The position numbers were made by a program, and so were the translations under genes. From Lysinibacillus pakistanensis (GTDB lineage: Bacteria > Bacillota > Bacilli > Bacillales_A > Planococcaceae), in contig NZ_CP126101.1 of NCBI RefSeq assembly GCF_030123245.1, positions 2,106,501 through 2,170,500 on the forward strand: a stretch of DNA of 64,000 nt, read 5' to 3'. Shown one piece after another: positions 1-64,000 of the stretch. Under the pieces are notes generated by a model, which saw nothing but the letters and a program-made list of their open reading frames with translations, made no database searches and was not told where the DNA came from. Every line of letters starts with the position of its first letter. Within the stretch, counting starts at the first letter, position 1.

Positions 1-154
1 GTTGCTCTGCCTTTGCAGCAACAGCCTGTTGATTGTTGAGATTATTAATAGTAGCAGCTTCGACCTCTATTGGCTGAACAGCTGGCTGTACCATTCCTAA
101 TGTAGTAAAACCTATTGATAATGCTAGTGTAGTGCTTAAAAATCGTTTATTCAT
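1..154 (-). CDS. Secreted protein, N-terminal part only (runs off the window)
   Basis: The visible 51 residues begin MNKRFLSTTLALSIGFTTLG: a basic start, a hydrophobic core and a likely signal-peptidase site near the VEA-A sequence around residue 33. An AGGAGG-type ribosome site lies about 10 bases before the ATG. After the signal peptide the sequence is Asn/Gln/Ala-rich (NNLNNQQAVAA). The protein is therefore probably exported; everything that would show its function lies beyond the window edge, so no family can be named. Confidence 0.6.
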   Translation of the reverse strand, partial: MNKRFLSTTLALSIGFTTLGMVQPAVQPIEVEAATINNLNNQQAVAAKAEQ

Positions 155-358
155 GTTGTTAGTTACCTCCTAAAGCTAATGCTAGGATTAATCCTATTTT
201 GGCTCGCCATTGGAATTAATCGTAGCATGAAAAAGCAAGGCTTCTTCGAGGTAAATGTTACCACGCATTGCTGGTAATTGCCCTAATAGCTTGATATAAA
301 AGGCTTCATCGCTGGAATTTACAGTTTCATTACAAATGTTTCAATAGGATGTATTGAT

Positions 359-428
359 CTTCATTCAGCCATTGTTTTTTGTATCGAAAGCATAGCGGCA
401 GCTACATTTACGCCAAGGCGAAATTGAT
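359..428 (+). repeat. Short copy of composite intergenic repeat element (copy 1)
   Basis: Starts with CTTCATTCAG and ends with GCCAAGGCGAAATTGAT, the same two ends as the larger copies at 891-1664 and 45431-45686. In between is a single core CGAAAGCATAGCGGCAGC. This looks like an internally deleted member of the family. It occupies most of the otherwise empty 155-496 gap. Confidence 0.6.
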
Positions 429-465
429 TTTAATTTAGCATCAATTGAAATGTAGCATATAGAAA

Positions 466-488
466 GCAGCCAATTGTAAACTGGCTGC
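466..488 (-). terminator. Possible terminator of the VOC gene
   Basis: GCAGCCA / TGGCTGC inverted repeat with a 9-base loop directly beyond the stop of the minus-strand VOC gene. The minus-strand tail after the stem is TTTCTATATG, so the U-run is only moderate. Confidence 0.45.
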
Positions 489-496
489 TCGAAAGG

Positions 497-859
497 TTAT
501 AATTGTTGAATCATTTCCACACGATTTCCGAAGGGATCTCTAAATTCAAAGCGCTCAAAATTTGGGATTGGAATGGATTCAATTATTTCTATGGAGTGCG
601 CTGCTAATCTAGCTTTCCAGAATGTTATATCTTCAACTTGGTAGGCAATATGAGATTTAGTTGTGAAGCGATTAAAGCCTTCCTCTGTTCCAACATGCAC
701 CTCCATATTTCCTACTTGCAGCCAAAATCCACCTCTTCCTTTTAAGGAATTAGGTTTTTCAATCTCTTTCAATTCTAAAACCTGACAATAAAAATCCCTG
801 CCCTGTGCTTCAGCCCCTTGTGGTATGGTAATCTGAACATGATGCAAGCCAATAATCAT
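497..859 (-). CDS. VOC (glyoxalase/bleomycin-resistance fold) family protein
   Basis: 120 residues, the usual size for a single-unit vicinal-oxygen-chelate protein. It opens with the family signature GLHHVQITIP and closes with FRDPFGNRVEMIQ, which carries the C-terminal metal-ligand glutamate in this fold; His near residue 7 and a central AYQVEDI strand fit as well. Such proteins form metal-dependent dimers acting as lyases, dioxygenases or thiol transferases; the substrate cannot be told from sequence. A GAAGGTGGG ribosome site lies about 7 bases before the ATG. It is a single-gene unit flanked by repeat elements on both sides. Confidence 0.8.
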   Translation of the reverse strand: MIIGLHHVQITIPQGAEAQGRDFYCQVLELKEIEKPNSLKGRGGFWLQVGNMEVHVGTEEGFNRFTTKSHIAYQVEDITFWKARLAAHSIEIIESIPIPNFERFEFRDPFGNRVEMIQQL

Positions 860-890
860 TTTTTTCCCACCTTCACATATATAATTTTAT

Positions 891-1664
891 CTTCATTCAG
901 CAGAAGACTCCCACCTCTACAGGTGATGAGATGGTTTCAGTGGGTGTCGAAACACCAACTGAAATAGCGGAACTCAGTCTATGAATGCCACGTCCTGTGG
1001 CAACAACTGAGTGCCAACATCGTGTTGCTGCCGCTACGTTAGCACTACGCTTTCGCACAAAAAACATCATGTTGCTGCCGCTACGTTAGCACTACGCTTT
1101 CGCACAAAAAACATCATGTTGCTGCCGCTGCGTTAGCACTACGCTTTCGCACAAAAAACATCATGTTGCTGCCGCTGCGTTAGCACTACGCTTTCGCACA
1201 AAAAACATCATGTTGCTGCCGCTGCGTTAGCACTACGCTTTCGCACAAAAAACATCATGTTGCTGCCGCTACGTTAGCCTACGCTTTCGCACAAAAAACA
1301 TCGTGTTGCTGCCGCTGCGTTAGCACTACGCTTTCGCACAAAAAACATCATGTTGCTGCCGCTGCGTTAGCACTACGCTTTCGCACAAAAAACATCGTGT
1401 TGCTGCCGCTACGTTAGCACTACGCTTTCGCACAAAAAACATCATGTTGCTGCCGCTGCGTTAGCACTACGCTTTCGCACAAAAAAACATCTGTTGGCCC
1501 AAAGCCCCCGGCGGATGTCACGAATTTTCAAAGGAATGAATTGTGCAGGCACAATTTAAAATCCGGACGCATTGGTTATCTGTGCGAAAGCGAAGCGACA
1601 GCAACAAATGTTTTCTGTAGCGAAAGCAAAGCGACAGCAACAATTACGCCAAGGCGAAATTGAT
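891..1664 (+). repeat. Composite intergenic repeat element (copy 2, expanded)
   Basis: About 770 bp without a convincing gene. The left part (CTTCATTCAGCAGAAGACTC then ACTGAAATAGCGGAACTCAG) and the right end (GCCAAGGCGAAATTGAT) recur in the same order at 45431-45686. Between them lies the ten-unit 47-bp array listed separately, then two GCGAAAGC...AGCGACAGCAACA units in the opposite orientation. I see no clear terminal inverted repeats and no transposase, so whether it moves is unknown. Confidence 0.7.
1018..1487 (+). repeat. Ten tandem copies of a 47-bp unit
   Basis: Units begin CATCRTGTTGCTGCCGCT and end TTTCGCACAAAAAA. Unit starts fall at 1018, 1065, 1112, 1159, 1206, 1253, 1299, 1346, 1393 and 1440. 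All are 47 bp except unit 6 (46, one base lost) and unit 10 (48, one extra A). Units differ mainly at two positions (CATCA/CATCG and CTACG/CTGCG). The near identity suggests recent expansion. There are no unique spacers, so this is not CRISPR. Confidence 0.9.
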
Positions 1665-1689
1665 CTATAATGACTAATTCTAGAATGAT

Positions 1690-2082
1690 TTAATAAACCC
1701 TTTTAAATTGTAGTCGAAAGGGATTTTTTGCACATCCAGTAAGTATAATCAAAGCGTATGCCCATAACAGCCACGAGGCAAAAAAGCGATCCATGTCTGC
1801 TGATAAATTGGTGAAGATTTTATCAAAATATAGTAGGACAATAGCATCTATTAGCATACCAGGCAGTGCAATATAAATGGCTGCTTGTAAACGTCTTATG
1901 CCTGTGCAATTTTTTATTGAATAAATAGGGATTGTCACCATCCAAATTACCGGAACGACAAAAAGATATGTACACATAATAATTAAAGGGTGCTCAAGCG
2001 TAAAAAAGAATGGACCAGCGAGTCTAAAAAACGCGCTTGCTGCTAGCCAAATAAAAAATCCCCAGAGCAAAAAGAATGGCAT
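1690..2082 (-). CDS. Small integral membrane protein
   Basis: 130 residues with about four hydrophobic segments (roughly 3-24, 30-55, 67-86 and 100-118) and a basic tail. I do not recognise a catalytic motif; the pattern resembles small DUF-type four-helix membrane proteins found beside TetR regulators in Bacillales. It lies 19 bases after the TetR gene on the same strand, so the two are probably one transcript and this protein is likely under that regulator's control. A role in drug export or envelope response is possible but is inference from context only. Confidence 0.6.
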   Translation of the reverse strand: MPFFLLWGFFIWLAASAFFRLAGPFFFTLEHPLIIMCTYLFVVPVIWMVTIPIYSIKNCTGIRRLQAAIYIALPGMLIDAIVLLYFDKIFTNLSADMDRFFASWLLWAYALIILTGCAKNPFRLQFKRVY

Positions 2083-2101
2083 TGTTTTACCTCCTAAAAA
2101 A

Positions 2102-2674
2102 TTATTTTCCTAGCTGATAAAGTGTAATGACTATTTTTTCGAGTTCTTCATAAAACTGATCGATTGGAAAGTCCTCTAGCACCATGACCTGCAAAGCCAA
2201 ACCATCCATTAGCGCATTAAAGAAAATGCTCCAACTCTCCAACGAGACACCTTTTATTGGTGACTTTTCCCATAGCTTTGTAAGAGCTTTGAATAGACTT
2301 TCATTTTCAGATTTTAAGATATCAGCAATTTGCTGTTTAATGGAGGGATTATTAAAGCCGATAACAATCAAGGTGAAAAATAGTTTATGATAAAAGACAT
2401 TATTTTCGTAACGGCTCTTTGCTGATTGAAGTGCAATTTGAATAAATTCTTTGCTTGCTACTGAAAGCTCGCTCCAGGAATCTTGACAAATGCTTTGGAT
2501 AATTTCAAGTAAAATTTGCTCTTTCGTTTTAAAATGATAATAAATGGTGCCTTGTGTCACGCCAGCTTGCTCTGCAACAGCCTTCAATGTGAATTTCTCA
2601 ATACCATTGTGGACTAAACATTGCTTGGCTGCTGTTAATAGCTCTGCTTTTGCTATACCTGTTGGTTTTGCCAT
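2102..2674 (-). CDS. TetR/AcrR family transcriptional regulator
   Basis: 190 residues, a normal length. The N-terminal helix-turn-helix is clear: LKAVAEQAGVTQGTIYYHFK at about residues 30-49, followed by TKEQILLEII. The C-terminal ligand domain is helical and not assignable to a ligand. An AGGAGG-type ribosome site precedes the ATG. A perfect 20-bp palindrome lies about 25 bp upstream of the start, so autorepression together with the downstream small membrane protein is likely. Confidence 0.9.
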   Translation of the reverse strand: MAKPTGIAKAELLTAAKQCLVHNGIEKFTLKAVAEQAGVTQGTIYYHFKTKEQILLEIIQSICQDSWSELSVASKEFIQIALQSAKSRYENNVFYHKLFFTLIVIGFNNPSIKQQIADILKSENESLFKALTKLWEKSPIKGVSLESWSIFFNALMDGLALQVMVLEDFPIDQFYEELEKIVITLYQLGK

Positions 2675-2696
2675 TAAAATTCCTCCTAGTTTAATT

Positions 2697-2716
2697 AGTT
2701 AGTTGAATAACTAACT
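2697..2716. promoter_or_regulatory. Palindromic operator candidate for the adjacent TetR regulator
   Basis: AGTTAGTT-GAAT-AACTAACT, a perfect dyad with 8-bp arms, sits just upstream of the TetR start. Size and position are typical of TetR-family operators. The pairing of regulator and site is inference. Confidence 0.65.
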
Positions 2717-2749
2717 TTAAAATATCAAAAAACTTATTGATTGACAAGT

Positions 2750-2833
2750 GGAAAGAACATTAAAAGTGACGGATAGACTAGCCAAAAAGATGGATAGAAC
2801 TACAATATTGAAGGATAGTAGTATTGCAGCGGC
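2750..2833. repeat. Degenerate 21-bp tandem repeat (GGATAG family)
   Basis: Four units starting at 2750, 2771, 2792 and 2813, each beginning GGATAG or GGAAAG and commonly carrying AAAGTGA or similar near the end. The same 21-bp family recurs at 24028-24231 and 52650-52718. Confidence 0.65.
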
Positions 2834-2875
2834 AAAAACCCTTCACTAGCAGGTACAACAATCTGCATTGTAATT

Positions 2876-2908
2876 AAAAACATGACTTCCTTGAGAGGTC
2901 ATGTTTTT
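2876..2908 (-). terminator. Terminator for the WHG-type TetR gene
   Basis: AAAAACATGAC / GTCATGTTTTT inverted repeat just beyond the stop of the minus-strand gene. It is A/T-flanked on both sides and may work in both directions. Confidence 0.75.
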
Positions 2909-2924
2909 CCTATCACTTAGTCAT

Positions 2925-3506
2925 TTATTTGCCTTCATTAAGCGTAACTGCATGAATGCCCTCAATAAAGGTATTTAATAAGATTGAAAAGCTTTTATTG
3001 AAATCAAGGGGCATACCGAATCCTCCCATCTGTTCAATAGAAGTGAATCCATGTAGAATACTTCGTAATCCTCTGACCATATGAATCGCCATTTCTTCTT
3101 GCAAATTATAGGCATCTAGCACTTGAAGGACTAGTTGTACAACAGATCTTTGGGCCTGCTGTAATTCTTGATCGTTAGAATCAGGAAAGCGAGTGCTAGC
3201 ATCATATAATCCGGGATGCTCTCGAACAAATTGAATATATGCTTTACTAATTGCACGAATGGCATCATCACCTGAACGTCCAACTGCAGCTTGAAGCATA
3301 TATTCATTAAGTTTTTTTACACCTTGAATGGCTAACTTCTGCCTCAATTCATGTAATCCATCAAGATGGTTATACAAAGAAGGCGGTCGCACGTCCAATT
3401 TTTCTGCTAATAGTCCGATTGAAAGTTGGTCCAATCCTTGTTTATCAATTATATCCGTTGCTTTTTTTAAAATAATAGATAATTCTAATTTCATACGACG
3501 GGACAT
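2925..3506 (-). CDS. TetR family regulator with WHG-type C-terminal domain
   Basis: The helix-turn-helix is SIGLLAEKLDVRPPSLYNHL near residues 29-48; the Arg-Pro-Pro-Ser-Leu-Tyr recognition helix and the C-terminal motif LRSILHGFTSIEQMGGFG fit the TetR subgroup with a WHG domain. I take the start MSRRMKLE because GGAG lies 8 bases before it; the in-frame ATG three codons upstream overlaps that ribosome site. It follows the metallo-hydrolase gene by 17 bases on the same strand, and a palindrome before the hydrolase is the likely operator for both. Confidence 0.88.
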   Translation of the reverse strand: MSRRMKLELSIILKKATDIIDKQGLDQLSIGLLAEKLDVRPPSLYNHLDGLHELRQKLAIQGVKKLNEYMLQAAVGRSGDDAIRAISKAYIQFVREHPGLYDASTRFPDSNDQELQQAQRSVVQLVLQVLDAYNLQEEMAIHMVRGLRSILHGFTSIEQMGGFGMPLDFNKSFSILLNTFIEGIHAVTLNEGK

Positions 3507-3523
3507 TATTTTCATCTCCTATT

Positions 3524-4234
3524 TTATTTGTAAAAAATTTTTTCTGCTTCGGCTATCGCTATTTTTAAAAGCTCCTGTGGTTGCATCAACATCTTTCCGT
3601 GTCCCACAGCAAGTAAACTTGGGTTTAATTCGCTTAATTTTTTTGCGCTTTCAAGAGCCGTATTTTTATCCCATGTAGCTAGGGCAGGAAATGGGAATAA
3701 CGGATTCATCATACCTGATACAACTAGCTTTCCTCTTGTTATGAGAGCATCTCCAGCAATTAAACTTTGATTACGTGTATCGAAAAGAGTGATGGAACCA
3801 GGGGTATGACCTGGTGTTGAAATCACTTCTAATGAACCAACACGATCACCTTCTTCCAGTAATAAATCCGGTTTGGTTTTAATATTTTTGGGAAGGCCTC
3901 CTCGGATGGGTGTGTTTTTTTCATTTGGTAGTAAGGTACTAATCCCTTCCAACAATAAAGCATCTCTTGAAGAAATGCATACCTGACTAGCGGGTAATAA
4001 TTCTTTTAACATATCTAGTGCTCCTATATGATCACTATGTGCATGGGTAATGATAATTCTTGTAATCGGTTTTCCGATTTTTTTTGCTGCATTGATTATA
4101 CTTTTTGTACTATAAGGCAGTGCTGTATCTATAAGGGTAAGCTCGCTTTCTTCTTCTACAAAATAACAATTAACAGGAAATATTCTTGGCATAAATGACA
4201 ATTGAAACACCGTACCAATATTCGTAACTTTCAT
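3524..4234 (-). CDS. MBL-fold metallo-hydrolase
   Basis: 236 residues with the hallmark THAHSDHIG (HxHxDH, about residues 63-71), a second metal ligand in STPGHTPGS, an aspartate in IAGDAL and a terminal VGHG. These are the dinuclear zinc ligands of hydrolytic metallo-beta-lactamase-fold enzymes. No signal peptide, so it is cytosolic; lactonase, thioesterase-like or esterase activity is possible but cannot be chosen. ATG is preferred over the in-frame TTG three codons earlier because AGGAGG stands 11 bases before the ATG and only 2 before the TTG. First gene of a two-gene unit with the TetR regulator. Confidence 0.85.
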   Translation of the reverse strand: MKVTNIGTVFQLSFMPRIFPVNCYFVEEESELTLIDTALPYSTKSIINAAKKIGKPITRIIITHAHSDHIGALDMLKELLPASQVCISSRDALLLEGISTLLPNEKNTPIRGGLPKNIKTKPDLLLEEGDRVGSLEVISTPGHTPGSITLFDTRNQSLIAGDALITRGKLVVSGMMNPLFPFPALATWDKNTALESAKKLSELNPSLLAVGHGKMLMQPQELLKIAIAEAEKIFYK

Positions 4235-4277
4235 TTTAGACAATACCTCCTTCGAAAACTAATTACATTTCAATTTT

Positions 4278-4294
4278 AACTAATAGTATTAGTT
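4278..4294. promoter_or_regulatory. Palindromic operator candidate for the MBL-TetR unit
   Basis: AACTAATA-G-TATTAGTT, a perfect dyad about 45 bp upstream of the hydrolase start. It is the only strong dyad in this intergenic region and suits autoregulation by the TetR protein encoded downstream. Confidence 0.6.
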
Positions 4295-4603
4295 TTTGCA
4301 ATATTTCACCTTTAAAGAAGAGAAAACGAATCAACCTTTACTTTTATTTGCAATTAAAAAATGGAACTTTCGGATTTAAATATGTAATTTAAATTTCCAT
4401 ATTAAAATTAAAAGGAATAGTGTGCAAGTAACGCCACTATTAGACACTATTAGTAGAATATTAAAATCTTTTGGAGGTGTTTTTTGTTTTTTTGTGGGAA
4501 ATGAGATCCTATTAGAAGTTTTTAATATGGGGCGCTATTTTTGCTTGCTGAGTGAGATAGTAGTATGACTGCATATTATGACATATTTTTAATCCACATA
4601 AAG

Positions 4604-4647
4604 GTAGCTGGAGAATAACCATTCGTTTTCTCCAGCTACTTTTTTTG
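4604..4647. terminator. Strong hairpin terminator
   Basis: GTAGCTGGAGAA / TTCTCCAGCTAC, a 12-bp perfect stem. The T-run is on the plus-strand side; on the minus strand the tail is CTTTATG. It immediately follows the stop of the minus-strand Lys-rich gene. The rest of 4295-4603 is AT-rich and I see no gene in it. Confidence 0.65.
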
Positions 4648-4827
4648 TTAGGCTGCTTTCTTACTGCTTTTCTTTTTATCTTTTTTGTTAGCAGCTTTCT
4701 TTGCAATTTTTTTCTCAGCTTTTTTCTTCGCTAACTTTTTCTCAAGTTTCTTTTTGTCAGCTTTTTTCTTTGTTTTTTTCTCAGCTACAGCTTCTTCATT
4801 TTTGTTTTTCTTAATTTTTTTTGTCAT
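4648..4827 (-). CDS. Very Lys/Ala-rich small basic protein
   Basis: 59 residues, almost half lysine, in AEKK/AKKK-type repeats ending KKDKKKSSKKAA. It resembles the lysine-rich tails of histone-H1-like bacterial proteins and may bind nucleic acid, but this is low-complexity sequence and homology cannot be claimed. The start MTKKIKKNK is chosen because GGAG stands 10 bases upstream; a longer frame begins earlier without a ribosome site. Single-gene unit with a strong hairpin right after the stop. Confidence 0.55.
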   Translation of the reverse strand: MTKKIKKNKNEEAVAEKKTKKKADKKKLEKKLAKKKAEKKIAKKAANKKDKKKSSKKAA

Positions 4828-5157
4828 GTTTAATGCACTCCTCTGATTTGTATTGACGCCTTGTAAAAAGATGTCTATATACATAGGGTATATTAAACAT
4901 AAATGGAATGCAAATATATTTAATGTAAAATATTTACAATCAACTGTTTTTATGTATAGTTTATGAGATTTTTAATGGAAAACGTCCAAAATAATAAAAT
5001 TTCGGACGCACTTTTCTTGTATGCAATTACATGCAAGCTAGTCAGCAAGACGTGATTGATAAAAGTATAAATTTGAAATAGATGACGAGTAAGGTAATGA
5101 ATTTGCCCTATACATTAGGTAACACGAGGCTTCTTTGATTAATTTATAAAAAATTGT
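4828..5157. other. Intergenic region, nothing recognised
   Basis: AT-rich stretch between two minus-strand genes. It must hold the promoter of the Lys-rich gene, but I see no convincing conserved site, repeat or reading frame. Confidence 0.4.
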
Positions 5158-5703
5158 TCATTCTTCATTTCCAAAAATATTCAAATTATACTTTTCTGAA
5201 AGAGATTTAATAAGATCCCATGATTTATCTAGTTCACGTAAGGAATTTTCATACTCTTCTTTAGCATTTTGTATAGGAACTTGATTAATTGTATCGACTA
5301 AATTGGTAGTTGAAGAGTAATGATAGAGTTTTTTGGTTTTAAAATCGTCTATCGCATCATAGACTTCTTTTTCCTCTGGCGAGCTTGTTTTAGGATTGAA
5401 ATCAATTTTAATATCTGAATAATTTGTTGCATCTTCATAGAATACTAGCTGTTGTGCAAGAGTTTCTTTTATTTCATCACTAGAATTTAGAAATGAGTGA
5501 GTTTGTGATTCATGTAAATTAATCAAACTAATAATATTATTCTCTTCTATGTTTTTATATTCCCATTCTACTTGAATATAGTCTTTTAAATCAGCAATAA
5601 ATTGATCATCGAAACCTGTATCATTTTCTTTACTACAAGCAGATAAAACTAAGATAATGAGTAAACATATTAATAGTAGTATTCTGATTTTATTACATTT
5701 CAT
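5158..5703 (-). CDS. Putative lipoprotein of unknown function
   Basis: 181 residues. The start MKCNKIRILLLICLL has GGGAGG 7 bases upstream. A hydrophobic signal ends in the lipobox LSAC, after which the mature sequence is acidic and predicted helical (SKENDTGFDDQF, then ELDKSWDLIKSLSEKYN). Gram-positive lipoproteins of this layout are anchored on the outer face of the membrane. No domain is recognised. It is a single-gene unit with no informative neighbours. Confidence 0.7.
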   Translation of the reverse strand: MKCNKIRILLLICLLIILVLSACSKENDTGFDDQFIADLKDYIQVEWEYKNIEENNIISLINLHESQTHSFLNSSDEIKETLAQQLVFYEDATNYSDIKIDFNPKTSSPEEKEVYDAIDDFKTKKLYHYSSTTNLVDTINQVPIQNAKEEYENSLRELDKSWDLIKSLSEKYNLNIFGNEE

Positions 5704-6017
5704 ATGTATTCCTCCCGAAACATATATTTCCTCATATGGTAACATAGTCTTGAAATCAAAAAAAGTTTGTTTTTAACTTCTTTCAGTGAAGTCTCACACC
5801 TCAATAGGCATTTGTAAATTACCTTATTGAGCTAAAGGGTAGCTTTAGTTTTTAATTTGGAATAATAATAGAAATGGGAACAGGGAAATATAAATAAGAT
5901 TCCGAGATTATGAGATTATATTACTTTTGTTGGATTTTTAACATTCGTTGGTAGAACATGAGATTACTAGTATATAATACTAAGATTATGTTTTTTTAAA
6001 ATACGAGGGGGAGAATA

Positions 6018-6755
6018 ATGAGAAAATTTTTTATTGTGTTACTAGCAGCATTTGTATTTGCAGTAGTAAATCCAACAAAATCAGAAGCAAAAGTAATGTA
6101 TGATGGAGCAGAGGTTGTAAAAGACCAAACAGGAAAAATGACCTTTAAAAAAGACATCAAGGTATACAAAAAAAATTCGGATGGTACGTTTGATTCGTTA
6201 GTGGTAAAGCGAAATAACTTCTTTAAAACGTATGATATTGAAAAATATGATGGCAAAACATTCTACCAGATGGGGCAATATCGGGTACAAGCAACAGATT
6301 TGGTAGTTTTCAAAGAAGTACCAATAAAAATTCGTTCATCTTTCTATAACAATCCAACTTATATCATTATTAATCGTGATGGTATTTATGGTGCCGGATC
6401 TTATGGAACGTGGTTCAAAGGAAGCGATGGGAATATTTCTATTACAAATAATGGACAACTACTTTCATATTGCTCTGGCGGTAAGTGTTATCAGTATCCT
6501 GGTACAGACATTAAAATCGCTGAGACAATGTCGAGAAAAAGAGATGTACTTTTTGAGCTATCAAAAGATGCAGGTGGGAAAAGTACTCCATTAAATGGAG
6601 CTAAATCTGAAACAATGCATAAAAAGGGGAGTATTGTAATTTCATGGGGTGAGGAAATTAATGGCTATCTATTTGTAGGTGTGGATGTAAATAACGCTCA
6701 CGGTGCGAATGTTTGGATTCCGGTGAATTCATTAAAGCCAGTTGGAGATAAATGA
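6018..6755 (+). CDS. Secreted protein of unknown function
   Basis: 245 residues with a classical signal peptide (MRKFFIVLLAAFVFAVVNP, cleavage likely after SEA near residue 24). GAGGGGGAGA precedes the ATG by 4-8 bases. The mature part is beta-rich; a CSGGKC pair near residues 154-159 could form a disulphide in the oxidising outside. The C-terminal VFVGVDV...VWIPVNSLKPV pattern resembles an SH3-like or cell-wall-binding strand arrangement, which is only a guess. Followed by its own terminator, so expressed alone. Confidence 0.7.
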   Translation: MRKFFIVLLAAFVFAVVNPTKSEAKVMYDGAEVVKDQTGKMTFKKDIKVYKKNSDGTFDSLVVKRNNFFKTYDIEKYDGKTFYQMGQYRVQATDLVVFKEVPIKIRSSFYNNPTYIIINRDGIYGAGSYGTWFKGSDGNISITNNGQLLSYCSGGKCYQYPGTDIKIAETMSRKRDVLFELSKDAGGKSTPLNGAKSETMHKKGSIVISWGEEINGYLFVGVDVNNAHGANVWIPVNSLKPVGDK

Positions 6756-6774
6756 TAGATTATGAATTATATAC

Positions 6775-6810
6775 AGCTCTCTTATTGATTTGATAAGGGG
6801 GCTATTTTTT
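6775..6810 (+). terminator. Terminator after the secreted protein
   Basis: AGCTCTCTTAT / ATAAGGGGGCT stem with two G-U pairs, followed by ATTTTTTAT. The region 6811-7136 beyond it holds no gene I can support. Confidence 0.65.
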
Positions 6811-7136
6811 ATGGTTGGTTAACATGAATAGGATGTTTGTCGATGTGTAGGGCTTGAGGTAGAGAGTAGAATAACTGCTAGGAGTAATGTGAGATACCAG
6901 TTTAGTCAATAAGCAATTTTTAGCATTTAAGTCTACACATAAAGTATGTGGTACCAAAATTATTTTATGCATAAGGAGTAAATATTTTGAATACATGAAG
7001 CAACAATTTTTAATGTGGGGATGATGTTGCCTTTAGAGTATCAACAATAATAACCCAAAAAATGTGCAGTATAGTATTAGCCTGATTCCCAATACTAAAC
7101 CTGATTCAAAATATTTAGCATAAGGAGGCTTTTTTA

Positions 7137-7325
7137 ATGAGATTTCTTACATGGGGTGTAATTGGAGCTGTTATTTTGGGTGTGGCTAGAGGATTTCAAA
7201 ATGGTAATCTTCAACAGTTCACAAATAATATTTCGAATAAATTAAATCTGCAGAATGCTCAACAAATGACTCAGCCATTACAAGCTGTAGCTAATAATTT
7301 AACTGGTAATTCATCAAAACAATAA
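7137..7325 (+). CDS. Small hydrophobic-N-terminus protein
   Basis: 62 residues: a single hydrophobic segment (TWGVIGAVILGVARGF, about 5-20) followed by a Gln/Asn-rich polar tail (NLQQFTNN, NLQNAQQMTQ). TAAGGAGG lies 9 bases before the ATG, a strong site that supports translation. The layout resembles short Bacillales membrane or spore-associated proteins, but I cannot name a family. No terminator is obvious; 7326-7570 downstream appears empty apart from a short GGTTC/GAACC dyad. Confidence 0.65.
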   Translation: MRFLTWGVIGAVILGVARGFQNGNLQQFTNNISNKLNLQNAQQMTQPLQAVANNLTGNSSKQ

Positions 7326-7570
7326 GTTAAAATAAACAATTGCTATGAATGAGGGGACTGATATTATTCATCAGAATGTATTCATAGGAATTGACTTTAC
7401 ATATTTTAGTATTTACTCGTTAGGAATAATTTAGACAATAAATTATTTTAACTTCGGTTCAAGGAATCGAACCATGATTTAATTGTAGACCGTATGCTTC
7501 CATAAAAAATATGTAATTGTTATTTATTATCTATGAAGGACATATGATGTTACAATACTAAATCGAGTAG

Positions 7571-7690
7571 GGGTTTGCAGGCAAGCTGGTATTACTTTGG
7601 GTGGCGATTGGTTAGGTAACATTGACCGTCCACACTTTGAAGTTAAACTATCATGGAAGATGCTAACAGGTTATAAAGCAATTGTTGCAC
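7571..7690 (+). pseudogene. Remnant of an M15-type cell-wall peptidase (endolysin-like)
   Basis: One frame reads GITLGGDWLGNIDRPHFEVK. GGDW...DRPHFE is the zinc-site signature of the M15C L-alanyl-D-glutamate peptidase family (CwlK/endolysin type), where the His binds zinc. Only the C-terminal end is present, with no start or upstream domain, so this is a 5'-truncated relic, perhaps of prophage origin. The frame runs into the start of the next gene without function. Confidence 0.6.
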
Positions 7691-7741
7691 TTAATTTAAC
7701 AAATCATCATACTATTAAATTAGAAAGAAGGAGATTTACTT

Positions 7742-8224
7742 ATGGCAGTATTAAAAGACTACTCTAGTAAACCAAATTGCGAAGTTGAAATAAATTTAAA
7801 ATTAGTCAATGATTCAAGTGTGAAATTCTGTATTTATTTCAGAGCGGGTCGAGATTTTCCCGAGGTACATAAGGAAATTGCCTGTTTAAAGGAAGATTTT
7901 TTCAAATTGTTAGAAGATTTGAAACTTCTTGATAGTATTCATTTGAGTATTTTAGAGCCTAAAGATCCAGGATTGAGTATTTACCATATCCCTCATTATG
8001 GAAATTATTTTTATCCCCAGCACGGTTTTCTTCAAATTCCTGAACATGAAAGAATTGAATCGGAGACTCGTTATAAATTAATTTTTGTATTAGATGCAAA
8101 TGAAAAGTATCATTTTGGCCCAAGAGAATGTGGTCCGGCATTTTGTCTAATAGTAAAAATGGAACAAATAATTGAATTTGTAGAAAGTTTAAAGTCAGAG
8201 GTAAATAATATTTATAGTGCTTAA
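7742..8224 (+). CDS. Uncharacterised cytosolic protein, possibly an orphan immunity protein
   Basis: 160 residues, soluble, no signal peptide; AGAAGGAGA lies 9 bases before the ATG. Acidic helices alternate with aromatic strands (YHIPHYGNYFYPQHGF, then GPRECGPAF). No family is firmly recognised. Size, acidity and isolation among remnants are reminiscent of immunity proteins of contact-dependent toxins such as the WapI type, but this is speculation. No toxin gene lies nearby. Confidence 0.6.
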   Translation: MAVLKDYSSKPNCEVEINLKLVNDSSVKFCIYFRAGRDFPEVHKEIACLKEDFFKLLEDLKLLDSIHLSILEPKDPGLSIYHIPHYGNYFYPQHGFLQIPEHERIESETRYKLIFVLDANEKYHFGPRECGPAFCLIVKMEQIIEFVESLKSEVNNIYSA

Positions 8225-8256
8225 GCAAGAAAATTTATTTAGTTACATACAAAAGA

Positions 8257-8291
8257 CCAGCAAATCTTATTTAGGCGAGCTGGCCTTTTTT
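8257..8291 (+). terminator. Weak terminator
   Basis: CCAGC / GCTGG stem with a long loop followed by CCTTTTTT. Short stem, so moderate support. Confidence 0.4.
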
Positions 8292-8326
8292 AGTTGTAAT
8301 GAAAAAAGCCACTAATTTTGAGTGAC

Positions 8327-8608
8327 CTAGATTCCTAACAATTGCTTTTTCTTCGCGTCAAATTCGTCTTGTGTTAAAATTCCTGCATCTAATAAATCCT
8401 TTAATTCGCGGATTTCGTCAGCAACATCGTACATATCCTTTTCTTTTGGAGCTACAGCTGGTGCAGAGGAAGTTTCCTTTTGTATTGCCTTAAAATTTTC
8501 AATAGCTTTCTTAATTTCAACAGCAACATGCATTGGTACATTATCGATTACAGCTTTGTTTCCAGTAGATATGATATCTATAGATATTAGTAATCTATCT
8601 GGATTGTG
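8327..8608 (-). pseudogene. 5'-truncated SHOCT-domain protein
   Basis: The C-terminal 30 residues (ADEIRELKDLLDAGILTQDEF, with KKKQLLGI at the end) are a textbook SHOCT domain. An in-frame ATG at 8533 would give 68 residues, but protein-like sequence continues upstream (DRLLISIDIISTGNKAVIDN) to a stop at 8609-8611 with no start codon or ribosome site. This suggests a larger protein, perhaps with a PH-like N-terminal domain, that has lost its 5' end. A short functional product from the internal ATG cannot be excluded. Confidence 0.6.
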
Positions 8609-8656
8609 TCAGTGCACACAAACCTTTATGGTATAATAATAAAAACGGAATAATAA

Positions 8657-8826
8657 GATAGAGGTACAAATTGGATTTTTCGATTTGTTTAAAAGGGAAG
8701 TTCGGTGGGAATCCGACGCTGTCCCGCAACTGTAAATGGGAGCACGTTTCAATGGACCACTGTTACGTATTGTAATGGGAAGGTGAAAGGTGTGATGAAC
8801 ATAAGCCAGGAGACCTGCCTTTATCT
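8657..8826 (+). ncRNA. Cobalamin (B12) riboswitch
   Basis: Diagnostic elements appear in the right order: AAAAGGGAA, GGTGGGAATCCGACGCTGTC, CCGCAACTGTAA, then GTGATGAACATAAGCCAGGA followed by GACCTGCC, the B12 box. GATAG and TTATC at the ends can form P1. Known members repress B12 synthesis, B12 import or cobalt transport genes when adenosylcobalamin binds. Here the next reading frames are a 40-codon gene and a 58-codon gene, neither a known B12 gene. A CCTA/TAGG pair near the first gene's ribosome site could be the expression switch. Confidence 0.95.
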
Positions 8827-8866
8827 AGTACAACCAAAAAACCTACGAGGATAGGGGGTGTTGAGT

Positions 8867-8989
8867 GTGACTAGAGAAATTCTCCTGCATGCTCATAGTA
8901 CGATGATTGCAAAACAGGTAGCTTCTATGTTTAATAGAAAGCTTTTTTCACCATGGCAATCACTGTATTATGTCGTGTATTTGTCATAG
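8867..8989 (+). CDS. 40-residue gene directly after the B12 riboswitch
   Basis: GTG start (an in-frame TTG lies two codons earlier) with GGATAGGGGG about 8 bases upstream. It begins with MTREILLHAHSTMIAKQ (GTG read as Met) and ends SPWQSLYYVVYLS. I do not recognise it. Close coupling to the riboswitch and a following strong terminator suggest that this frame is either the regulated product or a leader peptide. Part of a slightly amphipathic helix with an aromatic end; no metal-binding cluster beyond HAH. Confidence 0.5.
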   Translation: MTREILLHAHSTMIAKQVASMFNRKLFSPWQSLYYVVYLS

Positions 8990-8992
8990 TAG

Positions 8993-9024
8993 ACATCTTT
9001 CTGATGAGGGAAAGATGTTTTTTT
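8993..9024 (+). terminator. Intrinsic terminator downstream of the riboswitch transcript
   Basis: ACATCTTTC / GAAAGATGT, a 9-bp perfect stem followed by seven T. It lies about 170 bases after the B12 box, so it more likely ends the short transcript than forms the direct ligand-controlled terminator. Confidence 0.85.
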
Positions 9025-9051
9025 ATGTAAAAAATTAAAGGAGTGGTCCAC

Positions 9052-9228
9052 ATGAATCCACAAGTCGTTGAATACTATGAAAGCTTATTAAAATTTGAAA
9101 TTATGCAAGAGCCTTATGCTGCAAAACCACTAAAGGAGCTTGTTGAACAATATCTTGGACATGATGGCGCACATGAGCAGTCTATTTTAGCTGCATATGC
9201 CAATGTTATGAAAGAATTAGTAGGATAG
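9052..9228 (+). CDS. Small acidic protein
   Basis: 58 residues beginning MNPQVVEYYESLLKF; AAAGGAG lies 8 bases before this ATG, which is preferred to an in-frame GTG three codons earlier. Predicted helical and soluble, with no Cys. I do not recognise the family. It follows the riboswitch terminator and precedes its own terminator, so it may be independent of the riboswitch or be reached by read-through. Confidence 0.65.
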   Translation: MNPQVVEYYESLLKFEIMQEPYAAKPLKELVEQYLGHDGAHEQSILAAYANVMKELVG

Positions 9229-9240
9229 AATATTTTTTGG

Positions 9241-9272
9241 GCTACCTTGCAGCTGTTTGAGGTAGCTTTTTT
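9241..9272 (+). terminator. Terminator after the small acidic protein
   Basis: GCTACCT / AGGTAGC stem with a 12-base loop and six T. Confidence 0.75.
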
Positions 9273-9404
9273 AATGGTGTAAATAATAATAATACCAATT
9301 GGAATACATTTGTTTGTCATAAAACCGCCTTTAGTACTTCATTCATATTTCACTTTTTATTTATATAATTAATCTGCTATAAATAGAGAAATAGGAGATT
9401 AATT

Positions 9405-10766
9405 ATGAAAAATTTACTTTATAAAAGATTTTGGCGACTGCATTTTTTCGCAGCACTTTTTATTACGCCATTGCTTCTATCACTAACATTGAGTGGAATT
9501 GGTTATCTTTTTTTCACAGATATTGAGAATCAGTTATATGATGATTACTTCTTTGGCAAAAGTCATAAAGAAGAGGTCTTAACAATTGATGAAGCCGTAG
9601 AAAAAGCAGAAGCTGCATTTGCAGGATATTCTACTACTAAAGTGATTATGTTAGAAGAACCATATAATACTCGTTTAACATTATCAAATGGGAAAGAAGA
9701 GAAATACGTATTTTTAGATGACAATAATCAAATGGTAGGCAGTCAGGATGCCAATTACACATTTTCTAATATTATGAGAAATACGCATAGCTCCCTATTT
9801 ATTGGTGGTACATTTGTCAATTATTTAGTAGAACTAGCGGCATGCTGGACGATCTTTTTATTACTGTCAGGACTTTATATGACCTTTAAAGGGAATTTAT
9901 TGAAAAAGCCCAAGTCTGAAAATAAACGACAAAAAAGTAAAAGATACCATGCGCTTGTTGGGACGATCATTACGATTCCAATGGTGATGTTCATTTCTAC
10001 AGGGCTTTTATGGTCTGCCTTTCAAGGTTCGATACTTGCTGATATAGCGTCAGAAAGCCCAACTTTCGGTTACCCATTATTACAGCAAAAGCCACCAACT
10101 TCTGATGTGTCTGAAATTCCATGGGCAACCCGTCAATTAGAAGCACCAACATCTGAGGGTGAACATGCTCAGCATCATGGTGGAGGCGCTGTCCGTTATA
10201 CAAACGACAACCAAATTTCGATCGCTAATCTTGAAAAAGAAATTACTGCCATGAATATCGCCAAGCCTTATTCGATTATTTATCCTTCAAATGCTGAGGG
10301 CATCTATACAGTAGCAAAGGCTAGTAACTCTGGTGTAACAGGTCTCGATGTCAAGCCCACAGAAGAAGCAACTATGTATTTTGATCAATATAGCGGCAAG
10401 TTTATTGATCAAGTTAACTACGAGGATTATGGTATGTTGGCTAAGTTCTTTACATGGGGAATTCCTTTACATGAAGGTCACTTGTTCGGATGGCCAAATA
10501 AGTTATTAAACCTTGTTGTCTGTCTAGCCTTTTTAGCAGTGATTGCATGGGGAATTCGCACATGGATTTTACGGAAGAAAAAAGGGGAGCTATCTGCGCC
10601 ACCACAAATTTCTCATAAAATTTCAATACCTTTCGTTAGTTTCCTCATACTTTTAGGAATTTTAATGCCATTGTTTGGTGCCTCATTGATTGCTGTGGTG
10701 TTGATTGAATTCATAATCTTAGGCTGGCAAACAAAGAAGAAATTAAGAGCAGAAGAGGTTAAATAA
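9405..10766 (+). CDS. PepSY-associated transmembrane protein
   Basis: 453 residues. The layout is that of the PepSY-TM family: an N-terminal helix (about 14-35, starting after KRFWRLHFFAALFI), a first PepSY-like external region with DIENQLYDDYF, a central helix pair (about 140-205), a second external region and C-terminal helices near 360-385 and 410-445. The external loop holds EHAQHHGGGAV, a possible metal-binding cluster. Family members are often linked to iron or siderophore handling; here the upstream riboswitch and downstream iron genes are compatible with a metal role, but that is inference. Confidence 0.82.
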   Translation: MKNLLYKRFWRLHFFAALFITPLLLSLTLSGIGYLFFTDIENQLYDDYFFGKSHKEEVLTIDEAVEKAEAAFAGYSTTKVIMLEEPYNTRLTLSNGKEEKYVFLDDNNQMVGSQDANYTFSNIMRNTHSSLFIGGTFVNYLVELAACWTIFLLLSGLYMTFKGNLLKKPKSENKRQKSKRYHALVGTIITIPMVMFISTGLLWSAFQGSILADIASESPTFGYPLLQQKPPTSDVSEIPWATRQLEAPTSEGEHAQHHGGGAVRYTNDNQISIANLEKEITAMNIAKPYSIIYPSNAEGIYTVAKASNSGVTGLDVKPTEEATMYFDQYSGKFIDQVNYEDYGMLAKFFTWGIPLHEGHLFGWPNKLLNLVVCLAFLAVIAWGIRTWILRKKKGELSAPPQISHKISIPFVSFLILLGILMPLFGASLIAVVLIEFIILGWQTKKKLRAEEVK

Positions 10767-10777
10767 AAATAATATTT

Positions 10778-10814
10778 GATACGGCATTGCAGAGAATGTG
10801 CCGTATCTTTTTTT
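10778..10814 (+). terminator. Terminator after the PepSY gene
   Basis: GATACGGCA / TGCCGTATC, a 9-bp perfect stem followed by eight T. Confidence 0.9.
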
Positions 10815-10936
10815 CGTTAGAGAGCGGAATACTATATTATTGATGAATTGTTTATAGATTTTTCAGCATGATTTTATAAAGTTTTAAGATTTGTATGATA
10901 CATTGCTAATAGTTTCAGTATATTGGGGGAATGCCT

Positions 10937-12385
10937 ATGTCCATTAAAACAAGGTTTTTGCTATCTTATGTAGGGGTAATTATTATTGCTATCACGCTTT
11001 TATTAGCATCAGTTTTTCTTTTTTCCTTTGCGATAACAGGTGATGTCAAAGCAATTGAGCATTTTTACAAAAAATCCTATGTACAAAAGCCTTTAACAAC
11101 AGTAGAAGAAAATGCTTTTCTCGATTTAAAATTACTGGCAAAAAATAATCCCCTGCAGCTATTAGACATCGAACAGCTACAGAAAATAAATGCACCATCC
11201 ATTGAAACCGTTGTGCGAAAAGATCATCAAATTGTTTATGCATCACAGAAAGATCATGAAAAATTATTGCTAAAAAGTTTACCAGGTTTTGAAGCAACCA
11301 ATATTAATTCACGCGACACAATTATGATTAATCAAGCATTTTATACGTATGTTAAGTTCGATTTTTATTTTCCTGACAAATCAGAGGGGAGTATTTTTGT
11401 TTTGAGAGAGGTTAGTTCCCATGCGGAATTAACACGAGAGCTTTTACCTATTCTTCTAGGTATTTTATTTCTATTATTTATGATGATTATTGGCTTATTA
11501 AATTATCTAGTATCTAGAAGTATCATTAATCCAATTACAGCTTTAAGGGAGGGTGCTGAGCGAATTAAATCAGGAGACTTAGATTTTGAAATTACTTCTG
11601 GCTCGAATGATGAAATTGGTCAGCTCAATCGATCATTTGAGGAAATGAGAGTAAAGCTAAAGGAATCCGTCAAACTTCAGCTTCAATATGAAGAAAATCG
11701 CAAAGAATTATTATCAAACATCTCGCATGATTTAAAAACGCCCATGACCTCAATTATTGGTTATGTAGAAGGGATTAAAGATGGCGTGGCAAATACAGAG
11801 GAGAAAATGGATAAATATTTAACAACCATCTATACGAAGGCAAAGGATATGGATTTATTAATCGATGAGCTCTTCTTATTTTCTAAATTAGACTTAAAGA
11901 AGATTCCTTTTCAAATGGAAAGTGTGAATCTTCATCAATATATGCACGATTATGTGGAGGATGCTAGCTTTGACTTTATTGCAAGAGACATTCATATACA
12001 ATATATATCAGCGGGTTCAGCTCTTTTTGCCATGGCTGATCGTGATAAATTAAGACGAGTACTGTCAAATTTATTAAGCAATAGTGAAAAATATATGGAT
12101 AAACCATACAAGCAAGTTATTATTTCTCTGCATGAGCAAGTAGAAGATGCAATTATACAAGTAACAGACAATGGTATGGGCATAGACCCGACAGCTTTAC
12201 CGTATATTTTTGATCGTTTTTATCGTGCGGAGCCCTCTCGAAATTCACAAACAGGAGGCAGTGGTTTAGGGTTGGCTATTGCAAAACAAATCGTGCTTGA
12301 AATGGGTGGCGATATTTGGGCGAAGAGCGAATTAACAAAGGGGACTAGCATATTCATTTCATTGAAAAAGGCTGAGGAGAGGTGA
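10937..12385 (+). CDS. Sensor histidine kinase, OmpR-partner type
   Basis: 482 residues with a transmembrane helix near 7-30, an external sensing region to about 165, a second helix near 170-190, HAMP (RSIINPITALREGAERIKSG), and the phospho-acceptor box LLSNISHDLKTPMTSI with His at about 264. The ATPase domain has the N box (LLSNSEKYMD), G1 (DNGMGID) and G2 (GGSGLGLAI). I start at MSIKTRF, which lies 7 bases after GGGGGA; an ATG two codons earlier abuts that site. Forms an operon with the response regulator 6 bases downstream. The signal is unknown. Confidence 0.93.
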   Translation: MSIKTRFLLSYVGVIIIAITLLLASVFLFSFAITGDVKAIEHFYKKSYVQKPLTTVEENAFLDLKLLAKNNPLQLLDIEQLQKINAPSIETVVRKDHQIVYASQKDHEKLLLKSLPGFEATNINSRDTIMINQAFYTYVKFDFYFPDKSEGSIFVLREVSSHAELTRELLPILLGILFLLFMMIIGLLNYLVSRSIINPITALREGAERIKSGDLDFEITSGSNDEIGQLNRSFEEMRVKLKESVKLQLQYEENRKELLSNISHDLKTPMTSIIGYVEGIKDGVANTEEKMDKYLTTIYTKAKDMDLLIDELFLFSKLDLKKIPFQMESVNLHQYMHDYVEDASFDFIARDIHIQYISAGSALFAMADRDKLRRVLSNLLSNSEKYMDKPYKQVIISLHEQVEDAIIQVTDNGMGIDPTALPYIFDRFYRAEPSRNSQTGGSGLGLAIAKQIVLEMGGDIWAKSELTKGTSIFISLKKAEER

Positions 12386-12391
12386 GAGAAA

Positions 12392-13078
12392 ATGAAAAAA
12401 ATACTGCTAATTGAAGATGAAGTGAGCATTGCGGAGCTCCAACGTGATTATTTAGAGATCAATGATTTTACTGTAGACATACAGCATAATGGAGATGATG
12501 GTCTGAAACATGCATTACAGGGTGATTATGATTTAATTATTTTGGATATTATGCTTCCTGGGATGAATGGCTTTGAAATTTGTAAACAGATTCGTGCAGT
12601 GAACAACATCCCAATATTATTTGTTTCAGCCAAAAAAGAGGATATTGATAAAATTCGTGGTCTTGGTCTAGGGGCAGATGATTATATTACAAAGCCATTT
12701 AGTCCAAGTGAACTTGTCGCTAGGGTCAAGGCACATTTATCAAGATATGAGCGTCTAGCCACAAACCAGCAAACGAACCATATGATGTCCATACATGGCA
12801 TTACAATCGATACATCTGCCAGAAAGGTCTTCGTGAATGGCGAAGAAATTGCCTTTACCACAAAGGAATTTGATTTACTCGTGTTTTTTGTCAAACATCC
12901 AAATCAAGTATTAAGTAAAGAGCAGCTATATGAAAGGAACTGGGGCTATGAATCGGCTGCGGATGTTTCCACAGTTACGGTGCATATCCGAAAGCTTCGT
13001 GAAAAAATTGAACATGATCCAGCTCAGCCAAAGTTTTTGGAAACTGTGTGGGGGGCAGGATACCGCTTAAATGTTTAA
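12392..13078 (+). CDS. OmpR-family response regulator
   Basis: 228 residues: receiver domain with acidic pocket EDE (8-10), phosphorylated Asp52 in LIILDIMLPG, conserved Ser/Lys (VSAKKE, TKPFSP), and a C-terminal winged-helix DNA-binding domain from about residue 128 (EIAFTTKEFDLL, STVTVHIRKLREKI, ETVWGAGYRL). Transcribed with the kinase upstream, its expected phosphate donor. No target promoter is visible nearby; the preceding PepSY gene and the following ankyrin gene have separate terminators. Confidence 0.95.
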   Translation: MKKILLIEDEVSIAELQRDYLEINDFTVDIQHNGDDGLKHALQGDYDLIILDIMLPGMNGFEICKQIRAVNNIPILFVSAKKEDIDKIRGLGLGADDYITKPFSPSELVARVKAHLSRYERLATNQQTNHMMSIHGITIDTSARKVFVNGEEIAFTTKEFDLLVFFVKHPNQVLSKEQLYERNWGYESAADVSTVTVHIRKLREKIEHDPAQPKFLETVWGAGYRLNV

Positions 13079-13091
13079 AAGAGATTATCTG

Positions 13092-13141
13092 GTCGTAATA
13101 GAAGGGGTTTTTATCCTCTCATTATGACATGGGATTTTTTT
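13092..13141 (+). terminator. Terminator of the two-component operon
   Basis: Long imperfect hairpin opening with GTCGTAAT and closing with ATTATGAC, followed by ATGGGATTTTTTTT. Confidence 0.7.
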
Positions 13142-13246
13142 TGATGAATTTTTAGACTTATTTAAGAAAGGGTTAATGGATTATTTAACATTACCACTTA
13201 CGCTAAAGAAAGTATGGCGACATCCTAACAGGGTGGTGTATGACAA

Positions 13247-13957
13247 TTGAAGAAAATGCAGACAGTCGTCATAGCTTTAACATTTGTACTTCAAGGATGT
13301 GCCTCAAATGATACTGAGGCTATAAAGCTTGATAAAGGAGGATACGAGGAGATGGCTACAGATTTGACAAGTCAATTGTTTCAAGCAGTAGAAAAAGGGG
13401 AGTTGGACACGCTCCAAAATGCTTTGGATCAAAAGGTGGATATCAATGCCCAGGATTCAAAAAAACGAACAGCATTAATGATTGCCACGTACAATCAGGA
13501 TGTTGAAGCAGTAAAATTATTAATTGATGCAGGTGCCAATGTCAATATTCAGGATGATTTACTAAACACGCCTTTTCTATATGCAGGTGCAGAAGGCTAT
13601 CTGGATATATTAAAACTCACGATTCAAGCAGGCGCAGATCCTACCATTGTAAATCGCTATGGAGGAACGGCATTAATTCCAGCAGCAGAGCATGGTCATG
13701 TCGAGGTCATAGAGGAATTATTGAACAATACGACTATTGACGTCAACCATGTGAATCGTTTGGGATGGACTGCATTGATGGAGGCGATTATTCTAAATAA
13801 TGGAAACCTGATACAGCAAACGGTAGTTCAATTATTAATTGACCATGGTGCCGATGTGAATATACCAGATAATGATAATGTGACACCATTACAGCATGCG
13901 AAAAAGCAAGGATTCAAAGAGATTGAAAATATCCTTTTCACAGCAGGTGCTGAATAA
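13247..13957 (+). CDS. Ankyrin-repeat lipoprotein
   Basis: 236 residues. TTG start with a GGTGGTG ribosome site 8 bases upstream; an in-frame ATG three codons on is the alternative. The signal MKKMQTVVIALTFVLQGC (TTG read as Met) ends in a lipobox, so the protein is probably membrane-anchored outside. Then five or so ankyrin repeats follow, with typical turns: KRTALMIATYNQDVEAVKLL, DAGANVNIQD, GGTALIPAAEHGHVEVIEEL, LGWTALMEAI, DHGADVNIPD. These form a protein-interaction solenoid; the partner is unknown. Confidence 0.88.
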   Translation: MKKMQTVVIALTFVLQGCASNDTEAIKLDKGGYEEMATDLTSQLFQAVEKGELDTLQNALDQKVDINAQDSKKRTALMIATYNQDVEAVKLLIDAGANVNIQDDLLNTPFLYAGAEGYLDILKLTIQAGADPTIVNRYGGTALIPAAEHGHVEVIEELLNNTTIDVNHVNRLGWTALMEAIILNNGNLIQQTVVQLLIDHGADVNIPDNDNVTPLQHAKKQGFKEIENILFTAGAE

Positions 13958-14087
13958 GTCCGTTGCTTAAAGGGGATATAGGCTTCTTTGATATTGCCGG
14001 TGACAAAGGCAAATGTATCAATGCGGTCTTGCAAGGAAAGTAATCACAAATAGGTAAAATCTCGTCTCAACGTGACGAGATTTTTTG

Positions 14088-14693
14088 TTATAGCCAGCCT
14101 TTCTCACTAGCAACTTGAGCAGCTTGCTGTCTAGATTCAACTTGAAGCTTTTGAATAGAGGTCGATAAGTAATTGCGAATAGTACCTTTTGTTAAGAATA
14201 ATTGTTTACTGATTTCATGAGTGGTCAAGCCTTCCTTCACCAGCTGTAAAACGGCAATTTCTCGCTCATTCAAAGGATTTTGCTCCTTCATAAATAAGGT
14301 AGCTGCTAAATCCTTACTAACAACCTTTTCACCCTGCATAATTTTTCGAATAGTAGCAATTAAATAATCTATCGGCTCATCCTTCAGTAGATAGCCATGC
14401 ACCTCACAATCCATTGCTTTTTGTAAATAGCCAGGACGTGCAAACGTTGTGACAATCATCACTTTACAGGGTAAATGAGCCTCTTTAATTTTTTCAGCAA
14501 GCTCTAATCCTGATAGATTAGGCATTTCAATATCTACTAAGCAAACATCAGGTAGCTCCTGTTGGATGTAGTCCCATGCTTTTTGCCCATCTGAAACTTC
14601 AGCTATTACCTCAATATCTGGTTCAAATGACAAAAGGGATGTTAAGGCACCACGTAACATTTGTTGGTCCTCTGCTAGCAAAACACGTATCAT
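14088..14693 (-). CDS. NarL/LuxR-family response regulator
   Basis: 201 residues with receiver domain (AEDQQ acidic pocket, phospho-Asp54 in CLVDIEMPN, Lys in LLKDEPID) and LuxR-type helix-turn-helix (NEREIAVLQLVKEGLTTHEI, TKGTIRNYLS). The start codon overlaps the end of the kinase gene by four bases (ATGA), which indicates translational coupling. Close in form to DesR-type regulators of Bacillus. A perfect dyad upstream of the whole operon at 17031-17050 is a candidate binding site. Confidence 0.93.
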   Translation of the reverse strand: MIRVLLAEDQQMLRGALTSLLSFEPDIEVIAEVSDGQKAWDYIQQELPDVCLVDIEMPNLSGLELAEKIKEAHLPCKVMIVTTFARPGYLQKAMDCEVHGYLLKDEPIDYLIATIRKIMQGEKVVSKDLAATLFMKEQNPLNEREIAVLQLVKEGLTTHEISKQLFLTKGTIRNYLSTSIQKLQVESRQQAAQVASEKGWL

Positions 14694-15736
14694 GTTGGAG
14701 GCTCCTTTCCATCTTGAATTGGTATGCTGAATAACACCCTCGTACCTGTCGGTGTATTCCCATCAAACATGGCATCACCTTGAAGAGCATACATTCTTTC
14801 TTTCATCGAGTTGATGCCATTACCAAGTCCTTTTTGTTGTATTCCAATCCCGTCGTCTTTGATAGTAAGCCTATATTGGCTATTTTGACATTGTATCGTA
14901 ATGTGGCAGTTTTTTGCCTTGCTATGCTTGAGCATATTGGTGGTAGCTTCTCGTACACATAAAGCTAGCATCGTTTCCTCTACACTTGAAAGAACGATTT
15001 TAGGGCATTGATTGTTTATGGTTGTAGTAATATTAGCACTTTGTAGAAGCTGCTGGCAGTGAAGTAGCTCCGTATGTAACGAAACAAAATTCATATCAGA
15101 TACTAGTTCACGTACTTGTTTTAAGGCTGTACGTGTTGTAGCTAATATATCATTTAGTTCTTGTTTAACGCTTGTAGAATCTCGATCAATAAGTTTTGTT
15201 GTAAGTTCTGTTTTAACTTTAATCATCGTTAAGGTATGACCAATCGTGTCGTGAAGATCCCTAGCAATACGCTGTCTTTCCTCTTGTTGAACGAGCTTGG
15301 TATTGACATCAGCTAATTCGGATTGTAGATTCTTCGACTTTTCTACATAATAAATGAGAACAGGGAATACCAATTGAATGATCATCATGGGTGCTAGTAC
15401 CTGCGATTCAATGGGGAATAGGGAATCTTTGGTCATCCTTATGACGATTAAAAACATGACTGCAATGCCAAGCATACCACTAGCGATATGCCATTTAGAT
15501 TTGGCTCTTCCTAATAAATCTGCAAAGGTAAATCCGAAGATAAGCATGAAGATGTCCTCGTAAATACCCAAGATGCTAATAACAACGAATCCTACAAGTG
15601 AAGCAAGAAGCAGCTTCCAATCCTGGTGCCATAAAGCGAAATAGAAAGCACCTAAGTACAAGCCTAAGACAGCTATTTTAGCCAGGAAGGGGAGCTCTGA
15701 ATTTGACCATAACACCATTGTTATCAGGACAATCAA
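14690..15736 (-). CDS. Sensor histidine kinase, DesK-like (HisKA_3)
   Basis: 348 residues from a TTG start: four to five membrane helices in the first 130 residues, then the HisKA_3 box ERQRIARDLHDTIGHTLTMI with His162, and an HATPase domain ending GIGIQQKGLGNGINSMKERM. No external sensing domain, so it probably senses within the membrane, as DesK does. Protein-like sequence continues 19 codons upstream (IYPREQVKHYLIIDTVS) to a possible ATA or ATT start after AAGGATGGTG, so the true start may be non-standard near 15793. Follows the DUF418 gene by about 80 bases. Confidence 0.88.
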   Translation of the reverse strand: MIVLITMVLWSNSELPFLAKIAVLGLYLGAFYFALWHQDWKLLLASLVGFVVISILGIYEDIFMLIFGFTFADLLGRAKSKWHIASGMLGIAVMFLIVIRMTKDSLFPIESQVLAPMMIIQLVFPVLIYYVEKSKNLQSELADVNTKLVQQEERQRIARDLHDTIGHTLTMIKVKTELTTKLIDRDSTSVKQELNDILATTRTALKQVRELVSDMNFVSLHTELLHCQQLLQSANITTTINNQCPKIVLSSVEETMLALCVREATTNMLKHSKAKNCHITIQCQNSQYRLTIKDDGIGIQQKGLGNGINSMKERMYALQGDAMFDGNTPTGTRVLFSIPIQDGKEPPT

Positions 15737-15815
15737 GGATACGGTATCGATGATTAAATAATGCTTTACTTGCTCTCTGGGATAAATTTTTATTGCTTAC
15801 ACCATCCTTTGTTGC

Positions 15816-16946
15816 TTAATGCTTTGTCATGGCTTGAATAGTTTTTTTCCGAATCCATTCCAATGGGCCTATATGAAACTGCTGCTGCCAAAATGATGCT
15901 AGAACTAGTTGAAGGCAAGATAAAGCTAGCCAAATGCTAATAATAAGAATGCTATTTAATTGTCCACCAAGCCCAAGCCCCCAGCCATAAAAAATAATAG
16001 ACGCAAGCACGTTTTGTAGGACATAACAGCTCAAAGACATTTTGCCGACATCTGCAAAGCGGTGCCAAAGCCAATCTAGCCTTTTATATTCTACCAGTTT
16101 ACCTAAAATTCCAATATAGCCAATCGATAAAATCGGCGCACATAAATAACGAACAGGAAAATCAAAAAGTCCCCCAGGAATAAAAATAAGTAGATTTAAA
16201 GGGATACCAATGAATACACCGATTTTGAAAAGCTTGTGTCGAGCCTGACGTCCTTTGTCTGTCGATGAAAAAACCTCGTTACGCATAAACTTTACACCTA
16301 GTATAAATAAAAAGACATTCATAGGGATAATAAAAATAGCTTCCGTGCGATAAAACAAAAAGTTTGTCAGGCGATGCTGTACTTGAGCTAGCCATGTGCC
16401 ATTTTCATACAATGCAGCAACTGACTCCATGCCATTGAAGGAAACCATTGCCCCTTGTAATGAGCTAATAAAAATAAGCATAATCAGGAGGATGTGAAAG
16501 CTACCAAAAAGATAGAAAGACCATGTCATTGCTTTGTCGCCTAATCTTATAATAAAGGCAACGATGAAAGCTGTTATAGCATAGCTCATTAGAATATCAT
16601 ATTCCATGACAAGTGTGTAATGAAGTAGCCCTTCCAAACCTAAAAAAATAATTGTCCAAAGGTACATGCCAGGCCAAGCATTTCCTTTTCGTAACGCTTG
16701 CTGATATTTTAATTGTAAGCCTACGCCAAACATAATTGTTAACAGCCCAAGCAGTTTACCATTGACTAAAAATAATACTAACATTCGTAAAAAATCATTC
16801 AAGGACCACCAACCACTATAGTTACTCGTTGTGATATACGATAGATCGCCAAGATAGGCAAAAATCCAGATGTTTGTGCCAAGAGTCCCTAAAACGGCGA
16901 AGCCTCTTAACATATCAATAAAGGGGAGTCTTTGTTGTGTTTGCAT
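15816..16946 (-). CDS. DUF418 family membrane protein
   Basis: About 376 residues with eight or more hydrophobic segments. The N-terminal RLPFIDMLRGFAVLGTLGTN and the C-terminal pattern CYVLQNVLASIIFYGWGLGL plus GPLEWIRK are characteristic of DUF418 (YeiB-like) proteins, related to membrane acyltransferases. I choose the ATG in the MQTQQRLPF context; an in-frame GTG four codons earlier is possible but has no ribosome site. First gene of an operon with the DesK-like kinase and NarL-like regulator, so it may be their target or an accessory sensor. Confidence 0.85.
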   Translation of the reverse strand: MQTQQRLPFIDMLRGFAVLGTLGTNIWIFAYLGDLSYITTSNYSGWWSLNDFLRMLVLFLVNGKLLGLLTIMFGVGLQLKYQQALRKGNAWPGMYLWTIIFLGLEGLLHYTLVMEYDILMSYAITAFIVAFIIRLGDKAMTWSFYLFGSFHILLIMLIFISSLQGAMVSFNGMESVAALYENGTWLAQVQHRLTNFLFYRTEAIFIIPMNVFLFILGVKFMRNEVFSSTDKGRQARHKLFKIGVFIGIPLNLLIFIPGGLFDFPVRYLCAPILSIGYIGILGKLVEYKRLDWLWHRFADVGKMSLSCYVLQNVLASIIFYGWGLGLGGQLNSILIISIWLALSCLQLVLASFWQQQFHIGPLEWIRKKTIQAMTKH

Positions 16947-17030
16947 ATGTTCTATCACTCTTTCTTTATTTTCTTACATTAATGATAAGAAAGGGCAAAG
17001 AGAAAACCTATTCACAGCAGTCAAAGGATT

Positions 17031-17050
17031 TTTATGACACCTGTCATAAA
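17031..17050. promoter_or_regulatory. Dyad upstream of the DUF418 / two-component operon
   Basis: TTTATGACA-CC-TGTCATAAA, 9-bp perfect arms. It lies about 85 bp upstream of the operon's first gene. NarL-family regulators often bind such dyads in their own promoters, so autoregulation is plausible. It could alternatively be a small hairpin downstream of the methyltransferase transcript. Confidence 0.5.
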
Positions 17051-17060
17051 GTGATGAAAC

Positions 17061-17089
17061 AATAAAACCAGCAACGCTTTGGGTGCTGG
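17061..17089 (-). terminator. Terminator of the methyltransferase gene
   Basis: On the minus strand CCAGCA / TGCTGG with a 10-base loop followed by TTTTATTGTTT, starting 11 bases past the stop. Confidence 0.75.
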
Positions 17090-17099
17090 CGAAATGCAA

Positions 17100-17807
17100 T
17101 TATTTTGTACAGGAGTAAATACGATAGTCCAAAATTTTTTCGTATTTAACGCTCATAGCGATATGTTGATCCATTTTATCATATAGCTCTGATTCAATAT
17201 CTTTGGAGAAATTAAATTCAGGCTTTGATGAGATAGATTTATTTTTTTGTATGCGAATATTATGAAAACCAGCCTGCTGCAATAAGACTACCCAATCCTT
17301 CTTCATCAGGAGAGCATTAAATCCATAAAATTGTTGGATGTCTTCTACTAGTTGAGAGGGCAGTAATTCTGGCATGGTGAATTCAATGGCAATGAAGCGT
17401 CCACCTCGCTTCAATAAACGATAAATTTCCTGTAATGCACGTTGTTGATCTACAAAAGCAAGAACTGATTCAGCGAGTATCATGTCATATGACTCATTTG
17501 GTAATGAAGTTTGCACAATAGAGCCTTGAATGATGTTAACAGGCAAACGTGTTTTTTTCATTCTGTGACGAGCTTTCTCTATCATGATGGGATTGATTTC
17601 TATTCCCGTTACATTGGCTTGAAAGTGAGTAGCCAAATAGGCAGCCGTTTGCCCTGTACCACACCCGACATCTAAAATATGTGAAGTTTGTTGAATGCTC
17701 TCTGCTTTAAATAGTTCCTTCGATAGATTAATGCCACCAGGGTGTGCGCCCCCAACACCAAATTTAGCTAAAAATTCGAGATAAGTAGAACCTTGAATAA
17801 AAACCAC
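17100..17807 (-). CDS. Class I SAM-dependent methyltransferase
   Basis: About 235 residues with motif I HILDVGCGTGQTAAYLA (near 40-56), acidic ribose-binding Glu in VTGIEINP, motif II SYDMILAESVLAF and motif III LKRGGRFIAIEF. These mark a small-molecule or protein methyltransferase of the Methyltransf_11/25 type; the substrate is unknown. The start is unclear: GTG overlaps the AAGAAGGTGG ribosome site, while an in-frame ATT three codons later has better spacing. Single-gene unit with its own terminator. Confidence 0.85.
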   Translation of the reverse strand: MVFIQGSTYLEFLAKFGVGGAHPGGINLSKELFKAESIQQTSHILDVGCGTGQTAAYLATHFQANVTGIEINPIMIEKARHRMKKTRLPVNIIQGSIVQTSLPNESYDMILAESVLAFVDQQRALQEIYRLLKRGGRFIAIEFTMPELLPSQLVEDIQQFYGFNALLMKKDWVVLLQQAGFHNIRIQKNKSISSKPEFNFSKDIESELYDKMDQHIAMSVKYEKILDYRIYSCTK

Positions 17808-18004
17808 CTTCTTTTTTCATATAGTATGAGAAAGAAACTAGTATGGTTCCTTCAAAATATCATGATGTAGGGCCAAACACTAGAGTTCCATATTTTTTGG
17901 TTTAGACAAAAATATATTATTATTAGCTACTTCTTCAAAAGTCTAATTTAGAAATGGCTTAAGCGCATATACTAGTTAGAAGCTTTCTGATAGGGGGTGA
18001 ATCA

Positions 18005-18247
18005 ATGCCATATTTTCAGCCGAATTTTAGAAGAGGACCATATCAGCCAAGCAATAGACAATATTTTGAACCTCCTTTTCGAGGTAGAATGATGCAATCT
18101 TCCTACTATCCAAACCAACAATATCAACCTTCTAGATTAGGAAATTTGCCAAATCATTTAAATACGATTATGGGGCATGCTGGCACGATTACAAATGGAG
18201 TATATATGTTAAGGCAGATGGGAGCATTTTTAAGTTTATTTAGATAA
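18005..18247 (+). CDS. YppG-like small protein
   Basis: 80 residues: a Pro/Gln/Tyr/Arg-rich first half (FRRGPYQPSNRQYFEPPFRG) and a conserved-looking C-terminal helix (HLNTIMGHAGTITNGVYMLR followed by MGAFLSLFR). This two-part pattern fits the YppG family of Bacillales, spore- or membrane-associated proteins of unknown role. ATAGGGGGTG lies 5 bases before the ATG. Own terminator follows. Confidence 0.6.
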   Translation: MPYFQPNFRRGPYQPSNRQYFEPPFRGRMMQSSYYPNQQYQPSRLGNLPNHLNTIMGHAGTITNGVYMLRQMGAFLSLFR

Positions 18248-18253
18248 AAGGAA

Positions 18254-18292
18254 GAAACCCTCTTAAGAAAGTTTCCTACTTGAGAGGGTTTC
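18254..18292 (+). terminator. Terminator after the YppG-like gene
   Basis: GAAACCCTCT / AGAGGGTTTC, a 10-bp perfect stem. The tail TATTA is short in T, but the stem is strong. Confidence 0.65.
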
Positions 18293-18975
18293 TATTATGG
18301 ATGAAAGGACTGGGATAAGTTGTTTTTCGATAATGGAGCGGTTTTTTATGAGAGACACTAAACCATGGCGATAGGCAGTCCGCTCTAAATATGTTTTAAT
18401 CGAATTAACCGCATTGGCTGATTTTCCTTCAAACGATAAAATATCACCTGCTACAAAAATACCAGGCTGTACTGTTTCGCCCGTTGCTTTGCCTTTTGTT
18501 AGGAATGGGGATCGCTTCATCAAAAGTGAGGGATGCTACGCAGTTACGGCCTCCTTATCTAACTATCACCTCATCTAGCTCAACAGGCAACTCAATGGCT
18601 GATTTGGCCCCACCTCAATAATGTCCTTATTATTGGACAGTATAATGTAAATTCGACATTTCATATTTTTCGGCTCTTTCAATTGTTAACTTTTGAGGGC
18701 TAATGATGCCGCCTCCTAAAAGCACTGTTTTAGAATAATATCAGTTACCGTATGTATGATAAAAATATCTTCCTGACGTGTAATAAAATCTACTATCTCT
18801 GTCAAAATGGTGGGGTTAAATGTCTTGCTCGATACAGGGGGTTCCCACTAGCTTTTCGAGATAAAATAATTCACCGAGCTGTGATTGACTTTCAATTACT
18901 ATCCACGTATTCCACTATAAAATACAAGCCAGCAGGACCTCCACCTATAATCGTTACATCATCTATATGTTGCAT
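18263..18975 (-). pseudogene. Decayed ferredoxin/flavodoxin-NADP reductase (YumC-like)
   Basis: Reading the minus strand in several frames gives an intact start with AAGGAGGTGG ribosome site and MQHIDDVTIIGGGPAGLYF (FAD-binding GxGxxG), then a stop; a middle piece resembling [15 protein letters not shown]...NLHYTV; and a C-terminal piece GIFVAGDILSFEGK (second FAD contact) with AVNSIKTYLE. The order matches the thioredoxin-reductase-like ferredoxin-NADP reductases. At about 710 bp, against roughly 1 kb for an intact gene, with frameshifts and an internal deletion, it is dead. The longest open piece is 18263-18523. Confidence 0.75.
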
Positions 18976-19013
18976 TTTTATTGCCACCTCCTTAATCAAT
19001 AGTAAAAAAGTAA

Positions 19014-19065
19014 TTGACAAAATCTTATCAGAAAACTAGACTAATTCTAGTGATAATGATTATCA
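19014..19065 (+). promoter_or_regulatory. Promoter with Fur box for the siderophore ABC operon
   Basis: TTGACA at 19014-19019, 17-base spacer and TAGACT at 19037-19042 form a plausible promoter. TGATAATGATTATCA at 19051-19065 is a perfect 7-1-7 Fur box just after the start region. Iron repression of the following operon is expected. Confidence 0.88.
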
Positions 19066-19122
19066 TTTTTAACTGTGCCTATCATAGCATGGAATGAAGT
19101 AAAAAGAAAGAGAGGGTCCAAA

Positions 19123-19911
19123 TTGCGCTTAGAAATTGAATCGATTCGTGTTGGCTATGAAAATAAAACGATTGTACATGGCTTATCGCTACAAATTCCA
19201 GATGGCAAAATCACAACGATCATTGGCTCCAATGGTTGTGGGAAATCCACCTTATTAAAGGCCATTACACGTATTTTAAAGCATGAGAGTGGACAGGTCA
19301 TACTTGATGGTCAAAATATTTCCAAGATGAAAACGAAAGAATTGGCAAAAGAACTGGCCATCTTACCACAAAGTCCAGAAAGTGCACATGGTTTAACAGT
19401 GGAAGAGCTTGTATCCTACGGTCGATTTCCCTATCAAAAGGGCTTTGGCAATTTATCACAAAAGGATAAAGATGTTATTGACTGGGCTTTACAGGTGACA
19501 AAAACCGAAGACTTCCGCGTGCAATCTGTAGATGCTTTATCAGGTGGACAGCGTCAACGGGTATGGATTGCGATGGCATTAGCTCAAGAAACTGACATCA
19601 TCTTTTTAGATGAGCCAACAACATATTTAGATATGGCACATCAATTAGAGGTTTTAGAGCTGCTTTACAGGCTGAATGAAGAACAAGGGCGCACGATTGT
19701 CATGGTACTCCATGACCTAAATCAAGCGGCACGTTTCTCTGATTATATTGTGGCACTGTCACAAGGGGAGCTTGTAAAGTTTGGAACAGCCGAGGAAGTT
19801 ATGGTACCAGAAGTATTAAAAAAAGTGTTTAATATTGATCCAGTTATTGGCCAAGATCCACGAACAAACAAACCAATGTGCATTACATATAACTTATTAC
19901 AAACCGTATAA
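19123..19911 (+). CDS. Iron-siderophore ABC transporter, ATPase
   Basis: 262 residues from a TTG start (MRLEIESIRVGYENK, TTG read as Met) with GAGAGGG 6-8 bases upstream. Walker A is GSNGCGKSTLLKAI, the signature is LSGGQRQRVWIAMALAQ, Walker B is IIFLDEPTTYLD and the switch His is VLHDLNQ; this is the FecE/FhuC/YusV type. It powers import by the binding protein and two permeases encoded next. Having its own ATPase first in the operon makes the system self-contained. The Fur box upstream indicates iron control. Confidence 0.93.
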   Translation: MRLEIESIRVGYENKTIVHGLSLQIPDGKITTIIGSNGCGKSTLLKAITRILKHESGQVILDGQNISKMKTKELAKELAILPQSPESAHGLTVEELVSYGRFPYQKGFGNLSQKDKDVIDWALQVTKTEDFRVQSVDALSGGQRQRVWIAMALAQETDIIFLDEPTTYLDMAHQLEVLELLYRLNEEQGRTIVMVLHDLNQAARFSDYIVALSQGELVKFGTAEEVMVPEVLKKVFNIDPVIGQDPRTNKPMCITYNLLQTV

Positions 19912-19924
19912 AAGGAGAATGACA

Positions 19925-20851
19925 ATGAAAAAGTGGTTTTTACCAATGTTTATGATGCTCGTACTAGTCCTTGCGGCGTGCGGCAATAAAGAAGAGAAAA
20001 CTGAAAAAGATGATGAAGGCTCAAAAGAAGCAACTTCAGCAGAAACAATCACATATCAATCTGAGGCAGGTCCTATTGAAGTCCCAGCAAACCCAAAACG
20101 TGTAGTCGTATTATCTTCTTTTGTTGGGGATTTGTTACAGCTTGACGTGAATGTTGTCGGTGTTGATGCATGGGCAGCCAAAAATCCAAACTTCGAAGAT
20201 GCCATTAAAGATGCAGTCGTTGTTGAAAACACAGATATTGAAAAAATTCTTGAGTTAGAGCCAGATTTAATCATTGGCTTAAATGGTATTGAAAATGCTG
20301 ATAAATTAGCAGAAATTGCACCGACTGTATTATTTACGTATGGAAAAGTGGATTATTTACAGCAATTTATTGAAATCGGAAAAGTAGTGAACAAAGAAAA
20401 AGAAGCAACAGCATGGGTAGAAGATTTTAAAGCGCGTGCAGCAGAAGCTGGTAAAAAAATCAAAGAAAAAATTGGTGAAGATGCGACTGTAACAGTGGCA
20501 GAAAACTTTAATAAACAATTTTATATTTATGGCGATAACTGGGGTCGTGGAACAGAGATTTTATATCAAGAAATGGGCTTGAAAATGCCTGAGAAAGTAA
20601 AAGAAACAGCTTTAGAGCCGGGCTACTATGCCATTTCTCAAGAAGTTTTAGGGGACTATGCAGGTGACTATGTGATTTTCAGTATGTTCCAAGACCAGGA
20701 TAATTCTTTTACAGATGCAGCATGGTTTAAAGATTTAAAAGCGGTGAAAAATGGTCATTTATTTGAAGTAAATGCGAATGCCTTTTACTTCAATGATCCG
20801 ATTACACTAGAACATCAACTGAAGTTCTTTGAAGAGAAATTTTTACAATAA
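19925..20851 (+). CDS. Iron-siderophore binding lipoprotein
   Basis: 308 residues. The start MKKWFLPMFMMLVLVLAAC has AAAGGAGA 8 bases upstream and ends in a lipobox LAAC. The mature part is a PeripBP_2-type fold: VPANPKRVVVLSSFVGDLLQ, then DIEKILELEPDLIIGL, and a C-terminal KNGHLFEV. Such lipoproteins capture ferric siderophores outside the membrane. The gene set resembles the B. subtilis YfiYZ-YfhA plus YusV system for hydroxamate siderophores such as schizokinen; ligand assignment is inference. Confidence 0.93.
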   Translation: MKKWFLPMFMMLVLVLAACGNKEEKTEKDDEGSKEATSAETITYQSEAGPIEVPANPKRVVVLSSFVGDLLQLDVNVVGVDAWAAKNPNFEDAIKDAVVVENTDIEKILELEPDLIIGLNGIENADKLAEIAPTVLFTYGKVDYLQQFIEIGKVVNKEKEATAWVEDFKARAAEAGKKIKEKIGEDATVTVAENFNKQFYIYGDNWGRGTEILYQEMGLKMPEKVKETALEPGYYAISQEVLGDYAGDYVIFSMFQDQDNSFTDAAWFKDLKAVKNGHLFEVNANAFYFNDPITLEHQLKFFEEKFLQ

Positions 20852-20874
20852 TTAGTAGAGAGTAGCGAAGGCAA

Positions 20875-21876
20875 ATGACAAAGTTTCGACAGTTTCCATT
20901 TTGGCTTCAGGTATTGCTTGCATTAATCATATTAATCGGCACGGCTGCTATCTCGCTGTGCTTAGGTGCAGCAAATACGAGCATTCAGGATGTTTATCAA
21001 GCAATTGTCGGACAAAGTGGTGGCAAGCATTACACGATTTTACGTGACATTCGGTTTCCTCGTATCCTTGCTGCTATTTTTGTTGGCAGTGCACTGGCTG
21101 TGGCGGGGGCGATTATGCAAGGGGTCACACGAAATCCATTAGCTGATCCAGGGCTACTTGGTTTAACGGCAGGGGCAAATGCTGCCCTTGCGCTAACGAT
21201 GGCATTTATCCCGAAATTCTCCTATTATACATTAATTGTAGCCTGCTTTATTGGAGCTGGAATTGGCATGATGATCGTTTATGGGATTGGGGCCTCTACC
21301 AAGAAAGGCTTCTCTCCATTGAGGCTTGTTTTAGCAGGTGCGGCAGTGACTGCTTTATTACAAGCGATCGCTGAAGGCACAGGCATCTTATTTCAAATTT
21401 CCAAGGATGTATCAATGTGGACAAGTGGTGGCTTTATTGGCACAACATGGCAGGCTTTATTGATAGTCCCTGTGATTGTCCTCGGGCTACTACTGTCATT
21501 TGCTTTTAGTCGTCAATTAACGATTTTAAGCTTAAATGAAGAAGTAGCGGTTGGTGTTGGGCAAAATACAACATTGATTAAAGGAATCATGATGTTTGTT
21601 GTGGTCATCCTGGCAGGCTCTGCTGTGGCACTCGTTGGAAATCTAGCATTTGTTGGCTTAATGGTGCCGCACATTGTTCGTGTGTTTGTAGGGACAGACT
21701 ACCGTTTTGTATTACCGATGAGCGCCATTGTTGGCGGTTGGTTTATGGTGACCGCTGATTTTGCAGGGCGCATGATTAATGCACCATTTGAGACGCCAGT
21801 TGTAGCGATTATCTCAATTCTTGGTCTTCCATTCTTCCTATTATTAGTGCAGAAGGGAGGACGACAATTTGTTTAA
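20875..21876 (+). CDS. FecCD-family siderophore permease, subunit 1
   Basis: 333 residues and about ten membrane helices. Family features include RFPRILAAIFVGSALAVAG, GVTRNPLADPGLLGLTAGAN and GNLAFVGLMVPHIVR, the last forming the coupling region for the ATPase. It pairs with the next gene as the heterodimeric channel. The second permease begins eight bases before this gene's end, which indicates coupled translation. Confidence 0.94.
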   Translation: MTKFRQFPFWLQVLLALIILIGTAAISLCLGAANTSIQDVYQAIVGQSGGKHYTILRDIRFPRILAAIFVGSALAVAGAIMQGVTRNPLADPGLLGLTAGANAALALTMAFIPKFSYYTLIVACFIGAGIGMMIVYGIGASTKKGFSPLRLVLAGAAVTALLQAIAEGTGILFQISKDVSMWTSGGFIGTTWQALLIVPVIVLGLLLSFAFSRQLTILSLNEEVAVGVGQNTTLIKGIMMFVVVILAGSAVALVGNLAFVGLMVPHIVRVFVGTDYRFVLPMSAIVGGWFMVTADFAGRMINAPFETPVVAIISILGLPFFLLLVQKGGRQFV

Positions 21877-22876
21877 AGAAGGTCGCAAAAAACAACGAAA
21901 ATGGTTTTTAACTTGGTTTGTAGTAACGCTATTGATTTTTGCTATGGGAATTTCATTAGGACCAGCATCTATTTCTATAGATCGCATTATCCCAACCTTG
22001 CTGGGGGATGGTAGTTTTAAAGAGTCCTTTGTATTATTATCCGTTCGATTACCAAGAATGTTTGTACTGACAGCGGCAGGAATGGCATTAGCATTAGCGG
22101 GAGCCGTCTTGCAGGGGGTTACACGCAATGATTTAGCAGACCCCGGCATGATTGGGATCAGTTCAGGAGCAGGTGTTGGGATTACTGTCTTTTATCTATT
22201 AGTAAACGGTGATCTTCCTCACTTTGCTTACGTTTTACCAGTTGTGGGCTTTTGTAGTGCTTTATTGACAGCGCTTTGCATATATTTCTTCTCTTATCAA
22301 CGTAATAAAGGTGTGCATCCTATTCAATTTATTTTAATAGGGGTAGGTGTAGCCTCTGCCCTATCTGGGGTTATGATGGTATTAATTTCCTCAGCAGAGC
22401 GGAGTGATGTGCAATTTATTGCGCAATGGCTAGCAGGCAATGTTTGGGGAACTGATTGGCCATTTTTCTGGGCTTTAGTGCCTTGGCTTGTGCTTGGTAT
22501 TCCTTATATTTTCTATAAATCCAATGTCTTAAATGTCTTAGCAATGACAGAGCAAACAGCTGTTGGTCTAGGTATGAATATTGGCCGCGAACGATTACGC
22601 TTATTAATTGTAGCCGTGGCACTAGCAGCAGCCGCAGTTTCTGTAACAGGTGGTATAGCTTTTATTGGTTTAATGGCCCCGCATATTGCAAAGCAACTAG
22701 TCGGTCCACGCTATCAGTTCTTTTTACCATTGACATTGTTTATTGGAGCGAGCTTGCTGATGCTAGCTGATACAATTGGACGTGTTGCGATTGCGACAGC
22801 AAGTGTTCCTGCTGGAATTGTTGTTGCTTTTATCGGCGCACCATACTTTTTGTATTTATTAAGGAAGAATGTATGA
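21869..22876 (+). CDS. FecCD-family siderophore permease, subunit 2
   Basis: 335 residues from a TTG start preceded by GGGAGG at 8 bases and overlapping the first permease gene. Motifs parallel those of its partner: RLPRMFVLTAAGMALALAG, GVTRNDLADPGMIGISSGAG and GIAFIGLMAPHIAKQ. Last gene of the Fur-controlled operon; a terminator lies about 120 bases downstream. Confidence 0.94.
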   Translation: MFKEGRKKQRKWFLTWFVVTLLIFAMGISLGPASISIDRIIPTLLGDGSFKESFVLLSVRLPRMFVLTAAGMALALAGAVLQGVTRNDLADPGMIGISSGAGVGITVFYLLVNGDLPHFAYVLPVVGFCSALLTALCIYFFSYQRNKGVHPIQFILIGVGVASALSGVMMVLISSAERSDVQFIAQWLAGNVWGTDWPFFWALVPWLVLGIPYIFYKSNVLNVLAMTEQTAVGLGMNIGRERLRLLIVAVALAAAAVSVTGGIAFIGLMAPHIAKQLVGPRYQFFLPLTLFIGASLLMLADTIGRVAIATASVPAGIVVAFIGAPYFLYLLRKNV

Positions 22877-22998
22877 CCCGGTAGATAGAGAGCAGAAAGG
22901 TAATAGCAAACAATATTCTATGCGTAAATGACTGTACTTTTTATCTAGAAAAAATAGTGAAATATTTATTTTCTGATCTTTGTATTTCAAATTTTTAG

Positions 22999-23027
22999 GA
23001 ACCTCATTTGTGGAGGTTCTTTTTTTG
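22999..23027 (+). terminator. Terminator of the siderophore ABC operon
   Basis: GAACCTC / GAGGTTC stem with a 7-base loop followed by seven or more T. Confidence 0.85.
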
Positions 23028-23052
23028 TATAATCATGGTAGGAGGTGGAAAA

Positions 23053-24000
23053 ATGATTTTATTAGCACGTCAAACTTCGGAGTTACAGAAAATACTAGAG
23101 GTAATTGTAAGGAGACTGCCTAGAACCTACAATGAGTACTTCAATTATAATGAGCATTTACGACGCATCAAGGCAGGCTTCGCTGGCGAACAGCGCGTTG
23201 ATGCAGAATGGCAGGAATTAGATTTACCATCCCCTCATTATATTCTCCATGATTTTCAAGTGATAAATCACGCCGGTTCTACTCACCAAATGGACACCAT
23301 TTTTCTCTGTCCACACTTTTTACTCATCCTAGAGATTAAAAATATCACAGGAATCCTCTCCTATGATGCATCTTTCGCTCAATTTATAAGGACAACAGCA
23401 GATGGCACTGTGGAAGCAATGTCTGACCCATTTCAGCAACTAGAGCGGCATGTGGCATGGATGAAAAGGCTGATCCAACAAGAACGCCTTAGCTTACCCA
23501 TTCTACATGCCGTAGTGTTGGCAACGAAGAATGGTATCTTGACAGAAGATTTTAAGCGTCAACCTATATTTCATGTGACGGGATTACGCTCCCGAATGCA
23601 AAAATGGTTAGAGCTGCATCAACCCAGCGTAAAGAAAGGAGAAGATCTGTTTCGTTTTGCCAACCTTCTCTTGACTATGCACACAAGGGTTAAAAGAGAG
23701 ATAAATGTACCTCTCAGGGATATTGTGAAAGGAGTGTTATGTACAAATTGTGTGGATGGTCAGCCATTAAGATATCACTACAAAAAATGGCTTTGCCCAA
23801 GGTGTGGATTAGTGGATCGTGATGCTTTGATTAGGACGCTTGAGGACTATCGATTATTAATTGGCACAAAGCTAACAAATAAAAGCTTTTGCGAGTTCTT
23901 TGCCATCGATTCTCCAAACCTGGCATACAAGTTGTTGCAGCAACTACCTCTGAAAGCGGAGGGGATAAAAAGGCATAGAAAGTATTGGATTTTGGATTAG
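23053..24000 (+). CDS. NERD nuclease-related domain protein with zinc ribbon
   Basis: 315 residues; ATG chosen because TAGGAGGTGG stands about 7 bases upstream, whereas a longer frame begins inside the preceding terminator. The NERD core has GFAGEQRVDAEW, HQMDTIFLCPHFLLILEIKN: the Glu, Asp and E-x-K pattern of a restriction-endonuclease-like fold. A C-terminal CTNC...CPRC zinc ribbon (around 236-262) follows, then a short helical segment that may be a DNA-contacting domain. A role in DNA processing is likely; the substrate is unknown. Confidence 0.85.
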   Translation: MILLARQTSELQKILEVIVRRLPRTYNEYFNYNEHLRRIKAGFAGEQRVDAEWQELDLPSPHYILHDFQVINHAGSTHQMDTIFLCPHFLLILEIKNITGILSYDASFAQFIRTTADGTVEAMSDPFQQLERHVAWMKRLIQQERLSLPILHAVVLATKNGILTEDFKRQPIFHVTGLRSRMQKWLELHQPSVKKGEDLFRFANLLLTMHTRVKREINVPLRDIVKGVLCTNCVDGQPLRYHYKKWLCPRCGLVDRDALIRTLEDYRLLIGTKLTNKSFCEFFAIDSPNLAYKLLQQLPLKAEGIKRHRKYWILD

Positions 24001-24017
24001 GTGTTTGCAGTTTAGGA

Positions 24018-24231
24018 GGATAGAGATGGATAGCGTGTGAGAAGTGGGGGATAGAATTTAAAAAGTAGCGGATAGAGCACGCAAAGTGAAGGATAGAAGT
24101 TTAAAAGTGGGGGAAACGCATAAGTAGTTGGATAGCGCGTGAGAAGTGAAGGATAGAATTTAAAAAGTAGTGGATAGAGCGCGCAAAGTGAAGGATAGAA
24201 CGTTAAAAGTGATGGAAACGCACAAGTAGTT
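24018..24231. repeat. 21-bp tandem repeats in a duplicated 102-bp higher-order unit
   Basis: From 24028, four 21-bp units (24028, 24049, 24070, 24091) plus an 18-bp unit (24112-24129) make 102 bp. The same five-part block repeats at 24130-24231 with only a few changes. Units open GGATAG and typically hold AAAGTGA or AAAGTAG; the 18-bp unit opens GGAAACGCA. The array fills the gap between the NERD gene and the MarR operon and I see no gene within it. Confidence 0.88.
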
Positions 24232-24288
24232 GCTTATTTACCTGATACTCCATCAGGCGCTACTAGACAAATAAATATTTTAGGTATA

Positions 24289-24307
24289 TAGTTAGCTAGG
24301 CTAACTA
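24289..24307. promoter_or_regulatory. Palindromic operator candidate for MarR
   Basis: TAGTTAGC-TAG-GCTAACTA, perfect 8-bp arms, 20 bp upstream of the marR-type start. Size and place are typical for MarR dimers. Confidence 0.7.
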
Positions 24308-24326
24308 ATATAAAGGAAGTGATTTT

Positions 24327-24746
24327 ATGACGGTGGAACAGGAATTCTTCAATCAATACCGTTTAATGTATAGGCCGTTTATCAATCAGTTGAATGTTCA
24401 ACTTGAAACATATCAATTATATAGCTCGCAATGGGCTGTACTTCGTTTCTTAAAGGATAAAGGCCCTCATTCATTTGTAGATATTGCTAATTTCATGTCT
24501 ATAGAGAAGCCGAGTGTAACGAAGCTTGTCCATAAGCTTGTGGAGCTGGGCTATGTGGAAACGGTAGTGGGTAAGGATAAGCGTGAAAAGCTTGTTCACT
24601 TATCGACGTATGGAGAAGAGCTTGTGCAGGAGATAAAGTCGCAGCTGAGCCCTTTCTTTGAGCAGGCACTTGCAGGTGTACCCCAGCAAGATATTGAAAT
24701 TGCGACACAGGTTTTAGCAAGAATTTGTATGAATATTAATCAATAG
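24327..24746 (+). CDS. MarR family transcriptional regulator
   Basis: 139 residues with a winged helix: FVDIANFMSIEKPSVTKLVH (recognition helix), then LGYVETVVGKDKREKLVHLS (wing with the conserved Asp-Lys-Arg). TAAAGGAAGTG precedes the ATG. It lies 11 bases before an MFS exporter gene, and a perfect dyad precedes the pair, so it most likely represses itself and the exporter until an effector binds. Confidence 0.93.
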   Translation: MTVEQEFFNQYRLMYRPFINQLNVQLETYQLYSSQWAVLRFLKDKGPHSFVDIANFMSIEKPSVTKLVHKLVELGYVETVVGKDKREKLVHLSTYGEELVQEIKSQLSPFFEQALAGVPQQDIEIATQVLARICMNINQ

Positions 24747-24757
24747 GAGAGAGCAAT

Positions 24758-25957
24758 GTGGAAGCAACAAGACAGAAACTTTGGACAAAGGACTTTTTAA
24801 TCGTCTCCCTTATCAATTTTACGATTACCTTAATTTTCTATTTATTAATTGTGACGATTGCAGCCTATGCGGTGGAGCAATTCCAAGCCTCAACAAGTAC
24901 AGCAGGGCTAGTATCAAGTATTTTTATTATCGGGACATTATTTGGGCGCCTCGGTACAGGTCGTATAATTGGTGACTGGGGTAGTAAAAAAACATTGTTT
25001 TGCGGATTATTATTATTTATGCTGTCAACAATATCCTATTTTATAGCAGGAAATCTTCCTTTACTAATGCTGAATCGTTTAGTACAAGGAATTGCACTTG
25101 GTGTAGCAAGTACAGCAACTGGAACAATTATTGCACAAATATTACCGACTGAACGACGTGGAGAAGGAATTGGCTATTACAGTTTAAGTGCTATTTTAGC
25201 CACTGCCATTGGTCCATTTATTGGGATTCTTTTAACACAGTTGTTTGAGGATTATCGTATGATTTTTGCTGTTGACTCAGTTTTAGCGATTATTTGTTTT
25301 TTTATGTATTTCATGGTAACAGTGCCATTCATACCTAAGAAAGCAACAGAAGCAACAGTGAAAGCTGGCTTTAAGGTTTCAAACTTTATTGAGATGCGCG
25401 CATTACCAATTGCGTTTGTTGCGCTTGTTATTGGTTTTGCCTACTCTGGTGTAATGTCCTTTATGACGTTTTACGCAAAAGAGCTTGATTTGGTGACAGC
25501 AGGAAGCTATTTCTTTATTATCTATGCCGTTGTGATTTTGGCAACTCGTCCATTTACAGGTAAATTATTAGATGCTAGAGGAGCAAATATTATTATTTAT
25601 CCCTGTCTAGTGATTTTTGCGATAGGAATGTATACCTTTAGCTCAGCCACAACTACAATAGCCTTTTTAATCGCTGCTGCTTGTATTGGTGTTGGCTATG
25701 GGAACTTCAATTCTGTAGCACAAGCAATAGCCATTAAGGTGACACCCAATGAACGTTTAGGACTTGCGACATCTACATACTTTATTTTGTATGATTTAGG
25801 CTTAGGTGTTGGTCCATATTTCTTAGGGTTCTTTGTTCCTTCAAAGGGCTACAGTACCATTTTCTTCTCAATGATATTTGTTATATTATTGTCAATTGTG
25901 CTTTATTATTTCTTATATGGAAAATATGAAAACTTGAAACAAGCAAGAATTTCATAG
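24758..25957 (+). CDS. MFS transporter, likely drug or metabolite exporter
   Basis: 399 residues, twelve membrane helices. GTG start with AGGAGA 8-9 bases upstream. The MFS loop 2-3 motif appears as GTLFGRLGTGRIIGDWGSKK, and motif C-like sequence is ALGVASTATGTIIAQ. The closing segment is typical of the DHA/YfmO-like subfamily. Paired with a MarR regulator, export of a toxic compound is the usual role; the substrate is unknown. Confidence 0.9.
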   Translation: MEATRQKLWTKDFLIVSLINFTITLIFYLLIVTIAAYAVEQFQASTSTAGLVSSIFIIGTLFGRLGTGRIIGDWGSKKTLFCGLLLFMLSTISYFIAGNLPLLMLNRLVQGIALGVASTATGTIIAQILPTERRGEGIGYYSLSAILATAIGPFIGILLTQLFEDYRMIFAVDSVLAIICFFMYFMVTVPFIPKKATEATVKAGFKVSNFIEMRALPIAFVALVIGFAYSGVMSFMTFYAKELDLVTAGSYFFIIYAVVILATRPFTGKLLDARGANIIIYPCLVIFAIGMYTFSSATTTIAFLIAAACIGVGYGNFNSVAQAIAIKVTPNERLGLATSTYFILYDLGLGVGPYFLGFFVPSKGYSTIFFSMIFVILLSIVLYYFLYGKYENLKQARIS

Positions 25958-25978
25958 ATTAGAATCATTATATTGTAG

Positions 25979-26036
25979 AAAAAACGTCTTTTTTCTAGTT
26001 GTGTATAAAATCCAACTACAAAATGACGTTTTTTTC
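25979..26036 (+). terminator. Two-stem terminator of the MarR-MFS operon
   Basis: Outer AAAAACGTC / GACGTTTTT stem and inner TAGTTG / CAACTA stem, followed by T-rich tail. Confidence 0.75.
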
Positions 26037-26067
26037 TTTAAATAAAAATACTTCTTGCAATCAAATA

Positions 26068-26082
26068 TGATAATCATTATCA
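26068..26082 (+). promoter_or_regulatory. Fur box before efeO
   Basis: TGATAATCATTATCA, a perfect 7-1-7 Fur box about 40 bp upstream of the efeO start. Iron repression of the efe operon is expected. Confidence 0.9.
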
Positions 26083-26120
26083 TTCTCAATATAAACTAAT
26101 TCGGAAGTGGGTATTTTTGC

Positions 26121-26990
26121 ATGAAGAAAACATCGTTATTGTCAGTATTAGTTGCAGGCGGTATTATTATGACCGGCTGTGGCAGTACAGATGAAGCAAA
26201 AAAAGATGAAAAGCCAAAAACAGAACAAGCAGAGACGGCAAAAGAAGAAGTGGATTTATCTGCAGAACTATCAGCCTATCAAAAGTTTGCTTTAGAGCAG
26301 ATGGATCAATTCCTACTGGAAACTGAAAAATTTGTGAATTTATTTAAAGCGGGCGACATTGAAGGGGCGAAAGCAGCTTATGCACCAGCACGTATGTATT
26401 TCGAGCGTTCTGAGCCAATCGCAGAAAGCTTTGGTGACCTTGACCCACGAATCGACGGTCGTTTAGCCGATATTCAAGAAGAAGGTAAAGGTGAAGAAGA
26501 ATGGACGGGCTATCATAAGCTTGAACATGCACTATGGGTAGAAAATAAAACAGCAGGCTTTGAAGCAATTGCAGATCAATTATTAGCAGATGCAAAGGAA
26601 TTACATGCATTAGTTCAAACAGTTGAAGTGACACCAGATTTAATGATCACTGGTGCTGTTGATTTATTAAATGAGGTTTCAACATCAAAAATCTCTGGTG
26701 AAGAAGAAATCTACTCTCATACTGACCTTTATGACTTTAAGGCTAATATCGAAGGCGCAGAAAAAATCTTTGAAATCCTACGTCCTAAATTAGAGGCGAA
26801 AGACAAAGAGCTAGTAGCAACATTAGATGAAAAATTCAAAGCGGTGGATGACTTATTAGCACAGCATGCAACAGCTGATGGTAGCTTTGTTTCCTATGAG
26901 GAGTTAACGGAGGAAAATACAAAGGCACTTGCGGCAGCTGTTAATCAACTTGGTGAACCATTAAGTCAAATGGGCATTATTTTGGAGTGA
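26121..26990 (+). CDS. efeO: EfeO-type iron-uptake lipoprotein
   Basis: 289 residues. Signal MKKTSLLSVLVAGGIIMTGC ends in a lipobox. The mature part is an imelysin-like (M75) helical domain with GYHKLEHALW, the conserved HxxE motif implicated in iron binding, and DLDPRIDGR. It lacks the N-terminal cupredoxin domain found in enterobacterial EfeO, as is common in Firmicutes. First gene of efeO-efeB-efeU; B. subtilis has the order U-O-B, so this arrangement is permuted. The Fur box upstream shows iron control. Confidence 0.93.
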   Translation: MKKTSLLSVLVAGGIIMTGCGSTDEAKKDEKPKTEQAETAKEEVDLSAELSAYQKFALEQMDQFLLETEKFVNLFKAGDIEGAKAAYAPARMYFERSEPIAESFGDLDPRIDGRLADIQEEGKGEEEWTGYHKLEHALWVENKTAGFEAIADQLLADAKELHALVQTVEVTPDLMITGAVDLLNEVSTSKISGEEEIYSHTDLYDFKANIEGAEKIFEILRPKLEAKDKELVATLDEKFKAVDDLLAQHATADGSFVSYEELTEENTKALAAAVNQLGEPLSQMGIILE

Positions 26991-26996
26991 TATATA

Positions 26997-28256
26997 ATGA
27001 CAGCGTCAAACGATGAAAAATGGATCGATAAAAAAATATCTAGACGTGAAATGTTAAAACTTACAGGTATTGGTGTTGCAGGTGCGGCAATCGGTGCCTC
27101 TGGCTTAGGTGGTGTTATGAAAGTAATGGGCTATGATGTCTTTGAGCCTGTTGCAGACAGCACTACTGTTAGCAATAAAGTTAAATTCTACGGAAAGCAT
27201 CAATCGGGTATCACTACGCCTGTTCAAACTAATATTTATTTTGCTTCTTTGGATGTTTTATTTACATCTAAGAAAGACCTTCAAGAGTTGTTCAAACTAT
27301 GGACACCTCTTGTTGTACGTTTAATGAATGGTGAATTAATGGTTGATTTAACAACGAATACTAGAGTTCCAACAGGCGATACTGGGGAAGCGGATGGCTT
27401 AGATGCTTCCAATTTATCCATTACAATCGGTGCAGGGCCGTCTTTGTTTGAGAAGCTTGGTATCCAGCATCTGAAGCCCGCGGAGTTAAAGGATTTACCA
27501 CATTTCCCGAAAGATCAGCTACAAAAAGAATTTACGGGTGGTGATCTTTGTATTCAAGCCTGTGCAGATGATCCGCAGGTAGCATTCCATGCAGTGCGTA
27601 ATTTAGTACGTGCAGCCTCTGGTAAAGTAGAGATTAAATGGTCGCAGGCAGGCTTTAACTCGTTTCCTGCTGGTGGAGGAACACCACGAAATCTCTTTGC
27701 ATTTAAGGATGGCACTGTGAATCCGGCGATTACAGATGAGAAAGATTTAAATGAGGTTGTTTGGGTTGATAAAGGCTGGCTACAAGGTGGCTCTTATTTA
27801 ATTGCACGTAAAGTACAAATGCACCTTGAAACATGGGATCGTACATCTTTAAAGGATCAGGAAGCAACATTTGGGCGCTATCGTGATAGTGGTGCTCCGT
27901 TTGGAAAAACGAAGGAATTTGATGATTTCGATGTCGAGGCAAAGGATAGTAAGGGTGAATATATTATGCCAGATACATCGCATGTACATTTGGCACGGAA
28001 ATCTGGTGCCCGTATTTTACGTCGCTCTTATTCTTATGCATCAGGTGTTATGTCAAATACTGGTGCACATGATGCAGGGCTAATATTCATTTCTTTTCAA
28101 AAAGACCCAGCACAATTTACAGCCATTCAAAATAGTTTAGGACGAATGGATAAAATGAATGAATACATTACCCATCGAGGCAGTGCTGTGTTTGCATGCT
28201 TCCCTGGTGTACAAAAGGGGAGTTATTTAGGTGAAGCACTTTTTAACGCGCTGTAG
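26997..28256 (+). CDS. efeB: EfeB DyP-type heme peroxidase, Tat-exported
   Basis: 419 residues. The N-terminus has a twin-arginine signal (ISRREMLKLTGIGVAGAAIG), consistent with folded export of a heme enzyme. DyP features: FKDGTVNP with the catalytic Asp of the GxxDG-type motif, and a later RRSYSYASG region near the heme. In B. subtilis the homologue YwbN oxidises Fe(II) for EfeUO uptake and can release iron from heme. It lies 6 bases after efeO, and its end overlaps the efeU start by 26 bases. Confidence 0.95.
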   Translation: MTASNDEKWIDKKISRREMLKLTGIGVAGAAIGASGLGGVMKVMGYDVFEPVADSTTVSNKVKFYGKHQSGITTPVQTNIYFASLDVLFTSKKDLQELFKLWTPLVVRLMNGELMVDLTTNTRVPTGDTGEADGLDASNLSITIGAGPSLFEKLGIQHLKPAELKDLPHFPKDQLQKEFTGGDLCIQACADDPQVAFHAVRNLVRAASGKVEIKWSQAGFNSFPAGGGTPRNLFAFKDGTVNPAITDEKDLNEVVWVDKGWLQGGSYLIARKVQMHLETWDRTSLKDQEATFGRYRDSGAPFGKTKEFDDFDVEAKDSKGEYIMPDTSHVHLARKSGARILRRSYSYASGVMSNTGAHDAGLIFISFQKDPAQFTAIQNSLGRMDKMNEYITHRGSAVFACFPGVQKGSYLGEALFNAL

Positions 28257-29946
28257 TTTGATTATTTGTATAATCCTGTCTTTAGCTGTACCTGTGCAAG
28301 CTGCGCAATCCTATAGTCATTTATATATTGCGATTAGTGATGCACTGATGAATACGAAGCAGGATAATGAAGCTGAGGCAAAGCAGGCACTTGAACAATT
28401 TGCCACAGACTGGGCTAAGGTCACTTCAGAGCAAAAAGAGGCAAAGGCAAAGGTTGATGAGATTCTTTTGCAAGCAACGGAAGCAACTTCAAAAAATGAA
28501 CGTTTGGAGGCACTTTCTGCACTGTCCAATGCACTACGAAACTTAGAAAAACTTGAAAATCCTGTAGACGAAGCGGCACAGCGTGTAGAGTTTGGACAAA
28601 AGATGAAGCCAATCATAGCAGACTTTGAAAAAGCTTTAGCCAGTGGGGACATTCAGGCTATAGATGAAGCCTACAAGGATTTTAATATAAAATGGAATAA
28701 AAGTGAGCGACCAGTACGTGAGCAAAGTATTGCGATGTATGGGCAAATTGAAACACAAATGGCATTTCTGCGTATCTCTATTTCTGCTGAAGAGCCTGAT
28801 ATTAATCTAATGCAATCTCAATTTGCAGATTTAAAGCAAACGATTAATGATTTTGTGGCAGGCAAAGAAACAGCGGAAGTAGTAGAAGGAGAATTTTCTT
28901 TGGCTACATTAATTGCTTATATTGATGAAGCTAATGATTTCATTGAAGCCGGGGATTTTAAGGCAGCTTCTGAGAAAATTCGTGAATTTATTACAGTATG
29001 GCCAAGTATTGAAATAGAAATCTCAACAAGAAATGGTAGTCTTTATACGAAAATTGAAAGTGATATGCCCATTATTGCGAGTGATTTATTAAAATCCTCT
29101 GTTGATAAAGAAGCCATTACAAAAAAGTTAGAAAATTTCCGTACCGAAATCGAGCTTATTCAAGGTGATTCGGATTATACAATATGGGATGCAGCACTAA
29201 TATTGCTTCGCGAAGGACTTGAGGCGCTACTGATTATCTTGGCCTTGGTATCATTCCTAGATAAATCAGGACAAAAGAAGATGCGCAAATGGATTTATGT
29301 TGGAACATTTGTTGGTATCCTGCTGTCTGCTGTTGCGGCAATCCTAATGTCAACTATCCTGAACTCAGCAACTATTGATACAAATCGGGAATTAATGGAA
29401 GGCTATGTAGGCTTACTTGCTGCGGCTATGATGATTGGTGTCGGAATCTGGTTGCATAGTAAATCAAGTGTTGCAAGCTGGAATCGCTATATTTCTAAAC
29501 AAATAGGTAGTGCTATTTCCAGTGGCTCTGTCTTTGCCATGGCAACCATTAGCTTCTTATCCGTTTTCCGTGAAGGCGCAGAAACTCTTGTATTTTATGC
29601 AGGGATTGCTCCAAAAATGGAAACCTCACAATTTGTGCTAGGAATTGTGGTCGCTCTTCTTATTTTGGCAATCTTTGCTCTTGTATTATTTAAAGCAAGT
29701 GGAAAAATTCCGATTCATAAATTCTTCGCCGTGGCAACTGTGTTAATTTATGTATTGGCCTTTAAAATTATTGGTGTCAGTCTGCATACGCTCCAATTAA
29801 GAGATACTGTATCAACTACAATTGTAGATGGCTTGCCTGTGGTCAGCATCATAGGATTCTATCCTACGATTGAAACCATGCTTGGACAAGCAATTTTACT
29901 GTTACTAGTTGTAGCAACAATTATTTATAAAAAGAAACAAAAATAA
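28231..29946 (+). CDS. efeU: EfeU (FTR1-family) iron permease with extended external domain
   Basis: 571 residues from a GTG start, with signal-like MKHFLTRCSLIICIILSLAV (GTG read as Met). Residues up to about 315 form a helical external domain. The FTR1 membrane domain follows, with the two iron-passage motifs LLREGLEALLI and VFREGAETLVF. It imports ferric iron delivered by EfeO and EfeB. The long external domain is typical of Firmicute FTR1 proteins. Last gene of the operon; a terminator follows within 10 bases. Confidence 0.95.
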   Translation: MKHFLTRCSLIICIILSLAVPVQAAQSYSHLYIAISDALMNTKQDNEAEAKQALEQFATDWAKVTSEQKEAKAKVDEILLQATEATSKNERLEALSALSNALRNLEKLENPVDEAAQRVEFGQKMKPIIADFEKALASGDIQAIDEAYKDFNIKWNKSERPVREQSIAMYGQIETQMAFLRISISAEEPDINLMQSQFADLKQTINDFVAGKETAEVVEGEFSLATLIAYIDEANDFIEAGDFKAASEKIREFITVWPSIEIEISTRNGSLYTKIESDMPIIASDLLKSSVDKEAITKKLENFRTEIELIQGDSDYTIWDAALILLREGLEALLIILALVSFLDKSGQKKMRKWIYVGTFVGILLSAVAAILMSTILNSATIDTNRELMEGYVGLLAAAMMIGVGIWLHSKSSVASWNRYISKQIGSAISSGSVFAMATISFLSVFREGAETLVFYAGIAPKMETSQFVLGIVVALLILAIFALVLFKASGKIPIHKFFAVATVLIYVLAFKIIGVSLHTLQLRDTVSTTIVDGLPVVSIIGFYPTIETMLGQAILLLLVVATIIYKKKQK

Positions 29947-29953
29947 ATAGTAG

Positions 29954-29988
29954 GGTAGATGAAGGAATACTCGTTCATCTACCTTTTT
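29954..29988 (+). terminator. Terminator of the efe operon
   Basis: GGTAGATGAA / TTCATCTACC stem with a 10-base loop and five T. Confidence 0.88.
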
Positions 29989-29992
29989 CTTA

Positions 29993-30859
29993 TTAATTAA
30001 GCCAATGAGTAGGATGTTTTAAGTGAGAAGGCAATTTTGTCTGCTTATCTCCCTTGGCAGAATTAATCTGCATTTGAGTTAAAAACATAGCTGTAGAAAG
30101 GTCAGCTCCTCGTAAATTAGCATCACGTAAATCAGCACCGATAAAATCGACTACTCGTAGATCAGCCTGCTGAAGATTAGCTGCAATTAGGTAAGCTCCT
30201 CTTAGATCCATAGCACGTAAATCCTTGCCCTTTAAATTTTTGCCCATCCAATCAACCCCTTGATAGCTATACTTTCGAGACGTTTTTCCACCGACTGTTT
30301 TAATAAAGCGTTGACGAATTTCCGTGCTTGTTTCTAGTAATAACATATTAACAGGCATTCTAAAATTAGGAATATCAATTGTTAATAAGGTTGCTGCATC
30401 TAATTCCGTAGCTAATTGAAGTTTTTCTAATTGTTCAAGTAACCTATTATATAACTGAGGGTCAACCGTATAGGATAGTGACTCTGCAGTATAAGCAATC
30501 AATTCAAATAATTGCTCCATAATTGGAAACACTTGAAACATTGTGTCAGCATGTGTAGGATACTGGCGCCAATCCTGTCCATGAAAGGTTGTTTGCGAAA
30601 CCTTTTGCCCTGCCCCTAAGCAATCAAAAACGGTACATCCCTTAAACCCCTTGTCCCTAAGATTACCATGAATTTGGCAGCTAAAGTCAGTTTTTAAGTT
30701 TTGACAGGGGATACCAGCAGGTTTATTCATCGCAAAATCGCTGGAAGCAACAATATTTAAAGCTGTGCAGCATAGTGCAAAACAATTTTGACAATCGGCC
30801 TGAAGATTTTCACGTATCTTTTTTCCAAATGAGTCATCTATTTTTTTTACCTTGGACAT
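29993..30859 (-). CDS. Pentapeptide-repeat protein with Cys-rich N-terminal domain
   Basis: 288 residues. Start MSKVKKIDDSFG with GAGG 9 bases upstream; an in-frame GTG five codons earlier overlaps that site. The N-terminal part has cysteines in CQNCFALCC, C...CQIHG and CTVFDC, spaced like a zinc or iron-sulphur site. The C-terminal third holds pentapeptide repeats (A/L-x-L/F pattern: NLKGKDLRAMDLRGAYLI, then ADLRVVDFIGADLRDANL). Such repeats form a right-handed quadrilateral helix that can mimic DNA. Function unknown. It converges with the efe operon. Confidence 0.8.
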   Translation of the reverse strand: MSKVKKIDDSFGKKIRENLQADCQNCFALCCTALNIVASSDFAMNKPAGIPCQNLKTDFSCQIHGNLRDKGFKGCTVFDCLGAGQKVSQTTFHGQDWRQYPTHADTMFQVFPIMEQLFELIAYTAESLSYTVDPQLYNRLLEQLEKLQLATELDAATLLTIDIPNFRMPVNMLLLETSTEIRQRFIKTVGGKTSRKYSYQGVDWMGKNLKGKDLRAMDLRGAYLIAANLQQADLRVVDFIGADLRDANLRGADLSTAMFLTQMQINSAKGDKQTKLPSHLKHPTHWLN

Positions 30860-31049
30860 CGTTATTTTCCTCACTTATTCATAAACTTATAGATTATTCT
30901 ACCACTATCTTTCTGTCAGCTCTATCAACCATACCCACTTAAACACAGTTTTTTGAAACACATTAGAGATTGTGGTTTTAGGAAGAATGTCTGTTTTGTT
31001 TTACAAGAGAATTTATAGAAAAGATAGTGGTGACTTAAATTGGGTTAAC

Positions 31050-31410
31050 GGAAAAGGATGTCTTGCAATTGCCTTCATTTAGAGGAGCTTGTGATTAGCT
31101 CTTTTTATTCTGTTCGGGATGGTGTTGATAAACAATGTGAAATGATTCAGTACTTACATGATCTTGGGGAATTAGGTCTAATTTTATATTATGTTGGGAT
31201 TGTTTTACCTGAAATCCCAGAGTGCTGCAATTAGCAGATGCCCAGGATTTTATCATTATTTGCATGCCAAAAAATGATTATTCTCTTCGTTATAACGAGG
31301 TAATCTATGAAGTCATGGAAGCGATCGTTCATAATCAGAAAGTGAATGATCATTTTGTAAAGGAAACATTAGAAAAGGTTCCTTACTACCAGAGCATTTA
31401 CAGAGTGTAG
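31050..31410 (+). pseudogene. Fragment of a PucR-type transcriptional regulator
   Basis: Two frames together read LEELVISSFYSVRDGVDKQ...EIPE then, after a shift near 31222, LQLADAQDFIIICMPKNDYS and YNEVIYEVMEAIVHN. This matches the N-terminal PucR domain (ELVITTGYS...LELADxxxFPLI...Y..VI.EVMEAI). The helix-turn-helix end is missing and a frameshift is present, so it is not functional. PucR regulators often control purine or hydantoin catabolism; a hydantoinase fragment lies 5.5 kb away. Confidence 0.7.
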
Positions 31411-31428
31411 AAATTACCCTCAAAAATG

Positions 31429-31580
31429 TTATCCTATATGTTTTGTTTCACCGCACAGTGTTGCAGCGTTTACTTCCATGAGCGCTTTCAATGCTGCTTT
31501 TTCTATTTTAAAGCCGCTTTTTTTCTTCTCCCAACGCTTTCCGGTAGAATCATAATACTTATGCCGAAACATCCATAACT
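31429..31580 (-). pseudogene. N-terminal fragment of a tyrosine-type integrase
   Basis: The minus strand reads WMFRHKYYDSTGKRWEKKKS followed by GFKIEKAALKALMEV...LCGE, the AP2-like arm-binding domain of phage and ICE integrases. No catalytic domain follows; the frame stops after about 50 codons. It indicates a past integration event in this region. Confidence 0.55.
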
Positions 31581-31585
31581 TTTCT

Positions 31586-32119
31586 TTAATTAGTTGCCCC
31601 CGTACGTTCTACTTCATCGTAATACATCTCTTGAGGAAGGCATCCAGATTCGCCTCGAAAGCATAACTTTTTTAAGTACGCAATCTCTAATCGGAGCAGC
31701 TCATTTTCACGTTCTAGCTGTTCTTCACGAGACATTGTATTTAGTTGTTTAACAGATTTATTTTTAGTCATAGGTGGCCATTTCTTTGCTTTTTCTTGCA
31801 GGCCTTCTATCCCTTCCTACAAAAATTTACTGTTCCAATTCGCTATTAACGCTATATTATTCATGTTAAATTCAATCGCTGTATCTTGATAAGAAGCACC
31901 TGTTTGTTTCATAAAGTGTAATACATTAAGCTTGAAATAAATAGAGTATGTCTGTTTTGTTACTTTTCTACGTAATCCAACTTCTCCAATTTCTTTATAG
32001 GCACGTACCCAACGCTTTATTTCCGAATGATTTGGTATGTCATGTTTTTTCGCTAACCTAAAGGACCTTTCATATGTTCACACCACATTTATTTTGAATT
32101 CTTCACTGTATTGCGCCAT
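31586..32119 (-). pseudogene. Decayed orfA of an IS3-family (IS150-type) insertion sequence
   Basis: Start MAQYSEEFKINVV then a stop; the next frame gives KHDIPNHSEIKRWVRAYKEI and HFMKQTGASYQDTAIEFNMN, the two helix-turn-helix parts of IS150-type OrfA. A further shift leads to SREEQLERENELLRLEIAYL, the leucine-zipper end. At least two frameshifts, and no orfB (DDE catalytic part) is present, so it is inactive. A CACCCCTAA / TTAGGGGTG dyad at 32128-32160 just upstream may be the element's old end. Confidence 0.75.
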
Positions 32120-32286
32120 ATAAAAAACACCCCTAAAGTTAGATTTTTGACTTAGGGGTGCAGGACCGGATGTTTTTTTTTTAGTTTTCTTCTTTATTTT
32201 TTAAATTTTAAATGAACGTTTTCATATGGTAAATGGGTCTAATTAGTGTAAAACAAATACTTTTCGATAGGAGAATTGAGTTAACA

Positions 32287-33441
32287 ATGAAAAAAACTAT
32301 TAAAAAAACTTGGATGATTGCTTCAGCACTTACTATAGGAATGGCTGTTCTAACGCCACTTCAAGCAGGAGCTGCATCAGCAGAAAAAACAATTGAAGCA
32401 TCAGTTCAAAAGGAACAACAAATTAAAGGGACTATTAAAGATATCTTTCCCTATTATGGAATGAACCTTAAAGGACAAGATGGTAAAAATTATTTTATTA
32501 GTTTCAGTAATTTTTCTACTGAACAACTAGAAAAAATGAGATTGGTAGAGGGACAAGAAATCTCTGTAGAAGGCAATGTTGTAGAAAATCATAATGACTT
32601 CAATACATTTGAAGCTTATAAAAAAGACCTACCTAAAGAGGTAACAAAAGAAGATTTAACAACATTAGAAAAGTTGTTTAATGAAATGAAGAAGATAGAA
32701 AAAGAAACAAATGAAGGTGATTATTCAGTTGAAGAGATAGAAAAGAAACTCGAGAAATGGGATAAAATTTATGACGAAATGTATAAAATTAAAAAGCCAT
32801 ATATATTGGCTAATTGGCAGCCAAAATCATTTGATGAATTTATAGAAGAAGAATATGGATTTAATGAAAGTAACATAGTAATTAAAGAAAACGATAAAAA
32901 ACAGCTTAAAGCTATTTATGAAGAATGGGTAAAGCTTGAAAAAAGCGGTAATGAAGAAAAAGCTAAAGAAAAATATGAAGAGTTTGATAAAATCCTTAAA
33001 CCATATTTGGATGAGCTCTATCCACCACAAACTTTTGAAGAAACTTTAGATGGCCTAGAATCAGAAATTCCTGCTGAAACTTTAGCAAAACTAAAAACAA
33101 TCTTTGAGAATGCTCGAGAAGCAGATAAAGATGGAAATAAAGAATTGTCTGATAAGCTATGGAATGAATTCGATGAAATCCTTGGTCAATTCTATAATCC
33201 CCCAACATTTGAAGAATATATGGCTGACTTTAATTTCGAGGTTAGTGAAACAGATAGCAAGCAATTAAAACAGCTTTATGAAGAAGCCAGAGCACTTAAT
33301 AAAAAAGAGGAGCTTGATAAAGAAGAAGGCAAATGGGAAGAATTTCACAAAATTTTAGAACCATATTTTACAGCAAATAAAAAAATTCTAATCTCAGCTT
33401 CTAAAGTAACGATAAACGGCCAAGAATATCTACCTCAATAG
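32287..33441 (+). CDS. Secreted protein with four acidic helical repeats
   Basis: 384 residues. Start MKKTIKKTWMIASALTIGMA has AGGAGA upstream; the signal is cleaved near QAGAA. Residues about 45-100 look like a small beta domain (KGTIKDIFPYYGMNLKGQDG, EGQEISVEGNVVE), similar in pattern to OB-folds. Then four repeats of 60-70 residues follow, each with a Lys/Glu-rich helix pair and the markers W/Y-EEFDKIL-x-PY and PP-TFEE. A short beta end follows. The repeats suggest a surface or cell-wall spacer. Unusually charged and unrelated to its neighbours. Confidence 0.75.
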   Translation: MKKTIKKTWMIASALTIGMAVLTPLQAGAASAEKTIEASVQKEQQIKGTIKDIFPYYGMNLKGQDGKNYFISFSNFSTEQLEKMRLVEGQEISVEGNVVENHNDFNTFEAYKKDLPKEVTKEDLTTLEKLFNEMKKIEKETNEGDYSVEEIEKKLEKWDKIYDEMYKIKKPYILANWQPKSFDEFIEEEYGFNESNIVIKENDKKQLKAIYEEWVKLEKSGNEEKAKEKYEEFDKILKPYLDELYPPQTFEETLDGLESEIPAETLAKLKTIFENAREADKDGNKELSDKLWNEFDEILGQFYNPPTFEEYMADFNFEVSETDSKQLKQLYEEARALNKKEELDKEEGKWEEFHKILEPYFTANKKILISASKVTINGQEYLPQ

Positions 33442-33573
33442 GTAATGGAATTTGGGGTTGTTCCAAAAGTCATTGAAAATGATTTAGAGATATTCCTTTC
33501 TTATCTCCGCACAATATACCCTCTTTTACTTGGCCATTTGTACTTCTTTTTAACAACAGTTTTATTAACATCT

Positions 33574-33602
33574 GGGAAGGTTTATCTTAGATAAACCTTC
33601 CC
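33574..33602 (+). terminator. Perfect hairpin after the secreted repeat protein
   Basis: GGGAAGGTTTATC / GATAAACCTTCCC, 13-bp perfect stem with a TTA loop. The tail is only CTTTAAGG, so termination may be partly efficient. Confidence 0.55.
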
Positions 33603-33699
33603 TTTAAGGAAAATCAGCTATAACTAATTCCAATTGTATGGTTAATATATACAGGGATCCATAATTTTGTTCTTGTTAAACGTATGTCGTGTTTTAGCT

Positions 33700-33800
33700 T
33701 GATTGTAGGGGCTGGACGACTATTTCGGGTGCAGTTCAAAGCGTTAAAGATGAGACCCCTGAAGCGCTAGCGAACTCCCTTAGGTAAGTGCCTCGGAATT
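33700..33800 (+). other. GC-richer structured island, origin unknown
   Basis: About half G+C in an AT-rich gap. GGG-AGTTC-AGCG can pair with CGCT-GAACT-CCC around a loop carrying AAGATGAGACCCC. I considered the 3' end or guide-type RNA of a lost IS200/IS605 element, an untranslated leader of the MBOAT gene, or other mobile-element debris. None can be proven by eye. Confidence 0.35.
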
Positions 33801-33868
33801 AACCATAAATTGTGGTGAGGAGTCTTAAATTTTGAATATAAAGGAATGGCTATTAGGGAAGTGGTGCA

Positions 33869-35326
33869 ATGCTTTTTAATTCCTTTGAATTTATTTTCTT
33901 GTTTTTACCTATAACATTTATTGTCTATTTTTTATTAAACCGTTGCAGGAACCAGCAAATTGCAATTTATTGGTTAGTACTGAGCTCTTTGCTTTTTTAC
34001 GGCTATTTTAAGTTAACTTATTTAATAATCATCACGATCTCAATAGTTGTAAACTTTGCTTTAAGTCGGGTGATTAATAATACCAATAGTCGTTCGAGAA
34101 AAACGTATATGATTATTGGCGTCATCTTCAATATTTTAATTCTTTGTTACTATAAATATACCGATTTCTTTATTGGTAATATAAATAGTTTATTTGGTAC
34201 AAATTTTGCACTGCTGCACTTATTGCTACCGTTAGGACTTAGTTTTATTACATTCCAACAGATTGCTTTTATTGTTGATAGTTATCGTGATGGAACAGCT
34301 CATTATAAATTTAGTCATTATGCCCTGTTCATTTTGTTTTTCCCGCAGTTAATTGCAGGGCCAATTGTTCAACATGATGAAATGCTTCCACAGTATGATA
34401 CTAAGGGAAATCGTAAAATTATTCATGAACATGTTGCACGAGGTTTATTTATTTTTGCAATTGGTTTAGTCAAGAAGGTTGTTATTGCTGATACGGTTGG
34501 CGTATGGGCGAATGAAGGCTTTGCCAATTATAGTAACTTAAGTTTTATAGAAGCTTGGATTACCTCATTATCATATACAGTGCAACTTTATTATGATTTT
34601 AGTGGGTATTCTGATATGGCGATCGGTTTAGCATTATTATTTAATATTAAACTGCCAGTAAATTTCTACTCTCCTTATAAAGCACGTAATATTCAGGAGT
34701 TTTGGAAAAAGTGGCATATGACGTTGAACCGGTTTTTAACTACATATGTATATTTTCCATTAGGTGGTAGTCATAAAGGGGCTTTTAGAACCTATATAAA
34801 TATATTAATTATTTTCTTCATCAGTGGATTTTGGCATGGTGCAGGATGGAATTTTATTTTATGGGGACTTCTTCATGGCTTTGCGTCTGTTGTTGTGAGA
34901 CTTTTTAGTAGAACAGGTATTAAGCTTCCGTATTTACTTTCGTGGTTTATGACTTTCCAATTTGTTAATATCACTTGGGTATATTTCCGTGCAACAAGTA
35001 TTGAGCAAGCGAATACTATTATAGCCAAAATGTTAACGCCAAACATGGTAGCTATATCTAATTTCTTTACGGAGCCGCACACTAATTTTGTTCAAATGGA
35101 AGCCTTTAATATTTTGGGACTATCATTCAGTAATCCAATAGTGATTGTTGTAGGACTCTTAATTACACTTGTTATTGCATTTACGGCATTAAATTCTATT
35201 CAATTAATGGATAAGATGAAATTTAATTGGGGAGCAATCATTTATACGCAATTTATGATTGCACTAGTACTAGTATCGATTTACTATATGCAAAAAAATA
35301 GTATATTTTTATATTTTAATTTCTAA
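33869..35326 (+). CDS. MBOAT-family O-acyltransferase (AlgI/DltB-like)
   Basis: 485 residues with about eleven membrane helices. Characteristic segments: FNSFEFIFLFLPITFIVYF at the start, LPLGLSFITFQQIAFIVD, QLIAGPIVQHDEM, and FISGFWHGAGWNFILWGLLH, whose last His is the proposed catalytic residue. Members transfer acyl groups across the membrane to wall or exopolysaccharides. The next gene, 12 bases downstream, encodes a membrane-anchored partner of the kind that completes such transfer. The polysaccharide substrate is not encoded nearby. Confidence 0.93.
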   Translation: MLFNSFEFIFLFLPITFIVYFLLNRCRNQQIAIYWLVLSSLLFYGYFKLTYLIIITISIVVNFALSRVINNTNSRSRKTYMIIGVIFNILILCYYKYTDFFIGNINSLFGTNFALLHLLLPLGLSFITFQQIAFIVDSYRDGTAHYKFSHYALFILFFPQLIAGPIVQHDEMLPQYDTKGNRKIIHEHVARGLFIFAIGLVKKVVIADTVGVWANEGFANYSNLSFIEAWITSLSYTVQLYYDFSGYSDMAIGLALLFNIKLPVNFYSPYKARNIQEFWKKWHMTLNRFLTTYVYFPLGGSHKGAFRTYINILIIFFISGFWHGAGWNFILWGLLHGFASVVVRLFSRTGIKLPYLLSWFMTFQFVNITWVYFRATSIEQANTIIAKMLTPNMVAISNFFTEPHTNFVQMEAFNILGLSFSNPIVIVVGLLITLVIAFTALNSIQLMDKMKFNWGAIIYTQFMIALVLVSIYYMQKNSIFLYFNF

Positions 35327-35338
35327 ATATAGGTGTGA

Positions 35339-36382
35339 ATGAACTTGGATCCTAAAAAATGGTTAATAAAATTATTTGCCGCATCTTTCATAGTAACAGG
35401 ATTACCTGTTTACGGAATTATGGGTTTTAATTATTATATTGACCCTCTTTGGAATTACACACATGCGAATGACTTTAACGACTATCAGCTTGGCTTTGAT
35501 GAAAGACAATTAAAAACTAATTATATGAATAGCCATGATTTTAACTATGATAGTTTGTTAATTGGAACGAGCAGGATTACGTATCTTGATGAGAGGGCTT
35601 TTACAAAAGAAAAAGTTTATAATTATTCAATGAGCGGTCTGCATATTAAAGAATATTTACCTTACATGAAATATGCTGAAAAGAAAAATAGAAAGCCGTT
35701 TAAGAGAATTTTTATTGAGTTATATTTTGATTCAGCGAATGCTGGAAAACCTAATAAATCGAATCCGCCGCAAACTTATATCGAGACGTCGGAGGCACCT
35801 TTTTATGCAATAAAGTCCTTATTTTCAGCAAGCACGATGCATTATGCTCTTTTTAATTATGATATTTCAAAAGCAAATCATTACAATGGTGCTCGCAGTT
35901 ACACACGTAATAATATTGCACAAACTACGTATTCAAATGATGATATGGAGCAGGGGTGGCAAAAATTCCAGAAGAATTTTAAAGCAGAGACAGCCAAGCC
36001 TTTTATGTACGATATCGACTATCGAAAAAGGCTTCAAGCTATAAAAGATGCATTCCCAAATACAGAACTAGTGGTCTTTACAGAAGTAATGCCTGCGAAA
36101 CGGCTTCAGACAATTTTGCATAATGAAAATCGTTACGAGGCTTATAGTAGATGGATGAATGATATGGTAGATGTGTTTGGTACCGTGTACAGCTTCCATG
36201 GTGTGAATGAAGTAACGACGAATGTGAACAACTTTTTCGACTGGTTGCATTACTATTCAAACGTTGGGGATTTAATCATTAAAGCTTTAGAGAACAGGGA
36301 AGAACGTTCAACTATTATGCAGATTGTAGATAAAGGGAATCTTGATGAGTACCTTAAAAATGTCGTGGTAGATATAAAATGA
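35339..36382 (+). CDS. Membrane-anchored partner protein of the MBOAT acyltransferase
   Basis: 347 residues: one N-terminal helix (about 10-32), then an external domain. Block LLIGTSRITYLDE (near 72-84) resembles the nucleophile region of SGNH-like and AlgJ/AlgX-like proteins, with Ser in the GTSR motif; DWLHYYSNVGD near the end could supply the Asp-x-x-His pair. This would make it the extracellular acyl-transfer partner. Function is inferred from motif layout and the close operon linkage to the MBOAT gene. Confidence 0.7.
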   Translation: MNLDPKKWLIKLFAASFIVTGLPVYGIMGFNYYIDPLWNYTHANDFNDYQLGFDERQLKTNYMNSHDFNYDSLLIGTSRITYLDERAFTKEKVYNYSMSGLHIKEYLPYMKYAEKKNRKPFKRIFIELYFDSANAGKPNKSNPPQTYIETSEAPFYAIKSLFSASTMHYALFNYDISKANHYNGARSYTRNNIAQTTYSNDDMEQGWQKFQKNFKAETAKPFMYDIDYRKRLQAIKDAFPNTELVVFTEVMPAKRLQTILHNENRYEAYSRWMNDMVDVFGTVYSFHGVNEVTTNVNNFFDWLHYYSNVGDLIIKALENREERSTIMQIVDKGNLDEYLKNVVVDIK

Positions 36383-36388
36383 AACTTA

Positions 36389-36421
36389 AATCAGTGGAGA
36401 TTTTCTTCATCCCCACTGATT
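36389..36421 (+). terminator. Hairpin after the acyltransferase operon
   Basis: AATCAGTGG / CCACTGATT, 9-bp perfect stem; tail ATTAGCTTTC is poor in T. Confidence 0.5.
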
Positions 36422-36688
36422 ATTAGCTTTCACCAATCGGACGTTTACGGGCAGTAAATCTCCCAACTAAGAGGGAAGTAACTAACTGGAAAAAGGGCTT
36501 TTAAAAAAGCCTAGTAAGAAAATGCTCATTATAAAATAATAATGGTTTACATAACAACTGAAAAAGGCAGTAACAACAAAGGGCTAAAGGTCAAGCTCTA
36601 GTAGATTTTTCTGTTGCTAGTAAGTTATCTGCCGGATCAAAATTATTAATTCCACTTTTTTACTTAAGAAAAATAGGAGTTTAACAAA

Positions 36689-36793
36689 ATGCGTAGTTGG
36701 GGCGAAGGCAATAAAACTATTATGTATGGAATTGCGGTTATTAGTATTGTTAGCTTAATAAATATAAAATCAACAGAAAAGAATAAAAAATAA
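36689..36793 (+). CDS. 34-residue single-helix membrane microprotein
   Basis: MRSWGEGNKTIMYGIAVISI continues through VSLINIK to a Lys-rich end. One hydrophobic segment (about 11-26) flanked by charged residues. AATAGGAG lies 9 bases before the ATG, which is the main support for translation. No homologue is recognised. It sits alone between the acyltransferase operon and the hydantoinase remnant. Confidence 0.45.
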   Translation: MRSWGEGNKTIMYGIAVISIVSLINIKSTEKNKK

Positions 36794-36840
36794 AGATTTC
36801 AAACATACAGATTTTAGTAAAAATAATAGAAATATCTACT

Positions 36841-37219
36841 ATTCTTGAGCAGGCTATCGATTAAATGAAAACTTCATCTCAAGGTGCAACTTGTCTTAGT
36901 TGGAGGAGACAGTGTCATTGTGCCGAATACTATTCGTGGAGTTTCCAATATTGTTCAATCAGAGTATAGTGGGGTAGCCAATGCAATTGGTGCATTCATC
37001 GCTCAAATCAGTGGTCAATATGAACAGATTTATATTTATTCAAGAGAGCCTTGTGAGGATTCATTAAAGGATCCACAAGATAAGGCAATGAAACAGGCGA
37101 TTTTAGCAGGTGCACTTTCAGAAACAATTCAATTAGTGGAAGTGGAAGAAACAGCACTTGCCTATCATCCTGAAAATGCGACTAGATTAAAGGTTGAGGT
37201 AGTGGGAAAAATGAAATAA
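36841..37219 (+). pseudogene. C-terminal remnant of a hydantoinase/oxoprolinase (HyuA-type)
   Basis: Reads LEQAID, a stop, MKTSSQ, a shift, then VLVGGDSVIVPNTIRGVSNI, SGVANAIGAFIAQISGQ and TIQLVEVEETALAYHPENAT. These match the last quarter of HyuA (VLVGGGS, GVANAIGAAIAQVSG, VEIVEVEE.PLAYLP.NA.R). An open frame of 111 codons remains from 36884, but the catalytic body is lost, so a working enzyme is not possible. With the PucR fragment nearby this suggests a lost hydantoin or purine catabolic locus. Confidence 0.75.
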
Positions 37220-37266
37220 AGCAAAGGGAAGGGTCTTTGATAAACAGATTCTTCCCTTTGCTTTTT
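37218..37266 (+). terminator. Strong terminator
   Basis: AAAGCAAAGGGAAG pairs with CTTCCCTTTGCTTT, and an inner TCT/AGA extends the stem; a T-run follows. Confidence 0.85.
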
Positions 37267-37285
37267 GGTGCTTGCAATTCAAAAA

Positions 37286-37319
37286 GTCATAGTGTAATAT
37301 TTGACTAGTACACTATGAC
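37286..37319 (+). promoter_or_regulatory. YtrA-type GntR operator upstream of the ABC operon
   Basis: GTCATAGTGTA-N12-TACACTATGAC: perfect 11-bp arms. The core AGTGTA...TACACT is the inverted repeat known for YtrA-like GntR repressors of Bacillales. It sits 15 bp before the first gene, so binding would block the operon's promoter. Confidence 0.82.
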
Positions 37320-37333
37320 GCGAGGTGTTTACG

Positions 37334-38110
37334 TTGAAAAGTTTCATTGGGCAATTCAAAAAAGAATGGGTGCTCTTTCGGGCATGGTTATATGTGGGAA
37401 TCTTTTTAGGAATCTTAATATCCATAGTTATTCCTTATTTAATAGAACGATACGGTAATGGATTTACAGAGGAAAATCAACTTCAATTTGCTTTTACATT
37501 TTTAGTCCTTGCTTTAGGAGGTTTTTATTCTGTATTGCAATTTGTGGCTAGCTTACGATTGGATTTAAGAAGTAAAGAAATATGGCTACACTCAACAAGC
37601 TCCATTCGGCAGCTTATAGGTGTAAAAATTGTTTTTTCTTTAACAGGATATACAATTTTTAATATTCTTTTTACAGGTATTGCAATCTATTCATTAAGAG
37701 CTGCCTTTATAGCCAGCTTTGGACAGGTATTGCTATTGCTAGTATTCGTGGTAGCCATTATTGCATTGTTTCAATTAATGATATTTGTAAGTATTCTTTT
37801 ATTTTTAGCATTTTATCTGCAAATGAAGTACTTCATCGGTCGTTTTGCTATCGTCCTTATGATGGGAGCCTATTTTGGATGCATCTATCTATGGTTTAGA
37901 TTTACTGAAAGTATAATATACGTTAAAATTTTCCAACATATAGGTATCTCGTTAAGCTGGCTTGAACAGTATTTGCCAAAATCCAAACTGCCTTCAATGG
38001 ATATTAGACTTGGCACATTGTATGTAGTGGAGGAACTAGCCCTTACCATTTTGTTCGCATTGCTATTTATCATTGCTACAAAGTGGCTGGAAAAGGTGGT
38101 TTTACGATGA
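37334..38110 (+). CDS. ABC-transporter-associated membrane protein
   Basis: 258 residues from a TTG start with GAGGTG about 6 bases upstream. Six or so hydrophobic segments; N-terminal IGQFKKEWVLFRAW is the amphipathic start often seen in ABC-2-type permeases. No signature of an ATPase. First gene of a five-gene operon (membrane protein, GntR, ATPase, ATPase, permease) like the ytrABCDEF operon of B. subtilis, which responds to cell-wall antibiotics. Its stop overlaps the GntR start by four bases. Confidence 0.78.
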   Translation: MKSFIGQFKKEWVLFRAWLYVGIFLGILISIVIPYLIERYGNGFTEENQLQFAFTFLVLALGGFYSVLQFVASLRLDLRSKEIWLHSTSSIRQLIGVKIVFSLTGYTIFNILFTGIAIYSLRAAFIASFGQVLLLLVFVVAIIALFQLMIFVSILLFLAFYLQMKYFIGRFAIVLMMGAYFGCIYLWFRFTESIIYVKIFQHIGISLSWLEQYLPKSKLPSMDIRLGTLYVVEELALTILFALLFIIATKWLEKVVLR

Positions 38111-38463
38111 CACTTGATTTTTCACGTGATAAACCAATCTATAGCCAGCTTGTTGATCGCATTTGTGGAGATGTTTTAAAAGGGAAGTTAGCGCTTGGGG
38201 ACCGACTTCCTTCTGTTCGAGAGTATGCAGTAGAGACTGGGGTTAATGTCAATACAGTGCAACGTGTATATAAGGAGTTAGAGGCAATGAATATAACGGA
38301 AACTAAAAGAGGGCAGGGTACATTTATCACAACGAATGAAGAGCGAATTGTTCTGTTGAGAGAAGCTATGAAAAATCAATTAGCAGATAATTTTTTATTC
38401 TCTATTGAAGCACTTGGGTTTTCAAAGGAAGAGATGCTAATTGTTTTGCAAAATAAATCGTGA
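38107..38463 (+). CDS. GntR family regulator, YtrA subfamily
   Basis: 118 residues: an N-terminal winged helix (FSRDKPIYSQLVDRICGDVL, LPSVREYAVETGVNVNTVQR, GQGTFIT) and only a short C-terminal tail, as in YtrA-type repressors. Start MTLDFSRDK overlaps the preceding stop (ATGA) with AAGGTGG upstream. The operon's upstream AGTGTA-N12-TACACT site is its likely target. B. subtilis YtrA represses a similar operon and is relieved by peptidoglycan-targeting antibiotics; the same here is inference. Confidence 0.92.
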   Translation: MTLDFSRDKPIYSQLVDRICGDVLKGKLALGDRLPSVREYAVETGVNVNTVQRVYKELEAMNITETKRGQGTFITTNEERIVLLREAMKNQLADNFLFSIEALGFSKEEMLIVLQNKS

Positions 38464-38473
38464 GGTGAGATAA

Positions 38474-39169
38474 ATGCTACAACTTTCAAATGTTTCTTTT
38501 CGTTATATGAAAAAAACAATACTGCAAGACTTGTCTTATTCTTTACCAATTGGACAGATTATTGGCCTAGTTGGAGAAAATGGTAGTGGAAAGTCAACAC
38601 TTTTAAAGGTATTAGCTGGCTTGTTACTTCCATCAAGCGGTGAGGTTTTACTGAATGGTAACCCAGTTACACGTAGAAGTGCCAATCAGATTGCCTACTT
38701 ACCAGATACGGATTTATTTTACGATTTTTATACTGGAGAGCAACTATTTCAGTACTATGCCTCTCAATTCGAGGATTTCTCATATGATAAGGCCTGTATC
38801 GTTGCAGAGTTTTTGCAGGTCGATAAAAAAATGAGATTAAGGCAGCTATCAAAAGGAAACCGTGGTCGTATGAAGATGGCTGCAACACTTGGGCGAGAGG
38901 TCCCGTTTTATTTAATGGATGAGCCGTTCGCTGGGCTTGATCCAATTGTTCGTGAGCAACTCATTAAAGGGCTCATTCAATTTACCGATATGGAACATCA
39001 AACAATTCTTTTATCCACCCATGAGCTATATGAGGTAGAGCCGATTTTAGATCAAATCATTTTATTACAAAATGGCTCGATTATTGCACATGAGGAACTT
39101 GAAAGGATTCGAGATCTGACGAATACGGATGCTGTGCAATGGATGAAGACCTACTATAAGAAAGGATGA
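38474..39169 (+). CDS. ABC transporter ATPase, first subunit
   Basis: 231 residues with Walker A GENGSGKSTLLKVLAGL, a signature variant LSKGNRGRMKMAATLG, Walker B FYLMDEPFAGLDP and switch His in STHELYE. The LSKGNRGR signature departs from the usual LSGGQ, as in YtrB-type ATPases. GAGGTGAGAT precedes the ATG. Four-base overlap region with the next ATPase gene suggests coupled expression. Confidence 0.92.
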   Translation: MLQLSNVSFRYMKKTILQDLSYSLPIGQIIGLVGENGSGKSTLLKVLAGLLLPSSGEVLLNGNPVTRRSANQIAYLPDTDLFYDFYTGEQLFQYYASQFEDFSYDKACIVAEFLQVDKKMRLRQLSKGNRGRMKMAATLGREVPFYLMDEPFAGLDPIVREQLIKGLIQFTDMEHQTILLSTHELYEVEPILDQIILLQNGSIIAHEELERIRDLTNTDAVQWMKTYYKKG

Positions 39170-39174
39170 AATCA

Positions 39175-40098
39175 ATGACAACACAACCAATTGTTCAATT
39201 GCAAAATTTATCAAAAATCATTCGTGGTAAACAATTAATTTCGCAATTGAATATCGATTTATATCCAGGACAAATTACTGGATTTTTAGGACCAAATGGT
39301 GCAGGAAAAACGACGACTATACGTATGATGACAGGGCTTATGCATCCGTCGGAGGGGAAAGTTATCATTGATGGTCTTTCGCTTCAGGAGAATTATGAGG
39401 AGGCAATTAGTAAGGTTGGCGTAATTGTAGAGAACCCTGAAATGTATAAATTTATGACAGGCTATAAAAACTTATTGCATTTTGCAAGAATGCATAAAAA
39501 TGTAACAAAGGATCGTATTCAAGAGGTAGTGAACCAAGTGGGTCTTGAGAAACGTATTCATGAGAAAGTTTCTACATATTCCCTTGGGATGCGTCAACGT
39601 TTAGGATTAGCACAGGCATTGCTTCATCGGCCTAAGTTTTTAATTTTAGATGAGCCAACAAATGGTCTTGATCCAGCAGGTATTCGTGAATTTCGTATGT
39701 ATCTACGGAAAATAGCGACTGAGGATGGTGTCTCTGTTTTTGTTTCTAGTCACCTATTATCTGAAATTGAATTAATGTGTGATCGGGTGGCTGTCATTCA
39801 AAATGGTAAATTAATTGATATTCGTGATATTCATAGTAATAATTCTTCATTTTATTATATTGAGGCTACTCCTAACGAACAAGCTGAATCGCTTCTTCAA
39901 AAGCTTGATATAAATTTTGTTTCAGAAAATAGCGGCTACGTGGTTGAAATACAAAAAGAAGATATTCCATCCTTCATTACAAATTTTGTTAATCAAGGAA
40001 TCCAATTATTCGCTGTTCAACCACATCAAAAAACGTTAGAGGACCAATTCTTAGAAATGACAGGAGGTGGCCAAATTGCTGAAGCTAATTCAAAATGA
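39175..40098 (+). CDS. ABC transporter ATPase, second subunit (BcrA/CcmA-like)
   Basis: 307 residues. Start MTTQPIVQLQ with AAAGGA 8 bases upstream; another in-frame ATG lies three codons earlier. Walker A GPNGAGKTTTIRMMTGL, signature YSLGMRQRLGLAQALL, Walker B FLILDEPTNGLDPAG and switch His VSSHLLSE: the BcrA type common in lantibiotic and bacitracin export. The C-terminal 90 residues form the family's extra domain. It likely energises the permease that begins 22 bases before its end. Confidence 0.93.
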   Translation: MTTQPIVQLQNLSKIIRGKQLISQLNIDLYPGQITGFLGPNGAGKTTTIRMMTGLMHPSEGKVIIDGLSLQENYEEAISKVGVIVENPEMYKFMTGYKNLLHFARMHKNVTKDRIQEVVNQVGLEKRIHEKVSTYSLGMRQRLGLAQALLHRPKFLILDEPTNGLDPAGIREFRMYLRKIATEDGVSVFVSSHLLSEIELMCDRVAVIQNGKLIDIRDIHSNNSSFYYIEATPNEQAESLLQKLDINFVSENSGYVVEIQKEDIPSFITNFVNQGIQLFAVQPHQKTLEDQFLEMTGGGQIAEANSK

Positions 40099-41014
40099 AT
40101 GGATGAAATTGTGGTATAAAAAAGGAACTTGGGCAATGGTCGCATTAGTAATCCTCTTTATTATTGGACCTGGTATTATGTTGAAATACTATGATACAAA
40201 AAATTCAGAGGATATTTCATGGAAAGAAACTGAACAACAAGCCATTAACAACTATAAAGAAATGTTGGCAGGAGATGATCTTACTCCGGCAGATAAAACA
40301 TATTTCGAAGAGCAAATTGCGATATCTGAGTATCGTTTAGCGCATGATGTACCATCTCAAAATGAGGGAAGTCTTGCGAGCTTTATGTCATTTACAAGTA
40401 ATATGCTCAAGTTAGTAACATTATTTACAGTAATTACAGCAGCGAGTATTGTTTCGAGTGAATTCTCAACAGGTACTATTAAAATGCTGTTAACACGCCC
40501 AATGTCGCGGGCAAAAATATTAACCTCCAAATTAATTACAACTTTTATATTTGGTTTGTTTTTATTTGTGGTTAATGTCGTAGTAAGTGTCATAGTAGGA
40601 TTCCTACTATTCGGCAATGGTACAGGAGTCGAGTTAGAGATGGTCAATGGCCAAATAGCCGAAAAAGCGGTATGGAGTGACTTGGGGTATCATTACTTAT
40701 TATCTGGCGGTGACTTTGTGATGTCAACGTTATTTGCCTTTTTAGTAGGTTCAGTTTTCCGCTCAAGTTCTTTAGCTATTGGTTTAACGATGTTCTTGTC
40801 GTTTACAGGTGGAATGATTGTAATGTTCTTAAGTCGGTATGAAATTGTCAAATATATTTGGCTGACTCATTCTAATTTAACGCAATATGAATCAGGAAAT
40901 CCAGTGACAGAAGGTATCACAATGCCATTCTCACTTACTGTTCTGGCGATTTATGCTGTTATTTTCCTTGTAATTAGCTATACGTCCTTTATGAAACGTG
41001 ATGTGACAGCATAA
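40076..41014 (+). CDS. ABC-2 type permease
   Basis: 312 residues from a TTG start with AGGAGG 8 bases upstream. N-terminal IQNEWMKLWYKKGTWAMV is the classic ABC-2 opening helix, followed by a long external loop (about 40-100), then five helices with SSEFSTGTIKMLLTRPMSR, the cytoplasmic coupling segment. Overlaps the end of its ATPase gene. The complex probably exports a peptide antibiotic or lipid-linked compound; the substrate is unknown. Confidence 0.92.
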   Translation: MLKLIQNEWMKLWYKKGTWAMVALVILFIIGPGIMLKYYDTKNSEDISWKETEQQAINNYKEMLAGDDLTPADKTYFEEQIAISEYRLAHDVPSQNEGSLASFMSFTSNMLKLVTLFTVITAASIVSSEFSTGTIKMLLTRPMSRAKILTSKLITTFIFGLFLFVVNVVVSVIVGFLLFGNGTGVELEMVNGQIAEKAVWSDLGYHYLLSGGDFVMSTLFAFLVGSVFRSSSLAIGLTMFLSFTGGMIVMFLSRYEIVKYIWLTHSNLTQYESGNPVTEGITMPFSLTVLAIYAVIFLVISYTSFMKRDVTA

Positions 41015-41017
41015 ATA

Positions 41018-41054
41018 AAACACGGTATGATGTTCATTTTCATACCGTGTTTTT
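41018..41054. terminator. Bidirectional terminator between the ABC operon and spo0M
   Basis: AAACACGGTATGA / TCATACCGTGTTT, 13-bp perfect stem with T-rich tails both ways; serves both converging units. Confidence 0.9.
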
Positions 41055-41059
41055 CTATT

Positions 41060-41833
41060 TTATCCTTTTAAGTGCTTGACAATAATTTGCTGTAGTTTCG
41101 TTTCAATCATTGGTAAATCATGCTTGGTAATTGTGGTTCTGACATAGCTTTCGTCCATATCAAGAGCTTCTGCGAAAAAGCTGCCAATGCCTCTAACTTT
41201 ACGGTCTATTTGCAACAATATTTCCGCCGAATGATTAGATTGTGATAGAAAAACAATTTCTAGCTCATCTAAATGATTTCTATATTGTCCTGTCGGCACA
41301 AATTCAAATTCCTGAATAAATGGATAGTAGCCACGGAATCGAGCTGGTGCCTGTTCACATTCTGCTTCACGCAAACGAAAACCAAGTGCACTTATAGCGT
41401 CTAGGATATGTGTAGCAAGCTCTGTTGGTTGGACACGAATATAATCCTTGTCACTTGGATCCACTGCGTTTTTAATATCAAGGCCTGTTTGTATCCATAC
41501 TTGGGTTTTGCCTGCTGTTATTGGTGTTTCGAATGGTAATGTAAGTGAAATAGGGAAGGTCTTCCTTTCGCCTGCTGCAATAATAAATGGCTCTAATACT
41601 TTAATTTTTTGTAGAGTGGCTACTTCCGTATATTTATTGTCATTTGCTTCTCGAATATAGGTCGTATTGATCGATAAATAAATTGTATCGACTTGCTGTT
41701 CAACCTGCCCACCACGGACTATAATCTCGCCACGCATTATTTCACCAGCTCTGTATGTAGTTTTCTCTAATCGTGTATCAACCGTTGCAGAGCCTACCCC
41801 AATACTTGCAAGTACATTGTTAAAAAACGACAT
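41060..41833 (-). CDS. spo0M: Spo0M sporulation-control protein
   Basis: 257 residues; ATG of MSFFNNVLASIGVGSATVD chosen for GGAGGA about 7 bases upstream. The arrestin-like beta fold of Spo0M is evident: VDTRLEKTTYRAGEIMRGEI, WIQTGLDIKNAVDPSDKDYI and a helical C-terminal ELxxIV...HLKG. In Bacillus it affects early sporulation and cell-division processes. Single-gene unit converging on the ABC operon. The presence of spo0M supports a spore-forming host. Confidence 0.93.
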   Translation of the reverse strand: MSFFNNVLASIGVGSATVDTRLEKTTYRAGEIMRGEIIVRGGQVEQQVDTIYLSINTTYIREANDNKYTEVATLQKIKVLEPFIIAAGERKTFPISLTLPFETPITAGKTQVWIQTGLDIKNAVDPSDKDYIRVQPTELATHILDAISALGFRLREAECEQAPARFRGYYPFIQEFEFVPTGQYRNHLDELEIVFLSQSNHSAEILLQIDRKVRGIGSFFAEALDMDESYVRTTITKHDLPMIETKLQQIIVKHLKG

Positions 41834-41944
41834 CTGTATTCCTCCAATTGACATTAATAATTATACATACGCACATTTTTTGAAAAGGTTTCAACATATA
41901 AAAAGTTTTCGTTATAATGTATGAAAAACAAATGGAGTGTCAGG

Positions 41945-42814
41945 ATGGAAACAGAATGGATAAGAACATTTCTAATTGCTGCAAGAACAGAAAATTTCCG
42001 AGAAACAGCTGAACTACGATTTATTACACAATCTACAGTATCAAAGCATATACAGCATCTTGAAAAGGAATTGCAAACAACGTTATTTGATAGACAGGGA
42101 AAGCAAGTGAGACTAAATCGTTTTGGGGCTTACTTTTTTCAACAGGCAGAAAAAATGATCATGACTGTTGATGAAGGAATACACAATATGGAATCCTTTT
42201 TGCATGGTTATACATCCCATTTAACGATCGGGGTTGCACCTCAAATTGCGAATTCTACTTTACCAGCCATCATCCAAACATTTCAACAGCAGAAACCTTC
42301 CATCCAAATTTCGATTGAGCTATTAAAGTCAAATGAAATAGGAGAGGCGGTTTATACAGGGGAGGTAGATATTGGTTTATCAAAACTAACATCAACTCGA
42401 GAACTTCATACTGTCCTCCTCGCACAAGAATCACTTCAATTAATTGCTCCAATAGCAAAAAAAGAGGCAGATGCACTTACACTTTTGCAGCAGGAAATGA
42501 TTTTAACACATGAATATGCACCTTATTGGCAAGACATCCAGCAAGTATTGCAACAATTTAAACGCTATAAAAGCATGCATATAAATCAAACCGAAGTTAT
42601 TAAAAATTTTGTAAAGCATGGACTTGGCATTGCCTTTTTGCCAAGAAGTATTATTGAGGCTGATTATCAACAGAATTTATTACATAGCTATTCCATACAA
42701 GAATTTTCTCATATTATGTCCAATAGCTACTTTCTAGCAAAATATTTATCAGCAGATATTGAGAGCTTTTTAGCAGTTTGTCATCTAATTTACGCTGATT
42801 TAGTTTGTGACTAG
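41945..42814 (+). CDS. LysR family transcriptional regulator
   Basis: 289 residues; METEWIRTF start with GGAG 7 bases upstream. Helix-turn-helix: FRETAELRFITQSTVSKHIQ (about 20-40), then LEKELQTTLFDRQGKQVRLN. The C-terminal effector domain includes LTIGVAPQIANSTLPAIIQT and GLGIAFLPRSII. Divergent from spo0M with about 110 bases between them. No adjacent metabolic gene identifies the inducer. The next region is a repeat array. Confidence 0.9.
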   Translation: METEWIRTFLIAARTENFRETAELRFITQSTVSKHIQHLEKELQTTLFDRQGKQVRLNRFGAYFFQQAEKMIMTVDEGIHNMESFLHGYTSHLTIGVAPQIANSTLPAIIQTFQQQKPSIQISIELLKSNEIGEAVYTGEVDIGLSKLTSTRELHTVLLAQESLQLIAPIAKKEADALTLLQQEMILTHEYAPYWQDIQQVLQQFKRYKSMHINQTEVIKNFVKHGLGIAFLPRSIIEADYQQNLLHSYSIQEFSHIMSNSYFLAKYLSADIESFLAVCHLIYADLVCD

Positions 42815-43091
42815 AAGTACAAGTTATGAAACTTTGGATAAAAGTATCTCTGTTAAAAACGGGAATCTGCATCAATTATTCATATTTACTCTATATACTG
42901 GTGGTATGTAATCCGCATAAAACAGATAGGAAGACAATCACTTTCATAGCCGTATAAGTTCAGGAAGGGTCCAATCAGGTATCATCAAGCTTTGTACAGT
43001 TCCTGGAGATAGGTGATCCTAAAAAGTGCATGGGCCCAGGGGAGAACCGCAGTCAGGTATAGTGGAAAAACTTCAGGTCCAAGGTAGAATC

Positions 43092-43273
43092 GCTCGGATA
43101 CAGCGGAAAATCGCTCGACCCCAAGAGAGAATCGCTCAGGTGTTCCCGAAAATCGCTCGGCCCCAAGAAAGAGCCGCTCAGGTAAAGCCGAAAAACGCTC
43201 AGGTCCAACGGAAAATCGCTCGGTCCCAAGAAAGAACCGCTCAGGTAAAGCCGAAAAATGCTCAGGTCCAAAG
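43092..43273. repeat. 21-bp tandem repeat array (GCTC family)
   Basis: Eight full 21-bp units starting at 43092, 43113, 43134, 43155, 43176, 43197, 43218 and 43239, then a partial one. Units open GCTCGG or GCTCAGG and alternate CCCAAGAAAGA-type and CCGAAAA-type middles, giving a partial higher-order pattern. More degenerate units extend back to about 43030. Because 21 is a multiple of 3, long frames stay open on both strands (43026-43325 plus, 43053-43286 minus), but they have no convincing ribosome site and I do not count them as genes. Confidence 0.85.
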
Positions 43274-43325
43274 TATATTTGGGCAAATGAATATTCTTAT
43301 CAATAAAATAGTAGGTGTTTTATAA

Positions 43326-44063
43326 ATGTATAATTTGATGTCAAAAATAAGCCAAATCATGAGCAATCCTATAACCGAATTTTTAAATGCCTTTGAACAT
43401 GCCCCATTAATGATTGCGATTTTACTTGGCTTAATAGGTGCTTTAGCTCCTTGTCAATTAACTGGTAATATGAGCGCTATCACCTTTTATGGGAATCGTA
43501 CTATTCAAATGAAAAGTAATTGGCAGGAAATTGTGTTTTTTATAATGGGAAAGGTTGTTGTCTTTAGTTTTTTTGGCCTTTTTGCTTGGATCTTTGGTCA
43601 ATCCTTTGAAACGAAAATGACTGTGTATTTTCCAATTTTTCGCCGGGCAATTGGTCCGATTATGCTAATAACGGGCCTTGTGCTTATCGGCATTTTTAAA
43701 TTAAAATTTCTGAATCGAATTTCTTTACTTCTTCCAACAGTGGTGAAAGAAGGGAAAATTGGCTCGCTGCTGATGGGCGCTAGTATTTCCTTAGCCTTTT
43801 GCCCAACAATGTTCGTACTTTTCTTTGTATGGCTAATGCCAACGGTTGCCTCAACTTCGTATGGCTTAGTGCTACCAGCTATTTTTGGTGTCGCAACTTC
43901 TGTGCCGCTTTTGATCATGATGGCACTGATTCATTTCTTTTTTGAAAAACGCGTCATTATGCAATATAGCATGAAAATGGGGAAAGTAATTCAAAATGTG
44001 GCGGGTGTTATTTTAATCATAATAGGCGCAACAGATACCATTACATACTGGGCGCTATACTGA
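43326..44063 (+). CDS. CcdA/DsbD-like or TauE-like membrane protein
   Basis: 245 residues, six helices in two halves. ALLGLIGALAPCQLTGNM-type sequence (PCQLTGN near 42) and FCPTMFVLFFVWLMP (near 158) place a cysteine-proline pair in helices 1 and 4, the arrangement used by CcdA/DsbD thiol-disulphide carriers and seen in UreH/SafE-like proteins. It could pass reducing power or a metal across the membrane. Start has AGGTG 8 bases upstream. A true CcdA fragment lies 190 bases downstream. Confidence 0.78.
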   Translation: MYNLMSKISQIMSNPITEFLNAFEHAPLMIAILLGLIGALAPCQLTGNMSAITFYGNRTIQMKSNWQEIVFFIMGKVVVFSFFGLFAWIFGQSFETKMTVYFPIFRRAIGPIMLITGLVLIGIFKLKFLNRISLLLPTVVKEGKIGSLLMGASISLAFCPTMFVLFFVWLMPTVASTSYGLVLPAIFGVATSVPLLIMMALIHFFFEKRVIMQYSMKMGKVIQNVAGVILIIIGATDTITYWALY

Positions 44064-44253
44064 AGAAAGGATGCTGCCAAACTGTTATTTTATTAGCATT
44101 TGATGCAGGATTTTTTGAATTTTATCTTGTACCTTAATTTCCTATTTTGTTATTTTCAGATTAATTATCGGTTTTTTGTCACCGAAGTATCTGAAGTAAG
44201 AGAAGAGACTAAGTATTAAAAATCGACCAACAGACTATTTCGACTCATCACAA

Positions 44254-44346
44254 TTTGGTCTTGCATTTGCTGCTGGATGGACACCGTGTTCTGGCCCTAC
44301 TACTGGTGCGGTTTATACTGTTTTTACCCTTATTTTTTTGAAGTGA
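44254..44346 (+). pseudogene. Fragment of ccdA (cytochrome c biogenesis)
   Basis: Reads FGLAFAAGWTPCSGPTTGAV followed by YTVFTLIFLK and a stop. FA.GWTPC.GP..GAI is the conserved second cysteine helix of CcdA. Only about 30 codons remain. It suggests a once longer thiol-redox cluster; the intact CcdA-like gene upstream may be the surviving member. The remainder of 44064-44453 contains no other gene I can support. Confidence 0.6.
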
Positions 44347-44410
44347 TCAAACGTAGCACATTAATTTCTATATCAAAGGTAGATTCTTCATTAATGTATT
44401 TTAAATAGAT

Positions 44411-44442
44411 AAAAGAACGTATTGGATTATATACGTTCTTTT
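44411..44442. terminator. Bidirectional terminator
   Basis: AAAGAACGTAT / ATACGTTCTTT stem; T-rich on both strands. It ends the minus-strand methyltransferase transcript. Confidence 0.8.
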
Positions 44443-44453
44443 ATAATTTTTTA

Positions 44454-45212
44454 TTAATTTTTGGTCGCAACAAAGCGTAGTCGACAATAATCAGCAACCC
44501 ATTGTTGGTTCTGATAATAGTTAGGTTTTAATAGCTGCTCACATTTTACATAGATTTGCTCTTTCTCTTTTTCCGTTAAATGCTGAAGGATGTTATGACT
44601 AAACATCACTAACCAATTACGAAGCCCGTCCTCTCCCTGTAGAGGTGTTGGTCGCTCATATAATGTAATCATGGCAACAGTAAAGCCGGCTTTCTCTAAT
44701 TTAGATTGATATTCTTCTAAAGTCGGGAAATACCATGGGAAATATTCTTCCTTATATGGTAGTTGCATTTCCTCCATACTTTTTTTGAGTGCCCATACTA
44801 TAGAGGCTATATTACCATCTCCACCCATTTCAGCAACAAAGCGGCCTCCTAGCTTTAGGGAATGATAAATATTTTCAATAACTAAATCTGCCTGCTTCAT
44901 CCAATGAAGGGCTGCGTTTGAGAAGACAGCATCAAATTGATTCTTAATGGAGAATGTTGTAGCATCCACAGCTTGAAACTGGATGTTAGGATATTTTTGC
45001 TGTGCTGCAATTATCATTTCTTGAGAGGCATCAATTCCTTGAACGATGGCACCATGAGTTGCAATTTCGTGTGCTAAATCTCCTGTCCCACAACCAATAT
45101 CTACTATCATTTCATTTTTCTGTGGTCTAAGCAGGTCCACTAAGCTTTCTCCAAATTTTGAAACAAAGTCATGCTTTTGATCGTATAAATTGGCATTCCA
45201 TTTTGTTGTCAT
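44454..45212 (-). CDS. Class I SAM methyltransferase, trans-aconitate methyltransferase-like
   Basis: 252 residues: WNANLYDQKHDFVSKFGESL at the start, motif I IVDIGCGTGDLAHEI, acidic GIDASQEMI, VDATTF, and FDAVFSNAALHWMKQADLVI, a pattern typical of Tam-like methyltransferases. The C-terminal half has Arg/Tyr-rich helices. The substrate could be a small carboxylate, but many paralogues act on other metabolites. AAAGGAGATG precedes the ATG. Single-gene unit. Confidence 0.87.
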   Translation of the reverse strand: MTTKWNANLYDQKHDFVSKFGESLVDLLRPQKNEMIVDIGCGTGDLAHEIATHGAIVQGIDASQEMIIAAQQKYPNIQFQAVDATTFSIKNQFDAVFSNAALHWMKQADLVIENIYHSLKLGGRFVAEMGGDGNIASIVWALKKSMEEMQLPYKEEYFPWYFPTLEEYQSKLEKAGFTVAMITLYERPTPLQGEDGLRNWLVMFSHNILQHLTEKEKEQIYVKCEQLLKPNYYQNQQWVADYCRLRFVATKN

Positions 45213-45430
45213 TTCACTTCATCTCCTTTATTTGAGCATAACAAAGAGCTTAATTGAATAGAAATTCTAGAAAATAACAATTTTGATTCCACAATGGAAT
45301 AAAGAGGAGACATGGGGAATACAAAAAAATTGTAAAAATTATGGCTTTTACATCAATTGATTGACTGAATCAAAGTTTGGCTAGTGACCAGTATATCTAA
45401 ATTGAACCCCCCTTTTGGAGCATTATTTAT

Positions 45431-45686
45431 CTTAATTCAGCAGAAGATTCCCACCTCTATAAGTGTTGAAATGAATGCGATTTTGATTTCTTTTCAGTTG
45501 ATGACCAACCATCTACTGAAATAGCGGAACTCAGTCTAATAACGCCTCGTCCTAAGGCAATTTATCTATACGAAAGCGAAGCGATAGCAACAAATGTTTT
45601 CTGTAGCGAAAGCAAAGCGGCAGCAACAAATGTTTTCTGTAGCGAAAGCAAAGCGGCAGCTACAATTACAGCAAGGCGAAATTGAT
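45431..45686 (+). repeat. Composite intergenic repeat element (copy 3)
   Basis: Same left end (CTTAATTCAGCAGAAGATTC), middle (ACTGAAATAGCGGAACTCAG) and right end (CAAGGCGAAATTGAT) as copy 2. The interior holds three CGAAAGC...AGCGRYAGCAACA units; the last two are spaced 36 bp apart. The 47-bp unit of copy 2 is the reverse complement of this core with about 11 extra bases. No gene is seen in 45213-45703. Confidence 0.75.
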
Positions 45687-45703
45687 TATTCCATTGAATG
45701 AAT

Positions 45704-45741
45704 GTTGATTTTTTGTCAACATTTAAGCAACATTTGTCAAC
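45704..45741. promoter_or_regulatory. TGTCAAC operator-like repeats before the MntP/YtaF-like gene
   Basis: GTTGA-N5-TGTCAAC at 45704-45720 and a second TGTCAAC at 45735-45741. The second is followed by GTGAATAATA, very like the GTAATAATA that follows the perfect palindrome before the XRE gene. Shared control by one regulator is plausible. Confidence 0.6.
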
Positions 45742-45780
45742 GTGAATAATATGATATAAAAAAATAAGGGATGTGGTTTA

Positions 45781-46401
45781 GTGAACTGGTTAATCATTTT
45801 GGCTTTTACTTTTTCATCCAGTATCGATAATTTAGGTGTGGGCCTTTCCTATGGGTTTCGAAAAATAAATGTTGCATTTGGTAAAAATTTATTAATTGCG
45901 ATTATTTGTTTTCTTATGAGTATGGGAGGCATTACGTTTGGCGTTTGGCTCTCAACCATTCTTCCAGGTATGCTTCCTGTTATCATAGGAGCGTTGCTTT
46001 TATTTATTATTGGAATTCGAATTATTCTTTTGGCAAAACCACAGAATGAAATGGATAGTAACAATGAAATGCAGCCAAAAAATGTTCAAGATATTTTAAG
46101 AAACCCTGAGGAAGCCCATTTCAAAAAGTCTGGTGAGATTGGATGGGGAGAATCTGTACTGCTCGGTGTTGCCTTATCGGCGAATGCATTAACAAATGGT
46201 GTAGGTGCCGGTTTACTGGGTCTTTCTCCTCTTATCATTTCGATAACCGCTGCTATTGGAAGTTTTATTACGGTTTGGATGGGGGTCAAATTAGGAAGTA
46301 AAGTAGCTGATGTTCGAGTCGGTACATTTACTGTAGGGCAATTTGGAACAATAATTAGCGGTGTCATTTTATTAATAATTGCATTTCTAGCTTTCTTTTA
46401 A
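45781..46401 (+). CDS. YtaF/MntP-family membrane protein
   Basis: 206 residues with two related three-helix halves: FTFSSSIDNLGVGLSYGFRK and SVLLGVALSANALTNGVGAG, where the membrane Asp/Asn positions resemble the LysE/MntP cation-export fold. A polar loop with EEAHFKKSGEI separates them. The nearest named relative is the YtaF sporulation membrane protein; manganese or other divalent cation export is possible. GTG start with AGGGATGTGG upstream. Control by the downstream XRE regulator is suggested by shared TGTCAAC sites. Confidence 0.82.
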   Translation: MNWLIILAFTFSSSIDNLGVGLSYGFRKINVAFGKNLLIAIICFLMSMGGITFGVWLSTILPGMLPVIIGALLLFIIGIRIILLAKPQNEMDSNNEMQPKNVQDILRNPEEAHFKKSGEIGWGESVLLGVALSANALTNGVGAGLLGLSPLIISITAAIGSFITVWMGVKLGSKVADVRVGTFTVGQFGTIISGVILLIIAFLAFF

Positions 46402-46408
46402 CTAATGT

Positions 46409-46425
46409 GTTGACAAAATGTCAAC
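46409..46425. promoter_or_regulatory. Palindromic operator candidate for the XRE-DUF1232 regulator
   Basis: GTTGACA-AAA-TGTCAAC, perfect 7-bp arms, about 70 bp before the regulator start. The half-site TGTCAAC also occurs twice before the YtaF/MntP-like gene. Tandem GTTGAC could also act as a -35 element. Confidence 0.65.
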
Positions 46426-46495
46426 GTAATAATACACTTCTTGAGAATGGTATATTGTAAAATCACAGTAGAAAAGGCAAGGAGGTAAATTGGAA

Positions 46496-47143
46496 ATGAC
46501 TGAGAAGAGAAACAATAATAATCTTGGCTTATTGCTTAAAGAATTCTTGAAAGAACGTTCATTATCTATGCGAAAGTTTAGTGAGCTCACTGGAATCGAT
46601 ACTGCTACAATTTCACGGATAATAAATAATAAGAGAAACGCAACCCCACAGCATTTAGAAAAATTTGCTGACTGCCTTGGAGTTCCTTTAATTAATCTTT
46701 TTGAAGCTGCTGGATACCCCATTGAACAAAGACAGGAGAAATCTGAATCGGATATTCATACATCTGTTGACGCAATACAGGCTCTTCTTAAGTCTTCTAA
46801 TGTTTATGATGATGAATTTTCGGTGGCACAGGTTGAACAGAAACTAGAGAGCTATGGACTTTTTGCGCAAACAGAGGAAGGGAAAAATACGATTGTTAAA
46901 GATTTTGATGAGAAAATTAAGAATGTTGGAAGCGTAGGTCCTTTTATAAGCAAATTAAAAGAATTATATGAAAGGTTCTTATCAGGGAAAGGTACACTTT
47001 TTGAACTTACCATAATTGGAAGTACATTATTATATTTTATTATTCCTGTAGATGTTTTACCAGATTATCTATTTCCTATTGGTTATTTAGATGATGCAAT
47101 AGCTGTTCAACTAACTACAAAGACATTACTAAAAAATAATTAG
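46496..47143 (+). CDS. XRE-type regulator fused to a DUF1232 membrane domain
   Basis: 215 residues. The HTH is RKFSELTGIDTATISRIINN (about 27-46) with PQHLEKFADCLGVPL after it. A charged linker follows, then a C-terminal DUF1232 with hydrophobic helix and LLYFIIPVDVLPDYLFPIGY LDDA, the family's conserved PxDxxPD..P..GxLDD core. Such a fusion suggests a membrane-tethered or membrane-sensing repressor. GGAGG precedes the ATG by 10 bases; an in-frame TTG two codons earlier is less well spaced. The LCP gene follows by 24 bases. Confidence 0.88.
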   Translation: MTEKRNNNNLGLLLKEFLKERSLSMRKFSELTGIDTATISRIINNKRNATPQHLEKFADCLGVPLINLFEAAGYPIEQRQEKSESDIHTSVDAIQALLKSSNVYDDEFSVAQVEQKLESYGLFAQTEEGKNTIVKDFDEKIKNVGSVGPFISKLKELYERFLSGKGTLFELTIIGSTLLYFIIPVDVLPDYLFPIGYLDDAIAVQLTTKTLLKNN

Positions 47144-47167
47144 AGATAAATGATAGGTGGATTTGTT

Positions 47168-48118
47168 ATGAGAAGAAGTAAAAAGAGACGTAAATGGCCA
47201 AGAAATTTATTCTTAGCATTCACATTAGTAATCGCAGCAGGGATTGTATATTGGGTTTACCAATACAATAGTGGATTAGCAATGGCAGACAATGGTCCTT
47301 ATAAATATGACGGAAAGACATTTGACCCATTCGAAGGTGCAGATGTGCAAGTTGGTCAGATAAATGTGCTACTAATTGGAAGCGATGCAAGAGATGAGGA
47401 TGGTAGATCGGATACATTAATGATTGCACACTATGATCAAACAACCAATAATGTTAAGCTTATTTCTATTATGCGGGATACGTATGTCGAAATTCCAGAT
47501 TACGGAATGAATAAAATAAATGCTGCCTTTGCTTTTGGAGGTCCTGAACTTGTAAGAAAAACAATTAAGCAAAATTTTGATCTTGATGTTAATTACTACG
47601 CTGTAGTGGATTTTAAGGGGTTCCCTAAGATTATTGATCTTTTAGCACCTGATGGGATTGAGGTTGATATTCCCTATGAAATGTCTCATGGAATTGGCAT
47701 GACATTAAAGCCTGGAGAACAAATTTTACATGGTAATGAGCTTTTAGGCTATGTACGATTCCGCCACGATCGTCTAAGTGATTTTGGACGGGTGGAACGT
47801 CAGCAAGAAGTCTTGACTAAGGTAAAAGAACAAATCGGTGTTTCAAGCTTAATGAATTTACCAAAAATACTTGGCGTTGTAGATTCCTACATCGATACAA
47901 ATGTTGATAATAAAACAATTCTTACAATTGGAAAAGGGATCGTAAATGGAGAATCTAAAGGTTTGGACACTTTACGCATTCCTATTGCAGGCTCTTTTGA
48001 AGATAAGCGTGTAAATGTAGGTGAAGTTTTAGATATTGATGTAGATAAAAACAAAGGTGCATTAAAAGAATTTTTATCATCAGCGGACAATGATACGACT
48101 TATGTGGTTTCATCTTAA
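47168..48118 (+). CDS. LytR-CpsA-Psr (LCP) family wall-polymer ligase
   Basis: 316 residues. Start MRRSKKRRKWPRNLF with AGGTGG 7 bases upstream. A basic cytosolic end, one membrane helix (about 16-36), then the LCP domain: LLIGSDARDEDGRSDTLMIA, LISIMRDTYVEIP, NKINAAFAFGGPE and GYVRFRHDRLSDFGRVERQQ. The Arg/Asp residues bind a polyprenyl pyrophosphate. LCP enzymes attach teichoic acid or capsular polymer to peptidoglycan (TagTUV). Probably co-transcribed with the XRE-DUF1232 gene. Confidence 0.94.
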   Translation: MRRSKKRRKWPRNLFLAFTLVIAAGIVYWVYQYNSGLAMADNGPYKYDGKTFDPFEGADVQVGQINVLLIGSDARDEDGRSDTLMIAHYDQTTNNVKLISIMRDTYVEIPDYGMNKINAAFAFGGPELVRKTIKQNFDLDVNYYAVVDFKGFPKIIDLLAPDGIEVDIPYEMSHGIGMTLKPGEQILHGNELLGYVRFRHDRLSDFGRVERQQEVLTKVKEQIGVSSLMNLPKILGVVDSYIDTNVDNKTILTIGKGIVNGESKGLDTLRIPIAGSFEDKRVNVGEVLDIDVDKNKGALKEFLSSADNDTTYVVSS

Positions 48119-48226
48119 GAGAATCGCTTGAACACAGAATTTCAACTTTTAAACTGTTTATAGAACAATACCTATAAACAGATTCTAGATGATTCAAATT
48201 AACATTATAACAAGGAATGAATTTAA

Positions 48227-48254
48227 AGGTAGCTGATATTTGCATCAGCTACCT
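48227..48254. terminator. Bidirectional terminator between LCP and nhaC
   Basis: AGGTAGCTGAT / ATCAGCTACCT, 11-bp perfect stem with 6-base loop. Closest to the nhaC stop; minus-strand tail TTTAAATTC. Confidence 0.75.
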
Positions 48255-48257
48255 ATC

Positions 48258-49640
48258 TTATTTTTCAAGCTTTGTTAATGTTTTTCCACTCCAACCAAAT
48301 ATGATGGTTAAAATAGGACCTAGTAAACAGAAGAAGGTGAAGGGGAGATAAGTTACTGTAGATATATCAAGGACACTAGCAATAAATATACCACAAACAC
48401 TCCAAGGGACGAGTGGATTGACAACTGTACCTGCATCCTCCATTACACGGGAAAGGTTTTTGGGTGCTAGCCCGACCTTTGCAAACTGTGCTTTAAATGC
48501 CTCACCTGTCAATAAGATGGAAAGGTACTGTTCACCGATTAGTGTATTGATACCTACTCCTGTAATGGCAGCACCTGTGATCACGGAACCAGCGCTTCTA
48601 AAGATGCTCTCAACCTTTGCTAGAATACTTTGAATAATACCTAACGTGAATAATAGCCCGCCCATTGTTAATGCTAGTAACACTAAGGCAATAGTTGATA
48701 GCATACTGCTCATACCACCTCGTGTCAGCAATGCGTCTACTTCTTTATTACCAGTTTGAGAGACATAGCCTTCAAATAGCATTTTGAATATAGTAGAAAG
48801 AGCAATTGGTTCTTGTATGTAGGAAAGACCTACACCAAGAATCGAAACGACTGCAAGCGTAATTAGTGCAGGCGCCTTATAAAAAGTCATTATTATAAGT
48901 ACAGCAATTGGCAATAATGTATACCAATGAATAAGTCCTGTTCCAAGTAATCCTTGCTTAAATTGCTCTACTGTATCAAATGATGCATCTGTACCTGATG
49001 GGGATAAAATAGCATATAAAATTATGGATATAATGAAAGCAGGAATCGTTGTCCAGCCCATATTTTTAATATGCTCGAAAAGGTCCACGCCAACTGTACC
49101 AGAGGCAAGATTAGTTGTATCTGATAGGGGAGACATTTTATCACCAAAGAAAGCCCCTGAAACAATTGCACCAGCTGTTATGGCTAAGGAGATGTCCATT
49201 GCACCAGCAATACCCATAAAAGCAACGCCGACTGTGGCAACGGTTGTTAATGAGCTTCCGACAGATATGCCGACAATGCTACAAATTAAAAAGACTATAG
49301 CAAAGAAAAAGCTAGGTGAAACGGTTAAAAAGCCATAATAGATAAGTGTAGGAATAGTGCCGCCCATCATCCAGCTTGAAATTAAAATACCGATAAAGAA
49401 GAAGATAAAAACAGCTCCTAGCCCTGCACTTGCACCCGCAATCATCCCACCTTCAAGCTCGCGAAAAGGAACTTTTTTAAGTAATCCATAGGCAATTAAA
49501 AGTGAAATAACCAAAAATATAGGGATATGAGGAGTTGCTTTTAAATACCCAATACTAAATGCCATCATAGCGATAATGAAAAGTATGATGAAGCCTGCCT
49601 CAATAAATCGAGGGTTACTCTTCGCTTCAATTCGAAACAT
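48258..49640 (-). CDS. nhaC: Na+/H+ antiporter, NhaC family
   Basis: 460 residues and about twelve helices, the standard NhaC length. Family features: GGMIAGASAGLGAVFIFFFI, VGSSLTTVATVGVAFMGIAG and SGAFFGDKMSPLSDTTNLAS, the latter with the conserved Asp/Ser/Thr ion site. It expels Na+ in exchange for protons and supports alkaline and salt tolerance; some family members instead exchange malate and lactate, which cannot be excluded. A strong sigma-A-type promoter is visible upstream. Single-gene unit. Confidence 0.93.
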   Translation of the reverse strand: MFRIEAKSNPRFIEAGFIILFIIAMMAFSIGYLKATPHIPIFLVISLLIAYGLLKKVPFRELEGGMIAGASAGLGAVFIFFFIGILISSWMMGGTIPTLIYYGFLTVSPSFFFAIVFLICSIVGISVGSSLTTVATVGVAFMGIAGAMDISLAITAGAIVSGAFFGDKMSPLSDTTNLASGTVGVDLFEHIKNMGWTTIPAFIISIILYAILSPSGTDASFDTVEQFKQGLLGTGLIHWYTLLPIAVLIIMTFYKAPALITLAVVSILGVGLSYIQEPIALSTIFKMLFEGYVSQTGNKEVDALLTRGGMSSMLSTIALVLLALTMGGLLFTLGIIQSILAKVESIFRSAGSVITGAAITGVGINTLIGEQYLSILLTGEAFKAQFAKVGLAPKNLSRVMEDAGTVVNPLVPWSVCGIFIASVLDISTVTYLPFTFFCLLGPILTIIFGWSGKTLTKLEK

Positions 49641-49693
49641 GCTAATCCTCCTAGTAATTACTTCTTCGCTTCAATGCGGTGAAGCCCAAAAGA

Positions 49694-49721
49694 ATTATAG
49701 CACGCTAATTATTTTTGTCAA
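49694..49721 (-). promoter_or_regulatory. Sigma-A-type promoter of nhaC
   Basis: On the minus strand, TTGACA, 16-base spacer, TATAAT: both hexamers are perfect. About 55 bases before the nhaC start. Confidence 0.75.
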
Positions 49722-49790
49722 TTGACGGAAAATTGCTATATAAAATAGAATGATAATTTTTACCTCTAATACAACTTTAATGGTATCACT

Positions 49791-50555
49791 TTATTGAATA
49801 AAATAATCCCAAGCATTTTTAAGAATTAATGTACATGTCATGATAATGAAAATGATACGCATCATTTTTGTCCCGCGTTTCAGTGCAAATTTTGAACCTA
49901 AGATGGCCCCAAAAATCATGACAAACCCAACAGGTAGTCCGTATAAAAAATTAACTTCTCCTAACAGTAAAAACATAATAAGTGCTGCTAAATTTGACGT
50001 GAAATTAAACGCTTTTGCATTGCCCGCAGCCTGTAAGAAATCATTTCCCATCATTAATAAAATAAAAATAAAAAACGAACCAGTTCCAGGTCCAAAGAAA
50101 CCATCATAAAAGCCAATGACAGCAAAAGCACCGATGAAAGTGATTTTTTTAGTGGCTGTTAATATTCTTTCCTCAGGCTGCTGTCCCCAATCTTTTTTGA
50201 AAACTGTATAAGTGGTCACAAGGACGAGCATAACAATCATTAAGGGCTTTAAAATGGTAGGAGATACAAGATGGACCGTATAGGCTCCAATTAAAGAGCC
50301 GATGAAGATGAAAGGGATGATCTGTCCGATTTTTTTGAAGTCTACCTTGCCAGCTCGTAGAAAAGTTAACATGCTTGTGCCATTGCTGATTGTATTGGCA
50401 AGTTTGTTTGTGGCGATAGCAGTACTGGGTGGCAGTCCAACAGCCATAAACGCAGGCAAGGAAATTAATCCTCCCCCACCAACAATCGCATTTAAAAAGG
50501 ATGCGATAAAGCCAAGAACTAATAATATGGCAAGTGACAGTAAATCGATGTCCAT
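49791..50555 (-). CDS. TSUP (TauE/SafE) family transporter
   Basis: 254 residues, seven to eight helices. The repeated motif of this family is clear: FLNAIVGGGGLISLPAFMAV and GFYDGFFGPGTGSFFIFILL, plus ATNKLANTISNG. Members move sulphite, sulphoacetate or other small organic anions. No sulphur gene is next to it, so substrate is open. Transcribed alone, away from the phosphate pair upstream. Confidence 0.92.
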   Translation of the reverse strand: MDIDLLSLAILLVLGFIASFLNAIVGGGGLISLPAFMAVGLPPSTAIATNKLANTISNGTSMLTFLRAGKVDFKKIGQIIPFIFIGSLIGAYTVHLVSPTILKPLMIVMLVLVTTYTVFKKDWGQQPEERILTATKKITFIGAFAVIGFYDGFFGPGTGSFFIFILLMMGNDFLQAAGNAKAFNFTSNLAALIMFLLLGEVNFLYGLPVGFVMIFGAILGSKFALKRGTKMMRIIFIIMTCTLILKNAWDYFIQ

Positions 50556-50942
50556 ATGTATGATTCACATCCTTTTTATATTGTATTTATAAGAGTACTG
50601 TGAATTATTTGAAATAACAATGAAATTTCAAAATTCTATGTAAATAATGTTTACAATTCCTTAACAATTGACTGCTCAGAAAAATAGAAAGAAAAAAAGT
50701 TTTTTCAAGTATTTTTCTAAAAATAAAAGAAAAAACGGTAATATTTAAAGAAAAAACGGGTATTTTTATTATTCAATTTCCAACGTTTTCAACTTGGAAA
50801 AGAGCTTGAAATGAATTGTGGCAATTTTAATATTACATTTTTGTAAATTCAACTCGTTTATGTTTAAAAATCTGTAGAATTGTGTAAAAGTTTTGTTATG
50901 ATGATTGCAGAAATCGACAATTTATTCAACAGGAGGAACATC
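50556..50942. other. AT-rich divergent promoter region
   Basis: Between the TSUP gene and the DUF47-Pit operon. It holds a direct repeat of AAAGAAAAAACGG, 21 bp apart (around 50727 and 50748), and long A/T runs. No coding frame is supported. Promoters for both directions must lie here. Confidence 0.4.
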
Positions 50943-51563
50943 ATGTTCAACTCAAACAAGCAAGATCCATTTTTTAAGGCATTATTGAATATCTCGAAAA
51001 ATGTCAATGAAGGTATTTACTTTGCACATAATGCACGTATTCAAGATATAGATGCACTAAAAGAAATAGCAGATACAATGAAGCGATATGAAACAAGTGG
51101 CGATAAATTAATTCACGAGCTAATTGTGATGCTAAATAAATCATTTATGACACCCATTGAACGTGAAGACATTTTAGCACTGGCTAATAAATTAGATGAT
51201 GTAATAGATGGCATGGAAGGCTGTATTGCTCATTTTAATATGTATAATTTAACAGAAGTGACAGAGCCGATGCGTCAATTCCTCACTTATATTGCAAAAA
51301 GTACAGATGAAATGGTACAAGCGATGGAGCTATTAAATAGTAAGAAGCTTGTTGAAATGCGTAAACATGCTATTCAAATTAAGGACTATGAGCGTGAATG
51401 TGATGAAATCTTCCGTTCTTCCATGAAGCAATTATTTATTCAAGAAAAAGACCCAATGCGTATAATCGTGTTTAAAGATATTTATGAGCAATTTGAAGAT
51501 ATAGCAGATAGCTGTCAAACAGTAGCAAACACAATTGAGACAATAATTATGCGTAACGCGTAA
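50943..51563 (+). CDS. DUF47 (PhoU-like) phosphate-transport regulator
   Basis: 206 residues. ATG of MFNSNKQDPFFKALLNIS follows AGGAGGAACATC. All-helical PhoU-like fold with acidic metal-ligand motifs: DEFE-like ESGDK/HELIV early (YETSGDKLIHELIVMLNKSF) and ANKLDDVIDGMEG, and later IKDYERECDEIFRSSMKQLF. These bind metal clusters in PhoU proteins. The gene precedes pit by 15 bases, the usual DUF47-Pit pairing, and probably modulates phosphate import. Confidence 0.92.
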   Translation: MFNSNKQDPFFKALLNISKNVNEGIYFAHNARIQDIDALKEIADTMKRYETSGDKLIHELIVMLNKSFMTPIEREDILALANKLDDVIDGMEGCIAHFNMYNLTEVTEPMRQFLTYIAKSTDEMVQAMELLNSKKLVEMRKHAIQIKDYERECDEIFRSSMKQLFIQEKDPMRIIVFKDIYEQFEDIADSCQTVANTIETIIMRNA

Positions 51564-51578
51564 GATGGAGTGTACGAA

Positions 51579-52595
51579 ATGGATACGATATTACTAATAA
51601 CAATATTAGTCGTTATATTCGCACTTGTGTTCGATTTTATTAACGGCTTCCATGATACAGCCAACGCGATTGCAACTTCTGTATCAACAAGGGCTTTAAA
51701 GCCGCGGACAGCAGTATATATGGCTGCGGTGATGAACTTCGTTGGAGCAATTACTTTTGTTGGGGTTGCCAAAGCACTCACAAAAGATATTGTGGACCCG
51801 TTTAGCTTAAATGCCTATGATGGTGATATTACTGGCTCTGTTGTGATTTTAGCAGCCTTATTATCTGCCATTACATGGAATTTGCTAACATGGTATTTTG
51901 GCATTCCATCGAGTTCGTCTCATACATTAATTGGATCTGTTGCAGGAGCAGCGATTGCCGCAGCGGGATTTGATGTTTTGAACTATGCAGGCTTTATTAA
52001 AATTATTCAAGCACTTATTTTTTCACCATTGCTAGCGTTTGCAGCAGGTTTCCTGATGATGTCATTGTTAAAAGTACTCTTTAAGGATATGAATCTATAT
52101 CGTACGAATAAAGGTTTTCGAACAATGCAAATTGGTACTGCCGCTCTACAATCTTTTACACATGGTACAAATGATGCACAAAAGGCGATGGGTATTATTA
52201 CGCTCGCTTTAATAGCTGGTGGCTTGCATCAGGGCGATGATATTCCTTTTTGGGTACGTTTCGCGGCGGCATGTGCAATGGGTCTTGGTACTTCTGTAGG
52301 TGGTTATAAAATCATCAAAACAGTTGGTGGAAAGATTATGAAAATTCGTCCAGTGAATGGTGTAGCAGCAGATTTAGCTTCTGCATCGATTATCTTTGGG
52401 GCGACATTAATTCATTTACCAGTATCAACAACACATGTGATTTCTTCATCTATCATGGGAGTTGGAACAGCACATCGTGTAAAGGGTGTAAAATGGGGCA
52501 TGGCACGTAAAATCGTGACAACATGGGTCATCACAATGCCAATTTCTGCGGTGATGGCTGGAGCTATTTACTTTATCTTAAGTTTATTTTTCTAA
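51579..52595 (+). CDS. pit: Inorganic phosphate transporter, Pit family
   Basis: 338 residues, ten or more helices. Two family signatures, one per half: FDFINGFHDTANAIATSVST near the start and SFTHGTNDAQKAMGIITLAL in the second half. It imports metal-phosphate complexes driven by protons. ATG chosen with TGGAG 8 bases upstream; an in-frame GTG lies three codons earlier. Last gene of its unit; terminator follows. Confidence 0.95.
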   Translation: MDTILLITILVVIFALVFDFINGFHDTANAIATSVSTRALKPRTAVYMAAVMNFVGAITFVGVAKALTKDIVDPFSLNAYDGDITGSVVILAALLSAITWNLLTWYFGIPSSSSHTLIGSVAGAAIAAAGFDVLNYAGFIKIIQALIFSPLLAFAAGFLMMSLLKVLFKDMNLYRTNKGFRTMQIGTAALQSFTHGTNDAQKAMGIITLALIAGGLHQGDDIPFWVRFAAACAMGLGTSVGGYKIIKTVGGKIMKIRPVNGVAADLASASIIFGATLIHLPVSTTHVISSSIMGVGTAHRVKGVKWGMARKIVTTWVITMPISAVMAGAIYFILSLFF

Positions 52596-52606
52596 TAAGG
52601 ATGAGA

Positions 52607-52637
52607 GAATGCACAATTTGGGTGCATTCTTTTTTTG
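52607..52637 (+). terminator. Terminator of the DUF47-Pit operon
   Basis: GAATGCAC / GTGCATTC, 8-bp perfect stem with 7-base loop and eight T. Confidence 0.9.
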
Positions 52638-52649
52638 TTTGGATTGGAT

Positions 52650-52718
52650 GGATAGAACCATTAAAGTGACGGATAGAATCTTCAAACTGATGGATAGAGA
52701 GATGAAACTGACGGATTG
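52650..52718. repeat. 21-bp tandem repeats (GGATAG family), third site
   Basis: Units at 52650, 52671 and 52692 with a partial unit at 52713; openings GGATAGAA, GGATAGAA, GGATAGAG, and AAAGTGAC or AAACTGAY near the ends. The register is the same as at 24028-24231. It lies directly after a terminator and before the next promoter. Confidence 0.75.
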
Positions 52719-52839
52719 AAAGCTAAAGTATTGTACCCTTGTGGAAACCTGATAATCGATTTATGGTAATTATAAAGAAAGTATAAAGTTTAAAAAGTTA
52801 AGCCATTTACATAGTAAGGTTATTACAGGAGGAAAACAG

Positions 52840-53538
52840 ATGAGAGAAAAGCTATTACTAATTGAGGATGATACGGCGATTGGTCGTATTGTAAAGGATA
52901 CGCTTGAGCAGGAGGGCTATCAAATTACTTGGGCAACTACAGGGCTTGAGGGAATTGCTGATTTTCAAAGTGATTCATTCGATTTAGTGCTCGTTGACTG
53001 GATGTTACCTGAAATGGATGGGCTTACGGTGTGCCAAAATATTCGCTGGGAAAGCGAAGTACCTATTTTAATGATGAGTGCGCGTAACGAAGAGGCAGAT
53101 AAGGTGGAAGGCTTGCAGGGAGCTGATGATTATATTGCAAAGCCCTTTAGCTTAGAAGAATTAAAAGCACGGGTTGCCTCACATCTACGTCGCTGGAAAC
53201 GTTATAACAAACAAGAAGCGATGGGGGATATAAATACCTTTTCCCATGGTTTAAAAATTGATTGGCAAACAGAAACAGCGTGTCTCCATAATGAGGAACT
53301 GACATTGACACAAAAGGAGTTTGCCCTGCTCAAACTGCTTGCCAAAAATCCAGGTCAAACCTTTTCAAAGGAGGAACTTTATCAGCATATTTGGCAACAA
53401 GCGAGTGTGGATGAGACGCATACTGTGACGGTCCATGTTAAGGCATTGCGTGAAAAGCTTAAAGATTCAGTAAAAACGCCTCATTATATTCAAACAGTAT
53501 GGGGTAAGGGGTATCGCTTTATTGGTGAACCATTATGA
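52840..53538 (+). CDS. OmpR-family response regulator with shortened receiver loop
   Basis: 232 residues; receiver domain with acidic EDD (9-11), phospho-Asp53 in LVLVDWMLPEM, MSAR and AKPFSL. The segment before the conserved Lys reads KVEGLQGADDYI, one residue shorter than the usual GLxxGADDY; the base sequence shows this directly. A winged-helix domain follows (LTLTQKEFALLKLL, HTVTVHVKALREKL, TVWGKGYRFIG). AGGAGGAAA precedes the ATG. The kinase gene overlaps its end by four bases. Confidence 0.93.
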   Translation: MREKLLLIEDDTAIGRIVKDTLEQEGYQITWATTGLEGIADFQSDSFDLVLVDWMLPEMDGLTVCQNIRWESEVPILMMSARNEEADKVEGLQGADDYIAKPFSLEELKARVASHLRRWKRYNKQEAMGDINTFSHGLKIDWQTETACLHNEELTLTQKEFALLKLLAKNPGQTFSKEELYQHIWQQASVDETHTVTVHVKALREKLKDSVKTPHYIQTVWGKGYRFIGEPL

Positions 53539-54980
53539 AAATTAAAACTTGGCTACTCATTACTTTCTTCCTCGTAATGATTTTACCAGTAACAGGTGCA
53601 TATAGCCTTTATGTGTGGATTAACGGCTATTATCATGATAAAAACTTTACTGAGTATATTGAAAAGTGGACAGAGTTGAATCATATTAAATCTGTGCTCA
53701 ATAACACGAAGTACTATAAAAAAGATGCTGATATGAAAGATGTAGAAGCATTAACAAATGATCAGCTTGCGATAACACTTTACTCAAAAACAGGCATTGT
53801 TTTGTATTCCTCAAATCCAATAACTTCGGGATTTGCTGCAAAAGAACAAATATTTAAAAATTTATACGAATTAAACCAAAAGTATAACGCCTTTACGTAT
53901 AAAGAACCTGTTTATCAAAAAGGAGAACTGCTCGGTATTTATGAAATTCATTTAGTAAGAACGGACTGGGTACAAGGCGTACAGAATCGCTCTTGGTTTG
54001 TCCTAGCTGGCTCAATTCTACTGTTTCTTCTAATATATGTGGTAGCTATGTTGCTACTGCATCAAAAATTAAATCGCCCGCTAAAAGAACTAATGAGACA
54101 AATGCGTGCCTTTGCTAAGGGAGAGCAGGTGACATCAGACCTAGGAATTAGAAAAGATGAAATCGGTGAACTTGCGCTAGCCTTTCTTGCGATGCAGAAC
54201 GAAATTGAACGGGCACGCACGCACTTAAAAACTGAACAACAACAGAAGGAGCTTATGATAGCTAGCATTTCACATGATTTAAAAACACCACTTACCTCCA
54301 TTCAGGCATATGCAGAGTCTTTGCAAAATAAAACCCTATCAGAAAAGCAGCAGTTTGAATATCGAGAGGTTATTTTAACAAAGGCTGACATGATGAAGCA
54401 TATGTTGGAGGATTTGATGATGTACACATTACTTCAATCTTCAAGCTATGATTTAGAACTAGTGACGGTTGATGGTGCAGAGTTTTTTGAGATGGTCTTG
54501 TCAGATTACGAACCACTTTGTGAGGATCAAGGCTTTACGCTTGATGTTCATTGTCAAGTAGATGGTCAATATGCTGTGCATCCTAAGCAGCTTCAGCGGG
54601 TAATCGATAATTTAATGAGTAATGCGTGGCGCTATGGGAAAGTAGGTACCACAATAGGTTTAGCAGCCGTAAATGCTGGGAAATGCCCTACATGGTGTTT
54701 TGATTTTGTAAAAACTGCCCTAACAAAGCTGGAAGGGTGCTATGTGATAGTACAAAATAGCGGACAAGGGATTAATAAAGAGGAGATTGAGAAATTATTC
54801 GAGCCAATGTACCAGGCAGATACAGCACGAACAAAGGCAGGAGAACGTGGTACAGGGCTTGGCTTAAATATTGCGAAACAAATCATAGAAAAGCACGGTG
54901 GAACAATTAAGCTTGTATCGAAAGAAGGCTTTGGAACAGCTGTACTGTGCTGGATTCCACCATTTAAAGGAGAGAATTGA
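53535..54980 (+). CDS. Sensor histidine kinase
   Basis: 481 residues: helix at about 5-28, an external region to about 150, helix at 155-175, HAMP (LNRPLKELMRQMRAFAKGEQ), H box IASISHDLKTPLTSIQAYAE with His247, N box (IDNLMSNAWRYGK), G1 (NSGQGINKEE) and G2 (GERGTGLGLNIAKQ). Start overlaps the regulator's stop (ATGA) and its own stop overlaps the next gene's start, so the three genes are translationally coupled. The external domain may be paired with the lipoprotein encoded next. Confidence 0.94.
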   Translation: MKIKTWLLITFFLVMILPVTGAYSLYVWINGYYHDKNFTEYIEKWTELNHIKSVLNNTKYYKKDADMKDVEALTNDQLAITLYSKTGIVLYSSNPITSGFAAKEQIFKNLYELNQKYNAFTYKEPVYQKGELLGIYEIHLVRTDWVQGVQNRSWFVLAGSILLFLLIYVVAMLLLHQKLNRPLKELMRQMRAFAKGEQVTSDLGIRKDEIGELALAFLAMQNEIERARTHLKTEQQQKELMIASISHDLKTPLTSIQAYAESLQNKTLSEKQQFEYREVILTKADMMKHMLEDLMMYTLLQSSSYDLELVTVDGAEFFEMVLSDYEPLCEDQGFTLDVHCQVDGQYAVHPKQLQRVIDNLMSNAWRYGKVGTTIGLAAVNAGKCPTWCFDFVKTALTKLEGCYVIVQNSGQGINKEEIEKLFEPMYQADTARTKAGERGTGLGLNIAKQIIEKHGGTIKLVSKEGFGTAVLCWIPPFKGEN

Positions 54981-56047
54981 TGATGAATTGGAAAAAAACT
55001 TTACGTGCAGCAGGTTTAGTTGCCGCACTAACATTTAGCTTAGTAGGTTGTAATACGGAGGCATCGTATTCACCACAGGAAATTATTGATCAAGCGTTAC
55101 AGGAAACGAAAGAACCACTTACTTATTACGGCGAATTCACAATGGACATGGGCGAAGCTGGTGGAACAGCTCATGTCAAGGAATGGTCTAAGGATGGTAA
55201 ACGACGTATTGATATGACAACTGAAAATGGAGAACATGTCATTTCTGTCAATAACGGTTCTGAAATTATGATGTATGATGTTGTTGAAAAAACAGCACAG
55301 AAGATGAAATATAAAGAGGGTGACTTGGATGGTCTACAATCACCGAGAGATCAGGCGGAATTGTTATTTAATATGGTGAAGGATACACATGATGTGAAGA
55401 TTGACGGCGAAGAGAAAATTGCAGGTAGAGATACGTACAAAGTGGTAGCAAAAGTAAAAAAGGAAGATACACTTACTGGTGACATGGAAGTATGGATTGA
55501 TAAAAAAACATGGCTAACATTAAAAACCGTAACGAATAGTGCAGGAAGTAAATTGACTGTGGAGTATACCAAAATTGATGTTAATGCGAAAATCGATGAC
55601 ACGCAATTTACAGTGGATGTTCCAGACGATGTTGAAATAGAAGAAATAACGACACAGGAACCTGAGGCAGTAACACTAGATGTGGTGAAAGAGCAGCTTG
55701 GTGAATTTCTAATGATCCCAGAAGAAAATGGTATTGCATTAACGACAATTCAGGATATGAAGGTGGAGGAACGTCCAGAGTTTTCATTTGATTATCAGAA
55801 AGATGAACAGCCTGCTTTCTCAGTTTCAGTGTTTAAAATGACCGAAAGTTATACGGAGTTTGGTGGCCCTCAAGATGAAAAACCGATTGAGGTGCGTGAG
55901 CAGCAAGGTACCTACATGGAGTTAGGCGAATTTTTAACGATTAGCTGGCAGGAAAATGGCTACCAATACAATATCATTAGAGAAAATCCAGAGCTGTCAA
56001 AAGAAGACTTAGTCGCATATGCCAATCAAATGACCATCAATAAATGA
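54980..56047 (+). CDS. LolA/RseB-like lipoprotein linked to the two-component system
   Basis: 355 residues. Signal WKKTLRAAGLVAALTFSLVG ends with the lipobox LVGC. The mature N-terminal 200 residues have the half-barrel pattern of LolA/MucB-RseB proteins: GEFTMDMGEAGGTAHVKEWS, MYDVVEKTAQKMKY, DMEVWIDKKTWLTLKTV. A second domain (about 225-355) ends in a DUF4367-like strand set. AAGGAGAG lies 5-7 bases before the ATG; another ATG follows immediately. The overlap with the kinase suggests it senses or modulates the same surface signal. Confidence 0.82.
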   Translation: MMNWKKTLRAAGLVAALTFSLVGCNTEASYSPQEIIDQALQETKEPLTYYGEFTMDMGEAGGTAHVKEWSKDGKRRIDMTTENGEHVISVNNGSEIMMYDVVEKTAQKMKYKEGDLDGLQSPRDQAELLFNMVKDTHDVKIDGEEKIAGRDTYKVVAKVKKEDTLTGDMEVWIDKKTWLTLKTVTNSAGSKLTVEYTKIDVNAKIDDTQFTVDVPDDVEIEEITTQEPEAVTLDVVKEQLGEFLMIPEENGIALTTIQDMKVEERPEFSFDYQKDEQPAFSVSVFKMTESYTEFGGPQDEKPIEVREQQGTYMELGEFLTISWQENGYQYNIIRENPELSKEDLVAYANQMTINK

Positions 56048-56057
56048 GGTGAAAGGT

Positions 56058-56279
56058 ATGAAGCGGAATGAGTGTATAAAATGTCTCGCATTGTTTTTAT
56101 TTAGCACAGTTTTTTTATATGGTGTAGGTGAAACATATGATGTGGCATGGCTGCAATTTCATTTCTTTGGTGACTTCAATGAGGAGGGGTTTTATTTCAG
56201 CTTTAGCTCTCTCCTGCCTGTATTGGGCGGCATATTAATTGTAGCCTTATATGAAACGCTGTTTAAGCGATTTATTTAA
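56058..56279 (+). CDS. Small two-helix membrane protein
   Basis: 73 residues with helices near 9-24 and 46-66. GAGGTG precedes the ATG by 6 bases; an in-frame GTG lies three codons earlier. Only about 10 bases separate it from the lipoprotein gene, so it is probably the fourth gene of the two-component operon. No family recognised. Confidence 0.65.
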   Translation: MKRNECIKCLALFLFSTVFLYGVGETYDVAWLQFHFFGDFNEEGFYFSFSSLLPVLGGILIVALYETLFKRFI

Positions 56280-56288
56280 TAGATTTTG

Positions 56289-56323
56289 AAAATCCATTCT
56301 GTTATAGAGTGGATTTTTATTTT
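56289..56323 (+). terminator. Terminator of the four-gene operon
   Basis: AAATCCA / TGGATTT outer stem with inner CT/AG pairs, then TTATTTT. Confidence 0.75.
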
Positions 56324-56359
56324 AATGTAATAGGTAAAAATCGCTTGGGAGGATTGTGA

Positions 56360-56575
56360 ATGACGCTGGAAATCGACTATTTATCGATCTACAATCCTGT
56401 CAACTTTTTATCAATTTTAATGCAAGTGCAACATATGGTTATCCATACAATAGTATCACTAAAGGAATTTTATCATGCTAATCTTAAAAAGGTTTACATG
56501 TACTATCAAAAAGACAAAAAATCCACGTTTTTAAAAGTGGATTTTTTATTATGCTCGTTGATTAAAAAAAGTTAA
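56360..56575 (+). CDS. Possible small gene, poorly supported
   Basis: 71 codons with TTGGGAGG 7 bases before the ATG, which is the only positive sign. The sequence (MTLEIDYLSIYNPVNFLSIL, then YYQKDKKSTFLKVDFLLC) matches no family I know. The last 20 codons are the strong terminator hairpin 56516-56547, which argues that either the frame is a remnant or translation reads into its own terminator. Confidence 0.3.
   Translation: MTLEIDYLSIYNPVNFLSILMQVQHMVIHTIVSLKEFYHANLKKVYMYYQKDKKSTFLKVDFLLCSLIKKS
56516..56547. terminator. Bidirectional terminator
   Basis: AAAAATCCAC / GTGGATTTTT stem with T-rich sides both ways, two bases from the stop of the minus-strand YrdB-like gene. Confidence 0.8.
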
Positions 56576-56884
56576 TAAAATCTGATTAATGATAATTAGT
56601 ATAGCAAAAATCGAAGCTAATTGCTTTCGTCCCGCTGCATACAAAGCAATTACAGCTAAAGAGAACATTACAAATTCCAGCATAAAATGGAAGGTCCCAT
56701 TTAAAGGCATCGTTGCTTTTGGTGAGCCGAAAAGTGCCCAGATAAAAGCGAATATCATAGGTACACCGATGCCAAGGCATATTTTTAAAAACCAGCCTTT
56801 ACCTGTTTGCATACCCCAATACCCAAGCGCGATTAACAGACAAATTTCTAATAAAAAGCGAAGAGCTAAATTTAACAGCAGCAT
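56549..56884 (-). CDS. YrdB-family (DUF2568) membrane protein
   Basis: 111 residues with four helices. The pattern LRFLLEICLLIALGYWGMQT, GVPMIFAFIWALFGSPKA and FMLEFVMFSLAVIALYAAGR is the DUF2568/YrdB signature. Function unknown. It follows the DUF4260 gene by about 50 bases on the same strand, so the MerR, DUF4260 and YrdB-like genes probably form one operon. Confidence 0.85.
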   Translation of the reverse strand: MLLLNLALRFLLEICLLIALGYWGMQTGKGWFLKICLGIGVPMIFAFIWALFGSPKATMPLNGTFHFMLEFVMFSLAVIALYAAGRKQLASIFAILIIINQILLTFFNQRA

Positions 56885-56935
56885 GTGCGGACCTCCACGG
56901 GTTTATTTTAAGCTATTTGCTGTAAATGTGTTTTC

Positions 56936-57262
56936 TTAAAGGGCTTCATCATATTTTAAGCCGTAGCCAAGCGCACGATCTAAAAAGATATGGGCTAGCC
57001 AAATAATCGATGCCATTAGAGGGAGTGTAGACATCGTGCCAAAGCCAATCATCATTAGAATAGCTGGCAATATTAAGCTATGACCTATATTGTAAAATAA
57101 AGCCCCAACTTTAGTGTTGACAGTATAGCCGAGCATACTAAGATCAGGCAGCAATAAAAATAAGAAAAAATAGAATAATGAAAAGTCAAACTGCCAATAG
57201 AAAAATAGACTGATTAAAAATGCTAGTAAATATTCAAGAGAAATGATTTTACGTAGTTTCAT
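56936..57262 (-). CDS. DUF4260 family membrane protein
   Basis: 108 residues from ATG of MKLRKIISLEYLLAF; an ATG three codons earlier is too close to the GGAAGG ribosome site. Four hydrophobic segments with LLPDLSMLGYTVNTKVGALF YN, GHSLILPAIL and WLAHIFLDRALGYGLKY, the DUF4260 hallmarks (DLGMLGY, N..H, H...DR..GYGLKY). Begins 14 bases before the end of the MerR gene. Likely induced together with it; the effector is unknown. Confidence 0.88.
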   Translation of the reverse strand: MKLRKIISLEYLLAFLISLFFYWQFDFSLFYFFLFLLLPDLSMLGYTVNTKVGALFYNIGHSLILPAILMMIGFGTMSTLPLMASIIWLAHIFLDRALGYGLKYDEAL

Positions 57263-57689
57263 AATGACCATGACCTTCCTGTAATTTTTTATACATATCT
57301 TCGATGAGCGAGGCGATTACTACTTGATTTTCTGCATACTTCCCATCAGCCATCAAGGTCTTCGTTAGCTGTAAGGATTGGAGTGCCTGCTGATAAAACA
57401 ATAATTGCTGTTCAATATGAGCGATTTTTGTAGAGAATAACTGTACGGTTTCTTGATTGCAGGATTCAGAAACAGGCTTTTGATCAAGCATGAGTAATTG
57501 CTTGATTTCTTGTAATGTAAAGCCAAGCTGTCTTAATACTAAGATTAATTTAATCGTATTTTCACAAGTGTCATCATACACACGATAGCCATTGTCTAGT
57601 TTATGTGGATACAGTAGCCCTTCCTTCTCGTAGTAGCGCACTGTATCGGTTGTTAATTGATATTTCTCAGCAAATTGTTTAATTTTCAT
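57249..57689 (-). CDS. MerR family transcriptional activator
   Basis: 146 residues. N-terminal winged helix: MKIKQFAEKYQLTTDTVRYY then EKEGLLYPHKLDNGYRVYDD, the invariant MerR start. LRQLGFTLQEIKQLL and a coiled coil (about 85-125) follow for dimerisation. The C-terminal end lacks a clear Cys pair, so metal sensing is not indicated; TipA- or BmrR-like chemical sensing is possible. Its own promoter carries the classic long-spacer dyad. Overlaps DUF4260. Confidence 0.92.
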   Translation of the reverse strand: MKIKQFAEKYQLTTDTVRYYEKEGLLYPHKLDNGYRVYDDTCENTIKLILVLRQLGFTLQEIKQLLMLDQKPVSESCNQETVQLFSTKIAHIEQQLLFYQQALQSLQLTKTLMADGKYAENQVVIASLIEDMYKKLQEGHGHYETT

Positions 57690-57708
57690 CTAACTACCTC
57701 CTGAATTT

Positions 57709-57739
57709 ATCCTAACATTGGAGTGCACTCCAAGGTCAA
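57709..57739 (-). promoter_or_regulatory. MerR-type promoter with 19-bp spacer dyad
   Basis: On the minus strand: -35 TTGACC, 19-base spacer and -10 TAGGAT. The spacer contains TTGGAGTGCACTCCAA (57718-57733), a perfect 16-bp palindrome. The overlong spacer with a central dyad is the hallmark of promoters that MerR proteins untwist to activate. Confidence 0.9.
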
Positions 57740-57759
57740 GAAAAATATTGATAAGAAAG

Positions 57760-57788
57760 TGAAACGGTCATTTATTGGCAGTCGTTTA
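57760..57788 (+). promoter_or_regulatory. ECF-sigma autoregulatory promoter
   Basis: TGAAAC, 17-base spacer, CGTTTA: the -35/-10 pair recognised by SigW/SigM-like ECF sigma factors. It lies just before the ECF sigma gene, so positive autoregulation is likely. Confidence 0.8.
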
Positions 57789-57803
57789 TAGTGTAAGGGG
57801 GAG

Positions 57804-58310
57804 GTGAACGGCATACTTGAAAAAATAATCGATGAACATGCAGAGCATTTACTTCGTCTCGCCTATTTCTACGTGAAAAATAGGCACGTTGCAGAGGACA
57901 TTGTACAGGAGACCTTTATCAAATTTTCACAGCACGACTATGAGGAGCGTGGGCAGCTTAGAGCATATTTATCCACATTAACCATCAATAAAAGTAAGGA
58001 TTATTTAAAAAGCTGGCATTATAAAAAACTAATTTTTCAAGAAAAGATTCTTCCAGTGCAGGCAAAAAAACAGCGCGATGAGCTGATTGAAGCGGAGGAA
58101 AGATCACATATAGGGGCAGCTATCTTAAAACTACCGTTATCCTATAGAGAGCCCATCATCCTGTACTATTATGAAGAAATGAAAATTGCTGAAATAGCAC
58201 AGGTTCTAGGGATTGTAGAAAATACTGTGAAAACAAGGCTGAAAAGGGCAAGGGAAGCCCTGAAGCCTCATTTAAAGCAGGAAGAATGGGAGGTGCTTGG
58301 ACATGAATGA
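57804..58310 (+). CDS. ECF-subfamily RNA polymerase sigma factor
   Basis: 168 residues. Region 2: LLRLAYFYVKNRHVAEDIVQ ETF (about 17-39); region 4: LPLSYREPIILYYYEEMKIA then EIAQVLGIVENTVKTRLKRA RE. GTG start close to AAGGGGGAG. It has its own ECF-type promoter, and the next gene, overlapping by eight bases, encodes a membrane protein that is the probable anti-sigma factor. Typical role: response to envelope stress. Diverges from the MerR operon. Confidence 0.93.
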   Translation: MNGILEKIIDEHAEHLLRLAYFYVKNRHVAEDIVQETFIKFSQHDYEERGQLRAYLSTLTINKSKDYLKSWHYKKLIFQEKILPVQAKKQRDELIEAEERSHIGAAILKLPLSYREPIILYYYEEMKIAEIAQVLGIVENTVKTRLKRAREALKPHLKQEEWEVLGHE

Positions 58311-59508
58311 ATGGCAAAAGGAATTAGTAAAGGTAGCCGGTGAAATGTCAACGAGTAAGGAGCGTATCAAAAAACGTATCCTGCGACAGCAGCCTACCAA
58401 ACAAAAAAAGCCCATTCGTTTCGCACTATTAACTATAGTTGTGACTTTATGCTTAGCAGGATTTGTGTCGGTGCAGTTATTAAATAAGGATACGAAGCAA
58501 GCAACTCAGATGTTTAACGAGAAGCAGTTTGAGCACTTTGAACATGTTGTGTATTTGATGTGGCCAGAACAAGGTGAGGAATTTTCTAAGAGGGAGGCCT
58601 ATCAAAAATATGAGCAGCTAGTTGCCTATTATTATTTTGCGAAATCATTAGGCATAACATCTACTAAAGAAGAGTTAGAGACAGAAAAAAAGGCACGCTA
58701 TGACGAGCTTGTCATGCTACAAGACTCACCTCAATATATGGAGCTTTTTCAGGGGCTGGGGCTAAAACAATATTTTAGGACTTATATCGAGCCCATGATA
58801 CCGTTTTATGCAGCGAGAAAAGAGCTGAACGCATTTTATGAAAAAAAATATCCAACCTTAGCTAGAACAGCAGATCAAATCGCTGCAAGGGACGCCCTTC
58901 GTTATTTTCAAACCCATTTTGCTGAACAATCAATAGCGTTTCAGAAAAAAATGGGCATCGTCAATCGTACACACTCACAAGGCTCCATTTACGTAGGAAC
59001 AGTCATTAAAATAGAGGATAATGCTTTTTTATTTGTGGAGGGTGCCATTCCTGAGGATCTGACAAAGCTGTCTGAGGAACAAATTATGAAAAAATATAAT
59101 AATGCAACATGGTATCCAAACTTGGATGATTCCCCTGTCAAGGTAGGAGATTACATTTCATTAGAATCATCAGGAAGTATGTCATATGAAGAAAATGGTG
59201 TAGAGGTTACAAATGGCTTTTTAAACAGTATTGAATGGATTGAGCCTACTGTAACGAAGAAGCTTACTATTCAAAATGAACAGGAAATTATTCAATTTTT
59301 CCAGCAAACAGATTGGCAGACACCAGATAATTATAAAAAGATGAACCAACCTCCAGCGTATTCTTTTATGCTAGAGGGAGTAAGAGTTGATGTTTGGTTC
59401 AGCTATGGCCAAACACTTTATCTCCAAAAAGTGGAATCTGGTACTATCCATCTTAATCAAAAAAGATCGGAGCAATTAAAGGCAATTTTAGGCTTACAGG
59501 AATCGTAG
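58303..59508 (+). CDS. Membrane anti-sigma factor (probable)
   Basis: 401 residues. Cytosolic N-terminus of about 40 residues (EWQKELVKVAGEMSTSKERI), basic stretch, one membrane helix (FALLTIVVTLCLAGFVSVQL) and a large external domain. Part of it (about 80-190) resembles SurA/PpiC-type chaperone helices; the rest is beta-rich. No classical zinc anti-sigma motif is seen, so the assignment rests on coupling to the sigma gene and topology. ATG start with GGGAGG 10 bases upstream. Confidence 0.72.
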   Translation: MNEWQKELVKVAGEMSTSKERIKKRILRQQPTKQKKPIRFALLTIVVTLCLAGFVSVQLLNKDTKQATQMFNEKQFEHFEHVVYLMWPEQGEEFSKREAYQKYEQLVAYYYFAKSLGITSTKEELETEKKARYDELVMLQDSPQYMELFQGLGLKQYFRTYIEPMIPFYAARKELNAFYEKKYPTLARTADQIAARDALRYFQTHFAEQSIAFQKKMGIVNRTHSQGSIYVGTVIKIEDNAFLFVEGAIPEDLTKLSEEQIMKKYNNATWYPNLDDSPVKVGDYISLESSGSMSYEENGVEVTNGFLNSIEWIEPTVTKKLTIQNEQEIIQFFQQTDWQTPDNYKKMNQPPAYSFMLEGVRVDVWFSYGQTLYLQKVESGTIHLNQKRSEQLKAILGLQES

Positions 59509-59538
59509 CAAGTCTCTAAAAAAAGAGGCTTGTTTTTT
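59509..59538 (+). terminator. Terminator of the sigma/anti-sigma operon
   Basis: CAAGTCTCT / AGAGGCTTG stem with a central G-U pair, then six T; directly after the stop. Confidence 0.75.
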
Positions 59539-59754
59539 CATTGGCAGAAAATTAAAGTTTTGTGTACGGATATCATTATTAGGCTCAAAGGATTTTATTT
59601 AGGTTAAAAAATTTTTAGGAGGATATATTCAGTTTGATTTTTATTTGGGTTAAATTACTCATTAATTTGAAAATAAATGAGTCCAAAGAATTGTAATATT
59701 TTATTTGTCGGGGTAGTATTAAAGGTATAAGGGGTTTAAATGAGGAGGGGCGGT

Positions 59755-61200
59755 ATGAATACACAGGAGTTTGAAGAACTATGGATTACGCTAAATGAAT
59801 TATATAATGCGAATCGCTTTTTAGAATATATCGAATTAAGTAGTGCCGCAATCGAAAGTGCTATTATGCTAGAGATGTATGATAAAGCAATCCTTTTATT
59901 ACGGTATCGCTGTGCCAGTTATTTTCAAACAGGTGATTTGCAGGTTTCCATCAGTGTGCTTGAGCAATATCGTGAATTAACCTTTCAATACGGCAATGAC
60001 ATTGATGTAATTCACTATTATATTTTAGCGGCCATCTATTGGGGGACATTTGGTCATTTAAAAAAATCTGAGGAGCTTATGCTAAAGGGACTTAAAATTG
60101 CTGAACGCATTCAACATGTAGAAAGTATGGGAAAAATTTATAATAATCTAAGTGATTTAGAAATTGCATTAGGAAGCTATCAAACAGCAAAAGAATTCGC
60201 ATTAAAGAGCTTATATTATGCAAATGCTTTTGAGACAAAGCATGACAATCCGTATACAGGAATTATCCACCCTAAAATAAACTTAGCCGTCGCGCAAATT
60301 TGGCTAGAAGAATTTGAAAAAGCACATGAAGTCTTACAAGAGCTACTCACGACTATTCAGAAACCTCCATATTCCAAAGTACAGTTGGAGATTATGAATG
60401 CCAATGCTTTACTTTATGAAAGACAGGGTCGTATTGGAGAGGCCATCGATTTATATCAAAAATCAAAGCACTATGCCCTCCAAAATAATGATCTTGCTTT
60501 ACTACAAACCATTTACGATTCTTTAGTGAAGCTAATTGAGGAACAGGGGAATAAAGTAGTATTGTGTGCGATTCAGAAGGAATATATTAATATTTTGCTA
60601 GAAATCCAACGGGAAAATTATACACATGTGTTATTTGAAATGGAGTATAATGACGAGAAAAAGCAACTAGAAAAATCCTCTTATATTGACCCATTAACGA
60701 ATATCTATAATCGACGTTATTTTGATGAGAACGCAGAAAAGATGGTGCAGAAAGCTGCAGCTAAAAAACAGCAGTTAGCATTAATGATGGTTGATTTAGA
60801 TCATTTTAAAGCCATTAATGATAGGAATGGTCATTTGTTTGGTGATGATGCATTAACCATTACAGCTACAACATTAAAGGAATTTTTCCAACCCTTTGAA
60901 TCAATCGTTGCGCGTTTTGGAGGAGATGAATTTATTGTTCTTAGTCAAATAAAGGTGGGGGAATCTGCCCAAACATTGGCAGAAAATCTCTATAAAAAAT
61001 TAGCATCTTTATCTTTAGTCATAAAAGATAAAGCGATTCATTTAGCGTTTAGTATTGGCGTGAGCACCAATAACAAGGGGCAGGTAACAAAAGTCGATGA
61101 GCTTATTCATCAGGCTGATACCGCCCTCTATGCCTCAAAACGCAATGGTCGCAATCAAATTACTGTTTTTAAACAACATATTGATATTGGAAATGATTGA
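59755..61200 (+). CDS. TPR-GGDEF diguanylate cyclase
   Basis: 481 residues. Start MNTQEFEELW with GGAGG 6 bases upstream. Residues up to about 285 are tetratricopeptide-like helices (GKIYNNLSDLEIALGSYQTA; LYERQGRIGEAIDLYQKSKH). A short coiled coil leads into a GGDEF domain: SYIDPLTNIYNRRYFDENAE, MMVDLDHFKAINDRNGHLFG and ARFGGDEFIVL with an intact GGDEF active site. No membrane helix, so it is cytosolic. It should make c-di-GMP in response to a protein partner bound by the TPR part. No RxxD inhibitory site was evident. Confidence 0.92.
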   Translation: MNTQEFEELWITLNELYNANRFLEYIELSSAAIESAIMLEMYDKAILLLRYRCASYFQTGDLQVSISVLEQYRELTFQYGNDIDVIHYYILAAIYWGTFGHLKKSEELMLKGLKIAERIQHVESMGKIYNNLSDLEIALGSYQTAKEFALKSLYYANAFETKHDNPYTGIIHPKINLAVAQIWLEEFEKAHEVLQELLTTIQKPPYSKVQLEIMNANALLYERQGRIGEAIDLYQKSKHYALQNNDLALLQTIYDSLVKLIEEQGNKVVLCAIQKEYINILLEIQRENYTHVLFEMEYNDEKKQLEKSSYIDPLTNIYNRRYFDENAEKMVQKAAAKKQQLALMMVDLDHFKAINDRNGHLFGDDALTITATTLKEFFQPFESIVARFGGDEFIVLSQIKVGESAQTLAENLYKKLASLSLVIKDKAIHLAFSIGVSTNNKGQVTKVDELIHQADTALYASKRNGRNQITVFKQHIDIGND

Positions 61201-61247
61201 TAAAAATAAGGTATTTTTTTGAAATGTAAGCGCTATCTATAAATTTA

Positions 61248-61298
61248 AAATCTGTTTGTTTTCACGGGATACACGCTGAGGGCTTACAGATTTTTTTT
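61248..61298 (+). terminator. Terminator after the GGDEF gene
   Basis: AAATCTGT / ACAGATTT stem with a long loop, followed by eight T. A nested GTAAGC/GCTTAC alternative pairing exists. Confidence 0.6.
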
Positions 61299-61395
61299 GT
61301 TGTCTGCTGCAATGGAAAGCCTCTTTAAAAATTGTTTTTAATTTTTCTGTAGAAGATATTGCCAATGAAATCAGTTGTATGCTACTATGAAATTA

Positions 61396-61418
61396 AATAG
61401 ACAGACAGTCGGTCTATT
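61396..61418. promoter_or_regulatory. Operator candidate for the TetR regulator of the FtsX unit
   Basis: A 23-bp near-perfect dyad, arms AATAGAC and GTCTATT with GAC/GTC inside (pattern AATAGACnGACnGTC then nGTCTATT). About 15 bp before the TetR start; typical for QacR/TetR-like repressors. Confidence 0.75.
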
Positions 61419-61433
61419 GAAAGGGGTTATTTC

Positions 61434-62078
61434 ATGAGAACGATAAAAAAAGCACAAGAACGTAGAAATGAAATTCTTGATGCAGCAGAGGAGCTATTTA
61501 ACCAGAAGGGCTTTGATGGTACTAGTACAAACGATATTCTTGAGAAGGTCGGAATTGCACGAGGAACACTGTATTATCACTTTAAGTCAAAAGAGGATAT
61601 TATGGACGCATTAATTGATCGAATGACAGACACGATTTTAGAGGCGGCAAAAGAAATTGGCGCAAATAAAAGTATTCCAGTTAATGAGCGAATGATTCGA
61701 GTTGTAATGGCTTTGAATATTAGCGGGGGAAACGGCAAGGAAATCATGGAGCATATTCACAAACCTCAGAATGCGTTGATGCACCAAAAAATTCAAAAAA
61801 TCATTTTCAACAATGTGCCATCTATTCTGGCGGATATCATTCGTGAAGGCATTGAGCAGGGATTATTTAACACACTATATCCGTACGAATGCATGGAAAT
61901 GATAGTGGCCTATACGAATACCGTTTTTGATGATGATATGGTTCATTTAACAGATGAAGAACGCACTTCACGAATAGTGGCGTTAGTATTCAATGTAGAG
62001 AGACTGCTAGGTGTAGAAAATGGAAGTCTTATGTATATGATGAAGATGTTTGCCAATGGAAATGAGAACAGTGAATAA
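61434..62078 (+). CDS. TetR family transcriptional regulator
   Basis: 214 residues. Helix-turn-helix: GFDGTSTNDILEKVGIARGT then LYYHFKSKEDIMDALID. The C-terminal domain is helical with Met/His-rich parts; ligand unknown. AAAGGGGTT precedes the ATG. An FtsX-type permease gene follows after 52 bases, and a long dyad precedes the pair, so the regulator probably represses this exporter. Base composition of the permease that follows looks somewhat different, suggesting shared horizontal origin. Confidence 0.93.
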   Translation: MRTIKKAQERRNEILDAAEELFNQKGFDGTSTNDILEKVGIARGTLYYHFKSKEDIMDALIDRMTDTILEAAKEIGANKSIPVNERMIRVVMALNISGGNGKEIMEHIHKPQNALMHQKIQKIIFNNVPSILADIIREGIEQGLFNTLYPYECMEMIVAYTNTVFDDDMVHLTDEERTSRIVALVFNVERLLGVENGSLMYMMKMFANGNENSE

Positions 62079-62130
62079 TAATTCTTTTGCGCAGGGCATT
62101 CTTCTGTAAATCAAATAAAAGAGGTGACAT

Positions 62131-64000
62131 ATGTATTACAGAATTATCCGTAATGATATGGCAAAAAGCAAGTTAATATCATTGACTACAATCATATTTG
62201 TGACTGCTGCGGCATTGCTTGTTTCCCTTTCGGCCATATTAATGGTGAATCTTTCAGGTGCGATAGATACGCTTATGAAGCAATCGAAAACACCGCATTT
62301 CCTGCAGATGCATTCAGGCGAAATTAATTGGGATAGATTGGAGAACTTCGCAAACAATAATAGCAATGTCGAAGAATTTCAGGTGCTTGAATTTCTCAAT
62401 GTGGATGGAGCACATATCGTTATTGATGGGACATCGCTTGCAGGTAATGTTCAGGACAATGGCTTCTCGACCCAAAGTGAAAAATTTGATTATCTCCTGG
62501 ATCTTGAAGGACAGGTGATAGAAGTTGCAGATGGAGAGATATATGTACCAGTAGGCTATATGAAGGATGGAACGGCAAACATTGGGGATACGATTGTTCT
62601 AGACAATAAGAAGAAATTCATCGTTGCAGGTTTTCTTCGTGATTCACAGATGAATTCGTTACTGGCCTCATCAAAGAGGTTTTTGGTGAGTGAGCATGAT
62701 TATGCAGCAATAAAGAGTTTCGGAAGTACAGAATATTTAATTGAGTTTAGATTAAAGGATATGTCTGAGATAAGCACATTCGAAACGGCATACACTTCCG
62801 CAGGACTTGAAGCAAATGGTCCGACAATTACATATCCACTTTTCAAAATGTTGAATGCCATTTCCGATGGGTTAATGATAGCAGTCATACTTCTAATAAG
62901 TGTTCTTGTCGTAACAATCACATTTATGTGTATACGATTTACGCTGCTTGCAAAAATTGAGGATGATTACCGAGAAATAGGTGTTATGAAAGCCATAGGG
63001 CTACGTGCTTCAGATATTAAAAAGATTTATCTCGCAAAATACGCAGTGATTGCAGCAGTTGGTTGTTTACTAGGCTTTGCTCTGACCTTTATTTTCAAGG
63101 GTATGCTTCTTGAAAATATAAGGCTTTATATGGGAGTGAATGAAAATAGATTTTTGGCTTTATTAGTTGGAGTAATTGGCGTGTTTCTTGTGTTTTTTGT
63201 AATGATAGCCTATGTGAGTTATGTACTGAGACGTTTTCGAAAAATCTCTGCAGTGGAGGCTCTACGTTTTGGTTTTTCACACGGAAAATCCTCTGGCGCA
63301 AAGGGCTTTTATCTGAGCAAAAATAGACTACTAAATACGAATCTATTTTTAGGGATAAAGGATGTTCTTTCAAGAAAAAGTCTTTACATGACCATGCTTA
63401 TGGTACTTGTAATGTCAACATTTATCATCATCGTTCCACAAAATCTATACAACACGATTTCCTCTAAAAGCTTCATCACCTATATGGGAGTAGGGAGCAG
63501 TGATTTGCGTATAGATATTCAGCAGACAGACAATATTCCAAAAAAAGCTGCTGAAATTGTAACAGCATTGGCCAGGGACAGCGCAATTTCTAAATATGCT
63601 GTGCTTTCGACCAAGTCTTTCAATGTGAAGACAACCAATGGCTCTGAGGAAAGTATAAAAATTGAGCTTGGTGACCACTCGATTTTCCCGCTTAGGTATG
63701 CAGAAGGGAAGGCACCTGTTTCACAAGATGAAATTGCGCTGTCAGTCATGAACGCTGAGGAATTAGGAAAAAAAGTCGGGGATCACATGACACTGTTAGT
63801 CGATGGGAAGGAGAGAAACCTCATCGTATCTGGAACCTATTCTGATATTACGAACGGTGGTAAAACCGCAAAGGCGGCTTTCACTAACAGACAGGCAGAT
63901 ACAATGTGGAGTGTAATTTATATTGAGCTTAATGATAAAACATTGATTGATGCGAAAATTTCTGAGTATACAGAAAGCTTTCAATTTGCAAAGATTTCGG
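62131..64000 (+). CDS. FtsX-like ABC permease, N-terminal 623 residues (runs off the window)
   Basis: Open from ATG (GAGGTG 6 bases upstream) to the window end. Begins MYYRIIRNDMAKSKLISLTT; first helix about 17-40, external domain to about 245, then three helices (about 247-375), including YREIGVMKAIGLRASDIKKI YL, the FtsX coupling motif; a second repeat begins with FLGIKDVLSRKSLYM near 410. This two-half layout is that of large MacB/BceB-like permeases. It likely needs an ATPase beyond the window. Probable role: export or sensing of an antimicrobial, under the TetR regulator. Confidence 0.88.
   Translation, partial: MYYRIIRNDMAKSKLISLTTIIFVTAAALLVSLSAILMVNLSGAIDTLMKQSKTPHFLQMHSGEINWDRLENFANNNSNVEEFQVLEFLNVDGAHIVIDGTSLAGNVQDNGFSTQSEKFDYLLDLEGQVIEVADGEIYVPVGYMKDGTANIGDTIVLDNKKKFIVAGFLRDSQMNSLLASSKRFLVSEHDYAAIKSFGSTEYLIEFRLKDMSEISTFETAYTSAGLEANGPTITYPLFKMLNAISDGLMIAVILLISVLVVTITFMCIRFTLLAKIEDDYREIGVMKAIGLRASDIKKIYLAKYAVIAAVGCLLGFALTFIFKGMLLENIRLYMGVNENRFLALLVGVIGVFLVFFVMIAYVSYVLRRFRKISAVEALRFGFSHGKSSGAKGFYLSKNRLLNTNLFLGIKDVLSRKSLYMTMLMVLVMSTFIIIVPQNLYNTISSKSFITYMGVGSSDLRIDIQQTDNIPKKAAEIVTALARDSAISKYAVLSTKSFNVKTTNGSEESIKIELGDHSIFPLRYAEGKAPVSQDEIALSVMNAEELGKKVGDHMTLLVDGKERNLIVSGTYSDITNGGKTAKAAFTNRQADTMWSVIYIELNDKTLIDAKISEYTESFQFAKIS

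Follow-up and report, generated by a model that had tools for sequence, protein, structure and literature searches.

Intergenic tandem repeats of variable unit number, such as MIRU and STAR, are usually regarded as neutral or as markers for typing. Direct repeats with a spacing of about two helical turns are found in iterons, in the centromere repeats bound by ParR, and in LytTR and RemA sites, all of which are occupied by oligomeric proteins, and group IIC introns sit directly 3′ of intrinsic terminators. KOPS, read by FtsK, and SRS, read by SpoIIIE, are short single motifs scattered across the entire chromosome, also within coding DNA, and Ter sites flank the terminus. To our knowledge, polarity relative to replication is found only among such short skewed motifs and among fork traps, where the Ter sites of Tus and RTP are polar relative to fork movement (PMC4287441).

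The repeats described here were found in a 64-kb window (the whole stretch of DNA analyzed, positions 2106501–2170500 of the forward strand of a 5,249,694-bp chromosome). They are in kind intergenic tandem repeats, and their replication polarity is the unusual part. We did not meet such arrays in the literature that we searched, which offered partial coverage with few subscription papers, and we make no claim that they are unpublished.

A 21-bp tandem-repeat family of Lysinibacillus

The array lies between a NERD-domain gene (23008–24000) and a downstream MarR gene. It opens with a partial first unit, GGATAGAGAT (24018–24027, + strand), followed by two tandem 102-bp blocks on the same strand (24028–24129 and 24130–24231), the first of which starts 27 nt past the NERD-domain gene. 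Each block is laid out as 21+21+21+21+18 bp, as the first-pass annotation had proposed; its description of the duplication as exact holds for length and fails for sequence, because the blocks are identical at 92 of 102 bases. Between the blocks, corresponding units match at 17–20 of 21 positions (17 of 18 for the 18-mer) and neighboring units within a block at 12–16 of 21, bearing out the earlier reading that corresponding units are the closer ones. The related genome G004 also carries two blocks at this place, between flanking genes that are 94.5% and 96.2% identical to those of the window. Own and G004 blocks agree at 69/101 to 83/102 positions and the G004 pair at 81/101, where identities involving the first G004 block, 81/101 included, are underestimates because its end was shifted by one base. 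Our two blocks are closer to each other than any own–G004 pair or the G004 pair and were therefore homogenized, or newly duplicated, after the two lineages separated, in line with the recent block-level event suggested earlier.

This array belongs to a dispersed family (family 1), including the copies already noticed at 2750 and 52650, both on the same strand as the window array. We searched the genome with a pattern of slightly over one unit (at most 2 mismatches) and with a two-unit pattern (at most 3), each with its reversed sequence as control. The former matched 102 places (2 for the control) and the latter 73 (0 for the control). The matches form 39 clusters, 32 with a two-unit match; after exclusion of two that are single weak matches in open reading frames (2936539 and 4145505), 37 arrays remain, all between genes as anticipated. 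Spacing is 21 bp in 82 of 91 cases in our genome and in 542 of 688 in relatives, so that the period, too, extends beyond the window array. The further copies, their intergenic place and this period each go against what the first-pass annotation had named as grounds for its own refutation.

Among 31 other Lysinibacillus genomes, 26 contain 7 to 629 places and 5 contain 0–3, and 29 genomes of other genera contain 0–3 places each, a background like that of the control. A stricter exact pattern, scanned against 84,980 species with one genome each, returned 38 stretches, all titled Lysinibacillus. These results show that the array family is restricted to Lysinibacillus. A phage or plasmid element was rejected, because one 251-base query against each of these collections gave no match. 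In the viral_contigs collection, 12 loci were returned; three (L069, L070, L075) have 2–3 unit matches no more than about 1 kb from the contig start, which we take to be host flanks of predicted prophages, and the other nine are single matches within called open reading frames. With dispersed intergenic units whose copy number differs between relatives, the family is VNTR-like and resembles MIRU, STAR and BRE repeats. The BRE repeats of Bordetella have longer units, of 75–91 bp, and the part of their description available to us tells of no replication polarity (PMC3110155).

From the distribution of conservation, we divide the unit into a core, AAAGTGAY-GGATAGAA, about 16 bp long, and a free spacer of 5 nt. 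Across 121 own units, positions 1–6 carry 1.7–1.9 bits (conservation that is partly built in, since units were chosen by a GGATAG pattern), positions 7–8 carry 0.9–1.1 and positions 14–20 carry 0.4–1.6, and spacer positions 9–13, at 0.03–0.14 bits, are nearly random; 418 distinct units of relatives give a similar profile. Arrays start with the AAAGTG half in 43 of 113 cases (score 4 or more of 6), and this half follows the last GGATAG less often, in 18 of 113, against a background of 4%. Between ten array pairs of our genome and G004, differences number 15/246 in GGATAG, 41/249 at positions 14–20 and 70/194 in the spacer, part of the spacer excess being unit turnover. Conservation of the core next to a spacer that varies freely is of the kind expected of a protein site and argues for sequence-specific recognition. 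The proposal of the first-pass annotation that a bound protein would meet the same DNA face each time is not supported, because many arrays of relatives contain units of 18–20 bp (56 of 688 spacings). With these exceptions, direct repeats at two helical turns and a conserved core are shared with iterons and ParR-bound repeats; the arrays differ from these, and from LytTR and RemA sites, in being many, dispersed over the chromosome and polar relative to replication.

Three other candidate classes were rejected. CRISPR spacers are about 20–70 bp long, against 5 nt in a 21-bp unit here; coding repeats would have their seven-codon frame disrupted by the 18–20-bp units; and an RNA element is contradicted by the weak DNA folding of either strand (z −1.1 and, for the antisense strand, −2.0, with −7.5 kcal/mol over 204 nt) and by Rfam, which at gathering score has two matches in the window and none at an array.

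Array orientation and the direction of replication

The chromosome has a single DnaA match, at 1078–1278, and a dif-like site at 2732959, with 1 mismatch to the search pattern, which we take to be dif. All 73 two-unit places follow replication, with the + orientation before dif and − after it. Among the places listed for the one-unit pattern, only 4145505 opposes replication; this is the 2-mismatch match inside an open reading frame that was excluded above. The rule is obeyed in two complete genomes of relatives, by 47 of 47 places in G010 (dnaA 1947218, dif 4523967) and by all 100 places listed, of 162, in G018 (dnaA 1804231, dif 4352974); for G020, 3 places of 57 were listed, and for G004 none. 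In relatives as a whole, array direction agrees with positive GC skew in 75 of 76 rows. These rows comprise 35 from named draft genomes and 41 from G010 and G018, with two rows each for L046 and L055, and leave out 5 of 38 named loci in which the array lies near the locus end (L035, L039, L053, L067, L068). With 75% leading-strand terminators as the baseline, the polarity of our own arrays (32/32) has p = 1e-4 and that of the rows in relatives (75/76) p = 8e-9, values to be read with the knowledge that orthologous arrays are not independent.

The arrays that oppose the rule are L044, the array at 4046416 of G014, and one array of a second family, at 384502. At the G014 site (L177, about 10300–10560), + units stand, on our reading of the sequence, directly next to decayed ones that have the expected orientation, which looks like a local inversion inside the array.

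The strand of the arrays tracks the replichores and switches at dif, a likeness to KOPS and SRS; the difference is that these are 21-bp tandem arrays between genes. They extend from 166 kb to 5.117 Mb on the chromosome, and their positions along the ori–dif axis do not depart from an even spread (Kolmogorov–Smirnov p = 0.72 for 37 own arrays and 0.85 for 25 G010 clusters). The higher density toward dif expected of a KOPS- or SRS-like system was not found along this axis, nor was genus-wide presence among the 31 congeners, 5 of which have 0–3 places. The arrays are polar like the Ter sites of fork traps and differ in lying along both replichores; with this spread, Ter-type sites bound to the terminus were rejected.

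The same period and polarity recur in an unrelated sequence. Family 2, represented in the window by an array at 43033–43271 (+ strand; 21-bp units, CGCTCRGG...), has 121 places by a two-unit pattern (78 on + and 43 on −; control 0). Of 100 places listed, 97 follow replication, and the 21 beyond those listed are on the − strand by tally. The three opposing places all belong to the array at 384502–384758, so that by arrays listed 16 of 17 follow the rule. In G004, 7 of 7 listed arrays of this family obey it, with + up to 3161025 and − from 3668153; because dif of that genome is off-center (3450127 of 5508835), the switch tracks dif and not the midpoint. Family 2 by itself is borderline when set against the 75% baseline (16/17, p = 0.05) and reaches 23/24 (p = 0.009) with G004 added. 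A 36-bp intergenic family of the same genome, GCGAAAGC..., is non-polar, with 15 of 25 clusters along replication and 10 against (Fisher p = 3e-5 versus 37/37 for family 1). The region 39016–44136 of the window is inverted and on the other replichore in G004 (L256), which resembles an inversion about the terminus, and array polarity is thereby kept. Replication orientation, the division of the unit into core and spacer, the confinement to a single genus and the polar family at 43033–43271 had all been absent from the first-pass annotation, whose interpretation as a whole is partly supported.

Terminators, flanking genes and turnover

Nearness to terminators, another point raised earlier, is confirmed: in 29 of 37 own arrays and 59 of 76 rows in relatives, a forward intrinsic terminator is present at most 120 nt away on the 5′ side. 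Forward terminators on the 3′ side occur at 6/37 and 12/76; of random windows, 29 of 300 contain one. The count varies with the terminator finder, the two stricter ones giving 19/37 (random windows 9/400) and 18/37 (14/300) and the laxer third 29/37 (29/300), and an excess over random windows is present with all three. The position 3′ of terminators recalls that of group IIC introns, from which the arrays differ in being short direct repeats, with no intron in the arrays read. In the window, the array at 52650–52718 (+) begins 13 nt past the T-tract of the terminator (52608–52637, +) of a PHO4-family gene (51570–52595), directly 3′ of it. For the array at 24028, the third finder detected no 5′ terminator and one on the 3′ side. 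The array at 2750–2818 (+) lies between two genes on the − strand (a TetR-like gene, 2102–2674, and 2925–3515); its orientation is that of replication and opposite to the transcription of both neighbors. The regulator genes that adjoin the window arrays vary from array to array.

Arrays turn over rapidly between relatives. In the gap between crh and clpP, 7 of 24 genomes have an array (one unit match in G021 was discounted as false), and unit number runs from 0 to over 23. Six of the seven were seen between the crh terminator and the clpP terminator. Of the 17 genomes lacking an array, 10 have a gap of 38–84 nt. Long insertions of other, unlike sequence occupy this gap in G011, G001 and G005 (L154, L160 and L155, respectively), and it seems to accept insertions readily. 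The comparison with G004 covers the 15 of 37 own arrays for which both flanks were found there (the 22 others were left out): 13 have a counterpart with changed units, and two, 668753 and 1925918, have none. Five of 31 congeners with 0–3 places, together with 17 of 24 genomes empty at crh–clpP, indicate that the arrays are dispensable, and their dispensability and even spread weigh against an essential function in segregation or at the terminus. In several species (L033, L056, L064, L194, L213) an array adjoins a shared gene set, consisting of open reading frames of 233 and about 505 aa followed, on the opposite strand, by a frame of about 100 aa.

Candidate explanations for the polar arrays

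The polarity implies that either the effect of whatever recognizes the arrays, or the process that spreads them, depends on fork direction. We tentatively prefer the former, and give a probability of roughly 0.4 to the reading that the arrays are tandem sites for a putative protein whose effect depends on fork orientation. A DNA-binding protein, sequence-specific and probably oligomeric, would recognize the core, and an array so occupied may act unequally on machinery arriving from its two sides, letting pass the fork that travels from origin to terminus, along with co-directional transcription, and hindering opposite traffic. What is hindered might be head-on transcripts entering the 3′ ends of leading-strand genes, or forks moving toward the origin. 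An array pointing the wrong way would do harm and hence be lost, the slot behind a terminator would be the place where an array disturbs neither neighbor, and unequal recombination and conversion could drive the turnover in unit number and produce blocks such as the 102-bp pair. A broader version, which we regard as unlikely, is that at least two unrelated 21-bp families behind terminators, from origin to terminus, each with a putative dedicated protein reader, form a distributed system marking direction; if true, the readers would sense or enforce the travel direction of forks, polymerases or translocases.

The orientation could instead be inherited and not selected, if the arrays have no function and spread at the fork by strand-preserving transfer of single-stranded DNA between lagging strands, whether through template switching or through a process like that of an HUH transposase or a group IIC intron that favors terminator hairpins. 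The range from 0 to 629 places among congeners, the coming and going of arrays at crh–clpP and the fast turnover of units all fit such a process, as do the location just 3′ of terminators and the bias at convergent gene pairs, where of 32 cases 13 have a detected terminator on the 5′ side of the array only, 5 on the 3′ side only, 12 on both and 2 on neither. A period and polarity common to two unrelated sequences also speak for it. A neutral array is, however, not expected to keep its core beside a free spacer, and the 36-bp family spreads between genes of the same genome without polarity; functionless spread, the chief alternative, is a possibility that we entertain with some doubt, behind the protein-site reading. 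A fork orientation that is genus-wide and present in two families, beside a non-polar control, points to a direction-dependent effect of the arrays or to strand-specific spread at the fork.

Action at the level of RNA appears improbable. By this account, the head-on transcript of an array is a pyrimidine-rich, poorly folding repeat with C in excess of G that invites Rho-dependent termination and so protects genes on the leading strand against antisense transcription. In family 1 the antisense strand does contain 28% C and 11% G and folds weakly (the z of −2.0 above), and the purine bias of B. subtilis genes is reported to be tied to escape from premature termination (PMC13323073). Yet Rho is not known to need a fixed period of 21 bp or a conserved core; the family 2 consensus, judged by eye, has about as much C as G, so that its antisense strand is not C-rich; and arrays also occur ahead of co-oriented genes (24 of 39 own clusters).

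Last, arrays might arise behind terminators and owe their orientation to transcription alone, most genes being on the leading strand. The gene upstream shares the array's orientation in 35 of 39 own clusters and in 68 of 76 rows from relatives, and the G004 counterpart of the discordant own array at 237053 follows a gene and terminator of its own orientation, which marks the discordant context in our genome as a later change. In 40 tiles of G004, the leading strand has 510 genes and 118 terminator-bearing 3′ ends, against 190 and 39, respectively, on the lagging strand. If arrays merely followed terminators, about a quarter would be expected against replication, whereas in the tiles 23 array clusters follow replication and 1 weak match opposes it; with 39 of 157 terminator-bearing ends lagging, gene direction is insufficient to explain the polarity. 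Arrays whose called neighbors are both on the lagging strand still follow replication, at 2109250 in our genome (window 2750), in L198, at one site shared by L056, L194 and L213, and for family 2 in L243. These lagging-strand terminators and lagging-flanked arrays largely refute transcription as the sole cause, which we rejected as very improbable.

The window contains further intergenic tandem repeats in both orientations, with 47- and 36-bp units of the GCGAAAGC... type, at 1016–1496, 1575–1643 and 45571–45665. A Bacillaceae-1 RNA match (RF01690, 963–1028) overlaps the start of the 47-bp array, and a cobalamin riboswitch is located at 8645–8836 (RF00174, 120.1 bits).
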